DNA of 62,019 nucleotides, from NCBI GenBank assembly GCA_900258555.1, contig LT984854.1:329136-391154 (forward strand). The letters are read 5' to 3'. Source of the DNA: an uncultured Desulfobacterium sp. GTDB lineage: Bacteria > Desulfobacterota > DSM-4660 > Desulfatiglandales > Desulfatiglandaceae. Both the position numbers and the translations under genes were made by a program. Positions 1 to 62,019 of this stretch are shown here, in pieces. The stretch's first letter is position 1; the number at the start of each line of letters is the position of its first letter. The notes under the pieces were generated by a model that was not told where the DNA came from, ran no database searches, and was given only the letters and a program-made list of their open reading frames with translations.

Positions 1-84
1 CCTTTTTTTAATTGGTTTGTCGTAAAACCCTTATAAAGGAAAAGCGCCTTTTTTTCGACAAGTTATAATTTTACACAAAAGATT

Positions 85-924
85 TTACACTACCCCAATT
101 TTTCTATACATTATTTGCTGTTCAGTGGCCAAAGCTTGGGTCGCTCTTTGAAAACCATCAATTTGTTGTGTCAAGTTTTGGATTAGCAAATTCTGCTTGA
201 CGAGAAACTCTGTTATCTGATTTTCCACCCCTTTCTTGTGGGAGAGGAGATCATCCTTGACTTCATCCTTGAAGGATTTCAAGTTATCCTCCATGCTTTT
301 CTTTAGCTCGGCAACCTGTTTTTTCCATTCAATCTCGATATGTTCCAGCCGGTTATTGGTCAGCGTTTCGATTCTTGTGAGCCTTGTATCGATGTCAGTG
401 TGGAGATCCCTTGTTTTGGAGTCTAATTCGCTATTAATCGTTGTATAAAGATCTTGCGTGACAGCGGCAAGCAACTGTTCCGCCTGAGCAACGGACTTTA
501 AAGCGGTTTTGCTATTTTCTGCCGCTTTTTCAGCATGAGCGGAAGATGCCTCAGCAAATTTCTTATGCTCAGATCGAGATGCCTCGTTACTTTGTGTGAG
601 TTCTTGTTTTGCAGTGATAAAACGATCTTCAATGGTATCTATTGTCTGATTGAATCGTTCCTGGAATTCTTGCTGTAGTTGTTCTGCCTGTTCCTGCTTC
701 GCTAAGATGTGCGCCCTTAGTTCTTGCCACTCATCCCGAATTTTTTTAAGCCGCTCAAGTAACTTTGAGCTGTCGTTATAGGTTTCATGAATGTCTTCCA
801 CTAGTTTTGCGGCGTCATCCTTGAGGCCCACCATTTTTTCTGCGGCAACAAAAGCACCATCCAAACGTTCATCAAACTCCTGGAGTTTTGCAAGGATGAG
901 GTTGCGGCTGGTAATTTCAGGCAT
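85..924 (-). CDS. Coiled-coil protein, partner of the upstream helicase
   Basis: 279 residues, not recognised as a named family. Nearly the whole chain is charged and helical, with long heptad-like stretches rich in Glu, Lys, Gln and Leu from about residue 40 to 270. There is no signal peptide, membrane segment or Cys cluster, so it is probably a cytoplasmic rod or scaffold. Its ATG overlaps the last 8 bases of the helicase gene upstream, which implies translational coupling and a stoichiometric partner. I infer a structural or regulatory role in the helicase module; no catalytic motif is visible. The ~84 bases downstream to the window edge hold no gene. Confidence 0.8.
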   Translation of the reverse strand: MPEITSRNLILAKLQEFDERLDGAFVAAEKMVGLKDDAAKLVEDIHETYNDSSKLLERLKKIRDEWQELRAHILAKQEQAEQLQQEFQERFNQTIDTIEDRFITAKQELTQSNEASRSEHKKFAEASSAHAEKAAENSKTALKSVAQAEQLLAAVTQDLYTTINSELDSKTRDLHTDIDTRLTRIETLTNNRLEHIEIEWKKQVAELKKSMEDNLKSFKDEVKDDLLSHKKGVENQITEFLVKQNLLIQNLTQQIDGFQRATQALATEQQIMYRKIGVV

Positions 925-3900
925 TGATCATTTCCTCCATCAATAGAACTTTCTTTCGCGGTGATTCAGTTTCTGACGGAAGTTCCTCGACAAGCAGCAA
1001 GAAGTTAAGACAGTCTCGAAGCGCCACTAACTGTTCGTTCCCAGAGTCGAGCATATCTGCTTCCTCAAATAAAAATTTCCATCCTTCCGGGCGGTCGCAG
1101 ACTGTATTCTGCTCATTCAAAAGAAGCAAGAGGTCAGATTTCAACTTACTGGCGGATGACTTGTAGAGTTCCTTCAACTGGCCAAAGGAAACCCTGCGCT
1201 CGTTGGCGGTCCGAAGGAATCGTTTGGTGTTGGCGGCCAGTTCGGCAGGCGGTGAAAACTCCCGTGTTATATACAGCGCTGGGAGGTTGTGAGGATTTCC
1301 CTCCAGCACCGCCCTGCCTTTGGAATAAGTTGCGGTCCGGTAGTCTTGAAACACTTCACAAAGTTTCCGGAGTTTCACAATATCTAAGAAATTATTCTGC
1401 AGCAACTCGTTCAATTCAATCATGCTTCTCTCCACGCTGACGTTTTGAGGTCTAGGAGTGACGCGATCAGGAAAATTTAACTCTGGGGAACAGACATTGC
1501 AGCAACCACAGCGGTAAGCCTCATCGACGCTTTCCGTGCCTTCGAAATGGGGCAACACCCTGACTCGTTGACACTTGTTATCCTGTGCGCTGTTGACCAC
1601 ACCGCAGAGGTTCCATAGCATATCATACCGCATGGTGACCACTTCCTTATAGGTGTGATCAAGAAGCAAGAGCAGATGGTCGTATACTATGTTAAAGAAT
1701 CTGTACTGAACCGATAAGGGGTCACGTTTTGACATTATGAGAAAAGTCTGGATCTTGGCTGCAAAATCACTCAGCGGCCTATATTCCTCTCTAACCCCGG
1801 TCAAGGTCTGTTGTGTTTTCCCTGCTTCATCCCAGTGCCTTATATTGTCATACAGACTTGCTTCCATCAAGTTTTCCAGGCCTTCTAATTCTTCGGTACT
1901 GTCAGGCAAGCTGTCAAAACCCAAAATCACCTCAAAGTGGGGAGGTCTCCCATAGGAAATAGTATAGTCCTCAATCAACCCCAAGGTAAGCAGCCGGTGC
2001 AGGGCAAGTTCTCTACGACTGATTTCATCATTAAAATGGAAACGTAGTTGTATCAGATTGTTACCTGTTTGCCCATAGGTGCTCAAAAGCCAATCCAGCA
2101 TACGGAGAGCATATATGGCGTCTGCTTCAGCCCCTGGGTAACTCCGGGTGATAAAAAGATGTTGCTTACCATAATCACAGATGGATTGGCGGCCATGGTT
2201 GCAACCCCCTGTCCAATTACATTGGGGCCGCTTGAGAATGCTGTTCGCTAATTCACTTTGGCAAGCGTCATTGGGAGGATCAGCCAGCAGTACTATATGT
2301 GCTCTTTCATTGTCCCTCCCGGCCCTACCCACTTCCTGATACCACGATTCAATGCCGGACGAAAGCGAGGTATGGATAACGAAGCGAACGCTGCTCTTGT
2401 CAATCCCCATGCCAAAGCCTTTGGTAGCGACAAGTATGTCTAATCGGCTATCCTTAAAATCATTCTGATTGCGCTTGGTCAGGGTTTCCCATTGCCTTGG
2501 TTTTAGCGACAATGCTTTGTCCCCCTGAAATTCATGCCCACATCGCTGACAGATCTTCATACCGGCAGCCGGAGCGACAGGTTCATTGTTATCCAGAATA
2601 TCGAGATCATCTTCCTCTACTGCTCTATTACCGCAAGAGGTGTATGCATATGAATGACAATGTGGGCATAGGGTAGGATGTTTGCTCGAAAATGCGCGCG
2701 TTCTGCCATCCGAAAAGCCATCGAGATTGTATTTTGGGTAGATTGGCCGTCCACGTCGCGAGTTGAAAACTCTGTCTGGTTCCAGAACATCCATGGTTTC
2801 GAACAGATAATGGCTTATGCCATCCTGAACCGTATTTTTGCCGTGTGGGTCGGCATAAATGCAAAAGACTACGCCAACTGCTTTCTCCTGACGGCTGTTG
2901 CGATGATCAAGCAAAGCTGACAATGATTCTTGTTTCAAAGCCGTAGATAAATCTTTTTCCAGGACCTTGTGGAAGACGGCAGTTTTGCTATTATTTTCAG
3001 TGACTGGGATAATCTGATAGCTGAAGCGCTCCCGGTCGGCCATTGGCTCGCGCTCGACATCTGTTTCACTAAGTTTCAGAATGCTTCGCATATCCTTCTC
3101 GACCTGTTGCCCCGCTGTCGCTGTCAGGGCAAGAAGCCGAAGGCCTGGATTTTTTTCCGCCATGCTCATTCGCATGGAAGGTATTTTCAAATAAGAGGGC
3201 CGAAAATCATGACCCCACTCCGAAATGCAATGAGCCTCGTCAATGGCAAGGATATTGATGGGAACAAATTTCTGAAGGTTTTCAAGCTCATCGACGAACT
3301 TTTTGATACGCAGCCTTTCGGGGGAGATATACAGCAGGCGGAGATAGCCAAGCTTTGCCTCTTCTAGGAACCGACGTTGGTCAACATGATTTTTGATATC
3401 GGAATTGATAAACTCCATCGAAGATATGCCATAATTCAGCAGAGTAAGGCGTTGATCGCGCATCAGGGATCGTAACGGGGCTATGACGATGGTCAATCCA
3501 GGCTTGAGCAAGGCAGGCAGCCAAAAGCAGAATGACTTGCCACTGCCGGTTGTGGATATGCCAAGGGTCTCCTTGCCATCAAAAATACGCTTTAGTACCT
3601 TGTCCTGAAAGCGATTTGTACCATCATTGTAACCAAATACCTCGCGGGTAATATAGTCAAGATGTTGATGGATTTCTTCAAAGGACAACCCGTTCCTGAA
3701 CGAAAGACGCTCTTCACTGCGTGGTGGCGAGGGAATGAAAGCTGAGAAATTCATAATGCTATTGCGGCAAACGGCTATCACATCCGATAACAGCTTACGG
3801 CGAGTTACGGAGATGGCTGGATGGAGATAGTCTCGCCACGCATTGGCCATTCTCGGTGCGACTACCTTGACCGTCGGCAGATCAAATTTCACATCGACAA

Positions 3901-4855
3901 TTTTGGAAACAGCATCGAGAAACGAGTACAGCGAGCTGAGAGCAAGGGCGACGAGGGGAAACGGAAAATCCAGCTCATCACGCAAGAATATCTCGTATGT
4001 CGGATTTTCAATGGCAAGTTGAGCAAACCAGTCCTGAACATGATAGAAAGCATTGACCAAGTCAAAAACATTGAGCCGCTTCGGAACCGGTGTACGGAAT
4101 ATATCAAAGAGGTTTGCTTGGCGAGGCTGGCCTGAAGCGGCAAGGCCAGGAACGAGAAATTTTTGATAATAAGGGTCGGCAGAAAATATATCACGCAAAA
4201 CCCGCAAGGTGGCCTTAGTAGAATGCATGATCTGGCCATAGGTAAATCGAATGATCTTCCAACCCTGGCAAGTGATATAGTTTTGACGTTCAATGAAGTT
4301 ATCGAGGTCCTGCCGCTGACTGAATTTTCCGAAACCATCGATTTCCAGAGCCAGCTTGGTCGGTCCATCAAGGGCAAAGTCAACGAAATAAGGCCCAATT
4401 TGCTTTTGTGGCTGAAAGGCGCCGAGCCCTGTCTCGTTTAGAAGTGGAGCAAGAATTTTCTTAACGAACTGGACTTCGAGGTAATTATCGGCCCCATCTA
4501 CAGTACCATGAAGGACATTGTGGAAGTATTTGTGACCATTGAAAAAATAACGCGCGCGGCGTGAATTGGTATCCCTGGGGATCATATCCAAAAATACTTG
4601 CTCGCGTACCGAGTCGAAGTCTTCCTCAAGATCCATACAACACCGTATTGGATCAATCAATGAGCATGGAAGGAAACGAAGCTTATTCTCAGCAAATTGG
4701 TTGTACGACGAGGCATCAACTTGACTGAATGTCTCGTCGAAGCGATATACGCCTCGTACTTGCGAGGGAAGGAAATATCTAACTCGATGATTTGCCACAA
4801 CATTACACCAGGTTAATTCCAGTAAAATTGGGATGTGCATTTTTTCCAAGCACAC
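917..4855 (-). CDS. Large RecQ-like helicase with N-terminal Vsr/DUF559-type nuclease domain
   Basis: 1312 residues, far longer than housekeeping RecQ (~600). The N-terminal part (about 125-225) looks like a PD-(D/E)XK fold of the Vsr/DUF559 kind: E127, then VDFAL (D159), then LALEIDG (E171, D173). The SF2 helicase core follows: Walker A TTGSGKS at 435-441, DEAH at 539-542, LALTATA near 575-581, and motif VI QEVGRAGRD at 840-848. A zinc-ribbon-like insertion sits inside the second RecA lobe (C730, C733, C769, C772). Further on is a RecQ-type zinc module (Cys residues ending CGCCNVC, roughly 1130-1165). It is coupled to the coiled-coil gene. Known of the families: RecQ unwinds DNA 3'-5' and Vsr-like domains cut DNA. 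I infer a DNA-processing or defence role, but cannot match it to a named defence system. Confidence 0.85.
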   Translation of the reverse strand: MCLEKMHIPILLELTWCNVVANHRVRYFLPSQVRGVYRFDETFSQVDASSYNQFAENKLRFLPCSLIDPIRCCMDLEEDFDSVREQVFLDMIPRDTNSRRARYFFNGHKYFHNVLHGTVDGADNYLEVQFVKKILAPLLNETGLGAFQPQKQIGPYFVDFALDGPTKLALEIDGFGKFSQRQDLDNFIERQNYITCQGWKIIRFTYGQIMHSTKATLRVLRDIFSADPYYQKFLVPGLAASGQPRQANLFDIFRTPVPKRLNVFDLVNAFYHVQDWFAQLAIENPTYEIFLRDELDFPFPLVALALSSLYSFLDAVSKIVDVKFDLPTVKVVAPRMANAWRDYLHPAISVTRRKLLSDVIAVCRNSIMNFSAFIPSPPRSEERLSFRNGLSFEEIHQHLDYITREVFGYNDGTNRFQDKVLKRIFDGKETLGISTTGSGKSFCFWLPALLKPGLTIVIAPLRSLMRDQRLTLLNYGISSMEFINSDIKNHVDQRRFLEEAKLGYLRLLYISPERLRIKKFVDELENLQKFVPINILAIDEAHCISEWGHDFRPSYLKIPSMRMSMAEKNPGLRLLALTATAGQQVEKDMRSILKLSETDVEREPMADRERFSYQIIPVTENNSKTAVFHKVLEKDLSTALKQESLSALLDHRNSRQEKAVGVVFCIYADPHGKNTVQDGISHYLFETMDVLEPDRVFNSRRGRPIYPKYNLDGFSDGRTRAFSSKHPTLCPHCHSYAYTSCGNRAVEEDDLDILDNNEPVAPAAGMKICQRCGHEFQGDKALSLKPRQWETLTKRNQNDFKDSRLDILVATKGFGMGIDKSSVRFVIHTSLSSGIESWYQEVGRAGRDNERAHIVLLADPPNDACQSELANSILKRPQCNWTGGCNHGRQSICDYGKQHLFITRSYPGAEADAIYALRMLDWLLSTYGQTGNNLIQLRFHFNDEISRRELALHRLLTLGLIEDYTISYGRPPHFEVILGFDSLPDSTEELEGLENLMEASLYDNIRHWDEAGKTQQTLTGVREEYRPLSDFAAKIQTFLIMSKRDPLSVQYRFFNIVYDHLLLLLDHTYKEVVTMRYDMLWNLCGVVNSAQDNKCQRVRVLPHFEGTESVDEAYRCGCCNVCSPELNFPDRVTPRPQNVSVERSMIELNELLQNNFLDIVKLRKLCEVFQDYRTATYSKGRAVLEGNPHNLPALYITREFSPPAELAANTKRFLRTANERRVSFGQLKELYKSSASKLKSDLLLLLNEQNTVCDRPEGWKFLFEEADMLDSGNEQLVALRDCLNFLLLVEELPSETESPRKKVLLMEEMINA

Positions 4856-5444
4856 TTGCTACCCAACCCCCTGAAAAAATTTTCCCTTTGTTCCTGAGAA
4901 TAGGTGCCTTGGCCATCAGTGAAATAATATTGTTCTGTCATCCGCCATACGGGATCGTCTCAGCCTGCCTTCTGCAATGCCGGGGTAATTAATACTCGAC
5001 ATGTGTCGGCTTCATTCATTCAGTATCTTCCTTTTGGTCAAACTCCATAAGAGAATATTCAAATTGTAATTACCCGGCCTTAGCTGCTCCTATGACTATT
5101 CCGGCTATGAATCCCTTTTTCAGCATTGGAATATGTTTATCATATTTGTAGACCCCTGTTCTTTTCGCAAGTCAAAATTTTTTACTGATTAATAGAACAA
5201 GATGTTTTGAAAGGTTACGGCAATCTAACCAAAATAAAGTGGCTGGTCAAGAAGATATGAAATTTTGAGGTGTTGGCGTTTGCTTCAGGCACAAAGCAGG
5301 TCTTAATTCCTATCCGGATTTTTCGTTTCATACACCAGTTTCATAGTGCTGTATTCTGCACAACCATATGCCTCCGATAATTTTTTCGGGCATGCCTCGA
5401 TTTTGGGAAAGATTGCTATTCTCGACAGCCTTATAGGCGGACTA
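4856..5444. other. 589-bp stretch without a convincing gene
   Basis: This is the leader side of the helicase operon and the 3' side of sfsA. It is AT-rich, with a short inverted repeat (CGACA/TGTCG near 5000). Two short open minus-strand stretches, one ending at 5070 (about 32 codons, Gly/Ile-rich end KKGFIAGIVIGAAKAG) and one ending near 5309 (about 40 codons), read like protein tails but lack starts and ribosome sites. They may be gene debris. No RNA gene is recognised. Confidence 0.4.
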
Positions 5445-6185
5445 TTATGTAATTTTAATTGGGATGGTCTTGTTTAACTTTATTCCATTAAGATCCATTT
5501 GTACATCATAGGCTAAGATTTCAACGCCATTATTGACGGCGCGTCTGAGTTCCATGCCATAAGCGGGATCAATGTGGTCTGCCGGCCTGAACAGTTTTGC
5601 GTCCATGCGCTGAATCAAATAAAACATCACGCAGCGATTTCCCGAACGGATCTGGTTTTGAAGTTCCACAAGATGCTTGAGCCCCCTTGAAGTAATTGCA
5701 TCTGGAAAATAGGCCACCCCGTCGCTCACCAGGGTGCAGTTTTTGATCTCCACAAAGCAGCGATGGTTGCCTTGCTCAAGCAGTAGATCAACCCTGGAAT
5801 TTTCTCCGTACCTGACTTCCGAGCGAATGCTGTCAAAGCCGGTCAGCTCCCTTATCTTTCCGGATTCGATGGAGACCCTTACCAACCTGTTCGGGACCAT
5901 GGTGTTGACTCCCACAAGAGATGAGGGCATCTCGATCATCTCCCAGGTATACCTGAGCCTCCTGTTGGGACTGTCGTGTCTGGTGAGATAAACCGGACGT
6001 CCTGGTGCGGAACATTCCAGCATGCTTCCAGAATTCGCACAGTGTGCAGTGACCACATGACCGTTTTTAAGCCTGACATCGGCCAGAAAACGTTTGTATC
6101 GCTTAATGAGGGTGCCGCCGATGAGTCTCGGCCATTCAAGAAGGCCTTCGTGGTTATTCTGATTCGTCGTCTTTTCTCTGTCCAT
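5445..6185 (-). CDS. sfsA: SfsA family protein (sugar fermentation stimulation homologue)
   Basis: 246 residues, the usual SfsA length. The N-terminal OB-like part contains KRYKRFLADVRLKNGHVVTAH-like sequence, and a nuclease-like C-terminal half carries RVDLLLEQG, CFVEIKNCTL and VMFYLIQRMDA, with the conserved D and E-x-K typical of the family. SfsA proteins are nucleic-acid binding with a PD-(D/E)XK-like fold; the physiological role is poorly defined. The start overlaps the end of the YkgJ-type gene by 32 bases, so the two are probably co-transcribed. Family assignment is secure, function is not. Confidence 0.9.
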   Translation of the reverse strand: MDREKTTNQNNHEGLLEWPRLIGGTLIKRYKRFLADVRLKNGHVVTAHCANSGSMLECSAPGRPVYLTRHDSPNRRLRYTWEMIEMPSSLVGVNTMVPNRLVRVSIESGKIRELTGFDSIRSEVRYGENSRVDLLLEQGNHRCFVEIKNCTLVSDGVAYFPDAITSRGLKHLVELQNQIRSGNRCVMFYLIQRMDAKLFRPADHIDPAYGMELRRAVNNGVEILAYDVQMDLNGIKLNKTIPIKIT

Positions 6186-6630
6186 TAGTTGTATTAACGC
6201 AGGTAACTTGCTCCTTTATCAGCTTTTCTCCAACCAGAATACCAGGGCATTCTTTGATAAGCGCGTCTATATCAGTACGGAAAACATCCCAAAAGGGAAA
6301 ACTCCGGCACTGAAGGGGCCTGTGCGCATAAATGGAACAGTGATTATTCCGGCTGTCAAAGAACAGGCATTCAAATTCGCTGCCCGTAAAACGTTCACGG
6401 ATGGAATATCCGCCGTCAATCGGGACAAGATTTTCGCGTATAAAGTCAATCACATTGATCTGCAGGAAACTGGAGATGTCCAGGATTTCATTGTGATTTA
6501 CACGGATCTTTCCCGACTCGCCCCGGCAACAGTTCCCTGGACAACTGGAACATGCCCCAGGATCAAAACCGAAAATAAAACCATTCTGGTAAATAATGTC
6601 CATTAGGTCTGGAATTTCCTTTTTCGCCAC
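6154..6630 (-). CDS. YkgJ-type cysteine-cluster protein
   Basis: 158 residues from a GTG at 6630; an ATG nine codons later (6603) is better placed relative to AAGGA and may be the true start. The signature is CSSCPGNCC (C27, C30, C34, C35), followed by further Cys/His in CSIYAHRPLQCRSFPFW. This is the UPF0153/YkgJ pattern thought to bind zinc or iron-sulfur. It is cytoplasmic with no membrane segment. It overlaps sfsA by 32 bases, so the pair forms a two-gene unit. The substrate is unknown. Confidence 0.85.
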   Translation of the reverse strand: MAKKEIPDLMDIIYQNGFIFGFDPGACSSCPGNCCRGESGKIRVNHNEILDISSFLQINVIDFIRENLVPIDGGYSIRERFTGSEFECLFFDSRNNHCSIYAHRPLQCRSFPFWDVFRTDIDALIKECPGILVGEKLIKEQVTCVNTTNGQRKDDESE

Positions 6631-6713
6631 ACCTTGGGATCGGGTCTGCCTTTGCCTCTTGCCATGAAGGTTTAGAACGATAATATTTAACGACAGACCC
6701 CATTTCCTATTTG

Positions 6714-7724
6714 CTAGTTCCGGCTGTTGATCAGATTGACTATCAGCTTGACCATGGTTTCCTTATCCGCGGGGTTGCTCTCGGCGATCATCAGCGTAAT
6801 GGCCACCAGGGCATTGTCGGCAATCCGCTTTGAGCCGTCATTGTGATAAAGCGCCTTATTCCCGGCCAGAAACGCGATGAAAAGGGCGGCGGCGATACGT
6901 TTATTGCCGTCGCTGAAGGCGTGGTTCTTGACAACGAAGTAAAGCAGGTTGGCAGCTTTTTCCTCGATGCTGGGATAGAGCTCTTCACCGCCAAAGGTCT
7001 GATAGACAGCCCCAAGGGCACTTTTGAATCCCTGATCCTTTTCCAGCCCGAACAAACCGCCGAATCCTGGTTGCATGGCATTGATGATTTCCATGGCCGA
7101 CTCATATGTCATGATATATGGGGCCGGCCTAGTGACTTCCTCGATCGCCAAAGTCCCGTGATCAAAACGGTCCAGGGTCGTTAACGCATAGGCATAATCG
7201 GTAAGGACTTTCAAAAGCCCCTTGGCCTCATCCAGGCCTATGGCCTGGTGAGCCAGGGTCTGTTCCAACAGACCGACCGTGCTGCGTAAATCAGCAAGTT
7301 TCTGTTCCTGCTCCAGCAGCCGCTTTTCGTTGAGGGTGAACCCCCTCACCAGGTGGTCCCGCAGTACATTGGTGGCCCAGATGCGAAACTGGGTGCCACG
7401 CTTGGATTTGACTCGGTAACCCACTGAAATAATGACATCCAGGTTGTAACTTTGAACCTGATAGGTCTTTCCGTCGGCGGCAGTATGTGCAAATTTTGCA
7501 CATACTGAGGCCTCCTCCAATTCACCTTCCTTGAATACATTGCGTAAATGCTTGGTGATGACCGAGCGTTCACGGCCGAACAAATCAGCCATCTGGTCCT
7601 GAGTCAGCCAAACTGTTTCCCGGTCCAGGCGTACATCCAACGCCGCCTTTCCATCCTGAGATTGATAAAGGACAATCTCACCTTTGGTTGGCCCGTTTCT
7701 ATTTTCGATTTTCTTTGCCATCAT
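6714..7724 (-). CDS. RhuM family protein with C-terminal Fic/Doc domain
   Basis: About 336 residues from the ATG at 7724 (TTG at 7730 and ATG at 7721 are alternatives; GAGG lies just upstream). The N-terminal half is the RhuM domain: LDRETVWLTQDQMADLF, then a YNLDVIISVGYRV block and RIWATNVLRDHL. A helical linker leads to a Doc-like Fic domain with the motif HAFSDGNKRIAA, which has the catalytic His and the Lys of the Doc class, where Fic AMP transferases have Gly. Fic/Doc proteins transfer AMP or phosphate to targets. No separate antitoxin is visible next to it. The gene sits beside an ORF6N remnant, as in mobile or prophage-derived loci. RhuM function itself is not settled. Confidence 0.88.
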   Translation of the reverse strand: MMAKKIENRNGPTKGEIVLYQSQDGKAALDVRLDRETVWLTQDQMADLFGRERSVITKHLRNVFKEGELEEASVCAKFAHTAADGKTYQVQSYNLDVIISVGYRVKSKRGTQFRIWATNVLRDHLVRGFTLNEKRLLEQEQKLADLRSTVGLLEQTLAHQAIGLDEAKGLLKVLTDYAYALTTLDRFDHGTLAIEEVTRPAPYIMTYESAMEIINAMQPGFGGLFGLEKDQGFKSALGAVYQTFGGEELYPSIEEKAANLLYFVVKNHAFSDGNKRIAAALFIAFLAGNKALYHNDGSKRIADNALVAITLMIAESNPADKETMVKLIVNLINSRN

Positions 7725-7860
7725 CCTCAATCATCAGACCCCACATCTGAATGGCACGCACTTAACGTGGACACGTTCGGCTGTTCCCCAACCGATTGAA
7801 TCCTAAGCCTTCTTCAGTGCCTTTTCCTTTTTACCATAGACAGCCTTACCCTCCTTCACC

Positions 7861-8160
7861 TCAAACACTATTTTTAGGCTTTTCAGGAGGCACCATCAAC
7901 GCCCGGATCGCATCAAAAACGATTTTAAATTGTTCATCGTATCTTTGTTCTAAGACATCCAGCCTTCTTTCAAGGTCTTTATGCGCCAACAACATCTTAC
8001 TTATGCGGAAAAAGGCCCGTATGATTTCGATATTAGCTTGAATGGCCCTCTCACCATTTAGCACAATGGAGAGAATCGCTACACCTTGTTCAGTGAAAGC
8101 CCGGGGCAATAAGTTAGAATGCTTAAATTTTTGGAACCGGTCACACGATTTGTGATTAGC
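7861..8160 (-). pseudogene. ORF6N domain protein remnant, 5'-truncated
   Basis: The frame reads RFQKFKHSNLLPRAFTEQG, followed by a helical tail ending IRALMVPPEKPKN. This matches the C-terminal half of phage-type ORF6N/KilA-N antirepressor-like proteins. The DNA-binding N-terminal half is missing: translation upstream runs into the TGA of the methyltransferase gene at 8161-8163 in the same frame. A TTG at 8109 would give 82 residues, but it is not a convincing start. I read this as the residue of a deletion or insertion that joined the two genes end to end. Confidence 0.7.
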
Positions 8161-8892
8161 TCATCTTTCTCTTCCTTGCTTACTCCCACCGAAGAGAGAA
8201 AAAAGACCATATTTATAAAAGCAATCTACATTGATAAAACCGACATCCTTAAGGATCTTCAGTTGTGAACCCAGGGTGTCAGGTACATTGTCCGGATTGT
8301 CTTTATATTGATCCGGGACTGTCAGCAATTGTTCTTGCCTTTCCTTGGATGAATGCCTTTTGATCCATTTTCTCCACAATGACAGATACCATTTTTCCAA
8401 ATTATCCGAGGGCGGCAATGCTACATCATAATGAATGAACCATCCATCGGGGATTAGGTGCTCGTAGATATAGGCGTACACCTTTTTTTTCTCATCAAAT
8501 GTGAGATGGTGCATAGCCAAAGAAGAATAGATGAAATCAAAATTCTCGTCTAACAGGTCATTGGCCAACAGTTGCTGAAAACTTGCCTTAATAAAGCAGG
8601 TTCCATCCTGCCCTGACAGCCGCCTTTTCGCTGCGGCGAGCATTTCAGCGGAACCGTCCACAAGTGTTATTTTTAAGGGTTTAGATGACTTGGTCAATTC
8701 TTGGATAAACAGCCCGTCACCGCAGCCAAGATCCATTACCTTGGCTTGAGGATTTTGGGAAATAAAATGCTCATAGAGGGATATTGAAATCTCTATAAAT
8801 TGAACCCGAAATGGCAGAATGATGTCTGCGTCATCCCGGTAGCCTTGCGAGAAATCCTTGTCCGCCCATCGTGATTCTTCAAAATTTGACAT
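8161..8892 (-). CDS. Class I SAM-dependent methyltransferase
   Basis: 243 residues. Motif I is VMDLGCGDGLF (near residue 54), motif II is the acidic end of TLVDGSAEML, and there is a later FIYSSLAMHHL block. The N-terminal RWADKDFSQGYRDDADIILPF resembles CmoA/Tam-like soluble methyltransferases; the substrate cannot be told. ATG start, with downstream SAM fold intact. The stop codon abuts the ORF6N remnant in the same frame, so the last residues may have been altered by the junction. Confidence 0.85.
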   Translation of the reverse strand: MSNFEESRWADKDFSQGYRDDADIILPFRVQFIEISISLYEHFISQNPQAKVMDLGCGDGLFIQELTKSSKPLKITLVDGSAEMLAAAKRRLSGQDGTCFIKASFQQLLANDLLDENFDFIYSSLAMHHLTFDEKKKVYAYIYEHLIPDGWFIHYDVALPPSDNLEKWYLSLWRKWIKRHSSKERQEQLLTVPDQYKDNPDNVPDTLGSQLKILKDVGFINVDCFYKYGLFSLFGGSKQGRER

Positions 8893-8980
8893 TTATGCTT
8901 TCCTTTATTGTAGATCTATCCCCTGTTTTTCATATATTTCGCATACCTTAGTCCTTGACATGCCAGTTTGATTACTATAG

Positions 8981-9175
8981 ATTTTTTACCTGGAAAAGCA
9001 AGTCGTTATCATCAATACCCATTATAAAGAGCCAGTTTCAAAACGTTCAATTTTGCCCAAGGTCAGGGAAGGCGAACACTTTAACCGCAGGAATACATTG
9101 AAGTATTTCGAGGAGCAATCGCGCCTTGGCGTGATTGAGTCTGACGCGGAGATTGAGCAGAAATGGGCGTTTTGA
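8981..9175 (+). pseudogene. Possible decayed gene fragment (C-terminal end)
   Basis: A 64-codon open frame bounded upstream by an in-frame TAG (8978-8980), ending at TGA 9173-9175. It has no ATG and no ribosome site. The composition is protein-like and charged, including KVREGEHFNRRNTLKYFEEQ and then SRLGVIESDAEIEQKW. I do not recognise the family. It overlaps both arms of an inverted repeat and ends 27 bases before the Yip1 start. It may be a truncated gene end or chance. Confidence 0.3.
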
Positions 9176-9184
9176 AACTGGCTC
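9029..9184. repeat. Perfect 17-bp inverted repeat flanking 122 bp
   Basis: GAGCCAGTTTCAAAACG at 9029-9045 is exactly reverse-complemented at 9168-9184. The similarity continues imperfectly inward for about 16 bases (10 matches). The right arm ends just before the ribosome site of the Yip1 gene. The size and form suggest a small palindromic or MITE-like element. No flanking target duplication is obvious. Confidence 0.6.
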
Positions 9185-9201
9185 GTACGAAAGGAGAAGC
9201 A

Positions 9202-9897
9202 ATGGATAATAGAACAGAACGTCAGCTTGATCTTCAGGCGCAGATATCATCTGTGGTAAAAGACATGATCTCTGTCATCACCAATCCTGTGGCGTTTTAT
9301 AAGCAGATGCCCAAGACCGGCGGCCTCGTAAATCCCCTTATCTTTATGGCGGCCATGGGGATTGCGGGGGCTATTATTCAAATTTTCCTCTCATTTTTCC
9401 ACGTCGGCATGGCCGGATCATTCGGTATGGCCCTGGCCTACATCATCATTATGCCAATTATGGTCGCGATCTTCGGTTTCATTGCCGCAGCAATCCTGAT
9501 GCTCATTTGGAAGGTTATGGGCTCCAATGAGAATTACGAAACCGCATTCCGGTGCGCTGCCTATGCAAGCGCCATCAGCCCCATCACAGGCCTCTTAAAT
9601 GCAATCCCCTATATTGGCGCCATCATAGGCCTTGCCTGGATGACATATCTTTTGGTGACGGCCAGTGTGGAGGTCCATGGTCTCCAGGCCAAGACCGCTT
9701 GGATCGTTTTTGGTATTATCGCGGCGATTATGGCCGTAATGAGCATCAGTTCGCAACATGCCGCCAGGAAACTCAGCAGTAACATGCAGGACCTTAATAA
9801 AGACCTCGGAAACATCGAGCAGATGAGTCCTGAAGAGGCGGGAAAGAAAGCGGGGGAATTTCTAAAGGGCATGCAACAGGGGGCTGAAAAGCAATAG
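9202..9897 (+). CDS. Yip1 domain membrane protein
   Basis: 231 residues from the ATG at 9202, chosen because GGAG lies 6-7 bases upstream; the in-frame ATG at 9163 lacks a ribosome site and overlaps the repeat. The N-terminal segment FYKQMPKTGG-LVNPLIFM is typical of bacterial Yip1 proteins. Five hydrophobic segments follow (roughly 45-65, 75-105, 120-140, 145-165, 170-190). The polar C-terminal tail (about 190-231) carries Gln and Glu. Bacterial Yip1 function is unknown; it is an inner-membrane protein. Confidence 0.85.
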   Translation: MDNRTERQLDLQAQISSVVKDMISVITNPVAFYKQMPKTGGLVNPLIFMAAMGIAGAIIQIFLSFFHVGMAGSFGMALAYIIIMPIMVAIFGFIAAAILMLIWKVMGSNENYETAFRCAAYASAISPITGLLNAIPYIGAIIGLAWMTYLLVTASVEVHGLQAKTAWIVFGIIAAIMAVMSISSQHAARKLSSNMQDLNKDLGNIEQMSPEEAGKKAGEFLKGMQQGAEKQ

Positions 9898-9972
9898 GTA
9901 ATTAACTTAACGATTCTTACTAAGTGAAAAAAACCGAATTTCCTGTCGTGAAAGAAATATTTTGAACCGCAG

Positions 9973-10063
9973 AATATCGAACAAGGAATGTAGAACGTCG
10001 AAGTAATGAATCGCTTTTTTCTTAAGTCCTTACTTCTTCACTCGTAATTCCTTGTTCGATATT
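9973..10063. repeat. Intergenic palindrome between convergent genes
   Basis: AATATCGAACAAGGAAT at 9973-9989 pairs perfectly with its complement at 10047-10063. Further imperfect pairing of the inner parts (ACGTCGAAGTAATG with the CTTACTTCTTCACT side) would make a ~90-base hairpin. It lies between the 3' ends of the Yip1 and mgtE genes, so it can act as a bidirectional terminator. The form also fits a dispersed palindromic repeat. Confidence 0.65.
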
Positions 10064-10111
10064 GGATATTCCCTTAAGCTAATGACATTAAGTTCGGCCT
10101 CAAAAAACTAA

Positions 10112-11476
10112 TCAAAACCTGGAATGAAGAAAAACGGTTATCAGCCCCAGATAAATAAACAGGCTGAAGATATCGTTTGATGTGGAGACAAATGGTCCTG
10201 TGCCGAGCGCCGGGTCAATATTGAACCGTTTGAGGACCAGCGGCACAGAGGCGCCTATCAGGCCTGAGTTCATGATAATCAGTATCAGCGCCATCCCCAC
10301 GATAAGGCCCAGCCCCGGGTCGGAAAGCCAGAACCCTACAATAACACCTAGGACAAGACCACAAATAAGACCGTTTAAAAGGGCCACGCGCATCTCCCTC
10401 CAAAGGCGTCTGCCCGCGTGGACCAGGCTGACATCCCCGGTGGCCAGTCCCCTTACCACAATGGTTGCGGCCTGGGTGCCTGAGTTTCCGCCCATCGCCA
10501 TAATCACAGGGAAAAAAAATGTGAGGGCAATGATCTGCTTCAGGGATGCCTCAAAGTTGGTTATTACAAAGGCTGCAACAAGCTCCCCGAAAATGGCCAT
10601 GAGCAGCCACGGGAGCCTTGCCTTGGATATCTTGATTGTGGACTCCTCCGCGACCTCCTCGGATATTACACCTGCCATCAGAGAGATATCCTCATCCACC
10701 TCTTCCTCGATGACGTCAATGACATCATCGTGTGTGATCCGGCCGATCAGCCTGTGGTGTTCATCCACAACCGGGATATTTACCAGGTCGTACTTTCTGG
10801 CGAGGTGAACCACCTCTTCCTGGTCGGCCAGGGCGTTTATTGAGATTACCTCTGGGTTCATTATCTCATGTACTTTGAGGTGAGGAGGCTCAAGCAGAAA
10901 ATCCTTCATGGAAACCAGACCTACCAGTTTTCCGAAATCATCAACAACCCAGATGTGATAAAGATTTTCGACCTCCTCCTTTTTTGCCCTTATGGTTTCA
11001 ATCGCATCCCTTAGAGTTACATCCGCCTTTACTGCAACAAACTCCAGGCCCATGATGCCGCCCGCGGTGTCTTCAGGGTAAGGGAGGAGCTTTTCCAGCT
11101 CTTCGGTTACTTCGTCGTCCACCGCCTCGATGACCTCTTTCGCCCTCTTGGCCGGGAGATCACCGACCACGTCTGCCGCATCATCTGAATCAAGCTCCTG
11201 GACGATCTCGGTAATTGTCCGGTTGTCCAGTTCCTTTATTATACCCTCCTGGACCGGGGGTTCTATCTCCACCAGGACATCTCCGGCCCCCTCTGGTTCC
11301 AGGAGTTTGAATATGAAAATGCGTTCATTGGGCTTGAGATGCTCGATTAAGTCGGCCAGGTCCGCGGCCCTGCTCTCGTCCAAGAGCCTTTTAAGGGCAT
11401 TCTCATTACCCTGCTCTATGTAATCGCGGACGTCTTCGACAAGCTTTCCGTCAATTGTCCTGGTTTTTAAGGCCAT
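10112..11476 (-). CDS. mgtE: MgtE-type magnesium transporter
   Basis: 454 residues from the ATG at 11476, preceded by AAGGA; a start 14 codons earlier would lie inside thiE. Domains in order: N-terminal MgtE helical superhelix (about 5-130), two CBS domains (about 135-260) that sense Mg2+, and five C-terminal membrane helices (about 290-454). The conserved pore block FFFPVIMAMGGNSGTQAATI is clear. It forms the inner-membrane Mg2+ channel, gated by cytosolic Mg2+. The thiE stop lies inside its ribosome site, so it is the last gene of the thi4-thiE-mgtE unit. The pairing may serve the Mg2+-dependent thiamine enzymes, but that is inference. Confidence 0.95.
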   Translation of the reverse strand: MALKTRTIDGKLVEDVRDYIEQGNENALKRLLDESRAADLADLIEHLKPNERIFIFKLLEPEGAGDVLVEIEPPVQEGIIKELDNRTITEIVQELDSDDAADVVGDLPAKRAKEVIEAVDDEVTEELEKLLPYPEDTAGGIMGLEFVAVKADVTLRDAIETIRAKKEEVENLYHIWVVDDFGKLVGLVSMKDFLLEPPHLKVHEIMNPEVISINALADQEEVVHLARKYDLVNIPVVDEHHRLIGRITHDDVIDVIEEEVDEDISLMAGVISEEVAEESTIKISKARLPWLLMAIFGELVAAFVITNFEASLKQIIALTFFFPVIMAMGGNSGTQAATIVVRGLATGDVSLVHAGRRLWREMRVALLNGLICGLVLGVIVGFWLSDPGLGLIVGMALILIIMNSGLIGASVPLVLKRFNIDPALGTGPFVSTSNDIFSLFIYLGLITVFLHSRF

Positions 11477-11487
11477 TTCAAAATTCC

Positions 11488-12111
11488 TTATTCCAGCATC
11501 CCTTTCAATAGCCTGCACCTGTCCTCAATGTCCGGGGCCAGCAGGATATCGGAGATAACGGCGGCCCTGTGACAGCCCGCTTCAATAACAGATGCAATAT
11601 TATCCTTGCCGATACCTCCGATGGCAACGTAAGGTATGGGGCATATATCTTTTATCCGTCTGAGCAGTTCGAGCCCCACCAGGGGTGCTCTGTCCTTTTT
11701 GGTCGCTGTCTCAAATACCGGACCCACACCTATGTAATCCGCACCGGCGGCGATGGCCTCCATCGCCTGTTCAACGGAATGGGTGGAGACACCGATGATC
11801 TTGTCCCTCATCAGGGGCCTTGCGGCCTTGATGGGGATATCATCCTGGCCCAGGTGGACACCGTCAGCATCAAGAATCAGGGCAATGTCAACATCATCAT
11901 TTACAATAAAGGGTATTGCCTCCCGCCTGGTCACGGCCCTGATCTTTCCCCCCAACTCAAGGCGGGCCTTCTTGCCCATCTGCTTTTCCCTCAGTTGTAT
12001 AACATCTGCACCGCCCCTGATCTGGGCCATAACTATCTCTAACGGATCACGTCCCTTTAGGAACTCACCCGGAGAAAAGCAGTAAAGGCGTATATCATAG
12101 AAAGGTTTCAA
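11488..12111 (-). CDS. thiE: Thiamine-phosphate synthase
   Basis: 207 residues, normal ThiE length, starting with TTG at 12111. It joins hydroxymethylpyrimidine diphosphate and the thiazole phosphate to make thiamine phosphate. Visible motifs of the TIM barrel are VIQLREKQMG (substrate Arg/Lys), FIVNDDVDIAL, GVHLGQDD, IGVSTHS, YIGVGPVFETATKKD and YVAIGGIG. It starts one base after the thi4 stop and ends within the mgtE leader, so the three genes form one transcript. ThiC and ThiD are not in the window. Confidence 0.95.
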   Translation of the reverse strand: MKPFYDIRLYCFSPGEFLKGRDPLEIVMAQIRGGADVIQLREKQMGKKARLELGGKIRAVTRREAIPFIVNDDVDIALILDADGVHLGQDDIPIKAARPLMRDKIIGVSTHSVEQAMEAIAAGADYIGVGPVFETATKKDRAPLVGLELLRRIKDICPIPYVAIGGIGKDNIASVIEAGCHRAAVISDILLAPDIEDRCRLLKGMLE

Positions 12112-12112
12112 T

Positions 12113-12904
12113 CTATGCCGTTAACTCCTTTATGAGCATATCTGCCACCCTGCGCCCTGACTGGAGCATGCCGCCAAAGATCGGGCCCATCCTGGGGCCG
12201 CCGAATGCATTGTTGGCCGCCATGCCTGCGACATAAAGCCCGGGAAAGACCTCCTGGGTGTTTGCCACTGTAAACTGCTCTCCCTTTTCCGCCCACAGGG
12301 GCATCTCTCCTATCACATTGCCTGTCTTTGTAAGGAGCCTTGCGTCCATTTTTCTGGTAATCAGGTGACATATGGTTGCAGGATGGCCTGTCCCGTCCAC
12401 GACAAATGAGGCCTTTATCCCGATGGGGTCCACATGGAGTTCCAGTTTTTCCACAGGCGACCAGTTGATGACAAGCCCGGATATCCTGGGCCCGCCGCCT
12501 TCTTCCCGGAACAGGACATCTGTCACTTGGACCAGGTTGAATATGGTTGTCCCGGCCTTGACGCAGTTTGAGATAATGGTGGAGGTGGCCTCAACGCTGT
12601 CCATGGTGTAATACCCGTCACCCCTGGGCCGATAGTTGACTCCCATCTCACTGACAATATCAATTGCATCCTCCTGGATAACGACCTCGTTAAACATCAT
12701 TCCACCGCCCCACATGCCTCCTCCGGGGGCAAGCTTTGACTCATATATGGCCGCCCTGAAGCCCGCCTTGCCCAGGTAATAGCCTGCCACCATATTGGCG
12801 GGGCCTGCGCCCACCAGCGCCACATCCAGTTGCAGTGCGGCGAGGATTTTTTCCATATAAGATTGAATAATAGACCTTGAAATAATTACATCATCCAGTT
12901 GCAT
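12113..12904 (-). CDS. thi4: Thi4 thiazole synthase, sulfide-dependent type
   Basis: 263 residues with GGAGGG upstream of the ATG. It makes the thiamine thiazole from NAD, glycine and sulfide. An FAD/NAD Rossmann motif VGAGPANMVAGYYL (30-43) is followed by PGGGMWGGGMMFN (60-72). At the position where yeast Thi4 has the sacrificed Cys, this protein has GTGH (H174), as in archaeal enzymes that use free sulfide catalytically. The C-terminal GMAANNAFGGPRMGPIFGGM is the family signature. A sulfide-rich anaerobic life fits. No TPP riboswitch was found upstream. Confidence 0.93.
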   Translation of the reverse strand: MQLDDVIISRSIIQSYMEKILAALQLDVALVGAGPANMVAGYYLGKAGFRAAIYESKLAPGGGMWGGGMMFNEVVIQEDAIDIVSEMGVNYRPRGDGYYTMDSVEATSTIISNCVKAGTTIFNLVQVTDVLFREEGGGPRISGLVINWSPVEKLELHVDPIGIKASFVVDGTGHPATICHLITRKMDARLLTKTGNVIGEMPLWAEKGEQFTVANTQEVFPGLYVAGMAANNAFGGPRMGPIFGGMLQSGRRVADMLIKELTA

Positions 12905-13207
12905 TGATATCCCTCCAATTGTGACTCGGACAGTCTACTGGCCGGGCCATAGAAAATTTCTAACCACTCTGGAGCCTATCTCTATAGCAACACAGGCTAT
13001 TATTCAATTGTTTTCTCGATTCTGCCGGGGTTTCATCAAATTTAAAAGGTTAAATTATTCTGATGACAACTTGGCTTGCGATTGGGTAATATTTCTCAGG
13101 CATAAGACATCCGAAATGACTGTTCCCGGTGGGGCCGGTTCAATAGAAACACCGTCTGGGCCCTCCTGTTCAACATCTTCCGCAAAAAGAGTTATACGGA
13201 TACTGAT
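12905..13207. other. Divergent intergenic region, thi4 / lipase
   Basis: Promoters for thi4 (minus) and the lipase (plus) must lie here, but I cannot place them securely. A short stem AGCCT/AGGCT lies near 12978-13003. A CTGAGA near 13090 on the minus strand does not have the rest of a TPP aptamer. Confidence 0.4.
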
Positions 13208-14011
13208 ATGTCTTTTCCAATCATACTTGCACACGGGATTACCCCCTTTGACAAGATCATTTTCCCGTTTTTCAAAAGGGATAACAGTGACGATGACCGG
13301 TTCCATTACTTCAAAAAGATCAGAAGTTCATTAAAAAGACACGGTTTTGAGGTCTTCCATGCCAGGGTGAACTGGGCAGGAGAGGTTAAAAGGCGCGCGG
13401 AAGACCTTAAAGATCAGATCACAACCATAACAGCCGGGTTCACCAAATGGCCAAAGGTTCATATTATAGCACACAGCATGGGGGGACTTGACAGCCGTTG
13501 GATGATTTACAATTATCGCATGCAAGACCGCATCGCATCCCTTACCACTATCGGCACGCCTCACCTGGGCTCATCATATGGAGACCACGGCGTCAAGACT
13601 GCAAAGTGGCTTATTGACGGCCTGGGATGGCTGGGGATAAATATAAGGGGCTTCAGGGACCTTACAAGAAAGGCATGTGAAGAGTTTAACAGAAATACCC
13701 TGGATTTTGAGGAGACAAACGGGGTTATCTATCAGACCATCGCAGGCGTACAGACCATTGATCGGATCTTTTTACCATTGCAGCGTTCAGCGAGCATAGT
13801 CCTAAAGGAGGAAGGTGAAAACGACGGCCTTGTATCGTTAAGATCCGCCATGTGGAAAGAGAAATATTTTATCAGGAACATCGAGGCCGATCACCTGAAC
13901 GAGATCGGATGGTGGAGCAACGGCCAGGCAAGGCCTGGATTTGACAGGACGCAGTTTGAAGAATGGATTCAGGGGGTCTACCTGGATATAGCCAGGGGAT
14001 TGAATGATTGA
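13208..14011 (+). CDS. Alpha/beta-hydrolase, lipase-like
   Basis: 267 residues beginning with the lipase strand PIILAHGI (oxyanion HG at 9-10). The nucleophile elbow is AHSMGG with S90. A late Asp in NDGLVSLRS and His in [11 protein letters not shown] complete the triad, giving the order seen in bacterial triacylglycerol lipases and PGAP1-like esterases. No signal peptide is visible, so it is probably cytoplasmic or secreted without Sec. Its stop is three bases into the ribosome-site region of the macrodomain gene, so both are translated from one mRNA. The substrate is unknown. Confidence 0.88.
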
Positions 14012-14022
14012 GGAGGTATGAC

Positions 14023-14538
14023 ATGAAAGACCGAATTAAGATTGTTGAGGGCGACATTACAAAACAGGATGTTGATGCAATAGTAAACGCGGCCAACACC
14101 TCTCTTCTCGGGGGAGGCGGGGTGGATGGCGCAATCCACAGGGCCGCAGGGCCGGAGCTACTTGAAGAGACGCGCAAGATCGGGGGCTGCCCCACCGGCG
14201 AGGCAAGGGTGAGCAAGGGCTACAGGCTGCCTGCAAAGTGGGTGATTCATACGGTAGGCCCTGTCTGGGGCGGAGGCAACAGGAATGAAGAGGGGCTCCT
14301 TGCCAACTGTTACAGGAACAGCCTTAAGGAGGCCGAACGGCTGGGCGTTAAGACCATAGCCTTTCCCTCGATCAGCACAGGGGTCTACCGCTTTCCCCTG
14401 GAAAGGGCGACAGAGATCGCGCTGAAGGAGACAAAGAAATTTCTTGAGAAAAATAAAACCATGGAGACAGTGGTCTTTGTCTGCTTTGGTCAGGAGGCGA
14501 CCAAGGTGTATAAGGAGGCCTTGGGCCGCATCTTTTGA
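14023..14538 (+). CDS. Macrodomain protein, probable O-acetyl-ADP-ribose deacetylase
   Basis: 171 residues from the ATG at 14023, which has GAGGAGG 6 bases upstream; the TTG 15 bases earlier is unlikely. It is a single macro domain of the YmdB/MacroD type: [22 protein letters not shown] (15-36) with the catalytic-type Asn and Asp, GEARVSKGY, and [16 protein letters not shown]. Such enzymes hydrolyse O-acetyl-ADP-ribose or remove mono-ADP-ribose from Asp/Glu. It is coupled to the upstream lipase. Family assignment is secure; the exact substrate is inferred. Confidence 0.93.
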
Positions 14539-14626
14539 TTGATAACAACCTGTCCGGACCAATTCCGACGGGCTGTTCGCATAACAGATGCTTTTAAAAA
14601 ACAACTACAATTAAGAGGTAACACAA

Positions 14627-15013
14627 GTGGATACTATCACTTCCGAAAATGCGCCCGCTGCCGTAGGCCCTTATTCACAGGCCATAAGGGCCGGTGATTT
14701 TCTGTTCTGTTCGGGTCAGATCGGACTTGATCCCCATACAAAGATGCTGGCGGGAAAAGACATCAGGGCCCAGACCGTGCAGGTCTTTAAAAATATCAGG
14801 GCGGTCTTGAATGCCGCAGGCCTGGATTTAAAAGACACGGTCAAGACAACAGTATTTTTGAAAAGCATGGATGATTTTCCCATTGTAAATGATATCTACG
14901 GCAGAGAAATGGGCGGCCACAGGCCTGCCCGATCCACCGTGGAGGTTGCCCGTCTTCCCCTAAATGCATTGATAGAAATCGAATGCATAGCGGCTTCAAA
15001 TATTCAGGGCTGA
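14627..15013 (+). CDS. ridA: RidA family enamine/imine deaminase
   Basis: 128 residues from a GTG start with AGAGG about 8 bases upstream. It hydrolyses reactive 2-aminoacrylate-type enamines made by PLP enzymes. The family features are APAAVGPYSQAIRAGDFLFCSGQIGLDP (8-35), VFKNIRAVLNAAGL, and the C-terminal RSTVEVARLPLNALIEIECIA, which contains the substrate-binding Arg and Glu. It is a cytoplasmic homotrimer in known members. The ABC transporter gene starts 19 bases later, so it may share that transcript. Confidence 0.94.
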   Translation: MDTITSENAPAAVGPYSQAIRAGDFLFCSGQIGLDPHTKMLAGKDIRAQTVQVFKNIRAVLNAAGLDLKDTVKTTVFLKSMDDFPIVNDIYGREMGGHRPARSTVEVARLPLNALIEIECIAASNIQG

Positions 15014-15032
15014 ATGTGTATGAGCATTAAAA

Positions 15033-15752
15033 ATGATCTCACTTGAGAATGTAACAAAAAAATATGGAATGACGACAGCGGTGGATGATGTTTCCTACAA
15101 CGTAGACAGAGGCGAATGCTTTGCCCTCCTTGGACCCAATGGGGCGGGAAAGACCACTATCGTGCGCATGATTCTGGGCTTCTCACATCCGACCAGGGGC
15201 CGTATATCCATTGGCGGGATCGCGGCAGGCAAGCCCGCGTCACGTAAAAAGATCGGATACCTTGCCGAATCCCATCGGATACCTCCATATCTATCCGGCC
15301 GGCAATACCTTATGCGCCATGCCTCTTTTTGCGGGCTTGGGGGCGCAAGCGCAAAGAGGGCGGTGGGCGATATTATTGAATTGGTAGGCATGGCGGGCAA
15401 TGAAAACAGAAAGGCATCTGCCTATTCAAAAGGTATGGTCCAGCGAATAGGGCTCGGGGCCGCGCTCCTGGGAGGGCCGGAGCTGCTTGTGCTCGATGAA
15501 CCGGTATCAGGCCTTGATCCCCTGGGAATGCGCGATGTCCGCGTCATTCTGGAGGAATTCAGAAACAACGGGACCACTATCGTCTTGAACTCCCATCTGC
15601 TGTCAGAGGTTGAAAGGATATGTGATACCGCCGCGATCATGAACAAGGGCAGGATTCTTATGAAAAATTCCATCTCAAAAATAGTCCGGGCCAATGAAAC
15701 GCTTGAGGATGTATTTATCAGGCTTGTAGAGGTTAAGAGTGCAAGAAGATGA
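15033..15752 (+). CDS. ABC transporter ATP-binding protein
   Basis: 239 residues. Walker A is GPNGAGKTT (34-42), the signature is SKGMVQR in place of LSGGQ, Walker B is LLVLDEP and the switch His is in NSHLLS. The C-terminal tail ETLEDVFIRLV is the pattern of ABC-2 exporter ATPases (NosF/CcmA-like). The ATGA at 15749 overlaps the permease start by 4 bases, so the two form one transporter. The cargo is not evident. Confidence 0.93.
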   Translation: MISLENVTKKYGMTTAVDDVSYNVDRGECFALLGPNGAGKTTIVRMILGFSHPTRGRISIGGIAAGKPASRKKIGYLAESHRIPPYLSGRQYLMRHASFCGLGGASAKRAVGDIIELVGMAGNENRKASAYSKGMVQRIGLGAALLGGPELLVLDEPVSGLDPLGMRDVRVILEEFRNNGTTIVLNSHLLSEVERICDTAAIMNKGRILMKNSISKIVRANETLEDVFIRLVEVKSARR

Positions 15753-16552
15753 TCAATCTGATTAGAATAGCCTTTTATACAATAAAGGATCAGATGCGAC
15801 AGAAGAGCTTTTATCTGTTGCTGGCCGTAGCCGTGCTTTTTATCCTGCTCATCAGGAGCTGTTACCACGGAGACTATTCCGTAAACGGTCAGAAGCTGGA
15901 CAATGTCTCTGTAGCCTGGCATGCATCACTGCTGGTATTTCATGTTATAGCAGGCGGTATGTTCCTGATGACATCCATGCTCTCAATGGGTGTTTTTTCC
16001 CGCGACAGTGACGACGGAAGCCTGGTGATGTTTCTCTCCCGGCCTGTCGGCAGATGGCAGTATGTGCTGGGCAGAATACTTGGAATCTGGCTGCTTTCAA
16101 CCGCCTTCATGTTTGTCCTGCATCTTACCATCTTTATTATTGTCTTTGTCAACACAGGGGGAATGATAACGGGCTATCTGACCGCCTCGCTCTTGTGCTC
16201 CATCAACCTGCTGTTCGCAATAGTCCTCACCTGTTTTTTATCGCTTATTTTACCGAATTTCATGTCTGCGATTTTTACCATTATTATAATAGCAATCAGC
16301 TTCATCTCTGATGGGGCCTACCAGGCAATGCACAGCACATTGGTCCGGATGTTTGTTTCAGGGGAAGGCACTGTTGCAACCTGGCGCATATATTATCCCA
16401 AGGTGTATATGGTCCAGAATTACGCATCCACACTTATCAGCAATAAACAGTTTGAAGCCATGGGGGAGACCAATCTGTGGCTCAACATGGGTCTGTATAC
16501 AACAGCCCTGGCCGCAATTATGTTGCTGGACTTTTCAAGGAGAGAGATTTGA
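15749..16552 (+). CDS. ABC-2 type permease (NosY-like)
   Basis: 267 residues with six hydrophobic segments, roughly 18-38, 55-78, 105-130, 140-170, 175-195 and 240-262. The first cytoplasmic region LMTSMLSMGVFSRDSDDGSLVMFLSRPVGRWQYVLG is the conserved ABC-2 coupling region, which points to an exporter or maturation transporter. It is translated with the ATPase through a 4-base overlap. Exported substrate unknown. It ends 64 bases from the convergent kinase gene. Confidence 0.9.
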   Translation: MINLIRIAFYTIKDQMRQKSFYLLLAVAVLFILLIRSCYHGDYSVNGQKLDNVSVAWHASLLVFHVIAGGMFLMTSMLSMGVFSRDSDDGSLVMFLSRPVGRWQYVLGRILGIWLLSTAFMFVLHLTIFIIVFVNTGGMITGYLTASLLCSINLLFAIVLTCFLSLILPNFMSAIFTIIIIAISFISDGAYQAMHSTLVRMFVSGEGTVATWRIYYPKVYMVQNYASTLISNKQFEAMGETNLWLNMGLYTTALAAIMLLDFSRREI

Positions 16553-16616
16553 CAGGGGCCTTTTTAATGGGTGACCCCCACTACATCACTTTCCTTTTTT
16601 GATCAACGGACACAGC

Positions 16617-18668
16617 CTATTTTCTGTCCAGCTCCTCCCTCACAGCCAATCCCAGTTTTTCGATAACATAGGGCTTTTTCACATAGGCACCCGCGCCGAG
16701 AGCCTGAGCATTATGCACCCGATCCGACTCTGAAAAACCGCTCACGATAATAGCCTTCTGTTTAGAACAAATCTCAAGGACGCTCCTATAGGTATCCAGC
16801 CCGTCCATTCCTGGGTCCATGACCATGTCCAGAACCATCAAGTCAACATGATGCTCCCTCAGGTATGCGATTGCTTCCTCGCCACTGGAAACACTGGACA
16901 CATTGTAATTCAGCGCCCTGAGCATACTGGCCGCCAGATCACGCTGCTCCTGTATATCATCTACAACCAGAATGGATTCGCCTTTACCCGCATATTCCGA
17001 AATTGCTATGGGAAGAGTTTCAGGGGAGACTTCTTGCCTCGTTACAGGAAAATAGAGACTGAAAGTACTGCCTTTTCCTTGTTCACTCTGGATGTTGATG
17101 TATCCCTGATGATCCTTGACTGTACCCCAAACCACGGCCAATCCTAAGCCTGTTCCGCTCCTTCCCATAACCTTTTTTGTATAAAACGGCTCAAAGATTC
17201 TCTTAAGATCTTCTGCCGCTATTCCCTCACCCGTATCGGATACGGAAAGGACCACATAGTCTCCCTCTCTGACTTCGTCGTAGCCTTGAATCGGTCTATC
17301 CAGGTAGCAGTTGGCCGTCTTTATGCTCAGGATACCCTGTTCCGGCATGGCCTCAGCCGCGTTTGATGCCAGATTGAACAAGGTCTTGCTGAGATGTACG
17401 GAAGACCCGTAAATGTTAAGCAGCTCAGGCTCAAGATCAATCTTAATCTGTATGTATGGATGGTAGAACTGGAGTTTCTCAAACTCCGGCGACAGTTGAG
17501 TATCAGTGATGATCTTGTTCAGGTTGATAATCTGTCTACGTGAAACTCCCCTCCTGGCCAAGGTCAGCAGGTCATCCACAATCACGGCAGCCTTCTGCCC
17601 CCCTTTCATTATCTTCATGAGCTGGGATGCGATAGGGGTTGATTTGTCGGCATTCATCAGGAGCAGTTCTGTATAGCCGACAACAACACCCAGCACATTA
17701 TTGAGATCATGGGCAACCCCGCCTGCCAGGGTTCCCAGGGCCTCCATCTTCTCCGCCCTATGCAACCGTTCCTCCAGCCTTTGTTTCTCCTCCTCAGCCT
17801 GACGACACGCCTCTTCTGCGCGCTTACGTTCAGTGATGTTCATGATGACCGCCACCCTGACATCACGTCCTTTGTACTGCAACTGCCGAACCCGGATTTC
17901 AATCGGGAACTTGGTCTCGTCTTTCTTCTGCCCGATGGACTCGTATGGTCCAAGACCACCTGAGGTAATCTCTTTTCTCATGGCCTCAAGGGCTTCGGGT
18001 GCCACGGTCAACGGCAAAGCCTGCTTTCCCAGTAATTCTTCCGGTTCATACCCGAACATCTCATAATATTGCTCGTTCGCGCTAAGAAGGACGCCATTCT
18101 CGTGAATAATTACGGCATCAAATGCTGCTGCTGAAAGGCACCGAAACCGTTCTTCACTTTCCCGCAGTGCCTCCTCCATCTCCTTACGCTCATTGATGTC
18201 ACGGCCTTCGGGAATAAGAAATTTAATTTTACCGAATTCGTCCATCACGGGTTTAAGAGAAAAATCAACATAATGAATGGTGCCATCAGCAGCAGGATGC
18301 GTTACCTCTAAACGGGCAACTTCTCCTTTCAGTGCTGATTTAAAGGCCTCCCGCAGCCTGTTCTGCATTTCCGCCGAATGTGTCCACCAAGGAGTGTTCC
18401 AGAAGGGCAGGCCTATACATTCCGACTCGTGAATTCCTGCAAACTTCATTGCCGTTCTGTTTGCCTCGATGAGCGTGCCGTCCGGCGTCAGCATGCCGAT
18501 AAACTGAAATGTTTGATCAAAAAGAGCGCGAATTTTCTGTTCACTTTCCCGGAGGGCCTCCTCCGTTTTTTTTCGCTCTGATTCTGATTTCTCCATTTCC
18601 TTGATTTTCTGTTTTAAGAGGGATATCTCTCTGAGCAGTTCCTGATTGGTCCGAGCTTGATCGTTCAT
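16617..18668 (-). CDS. Hybrid sensor histidine kinase with two PAS domains and receiver
   Basis: 683 residues, cytoplasmic (no membrane segment). N-terminal coiled coil (5-45); PAS-PAC 1 (about 45-165); PAS-PAC 2 (about 170-285, ending VAVIMNITERK); short coiled coil; HisKA with phosphorylated H320 in GGVAHDLNNVLG; HATPase with N box, SVSDTGEGI and GTGLGLAVVWG; C-terminal receiver (about 565-683) starting ILVVDD, with phospho-Asp in LMVLDM. The VAHDLNN form belongs to the HisKA class common in Desulfobacterota. It is divergent from the receiver gene at 19089 and may feed it. Confidence 0.93.
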   Translation of the reverse strand: MNDQARTNQELLREISLLKQKIKEMEKSESERKKTEEALRESEQKIRALFDQTFQFIGMLTPDGTLIEANRTAMKFAGIHESECIGLPFWNTPWWTHSAEMQNRLREAFKSALKGEVARLEVTHPAADGTIHYVDFSLKPVMDEFGKIKFLIPEGRDINERKEMEEALRESEERFRCLSAAAFDAVIIHENGVLLSANEQYYEMFGYEPEELLGKQALPLTVAPEALEAMRKEITSGGLGPYESIGQKKDETKFPIEIRVRQLQYKGRDVRVAVIMNITERKRAEEACRQAEEEKQRLEERLHRAEKMEALGTLAGGVAHDLNNVLGVVVGYTELLLMNADKSTPIASQLMKIMKGGQKAAVIVDDLLTLARRGVSRRQIINLNKIITDTQLSPEFEKLQFYHPYIQIKIDLEPELLNIYGSSVHLSKTLFNLASNAAEAMPEQGILSIKTANCYLDRPIQGYDEVREGDYVVLSVSDTGEGIAAEDLKRIFEPFYTKKVMGRSGTGLGLAVVWGTVKDHQGYINIQSEQGKGSTFSLYFPVTRQEVSPETLPIAISEYAGKGESILVVDDIQEQRDLAASMLRALNYNVSSVSSGEEAIAYLREHHVDLMVLDMVMDPGMDGLDTYRSVLEICSKQKAIIVSGFSESDRVHNAQALGAGAYVKKPYVIEKLGLAVREELDRK

Positions 18669-19088
18669 ATGCTATCCAGTAAGGTGATAATAAGTCGCTT
18701 AACTTAAAAAAAGCATAAGAAGGTTGGCATGATATGTCAAAGCAAACATTAGCCTTCTATGGTAACCGGAACTCCCATTTTAAGTCAATCATGTCGGTTT
18801 TCGAAAATACGATTTCAACATGTCCAAAATCCCTAAGAGAGCCGCACCCTTATCATTTCTAAATTCTGCGAACGAATTTTTGAAATTCTTCAATAAAGGA
18901 TTGCCTCATCAAATGCTGGATCACACGATAACATATTGACTTTATACATTATTCATTGTCATTCAAAGACTGGCATGTTTGATGCTAGTTGTTGGAATTA
19001 ACAAGGCGTGATCAAGAAAACCCTTTCTTACAGCAGCAGGCGAGCCAGAGGTTTTGGCGATGACCTGCAAAGGGCAAGAGGCCTGTTA
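18669..19088. other. Divergent intergenic region between signalling genes
   Basis: AT-rich, no gene. It must contain the kinase promoter (minus) and the receiver promoter (plus). A GTG at 19008 could extend the receiver by 27 codons, but that part lacks family similarity. No operator could be assigned. Confidence 0.4.
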
Positions 19089-19511
19089 ATGGATCTGTTT
19101 GTTCAACTAAGAAAGATGAGGATACTGCTGATTGATGATGACGAGTGGATCAGAGACTCCCTGATGCTTTTCTTTGAATCCGAGCAATGTAAGTTAACTG
19201 CGCTGGAGACGGCTGAAGAGGGGCTCGACGCCCTGAGAGAGCAAAAATTCGATATCATAATAACAGACTACTGGCTGCCGGGAATGAACGGTCTGGACTT
19301 TTTCAGGCGGATCAAGATGTCTTACAAAGACGCCATCAAGATCTTGATCACCGCATATGGAAGTGCCGGTGTGTTTGAGGAGGCAAGAAAGGCGGGTGTT
19401 CATTCCCTGATTGCCAAACCATTTACCTCGGACACGGTAGAGGCCGTCCTTGCCAGATTGATAATTAACCGAACAGGGCAAAATTGCAACACACCTCAGG
19501 AGCCGGAATAA
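19089..19511 (+). CDS. Single-domain response regulator
   Basis: 140 residues from the ATG at 19089 (AGAGG 7 bases upstream); an ATG at 19116 is the other option. It is a CheY-like receiver only: acidic pocket IDDDEW, phospho-Asp in IIITDYWLPGMNG, Thr in KILITAYGS, Lys in LIAKPF. It has no output domain, so it acts through partners, probably the flanking hybrid kinase or the GAF kinase 18 bases downstream. Confidence 0.9.
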   Translation: MDLFVQLRKMRILLIDDDEWIRDSLMLFFESEQCKLTALETAEEGLDALREQKFDIIITDYWLPGMNGLDFFRRIKMSYKDAIKILITAYGSAGVFEEARKAGVHSLIAKPFTSDTVEAVLARLIINRTGQNCNTPQEPE

Positions 19512-19529
19512 GTGTAATAAAAGTAGGCT

Positions 19530-20777
19530 ATGATATCAGATAAGAAGTACATATCCATAAGGATAAACGAAAGCAGCCTTAGACAAAGGAACAGGGATTT
19601 ATCGTTTCTGCTTGAGATAGGAAATTTTTTCTCTGTTGCCCCGGATCTAAAAACCCTTGCAAGGGGCGCCTTGTCCAAGGTGCTCAAATATTTTGATCTC
19701 GATGCCGGAAGGATATACCTCCTGGATGAAGATGGCACGTCCTTTTATCTTGCCGCGCATCAAGGCATGGAGACAATGGGTCTTGAACGGCTGACATATG
19801 ACGAAGGATTTTCAGGAAAGGCCGCCAGGACAAGATCCTTTCTTGCTCAGTATGTAAGTGACCTTGAGGACAAAGAGCGGGCGGAGTTGCTTTCAAAGAA
19901 GGGGCTCAAGACGGTAATCTGTGTGCCTTTAATTGTAATGGATAAGGTAATTGGCGTGTTGAACCTGGCCAGCAGCAGTATAATCAGCCTGGATCAGGAC
20001 ACAATTGATATGTGTATCTCTGTCGGAAATCAGATCGCCAGTGCCATTAACAATGCCACGATATACCAGGATCTTATAAGCAAGATCAACACCCTGAATC
20101 AGAAGAAGGATACCATAGAATTTTTTGCCTATTCTATTTCTCACGATCTCAAGAGCCCTGCAATCGGTATATGCGGGCTGGCAAAACGGCTGAATCAAAT
20201 GAGTTGTCTGGATGACAACGCAAAGGCATACTGCGGTCAAATATACAAGGCCACCGAGCAGATGCTGAGCCTGGTGGAAAAGCTCAACGCCTATATAGCA
20301 GCCAAGGAATCACCCCTGAATATAGAAAGGGTAAGCATCAAAGAGATTATAGAGGAGATCAGGGGGGAATTCTCCGCAAAACTCAATGATAGAAAGATAA
20401 GCTGGTCTGAGCCCGAGATGCTGCCCGAGATCTTTGCCGACAGGGTGTCGCTCTTGAGGGTCTTCAGGAACCTTGTAGACAATTCATTGAAATACGGCGG
20501 TGGAGATCTCCTGAAGATCAAAATCGGCTACCAGGAAAGCGTGGGCTACCACATATTCTCCTTTAGTGATGATGGCATCGGTATAAAAGGCGCTGACAGA
20601 GACAAGGTCTTTGAGCTTTTTCACAGGGCGAAAACCTCACAGGGCACAGCCGGGTCAGGCCTGGGACTTGCCATAGTAAAGGAAATCGTCGAAAGGCACA
20701 GGGGCCGGGCATGGTTGTCTGAAGAGGCGGAAAAAGGGGCAACCTTTTACATGTCATTCGCCAAGCTTTTACCTTAG
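19530..20777 (+). CDS. GAF-domain sensor histidine kinase
   Basis: 415 residues, no membrane segment. The GAF domain lies at about 30-180 (DAGRIYLLDEDG, TVICVPLIVMDKVIGVLNLAS); the HisKA His is near 205 in YSISHDLKSPA; the HATPase domain (about 290-412) has NLVDNSLKYGG, SDDGIGI and GSGLGLAIVKEIV. It senses a cytoplasmic signal. Its gene follows the single receiver closely, so the two are likely cognate. Start is ATG with a weak ribosome site. Confidence 0.92.
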   Translation: MISDKKYISIRINESSLRQRNRDLSFLLEIGNFFSVAPDLKTLARGALSKVLKYFDLDAGRIYLLDEDGTSFYLAAHQGMETMGLERLTYDEGFSGKAARTRSFLAQYVSDLEDKERAELLSKKGLKTVICVPLIVMDKVIGVLNLASSSIISLDQDTIDMCISVGNQIASAINNATIYQDLISKINTLNQKKDTIEFFAYSISHDLKSPAIGICGLAKRLNQMSCLDDNAKAYCGQIYKATEQMLSLVEKLNAYIAAKESPLNIERVSIKEIIEEIRGEFSAKLNDRKISWSEPEMLPEIFADRVSLLRVFRNLVDNSLKYGGGDLLKIKIGYQESVGYHIFSFSDDGIGIKGADRDKVFELFHRAKTSQGTAGSGLGLAIVKEIVERHRGRAWLSEEAEKGATFYMSFAKLLP

Positions 20778-21054
20778 GACATCGTAACTTCTCAAAGTTC
20801 GGCGACCGTGCCGGATTCCTGCCTCAATCATACAACAAATAATCAAAAAATAGCGCAAAAATATTTTAATAACAAATAGTTATATGAAAGTTTGAAAATA
20901 TTTTCTGGATATTTACTAAGTACTTATGGTAGATATAGCCCCCTTGGATGATTAATTTCAATTTGATATCGTTACAGGAACAGGTCAGGGGTTACTTCTT
21001 GTGCATTTTCTATTTTAATACGCAAACTATTAAGATGTTTCTGGGGGCGGCAAA

Positions 21055-21942
21055 ATGAAGATACTTATTACAGGAAGTACAGGCATGTTGGGAAGCGAGT
21101 GTAAAAAGGTCTTAAGTGAAGAACACCAGGTTATAGCTCCAGGCAAGAATGAAATGGACATTACCAATTGGGACGGGGTCATCAATAATCTTCAGAAGAT
21201 CTCGCCGGATGTGGTCCTCAACTGCGCTGCCTTTACCGATGTGGACGGCAGTGAAAAGGAAGATTTTCTTGTCCGGAAGATCAACATTGAAGGCCCGAGA
21301 AACCTTGCCCAGTGCTCTGCAAGATATAACTGTAAATTTGTTCATATTTCGAGTAATTATGTCTTTGACGGGCAAAAAAATTTCCCACAGCCCTATTTTG
21401 AGGACGATCCCCTGAACCCCCTTTCCGCATATGGCAGGAGCAAGCTGGAAAGTGAGATTGCAGTCCGGGAAAACTCCCCGAATTATGTTATTGTCCGCAC
21501 CGCCTGCTTATATGGCCAAAACGGCAAAAACTTTATTAAGGCGGTTATTTCCCATGCAGTCCACAAAAAGACTGATGTCTTGAGGCTCGCAGATGACCAG
21601 ATCGGCTCCCCGACATGGGCCTATCGTCTTGCCCTGCAGATAAGGCAGATCCTGAACACTGAGGGTGTCGGGACTTACCATGCCACTGCCGAGGGATATT
21701 GCAGCCCTTTTGAATACGCCGGTTTTATCACAGAAAAATTGGGTCTAAAGGCCCGTCTTGAACCATGCAAATTTAAGGACTTGGCACGGCCTGCAAGGAG
21801 GCCAGCCAACAGCCTGCTGGAAAACAGGCTGCTGAAAAAACAGGGGATCAACCTTATGGTTGATTGGAGAGAAGACGTGAATGCCTTTTTGGACACCTTT
21901 GGCGATGGGCTTATCAAAGAGGCCGAGGCGAAGAAGCCCTGA
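21055..21942 (+). CDS. rmlD: dTDP-4-dehydrorhamnose reductase (RmlD family)
   Basis: 295 residues. NAD(P)-binding GSTGMLGSE at the N terminus (7-15), NCAAFTDVDGSE with the conserved TDVD, FVHISSNYVFDG, catalytic YGRSKLESE (Tyr and Lys of the SDR), and QIGSPTWAYRLA. It reduces dTDP-4-keto-rhamnose in the last step of dTDP-rhamnose synthesis, or an analogous sugar. No rmlA, B or C is nearby, so the sugar product is less certain than the family. 277 bases of AT-rich DNA without a gene precede it. Confidence 0.9.
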   Translation: MKILITGSTGMLGSECKKVLSEEHQVIAPGKNEMDITNWDGVINNLQKISPDVVLNCAAFTDVDGSEKEDFLVRKINIEGPRNLAQCSARYNCKFVHISSNYVFDGQKNFPQPYFEDDPLNPLSAYGRSKLESEIAVRENSPNYVIVRTACLYGQNGKNFIKAVISHAVHKKTDVLRLADDQIGSPTWAYRLALQIRQILNTEGVGTYHATAEGYCSPFEYAGFITEKLGLKARLEPCKFKDLARPARRPANSLLENRLLKKQGINLMVDWREDVNAFLDTFGDGLIKEAEAKKP

Positions 21943-21953
21943 CAACCTTTCAT

Positions 21954-22682
21954 ATGTCATCATACCGGGAGCGGACTTACAGACAAAGGGTAAAAAGCAT
22001 TGATCTAATCTCTTTCCATGTGGCAGTCAAGGAAACCGATTTATGGGTCAGCGCCGCAATCAATCTGGAAAAGGAGACCAGAGATCTGATACTTGACTGC
22101 CGGCAACAGCTTGAGACCTATATCAAAATGCATCCCCGATTTGTTTCCTCTCTGACCCCATACCCATTTGATCCTCTTGCCCCTCCGATAGTAAAGAAGA
22201 TGATAGATGCAACCAATCGCTTAGGAATAGGCCCAATGGCCTCTGTTGCCGGATTAATAGCCCAGCATGTTGCAGAGGGACTCCTGGCGTTTAGTGACCA
22301 GGTGATTGTGGAAAACGGAGGGGATATATTCCTTAAGACCAATCGGGCTGCAACAGTCTCAATTTTTGCCGGCACTTCCGCCTTAAGCGAGAGATTTGGA
22401 CTCAAGATCCCTTTAGAACAGATGCCGATGGGGGTGTGCACCTCCTCGGCAACAGTGGGCCATTCCCTGAGCACTGGCGGGGCAGATGCCTGTTGTATCC
22501 TTTCTCATTCGGCTGCGCTGGCAGATGGCGCTGCGACCGCCATCGGAAACAAAGTGAAAAATAAAGGCGACATGAAATCCATTGACCAATGGGTCGCCCA
22601 GATAGAAGGGATAATCGGTGGTGTAGTCATTGTCGGGGACAGTGTGGCTGCATGGGGTGAGATTGAATTGATTGATCTGTAA
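21954..22682 (+). CDS. UPF0280 family protein, ApbE-related
   Basis: 242 residues from the ATG at 21954; the upstream ATG at 21864 lies inside rmlD and adds 30 unrelated residues. The conserved blocks are GPMASVAGLIAQHVAEGLL, VIVENGGDIFLKT, MGVCTSSATVGHSLS and ADGAATAIGN. The family is structurally related to ApbE flavin transferases, including the small loops near DGAAT, but its reaction is unknown. It begins 11 bases after rmlD, probably in one transcript. Confidence 0.9.
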   Translation: MSSYRERTYRQRVKSIDLISFHVAVKETDLWVSAAINLEKETRDLILDCRQQLETYIKMHPRFVSSLTPYPFDPLAPPIVKKMIDATNRLGIGPMASVAGLIAQHVAEGLLAFSDQVIVENGGDIFLKTNRAATVSIFAGTSALSERFGLKIPLEQMPMGVCTSSATVGHSLSTGGADACCILSHSAALADGAATAIGNKVKNKGDMKSIDQWVAQIEGIIGGVVIVGDSVAAWGEIELIDL

Positions 22683-22706
22683 GGCCAACCCGTAACGCGT
22701 AACCCG

Positions 22707-23195
22707 CTACAAATCATACAATGCATGATCCACCCGCGGGGGCCGATTTTTTGAAACTGAAAGGATCCTCTTTTTAAGAGAAAAGGGCTCATCTCCCTCA
22801 AGGAGGTCTCCCATCTCCGCCTCAATTTTTTCCGGATCTTCCCCGGCCTCCATCCTTTGAAGTGCCTCTTCCATGCCGGAGCCAAGGTCCAAGCCTGTCA
22901 TGTCCGTCAATTTGCGCATCAGGTTGGCAGCCTGCCTCGGGTCGTTTTCATCTACATTCCCCATCTCTTTTTCCAACAGGCTTAAGGCCTTTTCCATCTT
23001 GCTTTCATCCAGATCGGGCATGGGGGTCTCGTCGTCATCCCCTCTGTTTTTTGGTGACGCAAATACGGACATCCGACGGTTGAGCTCAGGTTTGTTGCAT
23101 TTGGGGCAGTTGGGCCTTTTTTCCGTATTTATTGACCTGGAAAAGAAATTAAAAATCATATGACACTGTTCGCAATAGAATTCATAGATAGGCAT
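22707..23195 (-). CDS. FmdB-type zinc ribbon protein
   Basis: 162 residues from the ATG at 23195 (GAGGTG 7 bases upstream). The N terminus MPIYEFYCEQCH with CPKCNKP is the regulatory zinc ribbon of FmdB/CxxC proteins. The usual family length is 70-110; here a 90-residue acidic helical tail follows (EKMEKALSLLEKEMGNVDEND, then MEEALQRMEAGEDPEKIEAEM). It converges with UPF0280 with a 24-base gap. The role is unknown; the acidic tail could be a protein-binding arm. Confidence 0.88.
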   Translation of the reverse strand: MPIYEFYCEQCHMIFNFFSRSINTEKRPNCPKCNKPELNRRMSVFASPKNRGDDDETPMPDLDESKMEKALSLLEKEMGNVDENDPRQAANLMRKLTDMTGLDLGSGMEEALQRMEAGEDPEKIEAEMGDLLEGDEPFSLKKRILSVSKNRPPRVDHALYDL

Positions 23196-23427
23196 GATTT
23201 TCACCTCAATACTTAATACTACAGCATCATTGGTAACATTTTATAGGTGTTTGGAAAATGATACCAGCATTGAAATACAAAAGTGGAACAGATCAGTCAA
23301 ATGTTTTTGGGCCTTTTTATATTGTGCCTTGAGTTTTTCTATTATATTGATATATTTCTTACACCGTGGGATGCTGTAGTTCTATTTGATTAAAAAATAG
23401 GCTGACGCCTACCTTGGAGGAGACATC

Positions 23428-23769
23428 ATGAAATATATTAAAGTATTATTGATCAGTATAGTCTTGGTCTTGGCCTTTGTGGTGGCAGTTCAGAATTATG
23501 AGAATTTAAAAACCCCCCTGATTTTTAGTATTGACCTCATATTTTATAGGTATGAATCCCCCAAGATGTCTCTTGCAAGTATTACGGTTGTAGCTTTTCT
23601 GACCGGGTTGATATTCATGGGATTATATGGCGCCGCTGAGCGGTTCCGGATGAAAAAACTGATCAGGTCCCTCAGGGAAGAGCTCAGGTCAAGGGACAAG
23701 GAGTTTGAATCAATCAGGAATCTTTCGGCGCCCTATGAGACTGTCCAACAGGAAAAGGTCGCTGAATGA
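23428..23769 (+). CDS. LapA domain small membrane protein
   Basis: 113 residues with GGAGGAG before the ATG. It has two membrane segments (about 5-22 and 47-68), then a coiled-coil cytoplasmic tail (about 70-105). The order matches the LapA/DUF1049 family, which acts in lipopolysaccharide assembly in enterobacteria. Here it stands alone before mutS, so a role in LPS is only suggested by family. Confidence 0.8.
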   Translation: MKYIKVLLISIVLVLAFVVAVQNYENLKTPLIFSIDLIFYRYESPKMSLASITVVAFLTGLIFMGLYGAAERFRMKKLIRSLREELRSRDKEFESIRNLSAPYETVQQEKVAE

Positions 23770-23837
23770 AGTGCCATATTATGTCATCTTTGCTCATTCA
23801 CTCAGGCCTTTGAAACACCTCCTATAATTTACAGGGC

Positions 23838-26462
23838 ATGAACAAGGAAGGAATGAACCAGCTAACACCTATGCTCAGGCAATACATGGGCATTAAAGGT
23901 GAATACCCTGATGCAATATTATTCTTTCGTATGGGCGATTTCTACGAGATGTTTTTTGATGACGCCCGAACCGCATCACAGGTGTTGGGAATAACCCTGA
24001 CGGCCCGTGGGACCTTGAACGGGGAAAAGGTGCCCATGTGCGGCATACCCCATCATGCATCGAAATCGTATGTTGCAAGGCTGGTGGAAAGCGGCTGGAA
24101 GGTCGCCATTTGTGATCAGCTTGAAGATCCGAGGGCAAGCAAAGGCATTGTAAAAAGAGATGTGGTCAGGGTGGTTACACCCGGTTCAATTATTGATGAA
24201 GATGCCCTGGATGATAAAAACAACCTGTTCATGGCGGCCATATCGGCAAACAACGAAAAATATGGGCTGGCCCATGTAGACCTCTCGACCGGAGAATTCC
24301 GGGTGACAGAACTTGCCACCCAAGGAGAGTTCCTTGACGAATTAAGCAGAATTGCCCCCGCCGAGATCCTTATCCCAGAAGACGAACACCTATCAAGATT
24401 AAAAGGACTGGCTGAATACCGACTGGAGATATTAAAACGGGACTCCTTCGACCCCATGAGAGCAGAGGCACTGTTGAAAGATCAACTGGGTGTCAGGTCC
24501 CTTGTGGGATTCGGCTGCCAGGACATGGACCAGGGCGTCATAGCTGCAGGCGCACTGGTTTACTATCTGAAAGAAACACAAAAGGGGAGCCCTGAGCACA
24601 TCAAAGAGATCGTCAGCTATCATACAGGGGATTTTATGTTCCTTGACGGCCCCACCTGCGCCCACCTGGAACTCCTGAAGACCATGAGACGACAGTCTGA
24701 AAAGGGTTCCCTGTTCCACATCCTCGACAGAACTGTCACGCCCATGGGCAGCCGTCTTTTAAAGAATTGGATCGTCTACCCCCTTATTAATGTCGAAAAA
24801 ATACGTGCAAGACTGGGGGCTGTGTCATGCCTGAGGGATGATCCCATGCTCAGGGATGAGCTTAGGGAGGGCCTTAAGGAGATCTATGACCTTGAGCGTC
24901 TGAGGGGCCGCATTGCACTTGCAAGGGCCAATGCCCGGGATCTTATCGCTCTTAAGAGTTCCATTAACAGGCTTCCCCTTGTCAAACGGCTCCTTATTGA
25001 TTCGACCAGCAGCCTACTTTCTGAAAAGGCGGCTAAAATGGATACACTGGATGACATCGCAGGCCTTATAGAGGAGGCCATACATGACGACCCCCCGGTT
25101 TCCATAAAAGAAGGCGGCATTATAAAGGAGGGGTATAATCAGGACCTGGATGATCTTATCGCCCTTAGCAGGGACGGTAAAAGCTGGATAACGGACTTTG
25201 GGCTCGCCGAGCAAAAAAGGACCGGGATTTCAAGCCTGAAGGTGGGATACAACAGGGTCTTCGGCTACTATATTGAGATAAGCAATGCCAACCTCCACAA
25301 TGTGCCGTCCGACTATATCAGAAAACAGACCCTTGCAAACGGCGAACGTTTCATTACAGAGGCACTAAAGATCCGGGAAGAGCAGGTGCTGGGTGCTGAA
25401 GAGAAGAGGATCGGGCTTGAACTGGAGATCTTTAACAGTATCCGGGGCAGGATCGCCCATGAAAATCAACGTATAAAGGATACTGCCCGGATTGTGGCGG
25501 AGGTTGATGTGTTCGCCTCCCTTGCCGAATCCGCAGAGATCAATAATTACACGTGCCCTGAGGTCAATGAGGGTACTGATATCGAGATCGTGGATGGACG
25601 GCACCCGGTAATTGAGCTTACCGTAAAGGAAGAGGACTTTGTCCCCAATGATATACGGCTTGATTCAAGTCACCAACAGGTCCAGATTATTACAGGACCA
25701 AATATGGCCGGTAAGTCCACCATCCTTAGACAGACCGCCCTGACAGTCCTGATGACCCAGACAGGAAGCTTTGTGCCTGCATCAAGGGCGACTATCGGAA
25801 TTGTTGATCGAATATTCACCAGGGTGGGCGCCTCAGATGATCTTGCCAGAGGACACAGCACCTTTATGGTGGAGATGAATGAGACAGCCAATATCCTGCG
25901 TCATGCGACCCCCAAGAGCCTGGTCATACTGGATGAGATAGGCCGGGGTACCAGTACGTATGACGGACTGAGCATTGCATGGGCCGTGGCAGAGGCCTTG
26001 CATGACCGAGATGGTAAGGGTGTGCGGACACTCTTTGCCACCCACTATCATGAACTCACTGAGCTTGTATCAACCAAACCCAGGGTGAAGAACTTCAATA
26101 TTGCAGTGCGTGAATGGAATAATCAGGTCATTTTTCTAAGGAAACTTTTGCCCGGCGGCACAAGCAGGAGTTACGGCATACAGGTTGCCCGCATTGCGGG
26201 GCTGCCGGAAACAGTATTGAAAAGGGCCAAAGAGATCCTGGATAACCTTGAAGGCATAGGGCTTGATGGCAGAGGAAGTCGGTGTTCACAACATCCCTTG
26301 CAGCAAAAGCATGAAGGTGGTATGGTGCAGCTCAATCTCTTCGAACCTGAGGAAAAAAGGATTTCAGACTGGATCTCGGGGCTTGCCCTTGAGACGATGA
26401 CCCCTATTGAGGCATTGACAGAGCTTAATAATATGCAGATATTTATTCGTAAAGGCATGTGA
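23838..26462 (+). CDS. mutS: DNA mismatch repair ATPase MutS
   Basis: 874 residues, normal for MutS1. N-terminal mismatch-reading motif GDFYEMF near residue 35, connector, lever and clamp (to about 560), ATPase with Walker A GPNMAGKST near 618-626, Walker B-like LVILDEIGRGTSTYDG, and the helix-turn-helix C terminus. It recognises mispairs and recruits MutL; mutL is not in the window. ATG at 23838 is used; an ATG five codons later has AAGGA just before it and is possible. Confidence 0.97.
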   Translation: MNKEGMNQLTPMLRQYMGIKGEYPDAILFFRMGDFYEMFFDDARTASQVLGITLTARGTLNGEKVPMCGIPHHASKSYVARLVESGWKVAICDQLEDPRASKGIVKRDVVRVVTPGSIIDEDALDDKNNLFMAAISANNEKYGLAHVDLSTGEFRVTELATQGEFLDELSRIAPAEILIPEDEHLSRLKGLAEYRLEILKRDSFDPMRAEALLKDQLGVRSLVGFGCQDMDQGVIAAGALVYYLKETQKGSPEHIKEIVSYHTGDFMFLDGPTCAHLELLKTMRRQSEKGSLFHILDRTVTPMGSRLLKNWIVYPLINVEKIRARLGAVSCLRDDPMLRDELREGLKEIYDLERLRGRIALARANARDLIALKSSINRLPLVKRLLIDSTSSLLSEKAAKMDTLDDIAGLIEEAIHDDPPVSIKEGGIIKEGYNQDLDDLIALSRDGKSWITDFGLAEQKRTGISSLKVGYNRVFGYYIEISNANLHNVPSDYIRKQTLANGERFITEALKIREEQVLGAEEKRIGLELEIFNSIRGRIAHENQRIKDTARIVAEVDVFASLAESAEINNYTCPEVNEGTDIEIVDGRHPVIELTVKEEDFVPNDIRLDSSHQQVQIITGPNMAGKSTILRQTALTVLMTQTGSFVPASRATIGIVDRIFTRVGASDDLARGHSTFMVEMNETANILRHATPKSLVILDEIGRGTSTYDGLSIAWAVAEALHDRDGKGVRTLFATHYHELTELVSTKPRVKNFNIAVREWNNQVIFLRKLLPGGTSRSYGIQVARIAGLPETVLKRAKEILDNLEGIGLDGRGSRCSQHPLQQKHEGGMVQLNLFEPEEKRISDWISGLALETMTPIEALTELNNMQIFIRKGM

Positions 26463-26477
26463 TTTAATCCGTCCGAT

Positions 26478-28283
26478 TTGAAATTTATTTTTATGACCGG
26501 ATATAAACAGATAATAGAGCAAAATACCGCGATTAATAAATGGATCTGTCTGCTGGTGTTATACTTGTCTTTGATCTTCCTCTTTATGACTCCAACAGAC
26601 ATCTTGTGTAAGGAAAAGGAGACTGCTCATGGCCTCCTTGCCGAGGCTGATCAGTGCCGTAAGGATCTTTTTAAATCTGAAGAGACCAAGACCCGCAACT
26701 ACTGGTTTGAGTGTATAGGGCTTTACAAAAACGTTTATGTAAAATATCCGAAGAGCGACGAGGCCGCCTGGGCCATGTACTATTCTGCAAGGCTTTATTC
26801 AGGCCTCTACGACATCTCAAAGAGGCCGGAAGATCTGGACGCTGCCTTTGAACTGTATCGGCGCCTGGCAGAGGAACATAAAGATCACCGTCTGGCCGAT
26901 GATGCACAGTACATGTTAGGGATGATCTTCAAGGCGGATAAGAATGATCCCAGCCAGGCCTATGTGGAATTTTTGAAGGTGGAGGTGAATTTCCCTTCAG
27001 GTGATATGGTTCCCGAAGCCAAAAAGAGAATCGAAGAACTATCTGTGATACTTGATGACAAGGCCAAGGAAAAGGATACAAGTAATGAGGAAAATAAAGA
27101 TAAAGCAAAAGAGAGTGCCTCTGTACCATATTCAAGCCTAATTTCAGTCACAGATATCCGCCACTGGTCTACGCCGAATTATACCCGTGTCGTGGTGTAT
27201 CTTGAAAATTCAGTCCCCTATGAACACCATCTCATCAAGGCCGATCCTGACGTCAAAAAGCCCAGGAGGCTCTATCTGGATCTGAAAAACGCCCGTGTCC
27301 CTAAAGAGATGAACAGCCGTATAGAGATAAAGGACGGCCTCCTACAGATGGCCAGAGCCGCGCAGTTTTCCGGCGATACAGTCAGAGTGGTCCTTGATAT
27401 AGAGAGCGTGGACAGTTTTAATGTCTTCAGCCTGCTTGATCCATTCAGGATAGTAGTGGATGTGCGCAAGGACAAAAAGAAAGACGATGGAAACAAAGAC
27501 CTGGCATCCGTCAGCAAGGAGCGGGTGAGAAAAGGCATAAGAAAGTCTGAAAAGCCTGATGAAAGTGTGTCTCTTGCAAGACAACTCGGCCTGAGTGTCA
27601 GCAGGATCGTCCTTGATCCGGGTCATGGTGGAAAAGATCCAGGCTGTCAAATCGGAAATGGGATTAAAGAAAAGGATATTGTATTAAAATTGGCAAAGAT
27701 TCTTGCATCCAAGATAAGGAATGAGTTGGGTTGTGAGGTGTTTTTGACCCGTTCAAAAGATGTCTTCCTGACCTTGGAGCAGCGAACGGCCATTGCGAAT
27801 ATGAAAAAGGCCGATCTTTTCATATCTCTTCATATCAATGCACACGAGGACAGCGGCATCTGGGGCCTTGAAACCTATTTTCTCAACATGGCGACTGATG
27901 AAACCTCTATGATGGTCGCTGCAAGGGAAAATTCTACTTCTCAGAAGAACATCAGCGATCTTCAGACCATCCTTAACGAGTTGATGATGAACACCAAGAT
28001 AAATGAATCCAGCCGGCTGGCCCATGAGGTCCAAAATGGTATGCTAACCCTGATTGACAATAGATATAAGATGTCGAAAAGCCTCGGGGTAAAACAGGCG
28101 CCTTTTTATGTCCTTATAGGTGCCGAGATGCCCGCAATCCTGGTCGAATCCGGCTTTTTGACCAACCCCACGGAAAGAAAAAGGCTCCTGTCGAACGAAT
28201 ATTACACCTGCGTTGCATCAGGCATTTGTAAGGGAATAAAGACCTACGTCAAGGGCATTGAGCTGGTATACCAGGGCAGGTAA
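26478..28283 (+). CDS. amiC: N-acetylmuramoyl-L-alanine amidase with TPR and AMIN domains
   Basis: 601 residues counted from a TTG at 26478; an ATG at 26493 is the likelier start. A hydrophobic N-terminal segment WICLLVLYLSLIFLF gives export. It continues with a TPR/YbgF-like repeat region (about 50-180), a charged linker, an AMIN domain (about 225-330), and the amidase_3 catalytic domain (about 370-595) with RIVLDPGHGGKDPGC (zinc His), a SLHINAH His, and a Glu in AILVESGFLTN. It cuts the septal peptidoglycan amide bond. The TPR extension is unusual compared with E. coli AmiC. Confidence 0.92.
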   Translation: MKFIFMTGYKQIIEQNTAINKWICLLVLYLSLIFLFMTPTDILCKEKETAHGLLAEADQCRKDLFKSEETKTRNYWFECIGLYKNVYVKYPKSDEAAWAMYYSARLYSGLYDISKRPEDLDAAFELYRRLAEEHKDHRLADDAQYMLGMIFKADKNDPSQAYVEFLKVEVNFPSGDMVPEAKKRIEELSVILDDKAKEKDTSNEENKDKAKESASVPYSSLISVTDIRHWSTPNYTRVVVYLENSVPYEHHLIKADPDVKKPRRLYLDLKNARVPKEMNSRIEIKDGLLQMARAAQFSGDTVRVVLDIESVDSFNVFSLLDPFRIVVDVRKDKKKDDGNKDLASVSKERVRKGIRKSEKPDESVSLARQLGLSVSRIVLDPGHGGKDPGCQIGNGIKEKDIVLKLAKILASKIRNELGCEVFLTRSKDVFLTLEQRTAIANMKKADLFISLHINAHEDSGIWGLETYFLNMATDETSMMVAARENSTSQKNISDLQTILNELMMNTKINESSRLAHEVQNGMLTLIDNRYKMSKSLGVKQAPFYVLIGAEMPAILVESGFLTNPTERKRLLSNEYYTCVASGICKGIKTYVKGIELVYQGR

Positions 28284-28313
28284 TATATATTTGAACTTTT
28301 ATCTTTATAACCA

Positions 28314-29933
28314 TCACCTGCCCTTCTGCCGATAATCCCTGTCTGATGATTTGCCAGAGCCCTGGTGTTCTCTGGCTTGATTTTGACCTTGACTATCCCT
28401 CTTTGTGCCTCTGCCTTCGACAGGCTGTTCTTGCCTCTCCAGCCTCTGCCCCCTGTCCTGTAATTGTTGCCCTTTGTTTCGTGACACCTGTCCACCGTCT
28501 TCCTTCCGGCCTTGGGTCTGCTGCTCGCGGACATTGGATCTCCTCCTTAATGGCTCAACATTGGGCTCTGATTTCGGCACCTTATAACGACTTGGAGGGT
28601 TCTTATCCCTTTCAACCTGGCCACTCTTATCTGTTTGGCGGACCTTCTGGGAATTTATCGGAGACCGCTCAATTTTCACCCTTTTTGGCTCAATTTTTCC
28701 AACAGGTCTTTCCTGCGTCCCCTTTTGTGCCCGGGTTTCCTGCTCTTTACGGTTGTTCCGAAAGGCGCGGACATCTTTCTGGCCTTCTCTGATAACCTGT
28801 CGCTCCTTTTCGTTCAGACGTTGAAATCGAAACGGGGTGTCTTTGCCCTTGGCCATTTTTGTCAGCGGCTCTGCAATAGCGGGCTCCAAAGGCCGTTTCG
28901 ATCCCGCCTTCCTTTGTCTTTCCTGATACTCCACCAGCGTGCGCGGCGGTCTAATATCTCTGCTTTGTCGACGTTCCTGATATCTCTTTTCCAAACGGTT
29001 TTCCCAGTCATGATCGTGCCGATTTCTCCAGCGCTCATGAGCATATATCGGATCATAACAGCGCTTCCTCGCATGTAGCGAAAACCATGGATATACCCCC
29101 CTGCTATAGTATTTGCGGGCATAGTAGTCTCCGAAATAATAATGGTGATAGCGGGGCCTCAAGAATAGATGATCATAAAATACATGCATATCAATCACAA
29201 AGGATGGTGTAAAAAAGAATGGAGGCGGAGGGAGAATCCAGCCAAAAGGAAAAACAACCGGGGCAAACAAAACACCCCTGCGAATGACAGTATAATCCCA
29301 GTACCCGCCCACAAATACAAATCCCATAGGTGTCCACACATAATGGCTGGGGACCCAGTCCCAGTCCGGATACATGGCCGCCCAGTAACCCGGACGCCAC
29401 ACATAACGCCCAGATCTCCACAACCAACAGCCGGGAATCCAGGTGTGGTCCGGTGAAGGTGCATTGCTATTAGGTCCTGCTTCCACCGATTCAGGAGGCT
29501 CAGGCAGATAATCGGCCTCGCTTGCATTGACGTCCAGCCAATAGCCGGAAATCCACTGATAACCTGTGTCGGTTTCGTTCCAATATCCTGGTATCCATTG
29601 CCGGCCAGGGGGAGGTACACGCCAAATCCCGCTGACCCAGATAAAGCCGTCCCTGTCATCATCCCAGGCCCAGTAACCGCTGACCCATTGAACATCACCT
29701 TCGGGTTTCTCCTCGGGCGGCACTTCCTCGATTGGGGAGGGTGGCGCCTTTGGAACAACTATGCCCGGCTCAGGATCAAATGAGGCTGTTTCAGCAAATG
29801 CCTCATGTACAGGTCCGGCAGTGAGCACTTCCGGTTCTTCATCCCCGATGACAGAACTCGCAGTCAATCCCATTGCTATTGTCGCCAGGACAGTAGTCAT
29901 GAAAAGGTTTCTGAGGCAATGCGGCATGATCAT
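28314..29933 (-). CDS. YXWGXW/WXXGXW-repeat secreted protein with basic tail
   Basis: 539 residues with AAGGAG and a signal peptide (about 1-30, ending ASSVIGDEE). Residues 70-220 hold repeats of the WV-SGYW / WIPGYW kind (VQWVSGYWAWDD, FIWVSGIWRVPP, QWIPGYWNE, YQWISGYWLDV, HTWIPGCWLW, YVWRPGYW), matching the WXXGXW repeat family of cell-envelope proteins. The second half (about 300-539) is a low-complexity tail of Arg, Gln, Lys and Glu with no fold visible. Function unknown; a periplasmic or surface location is expected. Confidence 0.85.
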   Translation of the reverse strand: MIMPHCLRNLFMTTVLATIAMGLTASSVIGDEEPEVLTAGPVHEAFAETASFDPEPGIVVPKAPPSPIEEVPPEEKPEGDVQWVSGYWAWDDDRDGFIWVSGIWRVPPPGRQWIPGYWNETDTGYQWISGYWLDVNASEADYLPEPPESVEAGPNSNAPSPDHTWIPGCWLWRSGRYVWRPGYWAAMYPDWDWVPSHYVWTPMGFVFVGGYWDYTVIRRGVLFAPVVFPFGWILPPPPFFFTPSFVIDMHVFYDHLFLRPRYHHYYFGDYYARKYYSRGVYPWFSLHARKRCYDPIYAHERWRNRHDHDWENRLEKRYQERRQSRDIRPPRTLVEYQERQRKAGSKRPLEPAIAEPLTKMAKGKDTPFRFQRLNEKERQVIREGQKDVRAFRNNRKEQETRAQKGTQERPVGKIEPKRVKIERSPINSQKVRQTDKSGQVERDKNPPSRYKVPKSEPNVEPLRRRSNVREQQTQGRKEDGGQVSRNKGQQLQDRGQRLERQEQPVEGRGTKRDSQGQNQAREHQGSGKSSDRDYRQKGR

Positions 29934-30353
29934 GTTTTTCTCCTTGATATTTAATTAGTTCTAAAAAAGCATCACATCCGTTAACTCACTTTAAAGAGGC
30001 TGATTTATGTGGCCCATTTTCAATCGTATTAAGATAATGATTTTTTGTGGGTTCAATGCTTAGACGCAAATAGGCCTGTCTTAGTTTACAACAGACTCCT
30101 GTGGGTTTGGATTGTAAAATGGAATGCCTGAATCTTTTTTACCATGAACAGGTTAGGTTCGGGCAAGAGGATGATGCTTATATGATGGAAGTGGGCCTGA
30201 CACCCAACGACCGAGAAAATAAACTGCTATGCACCAATTATCTGCATACAAATTTGGGCATGAGGAGATGATAACCGCTCCATCTCCCCAAAACCCATTG
30301 ATGACGAATTTGGCTTATTATTGAATAGACAGATTAGCTGCTGCTTAATTATT
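29934..30353. other. 420-bp intergenic region with a small possible ORF
   Basis: AT-rich leader of the YXWGXW gene (promoter on the minus strand) and 3' side of the lipoprotein gene. The only coding candidate is the small plus-strand ORF at 30119-30271. No terminator hairpin with a U-tract is seen. Confidence 0.4.
30119..30271 (+). CDS. Possible small ORF, 50 codons
   Basis: ATG at 30119 opens 50 codons ending at TGA 30269-30271. The product is polar (starts MECLNLFYHEQV, includes NDRENKLLCTNYLHTN) and unrecognised. No good ribosome site precedes it. It may be spurious. Confidence 0.2.
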   Translation: MECLNLFYHEQVRFGQEDDAYMMEVGLTPNDRENKLLCTNYLHTNLGMRR

Positions 30354-30710
30354 TTAATGAGCCGTTTCAGCTTCCGGTTTTGCCATGCCTTCAGCAGCTT
30401 CTTTTGGTGCCCCCATCAGGTCCTTGGCTTCTTCCTTTACTGCTTCAACTGCCTCTTTTGTTTCCTCTACAACGCCTTCAACAGCCCCTTTTTTCTCCGC
30501 CCCAGCCGTTTCCGCAGCGTCTTTGCCGGCCTCCGTCTTCTCTTCCACCACGCCCTTTTCAGGAGCGGTTTCGGGTTTGGCTGCTTCTTTTGTTACCATT
30601 CCTGATTGGGTGTCCGTCTGGCTTTTTGCCGGTTCTTCCTTCTTCTGACATGCAACTGAAAAAACAATAAAAAAACAGAAAACTATCAATAAAATCATAC
30701 ACCTTTTCAT
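30354..30710 (-). CDS. Small lipoprotein, Glu/Lys/Ala-rich
   Basis: 118 residues with GGAG upstream. N-terminal signal MKRCMILLIVFCFFIVFSVAC with the lipobox FSVAC (C21). The mature part is low-complexity, with repeated Glu, Ala, Lys and Thr (EAAKPETAPEKG, EETKEAVEAVKEEAKDL). The helical, apolipophorin-like appearance suggests an outer-membrane or periplasmic rod. Family not recognised. Confidence 0.75.
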   Translation of the reverse strand: MKRCMILLIVFCFFIVFSVACQKKEEPAKSQTDTQSGMVTKEAAKPETAPEKGVVEEKTEAGKDAAETAGAEKKGAVEGVVEETKEAVEAVKEEAKDLMGAPKEAAEGMAKPEAETAH

Positions 30711-30853
30711 TTCACATCTCCTTTGCTTTAAAAAAGTTTTTTTGTTTTGGTTAAACAGGTTGAAACTATATATTAATTTTGGTCAAAGTGCAAGATCAAA
30801 ACATGGCTATTGTCAACCAGCTGTGCCACATTCAACTCTTTCGCGGCCCCGAG

Positions 30854-33800
30854 TCAATTAAGGGCGGATAGAGACAGCTTAACAGACGGCTCTATATCGC
30901 CTGACATCTCTTCCGGGTCATTGGTTCCAATACGGTCGGCAGGGAGTCCGGCGCTGACTTTAAGCTCCTGAACAACCGCCTGGGCGCGGGTTTTTGCAAG
31001 CTCAATCAGGGCGTCTTGTGAAAGTGGCTCGCTCTCCACCAGCCTGACATAGAGCTCTCCTGCCCAGGCGGCGGCCTGATCAGGGCTTTTCATCCCCGGT
31101 ATAACTTTATAGAGCTTCAGGCTGTTGATCATCCGCGTGAAACCACCCTTCGCCTTTTTGCCTTTCTGTTGTGCGGGCAATTGGGGCGTGACGGTCCCTT
31201 TCTCTATCCCCTCCTCCAACTCATCCAGGGAGTCCTTTCCGAACCGTTTCTCATACATATCTTCCAGGGTGGATCGGGTACTGGAATCAGTAAAATCAAT
31301 CGGTCCCGGGTCTGCTTTCGGCTCAAGTTCTATCCCCATGCGTGTTGCAACCGCGCGGCGGACCCTCAAGTCTTTAAGTTCCTTACCATCGGTTTCAGTG
31401 CTGTATCTTCCCTGGACGTCGAGTTTGAGTTCAGGACGCTTTTGCAAGACATCGGCCAGTTTTTTAAGCTTTTCCGTTTCCGGCGGCGGTATCTCGTCTT
31501 TGCCCGGCTCAAATTCTACTGAATTAAACTTTTCAGCCTCTCCTTCCCCTAACAGGGACCCCAAGGCACGAAATGGCGATGTAACGGCCTTGTTCAAAAG
31601 GTTGACAAATGCCTTCCATATTAAAGAGCCTATACTGAACTGCGGGTTGTCCAGATCGCCTGAAACCGGGAGCCCAATGTCAATCATGCCGTTTGGGTCC
31701 TTCATAATAGCGACTGCCAGGCCAAGGGGCAGGCTGGTGGCGTCAGGGCTGTCAACCTTTTCACCAAGGACCAGATTATCTACAATGATCTTATTGTCTC
31801 CAACCAGTTTTTTGTCCTGAATCCGGTACTTGAGATCCATTGAGAGCTTGCCGGATTCTATGCGTCTGCCCGCGAATTTTCCGGAATAGGGGGAGAGATT
31901 TTTCAGCTCCACATTGCGGAAGACAATATTGATGTCGGTTGAACGTTTGAAATCATACAAACGCAGGGCCCCGTCTATCTTGGCAAGGCCGTATTTATCT
32001 ACCTTTCCATCCAGTTGCATATTGGCCAGGGCGTTTTTGTCAGAGGCAAGCCCTCCGATCATGCCCTTAAGATCGTGGATACGGGTCTGAAATTGGGGTT
32101 TGAGGCTAAAATCACCAAACAGGACGTTGCCATTTTGAATGCGAATCCTGCCTATTCGAAAGGAAAAATCATCGTCACCCTTTTTTGCCTTGGGCTTGGG
32201 GGGGGTTGGAGCCTTTTTTCCGCTTTCCTGTTCTTTTACTATGTTGGCCAGGTTTACGGTCCGGTCTTCTGCAATGATCAGCTCTCCCACCGGCCTGGAG
32301 ACTATGATCTCCTGGGTCTCAAACCTGCTTGGCTCTATCTTGAGCGTGAATTTAGGGAGTTGCACCGAATCAAAACCAAGAAAGGTCTTATTGGCTTTAG
32401 GTTTGCTCAGGCTAAACTGATTAAGGCTCAGTCCTCCAGTGTAAGCCATAAGTACCCCGGTTCCTGGTTTCCCATAGGTGAGGTTACCTTTGGTGGACAC
32501 CTTGGCCGACCGCAATTGCAGCGTGATGAATTCTTCCAGATAGGGCTGCAAAGGGGTGAGCGCCAGACCAGAGACATTTACATCCGCCTCCACCGAAGGG
32601 ACAGAGGGGATCACCTTGCCGCTGACACTCATTCCTCCACCCTCTTCAAAATCAAAACCCACCTTAAATCCCATGGGTGATTTACCGTCCACGTCCGTTA
32701 AAACAGTATTGAAGTTTTTGATATTTAAGAGTGGTTTGCCGGGCTGTTTACCAAGGTCTGAAATCCTTGACCCGAACCCTGTGATCTCAAATGACTTGAC
32801 AAGGAAATTCCAGGATGGGGTGGAAGGAGCCGCTGGTTCTGATTCAACAGCCTGTTTATCCCCGGATTTTGGCCCAAAAAGCTGGGCCCAGTTGAGTCTC
32901 CCCTGTTGATCAAGGCTCACATCCACGTGGCCGTTTCCCAGGGCAATACGCGACATTAAGATCGAACGGCCGCCGAGATCAAGTTGACCGCCTTCAATTG
33001 TCAGCTTGTCGGTCTGGAACTGCGGCCTGGGTGATTGAACACTGCCCAGTTGCACATCTGTCAGCTCGCTTGCGATTTCATTTACCGATATCTTGTTCTC
33101 CGCAGGGCCTGCCTCGATGGTGGTCTTGAACCTCAGGCCGAAATTGGAGATTTGGGCCTTGAGCGGGCTTGAGCGGCTTAAATCTTCAAGGTTAACGCCG
33201 ATGTCTCTCACCTCAACCGCGTCTACCTCGACTCTCAGGGGAGGCCCGGAATTCGTCGCAGGGGGTGTTTCAGGACTTGGAGCTGGAACTGATTCCGGGG
33301 ATGGAGGGGGGTCGTTTGGGACTGATGCAGGAGCTGTCTCTATGGCCGGCGCATCGCCTTGTTTTTCTTCATCTTTCTTGACTTCCCGGACTATCTGTTG
33401 GAGATTGGGGCGGCCTGACTCGTCAATTCGGACGTCCACCGTACCTCCCTCTATAAGGAGTCTTTCCACCCGCAAGACCTTTGTCGTCAAATCCATTTCA
33501 GGAGCAATCAATTCCAGTTTTTTTAACTCGAAAAAGGGCTTGTCGGCTCCAAGGAGCTTTAGCATGAGGTCAGAAAGACTGAACTGAACTCCACTTAGCT
33601 TTATCTGGATGGGCGAGTTGCTTGCGTCCAGTTGATAGGAAACCGTTCCATTGAGCTGCCCTTTGGGACGCTCAAGATTGAACTCGTCCCGCACGAATTT
33701 CCACAGGTTGGCGCCCCGAATAGCGCTTAAAGTCAACTTGCCCTTTGATCTAAGCGGCGCAAGGGTGACATCTCCCTCCCATTCGATGGTCCCTCCCTCG

Positions 33801-34414
33801 GAAGTGGTTACGGAAACATAGGCTGTTCCGTCATGCCCTTTGAGTGTAGAGAGGTTTTTGAAGTCAAGGTCGAGAGGGTCAATTGTCAATTCAGCCGGAC
33901 TGCTTTGACGCCTATCTACAACCGAGACCTTTCCCCCATTAATGGCAATGGCCTCCAAAAGCATTCGGAAAGGTTTGGCCTCTGTTTCCGGGGGTGCTTC
34001 ATGTTTAGTGGTTTCAGGAGACTTTGGGATGAGTTTTTGCAGGTTGAGCGTCCCATCAGGATCAAAGACCAGATGAAGAACAGGTTTGTCCAGAGAAATT
34101 TCCCGGAATACAGTCGCCCAACGAAACAGGCTGCTGATCTGATAATTAATAAAAAACCGTTCAAACTCTGCCAAAGGAGAGCCGTCTGCCTGGGTGAGAC
34201 GGAATCTGTTGATCTCAAAGGTCAGATAAAAAGGATTGATGCGCACACGGTCAATACCCGCCTGACATTGCATGTTTTCATGAATATATTTGGGCACATA
34301 CCATCGTATAATAAAAGGCGCGACGAGAAACCCTGTGATGGAGTAAAGAAGAAGGGCTGCAACCGGGATCAAAAAATACCTGCTGGTCAAGATTCTCCGG
34401 ATGTCTAAACGCAT
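30854..34414 (-). CDS. DUF748 (AsmA-like) inner-membrane/periplasmic protein
   Basis: 1186 residues with AAGGAG before the ATG. A single N-terminal membrane segment (about 13-35) is followed by a periplasmic body with DUF748/AsmA-like repeats (about 60-900), containing blocks such as LDKPVLHLVFDPDGTLNLQKL, RVERLLIEGGTVDV and RVEVDAVEVRDI. A Pro-rich spacer lies near 345-400. The C-terminal part has an OmpA-like segment FEPGKDEIPPPETEKLKKLADVL (about 960-1000). AsmA-like proteins bridge membranes and move lipids. Its role here is inferred from that family. Confidence 0.85.
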   Translation of the reverse strand: MRLDIRRILTSRYFLIPVAALLLYSITGFLVAPFIIRWYVPKYIHENMQCQAGIDRVRINPFYLTFEINRFRLTQADGSPLAEFERFFINYQISSLFRWATVFREISLDKPVLHLVFDPDGTLNLQKLIPKSPETTKHEAPPETEAKPFRMLLEAIAINGGKVSVVDRRQSSPAELTIDPLDLDFKNLSTLKGHDGTAYVSVTTSEGGTIEWEGDVTLAPLRSKGKLTLSAIRGANLWKFVRDEFNLERPKGQLNGTVSYQLDASNSPIQIKLSGVQFSLSDLMLKLLGADKPFFELKKLELIAPEMDLTTKVLRVERLLIEGGTVDVRIDESGRPNLQQIVREVKKDEEKQGDAPAIETAPASVPNDPPPSPESVPAPSPETPPATNSGPPLRVEVDAVEVRDIGVNLEDLSRSSPLKAQISNFGLRFKTTIEAGPAENKISVNEIASELTDVQLGSVQSPRPQFQTDKLTIEGGQLDLGGRSILMSRIALGNGHVDVSLDQQGRLNWAQLFGPKSGDKQAVESEPAAPSTPSWNFLVKSFEITGFGSRISDLGKQPGKPLLNIKNFNTVLTDVDGKSPMGFKVGFDFEEGGGMSVSGKVIPSVPSVEADVNVSGLALTPLQPYLEEFITLQLRSAKVSTKGNLTYGKPGTGVLMAYTGGLSLNQFSLSKPKANKTFLGFDSVQLPKFTLKIEPSRFETQEIIVSRPVGELIIAEDRTVNLANIVKEQESGKKAPTPPKPKAKKGDDDFSFRIGRIRIQNGNVLFGDFSLKPQFQTRIHDLKGMIGGLASDKNALANMQLDGKVDKYGLAKIDGALRLYDFKRSTDINIVFRNVELKNLSPYSGKFAGRRIESGKLSMDLKYRIQDKKLVGDNKIIVDNLVLGEKVDSPDATSLPLGLAVAIMKDPNGMIDIGLPVSGDLDNPQFSIGSLIWKAFVNLLNKAVTSPFRALGSLLGEGEAEKFNSVEFEPGKDEIPPPETEKLKKLADVLQKRPELKLDVQGRYSTETDGKELKDLRVRRAVATRMGIELEPKADPGPIDFTDSSTRSTLEDMYEKRFGKDSLDELEEGIEKGTVTPQLPAQQKGKKAKGGFTRMINSLKLYKVIPGMKSPDQAAAWAGELYVRLVESEPLSQDALIELAKTRAQAVVQELKVSAGLPADRIGTNDPEEMSGDIEPSVKLSLSALN

Positions 34415-34700
34415 TTTTCACTCCTTTCTCTACAAAGTGGAAAAGCCTACAGGCAAGTGTGTGATTTCAGTTTATTATCTGTCAACATAAAGAAAAGCCC
34501 GATATTGCCCGGTTAAATACTGCTTGAGAAAAGTCAGATGGTTTAGTTTAGGCGCAGGTGCGATGGAGCATATCTGTTCGCATCCACAAGGCATTTTACA
34601 ACAAAACAATTGACCCTACAACAGGTAATTGTAAGGCGAACAGCTTGACCTTGATCCAATTCTTTGACTTTTATCATCTTTTTATTACAATTATTCTCTC

Positions 34701-35522
34701 ATGGTCCAAAAGGTTTTAAAAGACAGGGTGAAATTTTACCCGGCCTATTGGGTAGGTCTTATTGCATTCGTCAGTGCGGGTCTTCTTTTTTTATTTGATA
34801 TACGATTAGCGGCAGTACCCCTGGCCCTTTTCCTGGCCCTATGTATCATTTCCCCTTTTTTCCCGGGTTTCGGCTTTTTCCTTCCCATCGTAAGTCACGG
34901 AAGAACTGATAAAATGGCCGTAGCAGTTACATTTGATGATGGTCCGTATGCCCTGACGACCCCGGAGCTATTGAGTCTCCTTTCAAAACATAATATTAAA
35001 GCGACCTTCTTTGTGGTGGGGAAAAAAGCGGCCCAAAGGCCTGAGTTGATAAAACAGATCATTGCCGAGGGCCATTGTATCGGAAACCATTCATTCAGTC
35101 ATGACAATTTTGTAATGTTGAAAAGCAGCAAAACATTATTTCGGGAAGTTTCATCTACCCAAGACACCTTAAAGGGCTTAGGTATATTGCCGTTGGCATT
35201 CAGACCGCCTGTGGGGATTACGAACCCGAGGCTTAAGAAGGTCCTCATAAAACTTGATATGTACAACGTCAATTTCAGTTGTCGCGCCATGGATTGTGGA
35301 AACAGGCGGATCACAGGATTGTCTTCAAGAATTTTAAAACGCGTCAGGCCCGGTGACATAATAGTCCTTCATGACAAGCCGCCTAAAAAAGAGGGGCTCA
35401 CCTTCTGGCTTAATGAGATAGAAACCATATTTTCAGGACTGAAAACAAAGGGCTATACCGTCCTGCCTCTGCCTGAGTTGATTGGAAAACCGGTTATGAT
35501 TAAGACCGAAGGGTCCCGATAA
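34701..35522 (+). CDS. Polysaccharide deacetylase (NodB family)
   Basis: 273 residues. One or two N-terminal membrane segments (about 15-55) anchor it. The NodB domain (about 75-255) keeps the metal motifs: VTFDDGPY (D, D), EGHCIGNHSFSH (His-x3-His), FRPPVG and IIVLHD. It removes acetyl groups from envelope glycans, such as peptidoglycan or an exopolysaccharide. It is divergent from the DUF748 gene with 286 bases between them, where both promoters must lie. The substrate is not determined. Confidence 0.92.
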   Translation: MVQKVLKDRVKFYPAYWVGLIAFVSAGLLFLFDIRLAAVPLALFLALCIISPFFPGFGFFLPIVSHGRTDKMAVAVTFDDGPYALTTPELLSLLSKHNIKATFFVVGKKAAQRPELIKQIIAEGHCIGNHSFSHDNFVMLKSSKTLFREVSSTQDTLKGLGILPLAFRPPVGITNPRLKKVLIKLDMYNVNFSCRAMDCGNRRITGLSSRILKRVRPGDIIVLHDKPPKKEGLTFWLNEIETIFSGLKTKGYTVLPLPELIGKPVMIKTEGSR

Positions 35523-35545
35523 GATAAGAAGTTACAAGAGAAACC

Positions 35546-36397
35546 TTAAACCGACTGATAGGCCTCGGATTCATGATATGGGTGTTGTATGCAGATCTGC
35601 TCATCTGAAACAGCTTCAAAAGGACGATCTTCATAATCAATCCTGGGCAGATACACATCGAATACCGTGCCCCTGCCCGGTTCACTGCATACCCGGATAT
35701 GTCCTCCACAACTTTTTACAATTTCAAATACGATGGAAAGGCCCAGTCCGCTGCCTTTGCCTTTGTCCTTTGTGGAATAGTACGGTTCGAAGATCCTGTC
35801 TATTGCTTCATGGGCTATCCCGTGGCCGTCATCGCCGACCGACAGGCATATATAGACTCCGGGAGCCATATTAAGATTGATTGAATCAGCCGGTTCAATA
35901 TCCGTCTCTTTTATGGTTATCTTCAGTTCGCCTCCGCCCTGGTCCATCGCATGGTAGCCGTTTATACACAGATTCATAATTATTCGCTGTATCTGAAGAG
36001 GATCAGCCATAACCCAGCAGTTTCCGTTGGACAGATCCTCGCTGAATTCAATGGGTACAGGCAGTGAGGTTCGAAGCAACCTTATGGTATCTTTGACTAC
36101 TGACGACACTTGCAATGGTCTTGGTCCATTATGATCCGGTCGGTTGGCGTTGAGCATCTTCTGGACCAGGGCCTGCGCACGTGCGCTTGCCATAAGCGCC
36201 TCTTCAAGATTGCCTCGGATCTGGCTCTTTTTGGGAACACGCTTTAAAGTTATCTCAATATTTCCAATTATGACATTGAGAAAGTTGTTAAAATCATGGG
36301 CAATTTTTCTGGCAGAATCTTGATCAAGTGTCTTGCTCTTCACGGAAGGAAATATACTTGGACTGTCCGTATGGATGCCTGAGATAAAAGGCTTCAT
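35546..36397 (-). CDS. Sensor histidine kinase (HisKA, HATPase)
   Basis: 283 residues with no sensor domain and no membrane segment. HisKA H34 in KIAHDFNNFLNVIIG; HATPase with NLCINGYHAM, VGDDGHGI and KGKGSGLGLSIVFEIV; conserved tail PGRGTVFDVYLPR. With only 30 residues before HisKA it must take its signal from partners. It is convergent with the deacetylase (24-base gap). No receiver gene is adjacent. Confidence 0.9.
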   Translation of the reverse strand: MKPFISGIHTDSPSIFPSVKSKTLDQDSARKIAHDFNNFLNVIIGNIEITLKRVPKKSQIRGNLEEALMASARAQALVQKMLNANRPDHNGPRPLQVSSVVKDTIRLLRTSLPVPIEFSEDLSNGNCWVMADPLQIQRIIMNLCINGYHAMDQGGGELKITIKETDIEPADSINLNMAPGVYICLSVGDDGHGIAHEAIDRIFEPYYSTKDKGKGSGLGLSIVFEIVKSCGGHIRVCSEPGRGTVFDVYLPRIDYEDRPFEAVSDEQICIQHPYHESEAYQSV

Positions 36398-36804
36398 TGG
36401 TCATTTCTCCAGGATTTTAAGGTGTCAATTATGGGAGGGGGATAGTGTCTCATAGGATCTTTGCCTGCCCGGCGATATGAAATGAATTGATAAAATAGCG
36501 GGAAAGTGTTTGTCAAAGTCAATGGCAGGGAGGATGAAGCTGGGCATGCATAGGTTACTGACAGATGCTAACTTGTTGTGCTCACTGTAAGAATATGCAA
36601 TAAAAAGTTAACGTGTTGATATGAAGGAAAATTCGGGAGATCATTTTCAACAATAAAATTTAAGCACTTAAACATAGATAGGTTTTTGTGAATAATTTTT
36701 TCCACACTTGCAATCTCGCTGAATCGTTATTTTTCCAGGATTTTTTAAGATTTTTGCAAACGCTTTAAAAACAGGGGCCGGGATCAGTTAAAAATAGCAT
36801 CTTC
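36398..36804. other. 407-bp intergenic region between kinase and secretion operon
   Basis: AT-rich, without an open gene. It contains the 3' end of the gsp operon transcript and the promoter side of the kinase gene. I see no clear terminator; runs of T near 36710-36750 are not preceded by a good stem. Confidence 0.35.
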
Positions 36805-37401
36805 CTACTCTGATTTTTGAACTGCATCGAGGAAGGGATTTTCTTGGGTTGGTTGTTCTTCTTCTATCTTTTCCTGCCGCTGGTCCATCTTCTCCATTGC
36901 ATCACGAAATGGATTGGGTGGCTCTTTCGGTGCTGATGCCTGCGTCTTTTCCTTACCTGGCTGGCCTGTTGTGACGCTTGCAGCCCCGGAGGCTTCTGAG
37001 ACAGGTGTTTCAGGGCTCAGCGCCTCTGGGGGCCGGGACTTTCCTTCGTGATATAGATTAAGCCTGACATCTTTTCCCCCCTCTGTCAGTATCAGATAGT
37101 TTTTTCCTATCTCTTTAATAACCATCCCGGCGATGTCATCCCCCTCTTTCCGCAGTCCACTTGTCCCGGTGTCGCCTACCTTATCGCTTTCACGGATTAT
37201 CGCCCAGTTTCCCCTTGACGACAATATCACGCCGGTGAACATGAGGTCTTTTTCCAGTTTTAAAGACAGGGGTGATTTGTAAAGGCCCTTGACTTCCGGC
37301 GCCGGGGTAAAGATGTGTCTATCCACCATTTCAGATGATCCTTTGGCTATACACGGCAGGCAAAGATAACAGAAGACAAAAAAAAGCAATATTTTTTTCA
37401 T
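36805..37401 (-). CDS. GspC-like HR-domain periplasmic protein
   Basis: 198 residues from the ATG at 37401 (AAGGAG 6 bases upstream; earlier in-frame starts lie in gspD). A signal peptide (about 1-22) replaces the usual GspC membrane anchor. Residues 25-110 match the GspC/PilP homology region: RHIFTPAPEVKG, LMFTGVILSSRGNWAIIRES and NYLILTEGGKDVRLNLY. No PDZ domain is present; the rest is a Pro/Glu/Gln-rich tail. It is last in the operon, just after the secretin (19-base gap), so it probably binds GspD. Confidence 0.75.
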   Translation of the reverse strand: MKKILLFFVFCYLCLPCIAKGSSEMVDRHIFTPAPEVKGLYKSPLSLKLEKDLMFTGVILSSRGNWAIIRESDKVGDTGTSGLRKEGDDIAGMVIKEIGKNYLILTEGGKDVRLNLYHEGKSRPPEALSPETPVSEASGAASVTTGQPGKEKTQASAPKEPPNPFRDAMEKMDQRQEKIEEEQPTQENPFLDAVQKSE

Positions 37402-37420
37402 GCAGGCTCCTTTACTGTGC

Positions 37421-39604
37421 CTAATCCTTTTTCTTAATAATCTCTTTAACATATTCCACCCTTTGGGAGAATTCCTTTGTAATGGCGTCCGCCTCTGCTC
37501 GGGTGGATATGGTCCTGGGTGTAATAAGAAAGATCAGTTCAGTCTTGTCAACTTTTTGCTGCCTCCCGCCGAAAAGATAGCCAAGGAAAGGTATGTCCCT
37601 TAGATATGGAATACCGGAGCCGCTGGTGTCAAGCTTTGATCTCATGAGGCCGCCAAGAAATATGGTCTGCCCGTTTTCAATAACAATGGCGGTCTTCGCC
37701 TTTCTGTTCAAAAATGAATATGCCTTCAGATCGGGGTCTTTTGTCCCCAGCTCACTGACCTCCTGGGACAGATCTATCTTGACCAGACCTCCTGAATTGA
37801 TATGAGGGGTTACAGTAAGCAAAACCCCGGTGTCCCTGTATTCAATGCTGCTGACAGTGCCCACCGCGGTCGTGGTCTCGCCTGTGGGAATGGGGACCTG
37901 TTCACCCACCTCTATGACGGATTCCTTGTTGTCCACCGCCAGCACATTGGGGGAAGACAGTATGTTTATTTCCCCTTCTTCGCCAAGGGCTGTTATCAGC
38001 CCCCTTAAAAAATCCACCGAGTCAAACAAGCCGATGCTCAAACCGGTAGGTCCTGTACCAAGGGCCTGGTTGATGACCTTCTCTGTACCGTTATCAAGGG
38101 CACCCTGTATCTTGTAGCCTGATTGAGCCCGGTCCTTTAAAAACCATTCGATCCCGTACTCAAGAGACCCTGACAGGGTAATCTCTGCGATCACCACGTT
38201 GATCAGCACCTGTCTTGGCACAGTATCGAGTTTTTTAAGGATCCCTGAAATCAGCTTGTAATCCCTACCCGTTGCCCTGAAAACTATGGCGTTGTTTGTC
38301 TCGTCCGGGATTATCTCCACCTCACCGGAAAGATCTCTTGCAAGGCCTGTCCCGCTGGGCCTTGCCGTAGGTTTTATTATGGATGTCTTTTCTTTTGAGG
38401 CGGAGGCGCTTCCTCCGTAAAGCTGCCTTAAAATATCGGCGAGTTCCACCGCCGTTCCATTTTCCACAAAATATACAAATACATTTATCCCTGAATTATC
38501 CGCATGGTCCATCGCTGCTATCCAGTCCTCGACCAGCTTGAGTATCGAAGGCCATCTGGTTACGACCAGAAGCGCATTAATAGTCTTTATCGGGGTGATC
38601 TCAAAGCCCTCGCTGTCCATTCCCTGCCTGGTGTATAGTCCGCCCGTCTTAAGAACCCCCTTCAGATCCTTGGCCATGTCCACGGCATCAGCCTCCTTCA
38701 CGGGAAAGACACACCATGAGATGTCTGTAAAATACTCTACGTCCATCATTGCAAGGATGTTCATGGCCTTGTCAACATTGTCCGCCGTATCAGTGATGAC
38801 AAGTGAGTTTGTAACCGTGTCCTGGACCACCGAGGCATTTTTGGAAAGAAACGGCTTTATGTTATTTGCGGCCGTGGCCGCAGCAAGATACCTGAGCCTG
38901 ACCATTTGGGTGACGTCCCCGGGCTGATCAACGAGCTCGGCGGGAAGGACGGCAGTGACCGAACCGGCGCTTGCCTCCCGTCTTACCACCTTGAATATTT
39001 CCCCCGGCCCCTCTACGATTGACAGATTATTAAGCTGTAAAACATTATTGAGCACATTGATGAATTTTGTCCTCGTAAAATCACCGGATACGCGAAATGT
39101 CACATTCGCCTTAATACTTGGATCCACCATGTAGTTGATCTTGAAGAGCTCAAAAAGTGTTACATCCAGCACCTCATAGATGTCTGCATTATCAAAGGCA
39201 AGCTCTACATGCACCGAAGGCTCAGGAGCCTTATCATGTTTTCTTGGTCTGGCCTTGCCGTTCATCACGGCAAGGAGCGGTTTTAACTGCGGCGGGGGTT
39301 TGATATCCTTGGTCTTGAACGCAGGGGATGTACGCGGTTTTTGTTCCGGACTGTCGGGAGGCACCTGGTCCTCCTGTGAGGTTATCATATCTACATTCGG
39401 CCTATTCTCCGCCCCCTCTTCTGCTACAGGTGATTCTGAAGCAGCATGAGATTCGCTTCTGATCTCATCTACGCCTTTGCCGGTTGCACAACCGGAAAAT
39501 GGCAATGAAACAAAGACAATGGCTAACACCATGGCCGCGCACAGTATGGCATTGACCATAACCACGCCGTAAACAGAATGCCTCCCCGTAATTCGACGTT
39601 TCAT
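37421..39604 (-). CDS. gspD: Type II secretion outer-membrane secretin GspD
   Basis: 727 residues. The N terminus has a lipoprotein signal with LPFSGC (Cys39), which would let the secretin reach the outer membrane without a pilotin. N0 (about 130-205) and N1-N3 repeat domains follow; the C-terminal secretin part (about 470-715) contains VLINVVIAEITLSGSLEYGI, ILSSPNVLAVDNKE, VGEQVPIPTGET and IPYLRDIPFLGYLFGG. Its ATGA overlaps the gspM stop by 4 bases. Confidence 0.95.
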   Translation of the reverse strand: MKRRITGRHSVYGVVMVNAILCAAMVLAIVFVSLPFSGCATGKGVDEIRSESHAASESPVAEEGAENRPNVDMITSQEDQVPPDSPEQKPRTSPAFKTKDIKPPPQLKPLLAVMNGKARPRKHDKAPEPSVHVELAFDNADIYEVLDVTLFELFKINYMVDPSIKANVTFRVSGDFTRTKFINVLNNVLQLNNLSIVEGPGEIFKVVRREASAGSVTAVLPAELVDQPGDVTQMVRLRYLAAATAANNIKPFLSKNASVVQDTVTNSLVITDTADNVDKAMNILAMMDVEYFTDISWCVFPVKEADAVDMAKDLKGVLKTGGLYTRQGMDSEGFEITPIKTINALLVVTRWPSILKLVEDWIAAMDHADNSGINVFVYFVENGTAVELADILRQLYGGSASASKEKTSIIKPTARPSGTGLARDLSGEVEIIPDETNNAIVFRATGRDYKLISGILKKLDTVPRQVLINVVIAEITLSGSLEYGIEWFLKDRAQSGYKIQGALDNGTEKVINQALGTGPTGLSIGLFDSVDFLRGLITALGEEGEINILSSPNVLAVDNKESVIEVGEQVPIPTGETTTAVGTVSSIEYRDTGVLLTVTPHINSGGLVKIDLSQEVSELGTKDPDLKAYSFLNRKAKTAIVIENGQTIFLGGLMRSKLDTSGSGIPYLRDIPFLGYLFGGRQQKVDKTELIFLITPRTISTRAEADAITKEFSQRVEYVKEIIKKKD

Positions 39605-40164
39605 CTTTTTATTCCTTCCACAAATAGGACGCCAAGTTGTAAGGTGATGCTCAAGTCGTATTCCCTGTTGCGGGAATAATTGACCTCAAGCCTTTCTATC
39701 CTTACGGCCTGTCCCATGTTTTCGAGGCCTTCAAGGAGATCCGAGAGCCCCTGAGTGGTGGCGCTCAACTGGAATTCCACAAGGCTCAAGGGATAATTTC
39801 GCCATTTGGACGGAGAAAGGCCCTTATATGCCGCAAGGGCCAGGGCATGGGTCTGCATAAATTCCTGGAGCCAAAGCTGGGTGTGTATGGATACCTCATC
39901 CAGGGTCTCGCCCTTGATCAACCGGGTCATCAACCGCCCCACCTTCTCTTCGATCTTTGCGGGGCTGTCCTTTGTAGCGGAGAGTTTTTCGAGCCTCTGG
40001 GTCATGCGGTCTCGCTGTTGGGAATCTTTGTCTATCTCCGCCTTGAGCTCATCGCCTCTATCCAGCAGGGGGGAGTAGACATGGATCCACCACACAAGGA
40101 CTGCCGCCACAATCAGGGCGCAACCCAAAAACCATTCGCGCACTCTTTTATTTATCGGCTTCAT
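39601..40164 (-). CDS. gspM: Type II secretion protein GspM
   Basis: 187 residues. Short cytoplasmic N terminus, one membrane segment (about 12-32), a periplasmic coiled coil (about 35-70) and a ferredoxin-like C-terminal fold (about 95-187). Sequence is divergent, as usual for GspM; the assignment rests on size, topology and position between gspL and gspD. It overlaps gspL by 17 bases and gspD by 4. Confidence 0.8.
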   Translation of the reverse strand: MKPINKRVREWFLGCALIVAAVLVWWIHVYSPLLDRGDELKAEIDKDSQQRDRMTQRLEKLSATKDSPAKIEEKVGRLMTRLIKGETLDEVSIHTQLWLQEFMQTHALALAAYKGLSPSKWRNYPLSLVEFQLSATTQGLSDLLEGLENMGQAVRIERLEVNYSRNREYDLSITLQLGVLFVEGIKR

Positions 40165-41563
40165 AGCCCTTTATTTTTAGCGACAGGCTGAATTGCTCCT
40201 CCCCGGCCTTTTCCTTTCCTACTGAACCGGTTAGGGCTGTTTGGTCAAAAATTTCTGATGCACGCAAGGCCTCAACCACCCTTAACGCATCAGGGCCTTC
40301 TCCTTTTGCTGTTATCTCTCCCTTTTGAAAATTAAGATGTGAAAACCAGGTCCCTTCAGGCAAACACCCTGCAATTTCATTTATGATACTGAAAAGTTTG
40401 GGCCTTGTCTTTATGAATTCACCTGCGTCATTGAGGAATCTGCCCGCATCCATGACGATTCGTCTGTCCCGTTCAATGGGTTCGAGTCTTTGTTTCAGGC
40501 CGTCCAGCTCGGTCTTTAGGGTGCTAAGCGCTTGTTCCCTCCTTCCGATATCCCAGTCTGCCTTCCATGTCAGTAAAGAGCAAATCAGGATAAGGGCAAT
40601 AGTAACAGGGCCGAAAAACCTGAAGGGCTTTATGGTTGTCAGATGTGGAGGGTTTCCGTCAATGGATATCTCCTGTCTGGCCGACATGGCAAGCGAGGCC
40701 GCGGCGACGGCAGGGTTTTCCGTAATTGACGGCACCCCCTTAAGGATATCGGCGGTCGGCTGGGGCAGGACCGGGCCACTGCCGTCATCGAGATGAAATA
40801 TTTTGAGGTCCCGGTATCTTGATCCGATAGAGACCACGAGCGGCTCTCCGCCTGCAATCCCCTCTGAGGCAGGCCATGACCCGGAAAAAAGGTGTCCCTT
40901 TTCTTCATATACGGCCAGCTCATAGGCGCTGTCCTGCCTGAGGATCAGGCCAAGGGGCATGGGATATTTCTGAATGGTAAGCCACGCCCCGATGCCGTAT
41001 GATATCGGGAAAATCCCCCTTAAGGAGCCAAGGTGTCCTGTCTCACGGAATATATCCAGGTATTCGTCAATGTCCTTTCTTGGTCCGTAGAGGATAAGGG
41101 CATTAATGTTTCCATTGTCCCGTTTGTATAGATGGATATCGTAATATATCTCATCAAGGGGTAGATGGCAGCAGACAGGAAGGCTGTTTTTTACAGACTC
41201 AAGGGCATCCTCCATCGGCATGGGAGGAAGGACTGTGTCCCTGGTAAAAAACCTGTCCCTGGGAAGGCCCAGATAGATCGCCCGCGCCTTGGCGGTTGTA
41301 TTGCCTTCAACCAGAGGAAAGATGTTCATCCACTCCAGGAACTGTTTGAGCGACCACGGGACAGGCTCCTGGACCCTGCCGTAGGGCTCAAGGGAGGGAC
41401 CCGGCCTGGTCGGGCGGAGTCCCTGGCGTGTCCGGGCAAGATATATGTAATGCAACTGATCTTTCTCAAGATACAGACCGATGATATCCTGCCTGGCCGG
41501 TGTCATTCCGGGCCTGCCGGTAAGATAGTCTTTTATAAACAGGAAATAGCTTTCACAAATCAA
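40148..41563 (-). CDS. gspL: Type II secretion protein GspL
   Basis: 471 residues if the TTG at 41563 (TTGA overlap with the gspK stop) is used; the domain similarity begins near DIIGLYLEKDQL, so the ATG at 41506 is also possible. The cytoplasmic actin-like part lies at about 25-300 (YLGLPRDRFFTRDTVLP). One membrane segment follows (about 320-340), then a periplasmic coiled coil (about 345-385) and a ferredoxin-like domain. It couples the GspE ATPase to the inner membrane platform. Confidence 0.85.
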   Translation of the reverse strand: MICESYFLFIKDYLTGRPGMTPARQDIIGLYLEKDQLHYIYLARTRQGLRPTRPGPSLEPYGRVQEPVPWSLKQFLEWMNIFPLVEGNTTAKARAIYLGLPRDRFFTRDTVLPPMPMEDALESVKNSLPVCCHLPLDEIYYDIHLYKRDNGNINALILYGPRKDIDEYLDIFRETGHLGSLRGIFPISYGIGAWLTIQKYPMPLGLILRQDSAYELAVYEEKGHLFSGSWPASEGIAGGEPLVVSIGSRYRDLKIFHLDDGSGPVLPQPTADILKGVPSITENPAVAAASLAMSARQEISIDGNPPHLTTIKPFRFFGPVTIALILICSLLTWKADWDIGRREQALSTLKTELDGLKQRLEPIERDRRIVMDAGRFLNDAGEFIKTRPKLFSIINEIAGCLPEGTWFSHLNFQKGEITAKGEGPDALRVVEALRASEIFDQTALTGSVGKEKAGEEQFSLSLKIKGYEADK

Positions 41564-42381
41564 TGCAGGCCCTCATCAGAATCGGATGATTGCATGTCAA
41601 GGTCAGAATTTATCAACATAGCCTGATAAAGATTAACAACATCCCATCGGTCGGACTTCTTTTCCAGAAGCGCCACAACACAATTATAGCTATTTTGCCT
41701 CCCAGGCGCCACTATGCTTACCCTCTTTTCCTCTTTTGGATAAATGGTGAAATCCTCGATCAATGAACGTGCCGCCTGCTTACCCTCTCCTGCAAGCGGA
41801 CCTATAATGGGGTTTCCCCAAAAAATATCCTGAGTTACACCCCTTACGAGCAGCAATTCCGTAAGGACCTTAAAAGGTCCGTTTGCCGGCCTATAGGAAA
41901 GCCCGTTTGACTGGTAAAAACCCGCCTCAGCGCCTCTTTTCCTTGTGTCCGAGTCATGGTCCCGCCAGTCAAGGATAGCGTCGGCCATCTGATCCGCTTC
42001 ATCTTCCAGCTCATCACCCAAAAGTGTGCGGATCTTATCCCTTATCTGGCCCTCCTGGGCGTTGTTGATGTTTATCCTGTTGGATTCGTCGTCCACCCTT
42101 ACCCACATTTCAACCCCGTCCGGAGAAACCCTGTTCCATACCCCCTTATTTTCCTTTTGGCCGGGCAAGGGCCATGTATCAACGGAAAACAGCGCAAGCA
42201 CTGATTCCACTGCCTGTGTCTGCCTGAGCTTGTCCCAGGCACCTGTTGCCAGACTTGCCTTTTGACGATTGTGGTCCAGGTATTCCCCTGCCAAAAACCC
42301 TATCAGGACCAGGACCCACAAGACCATGATCAGTAGGCTTCCTGCTGAACTAGTCATCAAGTGGACTGACCTTTTTATCAC
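41560..42381 (-). CDS. gspK: Minor pseudopilin GspK
   Basis: 273 residues from the GTG at 42381, which overlaps the gspJ stop (GTGA); a longer ATG-started frame (42495) lies inside gspJ and is unlikely. The N-terminal hydrophobic helix SLLIMVLWVLVLIGFLAGE resembles GspK, which has a shortened prepilin-type leader. The large globular domain has NRINNNA-like RININNAQE and two helix-hairpin segments. GspK caps the pseudopilus tip with GspI and GspJ. Confidence 0.88.
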   Translation of the reverse strand: MIKRSVHLMTSSAGSLLIMVLWVLVLIGFLAGEYLDHNRQKASLATGAWDKLRQTQAVESVLALFSVDTWPLPGQKENKGVWNRVSPDGVEMWVRVDDESNRININNAQEGQIRDKIRTLLGDELEDEADQMADAILDWRDHDSDTRKRGAEAGFYQSNGLSYRPANGPFKVLTELLLVRGVTQDIFWGNPIIGPLAGEGKQAARSLIEDFTIYPKEEKRVSIVAPGRQNSYNCVVALLEKKSDRWDVVNLYQAMLINSDLDMQSSDSDEGLH

Positions 42382-43037
42382 TTTATCTTCGACCTCAGAC
42401 AAAAAAACCAGTCCTTGGACCGCTTGCCGGAATCTGCCCCCACACCAAGCCTGACACCCAGGGCTGCGGGCAGGGCAGGGGTATCGGGTTTCCACTGGTC
42501 TTTAATTACAGAAGGCCCTTTTTGGCCTTCCTTTTTATTGTCAAAATAGGCCAGGCCGAACTCTGTAATCCCTGGGACCATGCTGATAGGCTCAGGCAAG
42601 CCAGCCCCTTTGCCTGAAAAGGGCTCCTTATCAAGGTCATCTTTAGTGGTGATTACCTGTTCAAACAGATACAGGGCCTTTTCTTCCTCCATGAAAATAT
42701 ACGTCACCCTCATCAGCCCCTGCCACGGAGAGCCCTGCGGGGCATAAGAGGTGAAAAACGATACACTGTTGCTGTCGCCGTAAAAAGGCAGCAACTTCTT
42801 TGCAGGCGCTTGATCAAAGGGGTCGTATCTGACCAGCGAGAGCAACTGCCTTTCCATCAGAGATGGAATTGCCGACAAGACCTGAAAATCTTCTCCTTCC
42901 TTTGCGCCGCGTTCCCACGATTCGATGGAAAGCCTTAGGGCCGTGGCAACGACGACAGTAACCATAGAGACCAGGATCATGGCCACCAGGATCTCAAGTA
43001 GAGTAAAGCCTCCCTTTATTTTCAGCGACGATACCAA
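42378..43037 (-). CDS. gspJ: Minor pseudopilin GspJ
   Basis: 219 residues from a TTG at 43037 (uncertain; an ATG-equivalent start at 43088 would give 236). The prepilin site is KIKGG|FTLLEIL, cleaved after Gly, with the conserved Glu5. The hydrophobic helix follows (about 13-33), then a globular domain with YIFMEEEKALYLFEQV. It overlaps gspI at its 5' end and gspK at its 3' end. Confidence 0.88.
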   Translation of the reverse strand: MVSSLKIKGGFTLLEILVAMILVSMVTVVVATALRLSIESWERGAKEGEDFQVLSAIPSLMERQLLSLVRYDPFDQAPAKKLLPFYGDSNSVSFFTSYAPQGSPWQGLMRVTYIFMEEEKALYLFEQVITTKDDLDKEPFSGKGAGLPEPISMVPGITEFGLAYFDNKKEGQKGPSVIKDQWKPDTPALPAALGVRLGVGADSGKRSKDWFFCLRSKIK

Positions 43038-43420
43038 CGGCTCAGATAATATGCCCTTTCCCTTTGTCCTTGGTTGTGGATGAGACAAAGGTCTAAATTC
43101 AGCATGGAGGGGACCTTGTAAAGTCTATCCCCGTCTCCCGTATTAAGTTCAAGGGGAGTGACGGACATAGTGTATTGCCACCCCTCTTCCCCCTGTACAA
43201 TGCCCGCCCCTTTTCCCTGACGCAACACGGAATCAATCAACTGCGAATCTGCAAGGATATTGTGTGCTATACGGCAGGATTCCACCTGCTCGTCCGATTT
43301 CCACGATATCCTCTTTGACTGTGAAAATGCCTGAAAAACCGCCCCGAGGGAAATGCCGATAATCAACAGCGCGACCAGCACCTCAAGGAGCGTAAACCCC
43401 GTTCTGTTTTTCAGAAACAT
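43022..43420 (-). CDS. gspI: Minor pseudopilin GspI
   Basis: 132 residues. Prepilin leader MFLKNRTG|FTLLEVLVALLII with Glu5 after cleavage. The globular part is short, as usual, with WQYTMSVTPLEL. Its ATG shares one base with the gspH stop (TAATG). It is part of the tip complex I-J-K. Confidence 0.9.
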   Translation of the reverse strand: MFLKNRTGFTLLEVLVALLIIGISLGAVFQAFSQSKRISWKSDEQVESCRIAHNILADSQLIDSVLRQGKGAGIVQGEEGWQYTMSVTPLELNTGDGDRLYKVPSMLNLDLCLIHNQGQRERAYYLSRWYRR

Positions 43421-43872
43421 TACCCCTCTTCCTCTACACGGGCCAAAAGGCCCGTCAACAAGTCAATCCTGAATGAATATGACTCCTGTCCCGGTATGGA
43501 AAGCGTCAGCTCTTCTCCGCCTGAACTCCCGTCCGGGTAAAAATAAACGGCGTAGACATCATCATCTGCCATGCCCACGCCTTTGCCCTCAATGGCCATC
43601 TCGGCAGGGATATCAATCATCTTTTTGTAGCCCTTGATTGAGCAGCGCCTATCACTTGAAGATATATTTACAGTCGTGGGCTCAGCCCTTTCCACTGACA
43701 GCCTCCTTGCCTCCTTGCAAAGGGAGATCAGCTCCTGGGCGAATACCTTTGCCTGCCTGTCGGACGTGGATTTTCCCACCCGAACAAAGACAAGTGTCCC
43801 TGCCATTGCTATAATGATCATGACGATCAGCATTTCAATCAGGGTAAAGCCGGTATTAGAATTGAATCTCAT
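43420..43872 (-). CDS. gspH: Minor pseudopilin GspH
   Basis: 150 residues. Leader MRFNSNTG|FTLIEMLIVMIII with Glu5 after the cleavage site. A short globular domain follows, with AQELISLCKEARRLSVE (GspH-type helix) and a beta-rich end. It overlaps gspF by 17 bases and gspI by 1. Confidence 0.9.
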   Translation of the reverse strand: MRFNSNTGFTLIEMLIVMIIIAMAGTLVFVRVGKSTSDRQAKVFAQELISLCKEARRLSVERAEPTTVNISSSDRRCSIKGYKKMIDIPAEMAIEGKGVGMADDDVYAVYFYPDGSSGGEELTLSIPGQESYSFRIDLLTGLLARVEEEG

Positions 43873-45064
43873 TTAATCCGAATATCGCCGACAACATCGA
43901 GACGACAATCCCCCCGATGACAAGGCCCATAAAGAGGATGGTCGCAGGTTCAAACAGCGCAAGGGAGGCCTTTATCCCGGCCTGTATCTTATTATCCAGC
44001 CTATCTGCTACAAGGACCAGCATCTCACCAAGTGTTCCTGTCTCTTCTCCCAGAGAGACCATCTGCACGGCCATGGCCGGGAAGACCTCCTGTTCCTTCA
44101 TTAAAACGCTGATACGCTTTCCCTCCTTGACCTGACGGTGTATATGATCTACAGCCTCCTTGACCTCGTTATTTTCCACCACATCCTTTACAATCGTCAG
44201 GGCCCTTAGCAGGGGCACACCGCTCAATATCATCGTCCCGAATGTCCTGGCAAAACGACTGATCTGGATATCTGCAATCAACGCACCAAAAAACGGGGTG
44301 CGGATGAGGGTCCTGTCCAGGATCTCTTTTCCCTTGGCCGTGTGAATGATGCGCCAAAACATTACAATGAAGCCTGTAATGGACAACAGGAGGGCCCAGC
44401 CCCATACCCGCATAAAATCGCTCATCTCAATCAGCACCCTTGTAGAAAACGGTAACTCCTGCCCAAGGTCACTGAAGATGGCTGCAAAACGGGGGACTAC
44501 AAAACCCATTATAACAAGAACAGAGACAGCGCCCACAAAAAACAGTATTGCGGGATAAATGGACGAGGAAACTATTACACCTTTTATCTCCTGGGATCGT
44601 TCCATGAACTGGGCCAGTTTTTCCATCACCTGCGGGAGCATCCCCCCTACCTCGCCCACCCTGACCATGTTGACATAGAGGTTGTTGAAATCAGCAGGCC
44701 TTGCGGCCATGGCGTCCGAAAGGGTGCTGCCCCCCTGGATTGACTCCCTTAAAAACCTGGCAATTGACCGGACGGCCTCCTGCTTTGATGCCTCTTCCAT
44801 AATGGTAAGAGTCTTCTCCATTGTGACCCCGGACTTTAAAAGATGCGCAAAATCTTTTGTCACCTGCAGGAGTTGTGCGGCATTAAGAGTCCTCCCTGAG
44901 CGCTTAAAAAACCTTATGCCCTGACCCCTGTCATCAAGCCATCTTACAAGCACCATGCCCCTGGCCTGAAGACTAAGAAGCAATGCGGCCCTGTCCTGCG
45001 CCTCGGATGATGCTACAATCCTGCGGCCCTTTGGATCAACCGCCTCGTAAGAAAATCGCTCCAT
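43856..45064 (-). CDS. gspF: Type II secretion inner-membrane platform protein GspF
   Basis: 402 residues, normal GspF length. Two cytoplasmic GspF domains (about 65-190 and 265-390) with three membrane segments near 165-190, 215-240 and 375-398. Typical blocks: LKSGVTMEKTLTIM, RVGEVGGMLPQVMEKLA, MVSLGEETGTLGEML and PATILFMGLVIGGIVVSM. Its ATG shares one base with the gspE stop (TGATG). Confidence 0.95.
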   Translation of the reverse strand: MERFSYEAVDPKGRRIVASSEAQDRAALLLSLQARGMVLVRWLDDRGQGIRFFKRSGRTLNAAQLLQVTKDFAHLLKSGVTMEKTLTIMEEASKQEAVRSIARFLRESIQGGSTLSDAMAARPADFNNLYVNMVRVGEVGGMLPQVMEKLAQFMERSQEIKGVIVSSSIYPAILFFVGAVSVLVIMGFVVPRFAAIFSDLGQELPFSTRVLIEMSDFMRVWGWALLLSITGFIVMFWRIIHTAKGKEILDRTLIRTPFFGALIADIQISRFARTFGTMILSGVPLLRALTIVKDVVENNEVKEAVDHIHRQVKEGKRISVLMKEQEVFPAMAVQMVSLGEETGTLGEMLVLVADRLDNKIQAGIKASLALFEPATILFMGLVIGGIVVSMLSAIFGLNEIQF

Positions 45065-46671
45065 CAGCGCGTTACCCTCAAGACCTCTTCAAATGTGGTG
45101 ATGCCTTGTTCGATTTTATTGATTCCGTCCATTCGCAAGGTGATCATTCCATCGGCCACCACCCTGTTGACAATTTCGGGCCTGCCTGCGCCCTCCACGA
45201 TCGCCTGCTGTATGCCTTCACTGATCGGAAGGAATTCAAATATACCGGAGCGACCCCTGTATCCAGTATCGCCGCAATCTGCGCATCCCATGCCCTTAAA
45301 GACTCGTTGCGGCATAACATCTTCAGACACTCCCATTTCACGGGCCACAAGGGACCTTTCCTCCTCAGAGATTTGGACCTCCTGCCGGCAATTTCGGCAC
45401 ACCCTCCTGACCAGCCTCTGTGCTAGCACACCAACGAGGGATGAGACCACCATAAACCTTTCAACCCCCATCTCTTCAAGACGGACAATAGCGCCTGCCG
45501 CATCATTGGTGTGGAGGGTGGAAAACACCATATGTCCTGTAAGCGCCGCCTGTACGGCAATATCTGCTGTCTCCATATCCCTGATCTCCCCCACCAGCAT
45601 CACGTCCGGGTCATGTCGGAGAAAGGATCTCAGGCACTTGGCAAAGGTAAGCCCGATATTGGGCTGGACCTGTATCTGGTTTATCCCCTCGATCTGATAC
45701 TCCACAGGGTCTTCCACAGTTACGATCTTTTTTTCCGGGGTGTTTATGGTGTTGAGAGCGGCATAAAGGGTGGTGGTCTTCCCGGAACCTGTGGGGCCGG
45801 TGACCAAAAGCATCCCGTAGGGGAGGGAAATTGCCTCCCTGAAGCGATCAAGGATTAGAGGAGGAAACCCAAGGGATTCCAGGTCCAGTTGAACATCCTC
45901 CTTGTGGAGGAGCCTCAGCACCAGGGCTTCACCCAAATGGGTGGGCAGACACGACACACGGATGTCCACCTCTTGCCTTCCTGTCCTGAACCTGATCTTT
46001 CCGTCCTGGGGAAGGCGCATCTCCGCGATATCCATCTTCGCCATAAGCTTTATCCTGGATGTAATCGCGGCCTTTAGATTTTTGGCAAGTGTCTCTCGGT
46101 CATGCAGTATCCCGTCTATCCTGTATCGGACCTGAACATGTTGTCTTCTGGGTTCGATGTGGATGTCAGATGCGCCCGACTCAAGGGCATTTGCTATCAG
46201 ATGATTGACAAGCCGGATAACAGGCGCCTCTGATGCCATGTCTTTGAGATGTTCCGGGTCATCCCAGAGCTGATCTTCGGCGCTGAGCGCCCCCTCTTCC
46301 GCACCCTCCCCCTTTTCCTGTGACATATCCGCTTCTGCCTCATACCAGCGGTAAATAAACTGGCTTATGGCCTCTTCAGGGGCCTTGACCACCTTCAGTG
46401 GCCTGCCATATGCGCCTGATATCGCCTCACGGGTGTTAAAGTCCAAAGGATCGGCCATTGCAACCAACACCGCATCCCCTGAATCGTTTAAGGGCACAAA
46501 GCAGAACCGTTTCATAAAGGCAAGCGGTAGGATCTTGAGGGATGGGGGTAATTGTGGAAAATCTTCTACGCTGATTTCAGGCCAATCTGAGACAAAGGCC
46601 GGGACCGGGGAGACATAGGCCTCCTCACTTACTTTTGACCTGCGGAATAAAAGGGTCTTCAGTTTTTCCAT
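45064..46671 (-). CDS. gspE: Type II secretion ATPase GspE
   Basis: 535 residues. N1E-like domain (about 35-115), core ATPase with Walker A GPTGSGKTT (292-300), Asp box VEDPVEYQIEG, Walker B VMLVGEIRDMETA and His box GHMVFSTLHTNDA. A zinc module lies near the C terminus (CRNC ... CADCGDTGY). It drives pseudopilus assembly at the inner membrane. A 67-base AT-rich gap separates it from gspG, the widest in the operon. Confidence 0.95.
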   Translation of the reverse strand: MEKLKTLLFRRSKVSEEAYVSPVPAFVSDWPEISVEDFPQLPPSLKILPLAFMKRFCFVPLNDSGDAVLVAMADPLDFNTREAISGAYGRPLKVVKAPEEAISQFIYRWYEAEADMSQEKGEGAEEGALSAEDQLWDDPEHLKDMASEAPVIRLVNHLIANALESGASDIHIEPRRQHVQVRYRIDGILHDRETLAKNLKAAITSRIKLMAKMDIAEMRLPQDGKIRFRTGRQEVDIRVSCLPTHLGEALVLRLLHKEDVQLDLESLGFPPLILDRFREAISLPYGMLLVTGPTGSGKTTTLYAALNTINTPEKKIVTVEDPVEYQIEGINQIQVQPNIGLTFAKCLRSFLRHDPDVMLVGEIRDMETADIAVQAALTGHMVFSTLHTNDAAGAIVRLEEMGVERFMVVSSLVGVLAQRLVRRVCRNCRQEVQISEEERSLVAREMGVSEDVMPQRVFKGMGCADCGDTGYRGRSGIFEFLPISEGIQQAIVEGAGRPEIVNRVVADGMITLRMDGINKIEQGITTFEEVLRVTR

Positions 46672-46738
46672 AACATCTAAGATAAGGCCGTCTCATTTAA
46701 TTCAAAATTCACAATCAAAAATTCAAATTTGCCTTTTG

Positions 46739-47170
46739 TTATTCCCAACTGACTACGTCCTGGTCGTTCTTTTCGCCGCCTGCTACCCCGTCCTTTCCAA
46801 AGGAATAGAGGTCGTAATCTCCATGCTCACCAGGGGACTTGTAAATGTAAGGTTTATCCCAGGGGTCCAGGGGAACGGCCTTGGGCAGATACGGGCCGTC
46901 CCAGTTTTCCAGTCCTGAGGGTTTTTCCCTGAGCGCCTTTAATCCTTCCTCGCTCGTCGGATACCTACCGTTATCCAAGCGAAAATCATCAAGTGCGGAG
47001 CCCAATAACTCTATCTGCGCCTTGGCCGTTTTTGTCTGGGCCTTTTCCACCTTCCCGAAAAACTTTGGCGCCACCAGAGCGGAAATCAGTCCCAGGATGA
47101 TGATTACCACAAGTAATTCCATTAAAGAGAATCCAGATTCATTAAATGGCTTTTTTGCCTGGCCCTTCAT
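46739..47170 (-). CDS. gspG: Major pseudopilin GspG
   Basis: 143 residues with GGAG upstream. Prepilin site ESG|FSLMELLVVIIILG with Glu5. The signature of GspG is present: LDNGRYPTSEEGLKALREKP, PYLPKAVPLDPWDKPYIYKSPG and DYDLYSFGKDG (calcium site). It forms the pseudopilus body. It lies first of the gsp genes, 10 bases after the NusG-like gene. Confidence 0.96.
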   Translation of the reverse strand: MKGQAKKPFNESGFSLMELLVVIIILGLISALVAPKFFGKVEKAQTKTAKAQIELLGSALDDFRLDNGRYPTSEEGLKALREKPSGLENWDGPYLPKAVPLDPWDKPYIYKSPGEHGDYDLYSFGKDGVAGGEKNDQDVVSWE

Positions 47171-47180
47171 GAGTTACTCC

Positions 47181-47690
47181 TTACACCTTTTCCAAGGCCC
47201 AGCCCTCAATCTCGACCTCCAGGGATCGCATGAGGAGTTCAACTGAGACAACGACCTTGTCGCTTTTGCCTGCGTGGCGGAGATAAAACCCGACCAGCCC
47301 TTTTAGAGGGCCTTCCATAATCATTACCCGATCACCGGTTTTCATGAACTCGCGATTCTGAACGGTACGGTCCGTGCCGTCCAGGATCATCAAAGAGGCT
47401 ATCTCGTTATCGTTTGCCGGAACTGGATGCCCCTTGAAGCTGATCATTCTGACTATGCCTGCTGTCTTAAGTATGTGTAGGTGCTCTTGAGGATTAAGAT
47501 CCGTATGAACAAATACATAACCAGGCAATAATGGAGTGAGTATCTTTTTCCTCCGGTCTTTTCTCTTGCTCATCACCTGGATGCGTGGCAAAAATGCCTC
47601 TAGTGACTTGCCGCACAGCCCCTCATAGACCTTATTCTCAAAGTGACTTCGAGTGTGAACCGCATACCATTTCAACAGATTTTCGTTCAT
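47181..47690 (-). CDS. NusG paralogue (RfaH/UpxY/LoaP-like antiterminator)
   Basis: 169 residues. N-terminal NGN domain (about 5-105): KWYAVHTRSHFENKVYEGL, FLPRIQVMSKRKDRRKKILTPLLPGYVFVHTD. A C-terminal KOW domain (about 115-165) begins GDRVMIMEGPLKGLVGF. This is not housekeeping NusG, which sits with secE and rplK; proteins of this form (RfaH, UpxY, LoaP) bind RNA polymerase and keep long operons from terminating. It is first of 12 co-oriented, mostly overlapping genes covering 10.9 kb, so the target is probably this secretion operon itself. A 47-base hairpin lies about 100 bases upstream. Confidence 0.88.
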   Translation of the reverse strand: MNENLLKWYAVHTRSHFENKVYEGLCGKSLEAFLPRIQVMSKRKDRRKKILTPLLPGYVFVHTDLNPQEHLHILKTAGIVRMISFKGHPVPANDNEIASLMILDGTDRTVQNREFMKTGDRVMIMEGPLKGLVGFYLRHAGKSDKVVVSVELLMRSLEVEIEGWALEKV

Positions 47691-47792
47691 AAAAAAAGCC
47701 GTACCATGAGCTAACGGGTAATGTTGAATAAAAGCAATTCCTATGCCATCTGCTATTGACAGTAAAACATATTTGAAAATAAATACAACGAA

Positions 47793-47839
47793 AAATCAAG
47801 AATTTGTCACGCACCGTCCTGATGCGCCATTCTTGATTT
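47793..47839 (-). promoter_or_regulatory. Leader hairpin before the NusG-gsp operon
   Basis: AAATCAAGAAT at 47793-47803 pairs perfectly with 47829-47839 (11-bp stem) around a 25-base GC-richer loop. On the minus strand it would lie in the 5' leader, about 100 bases before the NusG-like start. It could be an antiterminator target, a terminator or an operator; no ops-like GGCGGTAGC was seen. Confidence 0.55.
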
Positions 47840-47960
47840 CAATAGGATCATGGCGGGTGTCATTAACTTGGCATTTCTGTATAGACATAATGCGGAAAAT
47901 GAAGGAATATCTATCCGGTGTGTGGATGAATTTTGAAGACATTTTGGAAAGGAAGCCCAT

Positions 47961-48164
47961 ATGGAATGCAATCAGCAAAAGAACCTCGAAAAATGCAACT
48001 GCTCATATAATCCCTGCTCCAATAAGGGGATATGCTGCAAATGCCTCAGCTATCACCTGGACATGCGACAGCTTCCGGGCTGTTGTTTTCCAAAAGATGC
48101 TGAGGCAACCTACGACCGCTCCTTTGAGCATTTTGCCAAGCTGGTAAGCGCTGGAAGGGCTTAG
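47961..48164 (+). CDS. DUF6485 family small cysteine-rich protein
   Basis: 67 residues, ATG preceded by AAAGGAAG. Eight Cys in MECNQQKNLEKCNCSY, PCSNKGICCKCLSYH and PGCCFP suggest two metal sites, probably zinc or iron-sulfur; the YDRSFEHF end is conserved in this family of small anaerobe proteins. Function unknown. It is divergent from the NusG operon and lies ahead of the methyltransferase and AmrS genes. Confidence 0.75.
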   Translation: MECNQQKNLEKCNCSYNPCSNKGICCKCLSYHLDMRQLPGCCFPKDAEATYDRSFEHFAKLVSAGRA

Positions 48165-48208
48165 ACCCCCGGCAGGCAGTAGACTGTATTTTCGATAAGG
48201 TCTCAGGT

Positions 48209-48994
48209 ATGGGAACTGTATTTGACAAGGATACAGCAAATATTTACCAGGACTGGTGCCGTTCATCTCAGGGCCGGGCAATTGACAAGTCTATCGAGCA
48301 CATGATCGTGTCGCTTCTTGATCCCAGCCCTGGGGAAAGAGTACTCGATATCGGATGCGGACCAGGCAACCACCTCCTGATCTTCAGCAAACTGGGCCTG
48401 AATATCAGCGGGATTGATGCATCAGCCCACATGGTATGTAAGACGGAAGAACGCTTCGGGCATTGCTGCACACTCAAAACCGGTGGGGCGGAATCGCTGC
48501 CTTTCGATGACAATGAATTTGATATCGCTGTGTTGATCAACTCCCTTGAATTCTTTGACGATCCCCTTCAGGCGCTCAGAGAGGCCGGGAGAGTAGCCAA
48601 TAAGAAGGTATTTGTCGGTGTTATAAACAGCCTTTCCTGGAACGGGCTATTAAGAAGGGCCAGGGGCATTTTCGGCGACCCTCTATTTGGCCGCTCCAGA
48701 TTTTATAACTTCTGGCAGATGAAGTCCCTTATCAAGCAGGCCTATGGCCCTGCCCCCATCTCATGGGGCTGCATAAAGGTGGTCCCTTCATTTGTCGCAG
48801 AACTATTGCCCGGACAAAAGGATTCAGGGTGCCAATGGCATTCCCCATTCGGATTTTTCCTGGGTTTTGCGGTCACAATGCTTTACAGGCTTCGGACCGA
48901 CAACCTTCCAATAAAGGTAAAGTCTAAGAAGTCCGGCCTGTCCTTGATAGGCGCCAGGACCATGGGAACCCTTAAGGCCGGCAAAAAGGAGTGA
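48209..48994 (+). CDS. Class I SAM-dependent methyltransferase
   Basis: 261 residues. SAM motif I VLDIGCGPGNHL (near 46-57), acidic motif II GIDASAHMV, motif III FDDNEFDIAVLINSLEFFDDP. C-terminal half is less conserved. The stop lies within the ribosome-site stretch of the AmrS gene, 6 bases from its start, so the two are coupled. The substrate is unknown. Confidence 0.9.
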   Translation: MGTVFDKDTANIYQDWCRSSQGRAIDKSIEHMIVSLLDPSPGERVLDIGCGPGNHLLIFSKLGLNISGIDASAHMVCKTEERFGHCCTLKTGGAESLPFDDNEFDIAVLINSLEFFDDPLQALREAGRVANKKVFVGVINSLSWNGLLRRARGIFGDPLFGRSRFYNFWQMKSLIKQAYGPAPISWGCIKVVPSFVAELLPGQKDSGCQWHSPFGFFLGFAVTMLYRLRTDNLPIKVKSKKSGLSLIGARTMGTLKAGKKE

Positions 48995-48997
48995 ACT

Positions 48998-50011
48998 GTG
49001 ATGAAAGAGGCGTATCTGTATACAAAAATGGAGGGCCAGAAGGTCCGCTGCCTTTTGTGCAATCACCAATGTGTTATCTCTGACGGAAAAAGAGGCATCT
49101 GCGGGGTCAGGGAAAATCGTTCCGGTAGTCTTATAAGTCTAGTCTACGGCAAGGTGATAGCAGCACACAGCGATCCAATCGAAAAAAAGCCCCTGTTCCA
49201 TTTTCTTCCAGGCACACGCTCCCATTCCATAGCCACAGTGGGCTGTAATTTCAGATGCCTGTTCTGCCAAAATGCAGATATCTCCCAGATGCCCACTGAT
49301 CATCATCGGATTATGGGCAGCGATATGACCCCTGATGATATTGTAACAGAGGCCCTGGGAACCCATTCGAGCAGCATTGCATATACTTACACTGAGCCCA
49401 CTGTCTATTTTGAACTGGCGCTGGATACTGCGAGGCTTGCGGTAAAAAAGGGACTTAAGAATGTTTTTGTATCCAACGGATACATGACTAGACAGTGCAT
49501 TCAGGAGATACATCCTGATCTCCACGCAGCCAATGTGGACCTGAAGGCATTCAGCAATAAGTTCTACAAAGAGCAATGCGGGGCAAGACTTGAACCGGTC
49601 TTGGGCACATTGGAGGAGATGAAAAAGACAGGGGTGTGGCTTGAGATAACCACCCTGTTGATTCCCGGCTTGAATGACTCTGTTGAGGAGCTAAAAGAAC
49701 TTGCCACATTTATTGCGAATCTTGATCAAAATATACCCTGGCATATCAGCAGGTTTCATCCCACATATCGTCTTACAGACAGACATTCCACTCCTGCGGG
49801 GGACATCCGCAGGGCAAGGGATATCGGGTACGAGGCAGGTTTACAATATGTTTACACAGGCAATCTGCCGGGAGATGAGGGAGAGAAGACCTTTTGCCAT
49901 AACTGCAAGGAAATCCTGATAGATCGTCTTGGTTTTTTTGTTGCACAAAACAAGATTAAAGACGGCCATTGTCCAGGGTGTGGATCTGAAATACCAGGCG
50001 TGTGGAGTTAA
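48998..50011 (+). CDS. amrS: AmmeMemoRadiSam-type radical SAM enzyme (AmrS)
   Basis: 337 residues from GTG (48998) or ATG (49001). N-terminal zinc-binding-like CLLCNHQCVISDGKRGICGV (19-38), radical SAM triad CNFRCLFCQN (C x3 C x2 C, near 79-86), SNGYMTRQC and the GLNDSVEEL block. The C-terminal CHNCKEILIDR ... CPGCGSEIPG is a second Cys module. AmrS-type enzymes act with a MEMO1-like and an AMMECR1-like protein; neither partner is in the window. Role inferred from family only. Confidence 0.88.
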   Translation: MMKEAYLYTKMEGQKVRCLLCNHQCVISDGKRGICGVRENRSGSLISLVYGKVIAAHSDPIEKKPLFHFLPGTRSHSIATVGCNFRCLFCQNADISQMPTDHHRIMGSDMTPDDIVTEALGTHSSSIAYTYTEPTVYFELALDTARLAVKKGLKNVFVSNGYMTRQCIQEIHPDLHAANVDLKAFSNKFYKEQCGARLEPVLGTLEEMKKTGVWLEITTLLIPGLNDSVEELKELATFIANLDQNIPWHISRFHPTYRLTDRHSTPAGDIRRARDIGYEAGLQYVYTGNLPGDEGEKTFCHNCKEILIDRLGFFVAQNKIKDGHCPGCGSEIPGVWS

Positions 50012-50077
50012 TCGCCTCTTAACTCTTAACAGTTGATCAGATCACTCCAGGCGAAAACCCGGGGCTGCCACAAGCTA

Positions 50078-50107
50078 TTGACAAATCATATCCGCAAAAG
50101 TCATGAT
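50078..50107 (+). promoter_or_regulatory. Candidate sigma-70-type promoter for glnA
   Basis: TTGACA at 50078-50083 and CATGAT at 50102-50107 with an 18-base spacer, about 50 bases upstream of the glnA ATG. The -10 is only a partial match. Confidence 0.4.
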
Positions 50108-50154
50108 AAAACTTTTAAAAAATTTATAACAGCATCATTGCAGGAGGGAGCAAA

Positions 50155-51483
50155 ATGGATTGCCGGACCGCAGAAGATGTAAAAAAGATTGTCAGGGACA
50201 AGGACGTAAGCTTTATTCAATTCTGGTTCACAGATGTCCTTGGGGCCTTAAAGAGCTTTGCCGTAACCCCGTCTGAACTGGAAGAAGGCATGTCAGAGGG
50301 GATGGGCTTTGACGGTTCATCTATTGAGGGATTCGCCAGGATTGAGGAAAGCGACATGATTGCAAAGCCGGATCCCGCCACCTTTCAATTTGTCCCCTGG
50401 AGGAGCGTGGATCGGCCTGTGGCCAGGATGTTCTGCGACATCCTTAATCCCGATGGTACTCCCTATGAGGGGGACCCCAGGTATATATTCAAGAGGCTCC
50501 TTGCCAAGGTCGCACAGCGGGGTTACACCTATTACATAGGTCCGGAGCTGGAGTATTTTTATTTCAAGGACAACAAGGGCACAGAGGTCATTGATACAGG
50601 CGGCTACTTTGACTCCAGGCCCCTGGACATGGCTGGCACCTTGAGGAGGGATACCATATTCGCCCTTCAGGCCATGGGCATCCAGGTGGAATACAGCCAT
50701 CACGAGGTGGCGCCCAGTCAACACGAGATTGACCTGCGTTACGACGAGGGCCTGAGGATGGCGGATAAGACCATGACCTACCGGCTGGTGGTAAAGGAGA
50801 TCGCAAACCAGCACGGCGTTTACGCCACCTTTATGCCCAAGCCTATTTTCGGTCAGAACGGAAGCGGGATGCATGTACACCAGTCTCTTTTCAAGGGAAA
50901 TAAGAACGCCTTTTATGATCCCAACGACAAGTATAACCTATCGGATATCGCCAAGCATTATATTGCCGGGCTCTTGCGTCACGCACCTGAGATAACCGCC
51001 GTAACAAACCAGTGGGTCAATTCATATAAGCGTCTGGTCCCAGGCTATGAGGCGCCCGTTTATGTATCCTGGGCAAGGAGAAACCGATCTGCCATGATAC
51101 GGGTACCCATGTACAAACCCGGAAAGGAATCCGCGACCAGGATAGAATTTCGCTCACCGGATCCGACTTGTAACCCATATCTTGCCTTTGCCGTCATGTT
51201 GGCTGCAGGGCTTGAGGGGATTGAGAAAAAATATGAGCTGCCTGACCCGATTGAAGAGGACATCTTTGAGATGAATCCTGCGGAAAGACATGCCCATGGT
51301 ATAACCGACCTGCCTGGAAATCTCTATGCGGCGATCCTGGAGGCGGAGAAGAGTGAGCTTGTGAGAAAGACCTTGGGCGATCACGTATTCACCAAGTTTA
51401 TCGCCAACAAGAAAATAGAATGGGATGCATTCAGGATACATGTAAGCCAGTTTGAGATTGAAAGATATCTGCCGAGGTTGTAA
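50155..51483 (+). CDS. glnA: Glutamine synthetase type I
   Basis: 442 residues with GGAGGGAG before the ATG. It makes glutamine from glutamate, ammonia and ATP. Motifs: MGFDGSSIEGFARIEESDM, YIGPELEYFYF, HHEVAPSQHEID, MPKPIFGQNGSGMHVHQSL and RSPDPTCNPYLAFAV. The shorter length and the C-terminal NLYAAILEAEKSEL, without the NLYDLPPEE adenylylation-type Tyr, put it nearer the GS I-alpha group, expected to be feedback-regulated rather than adenylylated. The class II synthetase-like gene follows 78 bases downstream. Confidence 0.95.
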   Translation: MDCRTAEDVKKIVRDKDVSFIQFWFTDVLGALKSFAVTPSELEEGMSEGMGFDGSSIEGFARIEESDMIAKPDPATFQFVPWRSVDRPVARMFCDILNPDGTPYEGDPRYIFKRLLAKVAQRGYTYYIGPELEYFYFKDNKGTEVIDTGGYFDSRPLDMAGTLRRDTIFALQAMGIQVEYSHHEVAPSQHEIDLRYDEGLRMADKTMTYRLVVKEIANQHGVYATFMPKPIFGQNGSGMHVHQSLFKGNKNAFYDPNDKYNLSDIAKHYIAGLLRHAPEITAVTNQWVNSYKRLVPGYEAPVYVSWARRNRSAMIRVPMYKPGKESATRIEFRSPDPTCNPYLAFAVMLAAGLEGIEKKYELPDPIEEDIFEMNPAERHAHGITDLPGNLYAAILEAEKSELVRKTLGDHVFTKFIANKKIEWDAFRIHVSQFEIERYLPRL

Positions 51484-51561
51484 ATATCTTACAGCGAGGG
51501 GGAAGGACCTTTAATTTTCAGCAGTCAAGCCCGTGTATAGAGATGAGGTGTAAGAATAATA

Positions 51562-52794
51562 ATGAAAGATGACACCATGTCCATAATAGGACAGAGCCTT
51601 TTTAATTTTCAGGCCGCCTTGATGCAGGAAGGCTCAAGCTTTGCGGAATATCTGGACAAATACTATTTCAGCAAATGGATGGGTGACACCCTTTATGCAG
51701 CCATGTCGCTTAGGACCACCTTTGTCAATGCCATGCATCAATTCCTGGCAGAAGAGGGGCTGTTCAACCTGGAGCGAATCCAGCTGAGCCCTGTAACAGA
51801 CCCACTCGCCCATGATGTGGAACATGTCCCGAACATCCATTATAAGGGCCAGGTCTATGTAATGACCCACAGCATGATCTACTCAAAATTTTTGGCCTGC
51901 CACAACCCCAGGATAAAGGGTATCTTTGTGGACTCTCCCAACCTCAGGCTGGAGATCGAAAGCCCGGACAGGAGGCAGAGGGGAAAGTACCTTATAGATT
52001 TCAGCCAGATGGATATAGAGGTCAGGCGAAACCGCGGCATTGACATTGAGACCTATCTGAAAGAGCCCAAGAAGGTACGGGAGATCCTCACAGAGGATAT
52101 GGAAAAGGGGCTTGATATGTTCGAGCGCCTGATTATCCATTCCATGTCAAGGATCGTGGAAAAAAACGAGGGTGATCTGAAAACGCTCGGGGTTGCCATT
52201 GAGGTGCCCAAGCAGCCGTTTCCGCGTTTTAAGTGTGATATATCAAGGAAAAAATACGGCCCGGGCTTTGAGGTCAAACTGGGAGAGGAGACAGAGGCCC
52301 CGTTTTTCTGGATAACAGGGCTATTGAGGGAAAACTACGACCTGGTGTACCCATACCTCAAACCTGAAGGAAAAGTCATGCGCTCTGAGATAAATTCGGA
52401 GATGATATACAACTACGACATATGCGCAAAGAGCATTATCCGCGACACCGGCAAACAGACCACCGGCCTTGAGATCCTCTCGGGCGCCGTCAGGGAATGG
52501 ATATACGAGGCCATTGTAGAGCGCCTGGTGGATAACGGGATCATACCGGTGAGGCCTGTAATCTTTGAAGGTAATATCAAAAATATTGATGAATTCGGCG
52601 GTTACGGCCCTTTTCTGCTAATGGCGGCCAGGAAGGATAAAGACGGAAACCAGACATTTCCCGAGACCTTCGGGGGGGGCATAGGCGTTGAGAGGACCCT
52701 TTACGCGCTATGTCGAGGCCCTGTCCTGGACAAGATAGATGATATCACCTTTTTTGGAAAGAACCCCGACAGCCATCAGATCTACATGTTTTAG
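51562..52794 (+). CDS. Class II aminoacyl-tRNA-synthetase-like protein, probable asparagine synthetase
   Basis: 410 residues, catalytic-core only, with no anticodon-binding OB domain. Class IIb core motifs visible: the motif 1 region LSPVTDPLAHDVEHV, the motif 2-like YLIDFSQMDIEVR, and the motif 3 FGGGIGVERTL with its ATP-binding Arg. This is the arrangement of the archaeal asparagine synthetase related to AsnRS, which makes Asn from Asp, ammonia and ATP. Position after glnA and near glutamate synthase fits an ammonia-linked role. Family is clear, substrate is inferred; an aminoacyl transferase role remains possible. Confidence 0.8.
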   Translation: MKDDTMSIIGQSLFNFQAALMQEGSSFAEYLDKYYFSKWMGDTLYAAMSLRTTFVNAMHQFLAEEGLFNLERIQLSPVTDPLAHDVEHVPNIHYKGQVYVMTHSMIYSKFLACHNPRIKGIFVDSPNLRLEIESPDRRQRGKYLIDFSQMDIEVRRNRGIDIETYLKEPKKVREILTEDMEKGLDMFERLIIHSMSRIVEKNEGDLKTLGVAIEVPKQPFPRFKCDISRKKYGPGFEVKLGEETEAPFFWITGLLRENYDLVYPYLKPEGKVMRSEINSEMIYNYDICAKSIIRDTGKQTTGLEILSGAVREWIYEAIVERLVDNGIIPVRPVIFEGNIKNIDEFGGYGPFLLMAARKDKDGNQTFPETFGGGIGVERTLYALCRGPVLDKIDDITFFGKNPDSHQIYMF

Positions 52795-53118
52795 TATAAC
52801 TAAAAAAATGTATTGTTTTATTAATTTGACTGTAACCGCTCAAACGACAAATTATATTGCAAAACTTGATATGGCATGTTATACAGATCAGCTGAAATAT
52901 GGAAGTCGGAAAACCCGGTTTTTGTGGCAGTTTATATATGATTTTTGGGTATTATTAAGTGGGTTGTAAGGCGAAACTCCTGCTTTTTGAATGATCTCTT
53001 TGACTAGCCCCTCGTGTCAGCCTGCCATTATTTCAATATTTCAATGAGGATCTTGCGCATGCTATGTGGTGCGCATTTAGAGCCCTGACAATCTGTTTAT
53101 TTAAATTGAGGATGTGTT
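52795..53118. other. 324-bp intergenic region before the MvhD-MetVF operon
   Basis: AT-rich and without a gene; a short frame near 52809-52969 looks spurious. A 6-bp stem TGCGCA/TGCGCA with a 10-base loop lies near 53050-53075. The operon promoter is expected here but cannot be placed. Confidence 0.4.
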
Positions 53119-53574
53119 ATGCGTTACAACAACAGTCGCACACTGGCCCTTTTTTATTGCCAAAATGTACCAGGGGCCGGTGAACGTGAAAGAATCGGCC
53201 TTGAAAAAAAATATGGCCTGAGCATCAGGTTTTTTCCCATTGCCTGTAGCGGAAGGCTGGAGCCGGTTCACCTGCTGAGCGCCCTCGAGAATTTCGCCGA
53301 TGCAGCCTATGTGATTACATGCCCTCAAGGCATGTGCCGTTATTTTGAGGGAAATTTGAGGGCAATCAAAAGGGTCCGGAGGACACAGGATATTATCGCA
53401 GGCATAGGCCTTGAAAGGGAACGTGTGGGGATTGTCACCGGTTTAAAGGAAGACCCGAAGACCCTTGCAGAGCATGCCGAAGAGATCTTCGACAAGACCC
53501 TGCAGATGGGACGATCGCCGGTGCTTGATAAAGGAGAAGCAAATTATGATCACTGCGCAACAGAAGCCCATTAA
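53119..53574 (+). CDS. MvhD/FlpD-like iron-sulfur subunit
   Basis: 151 residues with GAGGA upstream of ATG. Four Cys (C14, C43 in ACSGRLEP, C68 and C73 in CPQGMCRYFEGN) fit the [2Fe-2S] electron-transfer subunit MvhD of methyl-viologen-reducing hydrogenase/HdrA complexes. The usual CxxC pair of the first motif is reduced to one Cys. In acetogens this subunit passes electrons between HdrABC and MetVF. No hdr genes are in the window. It overlaps metV by 29 bases. Confidence 0.82.
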   Translation: MRYNNSRTLALFYCQNVPGAGERERIGLEKKYGLSIRFFPIACSGRLEPVHLLSALENFADAAYVITCPQGMCRYFEGNLRAIKRVRRTQDIIAGIGLERERVGIVTGLKEDPKTLAEHAEEIFDKTLQMGRSPVLDKGEANYDHCATEAH

Positions 53575-54214
53575 CGAGATCCGGGGGATGCTGGGCCCCT
53601 ATAAGCGGATACTGGTCCTGGGCTGCGCCTCCTGCGTTGCCGAATGTGCGGCAGGGGGGCAAAAAGAGACTGCCATGCTGGCATCCACCTTGCGGATGAT
53701 GGCAAAGATGAATAACGAAGATGTCACTATCCACGAACACACCCTGGACAGACAATGTGTCAGAGACTTTGTGGTCAGGCTGGATGAAATTATCTCCTCC
53801 TATGACGCCGTGCTCTCCCTGGGCTGCGGGGCAGGGGTGCAGGCCGTGGCCGAGATGTTTTCAGAGATACCCATAATTCCCGCCCTTAACACCGAGTTTA
53901 TCGGCGAGACAAGGGCCCAGGGGCTGTGGATGGAAAACTGTCTGGGGTGCGGCGACTGCATGCTTTACTATTTTGGCGGGGTCTGCCCTCTTGCACGGTG
54001 TTCAAAGCAGCTCTTTAACGGGCCGTGCGGCGGCTCTGTGGGGGGCAGGTGCGAGATCAACCAGGATGTTGACTGCGCATGGCAGCAGATTATTGACCGT
54101 CTTACGAGGTTCGGGGCCATGGACAGGCTTGAAATGATTTATCCGCCCAAGAACTGGTCCAGAAAGCAGGGGGGCGGCCCGAGAAAGATCATCAGGGAGG
54201 ATCAGCAAAGGTGA
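53546..54214 (+). CDS. metV: MetV, methylenetetrahydrofolate reductase partner
   Basis: 222 residues from the ATG at 53546 (AAGGAG 9 bases upstream, inside the previous gene); an earlier frame start at 53465 adds unrelated residues. MetV is the zinc/iron-sulfur partner of MetF. Cys clusters: CASCVAEC near the N terminus, CLGCGDCMLYYFGGVCPLARC and GPCGGSVGGRCEI. Its stop overlaps the GTG of metF (GTGA). Together they form the MetVF reductase known from acetogens. Confidence 0.9.
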   Translation: MITAQQKPINEIRGMLGPYKRILVLGCASCVAECAAGGQKETAMLASTLRMMAKMNNEDVTIHEHTLDRQCVRDFVVRLDEIISSYDAVLSLGCGAGVQAVAEMFSEIPIIPALNTEFIGETRAQGLWMENCLGCGDCMLYYFGGVCPLARCSKQLFNGPCGGSVGGRCEINQDVDCAWQQIIDRLTRFGAMDRLEMIYPPKNWSRKQGGGPRKIIREDQQR

Positions 54215-55143
54215 AATATGTCAGCAGATTAAAAAGTGTGCTCGAAAAAGGCGGGTTTGCAGTGACATCTGAGTGCGGTCCGCCCAAGGGGGCCGACCCG
54301 CAGGCGATTTTGAAAAAGGCGGAACTGCTGCGCGGCAAGGTGGACTCTGTCAATGTTACCGATAACCAGACCGGTGTCGTGCGGTTATCAAGCATGGCCG
54401 CGGGTGTTCTTATCAGGCAGGCGGGGCTTGATCCGGTCCTCCAGATGGTAGTGAGGGACAGGAACCGCATTGCCCTTCAATCCGATATCCTGGGGGCCTC
54501 CGCCATTGGCATCAGAAACGTCCTGTGCCTTTCAGGCGACCACCAGAGTTTTGGAAACCAGCCTGATGCCGTGGGCGTCTTTGACTTAGATTCCATCCAA
54601 TTTGTACAGGTGGTAAAGAACATGCGCGACGAGCGGGTGGTTATAGGCGGCGACACCCTGGGCCAGCCACCTGATATGTTTATCGGGGCCGCGGCCAATC
54701 CGTTTGCAGACCCCCTCGATTTCAGGGTGGTGCGGTTGGCCAAAAAGATAAATGCGGGCGCTGATTTCATACAGACACAGTGTATATTCAATTTTGAGCG
54801 ATTCGACAAGTGGCTTTCGGCTGCAAGGGACAGGGGCCTTACGGAAAAGGCCTGTATCCTTGGCGGTGTGACACCGCTTAAGTCCGCCGGAATGGCAAGG
54901 TATATGAAGACAAAGGTCTCGGGAATTGATGTGCCCGATGAATTGATCAGGCGCATGGAATGCGTTTCAAAGGACAGACAGCGGGAAGAGGGGATAAGGA
55001 TCTGTGTTGAGACAATAGAGAGACTGAAACAGACGCCGGGTATCAGGGGAGTTCATATTATGGCCATTGAATGGGAAGAGGCGGTCGGTGAGATCGCCCA
55101 AAGGGCCGGCCTTCTGCCGAGACCTGTCCCTGATGATCAATAG
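54211..55143 (+). CDS. metF: Methylenetetrahydrofolate reductase MetF
   Basis: 310 residues from GTG, coupled to metV by 4 bases. FAD-binding TIM barrel: TSECGPPKGADP (near 14), SVNVTDNQTGVVRLS, RNVLCLSGDH, GADFIQTQCIFNF and ILGGVTPLKS. It reduces methylene-THF to methyl-THF, for methionine or the Wood-Ljungdahl methyl branch. The Fe-S flavoprotein gene starts 9 bases later. Confidence 0.95.
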   Translation: MKYVSRLKSVLEKGGFAVTSECGPPKGADPQAILKKAELLRGKVDSVNVTDNQTGVVRLSSMAAGVLIRQAGLDPVLQMVVRDRNRIALQSDILGASAIGIRNVLCLSGDHQSFGNQPDAVGVFDLDSIQFVQVVKNMRDERVVIGGDTLGQPPDMFIGAAANPFADPLDFRVVRLAKKINAGADFIQTQCIFNFERFDKWLSAARDRGLTEKACILGGVTPLKSAGMARYMKTKVSGIDVPDELIRRMECVSKDRQREEGIRICVETIERLKQTPGIRGVHIMAIEWEEAVGEIAQRAGLLPRPVPDDQ

Positions 55144-55152
55144 GGGGAAGGG

Positions 55153-56556
55153 ATGCCTGAAAAATATGTCATCCATACCACAACGGCGCCAAACCGTTTT
55201 AAGGCCGTTTCCAGGTCCGGGATCATCGCATGGGAAGAGGGCTGCCTCAGGTGCGCCGTATGCGTAAAGGAGCGTTGTGTCTACGATGTATATTATAAGC
55301 GGAAGCTTGATCCCCGTCAGATGATAGATTCCATTGACAACCTCTGTATGAATTGCCTGCGCTGCGTGCAGGGCTGCCCCAAGGAGTTGATCACCAAGTC
55401 GCTCAACCCCGAGTATAAGGAGATGGGAGATGATTTTTTTACTCCTGAAATCATCTCCAAATTGTGGTCACAGGCGGAGACAGGCAAGATTCCGGTCTCG
55501 GGCGCAGGCTATCCGGGACCTTTTTCCGGTCCGGGTTTTGACTCCATGTGGACGGATATGTCCGAAATTGTGCGGCCTACAAGGGACGGGATCCACGGCA
55601 GGGAGTATATAAGCACTGCCATTGACCTGGGAAGAACGATCAAAAGCCTTAGATTCGATGATTCCGGTGCGCTTCTGGCTGAGACTCCATTGCTTGTTGA
55701 TATACCCCTTCCCATCCTGCTCAAGGTCCCGCCGTTCGGGGCGATATCAGATAAGACGCTTCTTGGCTGGGCCATGGCTGCAAAGAGACTTGGGACACTG
55801 CTGGCGTTAAAAATAGACGACGTAGAAAAACTGCCTGATCAGTTTCGTCCCTGGCTTGTGCCTGTGCTCGAAGAAGATCTAACTGATCCTGCAATCATCC
55901 CGGTGGGCGTTCGTATTGTAGAGATCCCTTGGAGCAGCAGGTTTGAGAAGAGCGCAAAGATAATAAAGGATACGTTTCCATCCATGCTGGTCTGTGTAAA
56001 TATCGCCATGATGGACGGCATGGAGGAAAAGGCCGTATCGGTTGCTGATGCAGGACTGGACATCATACATCTGGAGTTAGGCCGGTATAGCGAAAAAGAA
56101 CCTGAGACATATGATCCCAGGCGTGTAAAGGATGCCATCCGCTCCGTACACATGAAACTGGTTGAAACAAATATCAGGGATGAGGTCACTCTCGTTGCAA
56201 GCGGGGGATTCGCCATGGCAGAACATGTGGCCAAGGGCATGATCTGCGGGGCGGACGCGGTAATGGCCGAATTTCAACTGCTGATCGGTCTCCAGTGCCG
56301 TATGTGCCGTCGTTGCGCAACAGGGCTTTCATGTCCGGTGGATATACAGGATGCATCGGCCAAATGGGTTGCAGCAAGGGTTGTAAATCTCTTTGGCGCG
56401 TGGCACAACCAGTTGATCGAGCTGATGGGCGCGATGGGGATCAGAGACGCCAGGCGCCTGAGAGGCGAGGTGGGCCGTGCCATGTTTTTTGAAGATCTTG
56501 ATAAGGTGGCCTTTGGCTCCCTGGGTTCGGCAGGGGAGGGTTTTGAACTTGAATAA
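55153..56556 (+). CDS. Fe-S flavoprotein, degenerate glutamate-synthase-like paralogue
   Basis: 467 residues. The N terminus has ferredoxin-type Cys groups CLRCAVCVKERC (near 35-46) and CMNCLRCVQGCPKE (near 67-80). A TIM barrel resembling the glutamate synthase FMN domain follows (about 170-420), ending with CRMCRRCATGLSCPVDI. The barrel lacks the usual GGGMSYGS and GGTGAAPE motifs seen in the next gene, so it probably does not make glutamate. It begins 9 bases after metF and ends overlapping the ribosome-site region of the next gene. I infer an electron-transfer or structural role for MetVF or for the synthase. Confidence 0.75.
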   Translation: MPEKYVIHTTTAPNRFKAVSRSGIIAWEEGCLRCAVCVKERCVYDVYYKRKLDPRQMIDSIDNLCMNCLRCVQGCPKELITKSLNPEYKEMGDDFFTPEIISKLWSQAETGKIPVSGAGYPGPFSGPGFDSMWTDMSEIVRPTRDGIHGREYISTAIDLGRTIKSLRFDDSGALLAETPLLVDIPLPILLKVPPFGAISDKTLLGWAMAAKRLGTLLALKIDDVEKLPDQFRPWLVPVLEEDLTDPAIIPVGVRIVEIPWSSRFEKSAKIIKDTFPSMLVCVNIAMMDGMEEKAVSVADAGLDIIHLELGRYSEKEPETYDPRRVKDAIRSVHMKLVETNIRDEVTLVASGGFAMAEHVAKGMICGADAVMAEFQLLIGLQCRMCRRCATGLSCPVDIQDASAKWVAARVVNLFGAWHNQLIELMGAMGIRDARRLRGEVGRAMFFEDLDKVAFGSLGSAGEGFELE

Positions 56557-58033
56557 CAGCGCAAAATTTAGATTTCCCGAGGTGGTAAAAACCCCTTCCA
56601 GGTTTAGAAATCCGATTGGAAAATACAGACTTCACAGGACCGAAGCCTGCGAGACGTGCGGCAAGTGTGTTGATTTGTGCAAATACGGGGTCCATGTAAT
56701 AAGAAGGGGAAGGGTGTATATTGAAAACTCATATCTGTGTGTGGGCCCGGACTGCCCAAGTCCCTGTTACGAGGTCTGCCCTGTAGGTGCGCTTTCATGC
56801 GGGAAAAACCCTGTCTTTGATCAGCTTGGCGATTTCAGATGGACCCCTGATCTGCTTGTAAGCACCTGGCGCATGGCGGAAACAGGCAGTGTCCCTTTGG
56901 CAGGCCTTGAATACAAAAGAGGCTCCTCAGGCGGCGGATTCGATAAACTGCGTATTGTTATGAAGTCTGGCCAAACAGGCCAAGCAGACATCCCGGACCA
57001 AGACATTGATGTAAGCCTTCAGTTAAACCGCAGGGACGATCATGGCCACAGGATAAAAATCCATGTCCCTTTTTATGGCGGGGGCATGTCCTATGGCTCT
57101 GTCAGCATCAATACAATTTTAAGCAGGATAAAGGCGGCAAAGGCCCTTGGGACATTCTGCTGCACCGGCGAGGGCGGATACCCTGATGAATTAAAGCCCT
57201 ATGACGATCATGTGATAACACAGGTGGCCACCGGGCTGTTCGGGGTAAGGGAAGAAACCATAAAGAGGGTAAAGATTGTAGAGTTCAAGTATGCCCAGGG
57301 TGCCAAGCCCGGCCTTGGGGGGCACCTGCTTGGGGATAAGGTAACCCCTGGTGTTGCACGCATGCGAGGGGCCGTAGTCGGCCATCCCTTGTTTTCTCCT
57401 TTTCCATTTCACAGTGTCTACTCGGTGGAAGACCACAAAAAGCATGTGGACTGGATAAAGGCCATAAACCCACAGGCACTGGTCTCCGTCAAGGTGTCAA
57501 CGCCTACCGATGTAGACATGGTGGCCGTGGGAAGTTATTATGCAGGCGCACATATCATACACCTGGACGGTAGCTATGGCGGCACCGGCGCAGCCCCCGA
57601 GATCGCAAAAAAGAATATTGCCATGCCCATAGAATACGCCGTTCCAAAGGTCCACCGGTTTTTGACCGCAGAGGGTGTAAGGGACAAGGTTACTGTCATA
57701 GCAGGGGGAGGTGTCAGGACACCACATGACGTGGCCAAGATTATCGCACTAGGGGCAGACGGCGTCTGCACCGGCACGGCTGATTTGGTGGCCCTTGAAT
57801 GTATCAGATGCCATAATTGCGAAAGCGGCAGGGGCTGCGCAAGGGGGATAGCCACAACCGATCCGGAGCTGATGGAGTTGATGCAGCATGAATGGGGGAC
57901 CAGGCGACTTGTCAACATGTTCCTCGCATGGAAAAAAGAATTGGTCCGAATACTAAAACGCCTGGGCATGACAAGCATCAGAGAACTCGTTGGAAGAGAA
58001 GACTGTCTGGTCCATCTGGATTATATGAAATAA
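56549..58033 (+). CDS. Glutamate synthase FMN/Fe-S domain protein
   Basis: 494 residues from the TTG at 56549 (GGAGGG upstream; an ATG at 56477 lies inside the previous gene). N-terminal Fe-S module CETCGKCVDLCKYG and CVGPDCPSPCYEVCPVG, then the FMN barrel: VPFYGGGMSYGS, LGTFCCTGEGGY, AQGAKPGLGGHL, HLDGSYGGTGAAPE and VIAGGGVRTPHDVA, with the [3Fe-4S]-type CIRCHNCESGRGCARGI. It supplies the central domain of a glutamate synthase; the glutaminase and GXGXG domains are on the next gene. Confidence 0.9.
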   Translation: MNNSAKFRFPEVVKTPSRFRNPIGKYRLHRTEACETCGKCVDLCKYGVHVIRRGRVYIENSYLCVGPDCPSPCYEVCPVGALSCGKNPVFDQLGDFRWTPDLLVSTWRMAETGSVPLAGLEYKRGSSGGGFDKLRIVMKSGQTGQADIPDQDIDVSLQLNRRDDHGHRIKIHVPFYGGGMSYGSVSINTILSRIKAAKALGTFCCTGEGGYPDELKPYDDHVITQVATGLFGVREETIKRVKIVEFKYAQGAKPGLGGHLLGDKVTPGVARMRGAVVGHPLFSPFPFHSVYSVEDHKKHVDWIKAINPQALVSVKVSTPTDVDMVAVGSYYAGAHIIHLDGSYGGTGAAPEIAKKNIAMPIEYAVPKVHRFLTAEGVRDKVTVIAGGGVRTPHDVAKIIALGADGVCTGTADLVALECIRCHNCESGRGCARGIATTDPELMELMQHEWGTRRLVNMFLAWKKELVRILKRLGMTSIRELVGREDCLVHLDYMK

Positions 58034-58085
58034 ATACCCAAAGGGCACTAAGATACCGAAAGTTTAGGAAATCAAGGAATAAAGC

Positions 58086-60728
58086 ATGATTATGTCTGAG
58101 CATCAAAACATATCAAACATTATCACATCCAGAAAATCTCTTGTAAAAGATCTGCCGCAAAGGTCCTGCTTTGAGACTGTGGCGGAAGGCGGCTGTGGAG
58201 TCACCGGTTTTGCCTGTAGCATTCCAGTCAGGGGAAAGCACATATTTGAACCATCCAGACAGATGCACAACAGGGGTAACGGCCGCGGGGGAGGCATCGC
58301 GGCCATGGGCTTTGATCACAGGATGCTGGGGGTCTCAGAAGATATCCTGGAAAATGGCTATATATTACAGATCGCCTTGCTGGAAGACGGGGTGCTGGAT
58401 GAGCTTGAAAGGCTGTTTATCGAGCCCTTTTTCAATGTTGATTTTTCAGAGGCCCTTCCCCATGTGGACGATTACAGGGATATCCGGGGTCTTGATGTCA
58501 GGCCCCCGGATGTCTGGCGTTTTTTCGTCCGCGTAAAGCCGGATGTATTAAAGGCCTTTGTTGACAGTAACGGTTTAAACGGATTGAGGCCAAGGCAGGC
58601 AGAAGACGAATTTGTCTTTCAAAACAGTTTTAAGATAAACAAGATGTTCTATGAGGCCGCAGGCCGTCAGAGGGCCTTTGTTTTATCACATGGCCGCAAC
58701 TTTTTTATTCTCAAGATCGTCGGTTATGCAGAACAGGTGGTCCAGTACTATAAACTGGACGATTTTAAGGCCCACATATGGATCGCCCATCAGCGCTATC
58801 CCACCAAGGGCAGGGTCTGGCATCCAGCAGGCGCCCATCCGTTTGTAGGGCTGAACGAGGCACTGGTCCATAACGGGGACTTTGCCAATTACCATTCTGT
58901 AACAGAGTATCTGAGACAAAAAAATCTATACCCACAGTTTTTGACAGACACCGAGGTCTCGGCCCTCCTGTTTGATCTCTACAGCCGCACATACGGCTAC
59001 CCTCTGGAATATGTCATAGAGGCCCTTGCTCCTACCATGGAAAGGGATTTTAATAAGCTGCCGGCAGAAAAACAGAAGATCTACAGGGCGATTCAGGCCA
59101 CCCATATCCATGGCTCCCCGGACGGCCCCTGGTTTTTTATCATCGCACGAAACAATACGGAAAACGACAGGCTTGAACTCATTGGCATAACCGATACCGC
59201 CATGCTGAGGCCCCAGGTGTTCGCCCTTCATGACGGCCAGGTCCAGGTGGGGCTTGTGTGTTCTGAAAAACAGGCAATTGATGCAACTCTAAAGAGCCTA
59301 TCCGAGGAAGACCCCAGGGTCGGCACCGTGGCAGACCTTTACTGGAACGCACGCGGGGGGAGTTATACCGACGGAGGGGCATTTGTCTTCGGCCTTGAAA
59401 AAAACGGCGGCTCGCTTGAACGCAGGCTTACATGTGCAGACAAGTTCGGATCGTCTGTCACGGTGCAGGAGGGGCAGTTTCCCTATCTACCTGGCCGTGT
59501 ATATTATCTGATGGAGGACGAATCCAGGGAACGATTCGACATCGCCAGGTTCTTTGACCTCCAAAGACCCGATCTGCTGTTTACTTATTTAAAAGATGGG
59601 ATAAGGCTATGGGATTACGCTGATCTTATGGATTGCCTAAAAGAGATAAGGGGGTGGGCACTAAAGGCAGACGCCCATTTTGACGTGGCGCTTGATGCCC
59701 TGACATTGCTTCTGGACAGACGCTATCCTACATATGACAAAAAGCGCAGGTCTGTCCTGCAGATGATAGCCCAGACCATTGAGACCATATTGCGCGGTCT
59801 GCCGTCCCTTATGACACAGAATGAAAAGGGGGCATACAGAAAGATAGACTGGGAGACCAGGGAGTTTTTCAGGGGCCCTGTCCACAATGAAAAGGTGTTG
59901 ATCATTGACGGATCTCTGTTTCCGCCCGAGGGTGATCACTGTGACAGCAGACTGATGGCCGAGGCCTATTTAAGGGGATGGCGCAGGTTTATAGTATTCG
60001 GTCTCAAGGGCCAGAGGTTTCACGGCTGCGGTTTCGGCCCGGATTGCGGAGGAGTAAGAATTGATATATACGGGAGCTCCGGTGACTATCTCGCATCCGG
60101 CATTGACGGCATGACAGTATATGTCCATGGCAATGCCCAGGATCAACTCGGCCAGATCATGAAATCAGGCAAGCTGATTATTTACGGTGACGTAGGCCAG
60201 ACTTTCATGTACGGCGCAAAAGGAGGCGAGGTATACGTGATGGGTAACGCGGCGGGTAGGCCCCTCATAAACGCGGTGGGAAGCCCCAGGGTTATTATAA
60301 ACGGCACGTGCCTTGATTATTTGGCCGAGTCCTTCATGGCGGGAGATCCATTGAACGGCGGCGGATTCGTTATCTTAAACGGTGTAGAATTTGATAATGA
60401 GGGAACAGTGCATCCCTTAGACACCCCGTATCCGGGGGCGAACCTCTTTTCACTGGCCTCCGGCGGGGCCATATATGTCAGAGACCCCTACAATCTGATT
60501 GACGACCAGCAACTAAACGGCGGAGAGATCGCACCTCTCGATCAAAGGGACTGGGAGCTTATCCTGCCCATGCTTGAAGAAAATCAGAGGCTTTTCGGGA
60601 TCTCGATTGAAAATGATCTCTTGATGGTAAACGCTGTGAAGAAAAACCCCTTGGATGTCTACAGAAAGGTGAGGCCGCAACAAAAGGATGATATCGCCAA
60701 AGACGGCCTGGAAGAATGGGAGGATTGA
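58086..60728 (+). CDS. Glutamine amidotransferase class II fused to GXGXG domain (glutamate synthase part)
   Basis: 880 residues. Class II amidotransferase domain with Cys37 in EGGCGVTGF, MHNRGNGRGGG, HQRYPTKGR, LVHNGDFANY and TDTEVSALLFDLYSRT. A long middle part (about 440-600) is unassigned. A C-terminal GXGXG repeat domain (about 640-800) has GLKGQRFHGCGFG, VYVHGNAQDQLG, IIYGDVGQTF and VYVMGNAAGRPLI. In GltB the FMN domain lies between these two; here it is a separate gene upstream. Cys37 must be unmasked by removal of a 36-residue leader. It is the last gene of the operon. Confidence 0.88.
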   Translation: MIMSEHQNISNIITSRKSLVKDLPQRSCFETVAEGGCGVTGFACSIPVRGKHIFEPSRQMHNRGNGRGGGIAAMGFDHRMLGVSEDILENGYILQIALLEDGVLDELERLFIEPFFNVDFSEALPHVDDYRDIRGLDVRPPDVWRFFVRVKPDVLKAFVDSNGLNGLRPRQAEDEFVFQNSFKINKMFYEAAGRQRAFVLSHGRNFFILKIVGYAEQVVQYYKLDDFKAHIWIAHQRYPTKGRVWHPAGAHPFVGLNEALVHNGDFANYHSVTEYLRQKNLYPQFLTDTEVSALLFDLYSRTYGYPLEYVIEALAPTMERDFNKLPAEKQKIYRAIQATHIHGSPDGPWFFIIARNNTENDRLELIGITDTAMLRPQVFALHDGQVQVGLVCSEKQAIDATLKSLSEEDPRVGTVADLYWNARGGSYTDGGAFVFGLEKNGGSLERRLTCADKFGSSVTVQEGQFPYLPGRVYYLMEDESRERFDIARFFDLQRPDLLFTYLKDGIRLWDYADLMDCLKEIRGWALKADAHFDVALDALTLLLDRRYPTYDKKRRSVLQMIAQTIETILRGLPSLMTQNEKGAYRKIDWETREFFRGPVHNEKVLIIDGSLFPPEGDHCDSRLMAEAYLRGWRRFIVFGLKGQRFHGCGFGPDCGGVRIDIYGSSGDYLASGIDGMTVYVHGNAQDQLGQIMKSGKLIIYGDVGQTFMYGAKGGEVYVMGNAAGRPLINAVGSPRVIINGTCLDYLAESFMAGDPLNGGGFVILNGVEFDNEGTVHPLDTPYPGANLFSLASGGAIYVRDPYNLIDDQQLNGGEIAPLDQRDWELILPMLEENQRLFGISIENDLLMVNAVKKNPLDVYRKVRPQQKDDIAKDGLEEWED

Positions 60729-61128
60729 TCCGGGATCTGCAAACCGCGCAAGAATAACCACCTTAACAACTGCTTTGATTATCTTTGCGCATTGGACGAT
60801 CCGTGGCGGCATCCGGAAAATGACCTCAACCACTCAGATTTTAAAAACTCTTTATGAACCGTATGAAATAACCTACATTCAAAATTAATATTTACAACCA
60901 GTTAAATATATCAATCAGGTTTTCCCTCTATCCAATTGAAGGAAAATCCCTTCAAAAACTTGTTCCAAAAATTAGTTACCATCAAAATATGCCCTTAAAT
61001 TTAGTGGCTTGAATAAATAAACGAACCTGGTATAGTTTTTGCGTACACATGTAAGGTTGGCACAATCACAAAACCGCTCACAAAAGCTTGAATGGCATAT
61101 GGGTCATATGGGTAACGTAGGCTGCAAA
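60729..61128. other. 400-bp intergenic region before the secreted protein
   Basis: AT-rich, with no gene or clear terminator. The only regulatory candidate is the sigma-54-like element at 61028-61042. Confidence 0.4.
61028..61042 (+). promoter_or_regulatory. Candidate sigma-54 (-24/-12) promoter
   Basis: TGG-TATAGTTTTT-GC-type element: GG at 61029-61030 and GC at 61041-61042 with 10 bases between, and a perfect TTGC at the -12. The -24 block TGGTAT matches TGGCAC at 4 of 6. It lies about 90 bases before the start at 61129. No activator gene is adjacent. Confidence 0.35.
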
Positions 61129-61737
61129 ATGAAAAAGTTGCTTTTTGGAACAGTGCTTTTGATATTGATATCTGTATACCCTTTTCTCACAACAGCAGGG
61201 GTAGACATTAACATTAGCATTCCTCTGCCCCCACCCCCGCCTCTCCCATTTGCCGCACCTCCAGAGGTGGTCGTGATACCTGAGACTTATGTCTATGTTG
61301 TCCCTGACATAGACGTAGATGTCTTTTTTTACAATGGCTGGTGGTGGCGTCCTTGGAAAGGGTATTGGTATCGCTCCCGGCACTATAGTTCAGGTTGGAT
61401 ACACTATCAACAAGTCCCATTATTTTATAGGGGAATACCATCAGGTTGGAGAAATTACTATAGAGAACATCGTTGGAGAGGACATCCATGGCACTACCAA
61501 CGAATACCCCAGCATAAAATCCACAAGAACTGGCGCGACTGGGAAAAAAACAGATATTGGGAGAAACAAAATACCTGGGGTGTCAAGGGCTTGAAGCATA
61601 AAACACATTACCAACACCAAGATAGTAAGGCACGACAAAAATCCCAAAAGGCCTCTGAGCCGCAACATTCTCAACCTGAACACGGAAAATCCGAAAGGGG
61701 CGAGAAACAAATGGGTAATGGTCACGGTCACCATTAA
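61129..61737 (+). CDS. Small secreted aromatic/His-rich protein
   Basis: 202 residues from the ATG at 61129; 30 upstream codons lack similarity. Signal peptide (about 1-23, cut near TTAG). Then a Pro-rich stretch, FAAPPEVVVIPETYVYVVPD, and a Trp/Tyr-rich core FFYNGWWWRPWKGYWYRS. The tail is basic, rich in His, Arg, Lys and Gln. Related proteins of this pattern occur in Desulfobacterota and other Gram-negatives as periplasmic or surface proteins of unknown role. The His-rich end could bind metal. Confidence 0.8.
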   Translation: MKKLLFGTVLLILISVYPFLTTAGVDINISIPLPPPPPLPFAAPPEVVVIPETYVYVVPDIDVDVFFYNGWWWRPWKGYWYRSRHYSSGWIHYQQVPLFYRGIPSGWRNYYREHRWRGHPWHYQRIPQHKIHKNWRDWEKNRYWEKQNTWGVKGLKHKTHYQHQDSKARQKSQKASEPQHSQPEHGKSERGEKQMGNGHGHH

Positions 61738-61877
61738 AAAGTACATTTGAAATTTGGACCGTTTAGGGCGACTGAATCATATTGTTTGCGGGGCCAGGCC
61801 TGTTGGGACTTTGGCCTATTAAAATGAGCCTTTTTACCTATTGACACGAGGGCATAAAAAGATTATTAACTAAACCA

Positions 61878-61898
61878 CCCTCGACTATAAGTCGAGGG
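61878..61898. repeat. End hairpin next to the transposase remnant
   Basis: CCCTCGACT-ATA-AGTCGAGGG, a perfect 9-bp stem, extended by AAAC/GTTT past a mismatch that could be a bulge. It lies 3 bases beyond the stop of the transposase end. It fits the subterminal hairpin of IS200/IS605 elements, and, with GGTTTT after it, a terminator in the plus direction. Confidence 0.55.
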
Positions 61899-61901
61899 GT
61901 T

Positions 61902-62019
61902 TTATGAGGGGTCGATTTCAAATCGACTATCATCAGGAATCGGCTCCCCTTCTTGCTTTTGAAAATATTGCTGGATCATTTCGTCCGTGCAAAACATCAC
62001 GAGTCCGTATCGCCACCGC
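61902..62019 (-). mobile_element. 3' end of a probable IS200/IS605-type transposase gene (partial)
   Basis: An open minus-strand frame runs from the window edge to TAA at 61902-61904, ending MIQQYFQKQEGEPIPDDSRF and then EIDPS. The tail resembles C termini of TnpA/IS200-type transposases (EYIxNQEGxPxPDDSRF). The catalytic Tyr and HUH motif would lie outside the window, so the call rests on the tail and the adjoining hairpin. Confidence 0.5.

Follow-up and report, generated by a model that had tools for sequence, protein, structure and literature searches.

The question raised by this locus is whether a methylene-THF reductase and a glutamate synthase (GOGAT) that are encoded in one operon also exchange electrons, and in which direction. 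The operon was found in an uncultured Desulfobacterium sp., in a window of 62,019 nucleotides (contig LT984854.1), the whole stretch of DNA analysed here. Six genes on the same strand at positions 53119-60728 encode, by ORF calls and Pfam/NCBIfam matches, MvhD, MetV, MetF and a three-subunit GOGAT. The initial annotation had joined methylene-THF reduction genes to "components" of glutamate synthase; the domain assignments uphold the join, with the amendment that the components make up a complete split GOGAT.

Organization of the operon

The description of six co-directed, tightly packed genes was borne out, with all junctions overlapping (by 29, 4 and about 8 bp) or separated by 52 bp at most (gaps of 9 and 52 bp). 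The first gene, mvhD (53119..53574, plus strand, as are all genes described here), encodes an MvhD/FlpD-type [2Fe-2S] electron-transfer protein (Pfam FlpD, 70 bits). It is overlapped by 29 bp by metV (53546..54214), encoding the Fe-S subunit of a MetVF-type methylene-THF reductase (Pfam DUF5981, 118 bits), which is overlapped by 4 bp by metF (54211..55143), encoding the methylene-THF reductase subunit (Pfam MTHFR, 138.7 bits). GltS1 (55153..56556; Pfam Fer4 and the C-terminal part of Glu_synthase) is a degenerate glutamate-synthase barrel with an N-terminal dicluster ferredoxin domain and a C-terminal Cys cluster, and is proposed to be the site of Fe-S electron entry. GltS2 (56549..58033; Pfam Glu_synthase, 308 bits; 3.7e-51 to A. 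brasilense GOGAT) carries the catalytic FMN glutamate-synthase domain and an Fe-S domain; its start is a TTG codon at 56549 picked by analogy with relatives, the longest ORF beginning at 56477. The last gene, GlxBC (58086..60728; Pfam GATase_6 and GXGXG), encodes a class-II glutamine amidotransferase fused to a GOGAT GXGXG domain.

Two genes lie upstream of the operon. The first is glnA (50155..51483), encoding glutamine synthetase (NCBIfam GlnA TIGR00653, 545 bits, above the cut-off), which is also found upstream of the GOGAT operon in many relatives. The second (51562..52794), separated from mvhD by 324 bp, encodes an AspRS-derived protein that resembles archaeal-type asparagine synthetase A, its best NCBIfam match being the PRK06462 family at 132 bits, below the cut-off of 309; this gene also adjoins the operon in three other loci. 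Because GOGAT-like subunits here stand beside a glutamine synthetase and C1 genes, N-methylglutamate synthase and methylamine use were considered, and rejected: the neighbouring synthetase scores 545 bits as GlnA versus 324 bits (below cut-off) as type III. No Rfam elements were found around the operon, where a promoter scan gave 13 matches versus 8.3 expected. The earlier statement that Hdr is missing also holds, there being no Hdr gene within the operon, and no GltD small subunit is encoded in the operon beside the GOGAT.

Conservation of gene order

GltS1 was searched for in 148 relatives and across 84,980 species genomes, and at least 557 stretches in the latter set encode a relative of it. 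The best 80 of these stretches were taken, and removal of duplicates left 105 non-redundant loci, a sample that is biased toward relatives of the window GltS1 and away from distant ones, since loci were chosen by similarity to it. The dominant order among the 105 loci is MvhD-MetV-MetF-GltS1-GltS2-GlxBC, with operon membership in relatives, most of which are metagenome-assembled genomes, judged from gene spacing. Relatives at 40-90% identity share this order, as do members of other phyla, the named hosts including Desulfobacterota, Nitrospirota, Spirochaetota, Latescibacterota and Candidatus Abyssobacteria. Conservation across 105 loci rules out chance adjacency of the MetVF and GOGAT genes.

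Gene content was counted in the 80 loci with at least 2.7 kb of sequence upstream of GltS1. MvhD is present on the input side of GltS1 in 78, and MetV and MetF are both in the operon in 58. The remainder consist of six loci with MetV and no MetF (one of them at a contig end), 14 with MvhD and neither MetV nor MetF, and two in which a FAD/4Fe-4S dehydrogenase replaces MvhD. Genomes without MetF in the GOGAT operon encode it elsewhere, as do several genomes without MetVF in the operon for MetV. The initial annotation had named separate locations in relatives as grounds for giving up the association. For most relatives the genes are linked; for about one-fifth of the loci MetVF is indeed absent from the operon and MvhD is kept.

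The position upstream of GltS1

The two dehydrogenase loci among the 80, L091 and L092, were later joined by L214 and L215. In the case of L091, a 630-aa FAD_binding_4/FAD-oxidase_C/Fer4_8 protein is encoded directly upstream of GltS1, and in L092, L214 and L215 a similar FAD/Fe-S dehydrogenase is fused to the GltS1 N terminus. On the GltS1 tree the fused, very divergent proteins form one branch and L091 stands apart, so that the dehydrogenase state has, on this tree, two origins. A gene fusion of this kind is a classical sign of electron transfer from the upstream protein to GltS1. Since MvhD is constant at this position, MetVF is variable, and a FAD/Fe-S dehydrogenase can substitute or fuse there, the slot ahead of GltS1 most likely serves for electron input.

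The constancy of MvhD raises an alternative in which MvhD is the true GOGAT input, normally fed by an HdrA-type hub driven by NADH, H2 or formate, with MetVF on the hub as a side branch that gives or receives electrons. MvhD is kept in 78 of the 80 loci while MetVF comes and goes, HdrA follows GlxBC beside the MvhD-GltS set in two loci, two others (L084 among them) have Hdr-like genes and a second MvhD, and MvhD is the partner of HdrA elsewhere, as described in PMC2702500. HdrA is, however, absent from the window operon and from the operons of most relatives, and the FAD-dehydrogenase fusions represent direct input with neither MvhD nor HdrA; we regard this alternative as rather unlikely, though it is the one to be taken most seriously. 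Wood-Ljungdahl-type loci have the order HdrA-MvhD-MetV-MetF, and by comparison with that order GltS1 would replace HdrA.

History and integrity of MetVF and MvhD

A tree of MetV and MetF with 99 rows places 66 rows in a single, purely GOGAT-linked clade (SH-aLRT 98, the support measure used for these quick tree searches), separate from the HdrA-linked Wood-Ljungdahl copies. The MetVF of L084 is GOGAT-linked, yet is placed in the HdrA-linked part of the tree. In two further loci the MetVF genes lie after GlxBC and belong to a third, divergent group, and three loci occupy another branch in which a separate GOGAT linkage is only possible. Thus the tree suggests that most GOGAT-linked MetVF belongs to one clade and that MetVF was recruited at least two or three more times outside it. 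Mapped on the GltS1 tree, the presence of MetVF requires 11 changes, at least six of them forced by starred branches. On these trees MetVF was gained and lost repeatedly while the MvhD-GltS core stayed constant, which is the pattern of a plug-in module.

The operon copies show no sign of decay. In MetV, 13 Cys are conserved in 78-79 of 79 copies, and DUF5981 with conserved Cys next to MetF identifies a MetVF-type reductase; no PDB relative was found for MetV at a credible E-value. MetF, aligned with the solved human and Thermus MTHFRs, retains the folate and catalytic residues, with E21 in 76/76, D110 in 73/76 and Q190 in 75/76 operon copies, which we take to be equivalents of E. coli E28, D120 and Q183. 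MvhD has its FlpD domain, and Cys 14, 43, 68 and 73 are conserved in 95-97 of 97 copies. Loss of function of any operon partner is therefore not indicated by the sequences.

These histories bear on a further explanation, namely that the operon is a biosynthetic grouping only, in which MetVF provides methionine or C1 units, GOGAT runs on ferredoxin or NADPH, and the genes are co-regulated with no exchange of electrons. Both products do serve amino-acid synthesis, glnA often adjoins the operon, and GltA/NfnB-like proteins are encoded elsewhere in the genome. However, the operon contains no methionine-synthesis gene, its most constant partner is an electron carrier, MetVF arrived more than once, MetV is kept without MetF in six loci, and the slot can hold a different dehydrogenase, one that is also found as a GltS1 fusion. 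Simple grouping is thus improbable.

Subunits of the glutamate synthase

GltS1 and GltS2 share about 25% identity along their length and are fused in two loci. The two were compared over 86 reference positions at which GltS2 is conserved and A. brasilense GOGAT has the identical residue; GltS1 has lost 56 of them. The losses take in the FMN/2-oxoglutarate loops, with GEGG, GGTGAxP and all of the QGAKPGxGGxLxGxKVT segment gone, and the FMN-contacting lysine, which is replaced. Twelve Fe-S Cys are kept, of which eight are N-terminal and four C-terminal. AlphaFold2 folds the protein as a TIM barrel (mean pLDDT 79.7, pTM 0.81; the model is poor at residues 115-148), and the Foldseek result shows no more than that. 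At its N terminus GltS1 shows weak similarity to the ferredoxin domain at the HdrA C terminus (5odc, E=0.001), and other dicluster ferredoxins match there as well. GltS1 therefore does not qualify as a catalytic FMN barrel. With the FMN/2-oxoglutarate loops lost and the 12 Fe-S Cys kept, the simplest reading is that it is a dead GOGAT barrel retained as an Fe-S wire, and it is probably not a flavoprotein.

The initial annotation had Fe-S flavoproteins following MetF, which fits GltS2 and probably not GltS1, where most FMN-site residues are gone. GltS2 has the FMN barrel, the GOGAT Fe-S Cys and the 2-oxoglutarate/FMN loops expected of a GOGAT. In GlxBC, Cys37 (behind a 36-residue leader) and the HNRG, HNGD and DTE motifs are invariant in 72/72 operon copies, providing the catalytic Cys and HNG/DTE motifs of a class-II amidotransferase. 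By these motifs, GltS1, GltS2 and GlxBC form a complete split GOGAT.

Host genome and proposed electron path

The host genome (5.43 Mb, 98.9% complete) encodes a CODH/ACS gene and DsrA, and so the host is likely a sulfate reducer with the Wood-Ljungdahl pathway. There are eight MTHFR-family matches in the genome, and further MetVF-MvhD-HdrA sets, for methylene-THF reduction, lie elsewhere in it. The operon holds the sole full GOGAT FMN domain found in the genome, which also encodes one protein of the Glu/Leu/Phe/Val-dehydrogenase family and two GltA-type proteins behind reductase-like genes, in an NfnAB-like arrangement.

The reading that we favour, with a probability of roughly 55%, is that the operon encodes a GOGAT for which MetVF and MvhD form the electron-input module and methyl-THF is the donor. 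It is based on the conserved operon, the separate MetVF clade with its additional linkages, the modular slot, the Fe-S-only relic GltS1, and the intact MetF folate-site and GATase residues. In addition, no GltD is adjacent, the host GltA-type proteins sit behind reductase-like genes of their own, CODH/ACS and DsrA are encoded, and the methyl-THF couple is feasible as a GOGAT donor. Gene content, conservation, catalytic residues kept or lost, and the interchangeable input modules can be read directly from the sequences, and from them we infer a physical complex, with the following path. The flavin enzyme MetF would oxidize methyl-THF to methylene-THF, and electrons would move over the Fe-S clusters of MetV to the MvhD [2Fe-2S] cluster, then to the ferredoxin domain and clusters of GltS1, and on through GltS2 to its FMN. 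There, iminoglutarate made from 2-oxoglutarate and ammonia would be reduced; GlxBC would free this ammonia from glutamine and channel it. As the partner of MvhD, GltS1 would stand where HdrA stands in type IV MetVF-HdrABC-MvhD complexes. Electron bifurcation within the operon is unlikely, since it lacks a gene for any flavin subunit of the HdrA or NfnB type.

The direction of flow can be judged on thermodynamic grounds. Glutamate formation from 2-oxoglutarate and ammonium has a potential near -120 mV, and a higher one with glutamine as the ammonia source. That of the methylene/methyl-THF couple is -200 mV (PMC8760232). From these values methyl-THF should be able to drive GOGAT, with the reverse unfavourable, and flow from methyl-THF into GOGAT is the direction suggested. 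Electrons from methyl-THF would be too positive for easy reduction of NAD+ or ferredoxin in a methyl-THF-oxidizing sulfate reducer, so that glutamate synthesis may provide a cheap sink. The opposite scheme is that GltS1 takes reduced ferredoxin and feeds GltS2 and, through MvhD, MetVF, making the operon a dual reductase, driven by ferredoxin, that forms both glutamate and methyl-THF. The dicluster ferredoxin domain on GltS1 would suit this scheme, as would purified type II MetVF enzymes, for which PMC8760232 reports methylene-THF reduction with reduced ferredoxin in vitro. Yet it leaves the replacement of MetVF by a GltS1-fused FAD dehydrogenase unexplained, and other MetVF-MvhD-HdrA sets are already at hand in the genome for that reduction, making the scheme highly improbable.

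The initial suggestion that the flavoproteins might carry electrons to or from MetVF thus stands in part. Exchange is the best-supported reading, given the conserved order, repeated recruitment, the dehydrogenase in the slot or fused, and the GltS1 Fe-S relic; the carrier GltS1 is probably no flavoprotein, and the direction is narrowed to that from methyl-THF to GOGAT. Several points weigh against the methyl-THF-fed reading. The one-fifth of loci with MvhD-GltS and no MetVF, and the six with MetV and no MetF, indicate that MetVF is not essential for this type of GOGAT. MvhD could be supplied by an HdrA complex whose genes lie outside the operon, the host NfnB/GltA-like proteins could donate NADPH electrons in trans, and during autotrophy acetyl-CoA synthesis would have to compete with such a drain on methyl-THF.

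Relation to known enzymes

MetVF enzymes are classed as types I-IV, none with glutamate synthase (PMC8760232). The type IV enzyme of Moorella thermoacetica and Sporomusa ovata (HdrCBA-MvhD-MetVF) shares with the window operon the MvhD-MetV-MetF set, a third party exchanging electrons through MvhD, Fe-S and flavin chemistry, and the lack of an NADH site in MetVF. In contrast, HdrABC is absent here and the partner is a glutamate synthase; with no bifurcating HdrA flavin, linear transfer is expected. The type III enzyme of Acetobacterium woodii (RnfC2-MetVF) likewise has an extra redox subunit on MetVF that sets the partner, there NADH via RnfC2.

On the GOGAT side, archaeal-type split enzymes (GlxB/GlxC/GlxD-like) and bacterial GltB have the same GATase_6, GXGXG, FMN barrel with catalytic residues, and GOGAT-type Cys set, whereas the window operon has the extra degenerate barrel as an Fe-S protein, a dedicated MvhD-MetVF input and no GltD. 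A dedicated non-NADPH input module encoded in a split GOGAT cluster has two near analogues. One is the proposed F420-dependent glutamate synthase of methanogens, an enzyme with an FrhB-like subunit for input that has yet to be proven by purification (PMC3087415); the other is the FrhB10-glutamate synthase clusters of ANME archaea (PMC9012536). The input there is an F420-binding FrhB-like protein, unlike the methyl-THF/MetVF and MvhD input of the window. No description of a MetVF-GOGAT operon was found in searches of the open-access full-text literature. The operon thus appears to be a new electron-input variant of both GOGAT and MetVF, in which the input is exchangeable and here consists of MvhD-MetVF.

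Implications

The occurrence of this operon in a sulfate reducer and many anaerobic relatives suggests that electrons from methyl-folate oxidation directly drive nitrogen assimilation. A fuller version, to be held tentatively and at somewhat less than even odds, is that one complex couples Wood-Ljungdahl methyl oxidation one-to-one to nitrogen assimilation, using electrons of about -200 mV in place of NADPH or ferredoxin, as one plug-in of a wider GOGAT family whose exchangeable donors dock on a dead-barrel subunit. If true, C1 oxidation would be tied directly to nitrogen assimilation, and a single complex would explain both the electron supply of a GOGAT with neither GltD nor an obvious ferredoxin partner and the disposal of methyl-THF electrons in uncultured anaerobes. 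GltS1, recurring in more than 550 stretches of the genome collection, is likely a docking and electron-entry subunit, and for many uncultured lineages the order of genes before it may predict which donor supplies glutamate synthesis with electrons.

Between glnA and the operon, at window positions 51562-52794, lies a gene for an AspRS-derived protein similar to archaeal asparagine synthetase A, its match to that family scoring under the curated cut-off. An AspRS-derived, asparagine synthetase A-like protein also adjoins the operon in three further loci (L039, L049 and L065). Look-alike neighbour proteins adjoin the GOGAT operon in four loci, at L042:1397-2698, L081:14237-15610, L083:2314-3621 and L091:1098-3698, the last being a protein of 867 aa that contains PPDK_N, the ATP-binding domain of pyruvate phosphate dikinase.

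On the contig shared by loci L068 and L121, a second, divergent MvhD-MetF-GltS1-GltS2 cluster that lacks MetV (L068:15103-19378) sits immediately behind the first one. In genome G018, from the same family as the window organism, a 135-aa frame (L218:6546-6905) joins the end of GltS1 to a partial GlxBC, and resembles the scar left by an internal operon deletion, or else is an assembly artefact. Genome G000 holds eight MTHFR-family matches, among them a single 519-aa open frame (G000:C2:164715-166010; loci L007 and L097) matched by MTHFR and then DUF5981, an apparent MetF-MetV fusion.

Within GltS2 itself, Cys418, Cys421, Cys424 and Cys430 are encoded at window positions 57800-57840. C421 is the fourth invariant cysteine of GltS2, the equivalent site in A. 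brasilense GOGAT being occupied by Val. Judging from its sequence, GltS2 may, by virtue of this extra cysteine, carry a [4Fe-4S] cluster in place of the usual [3Fe-4S].
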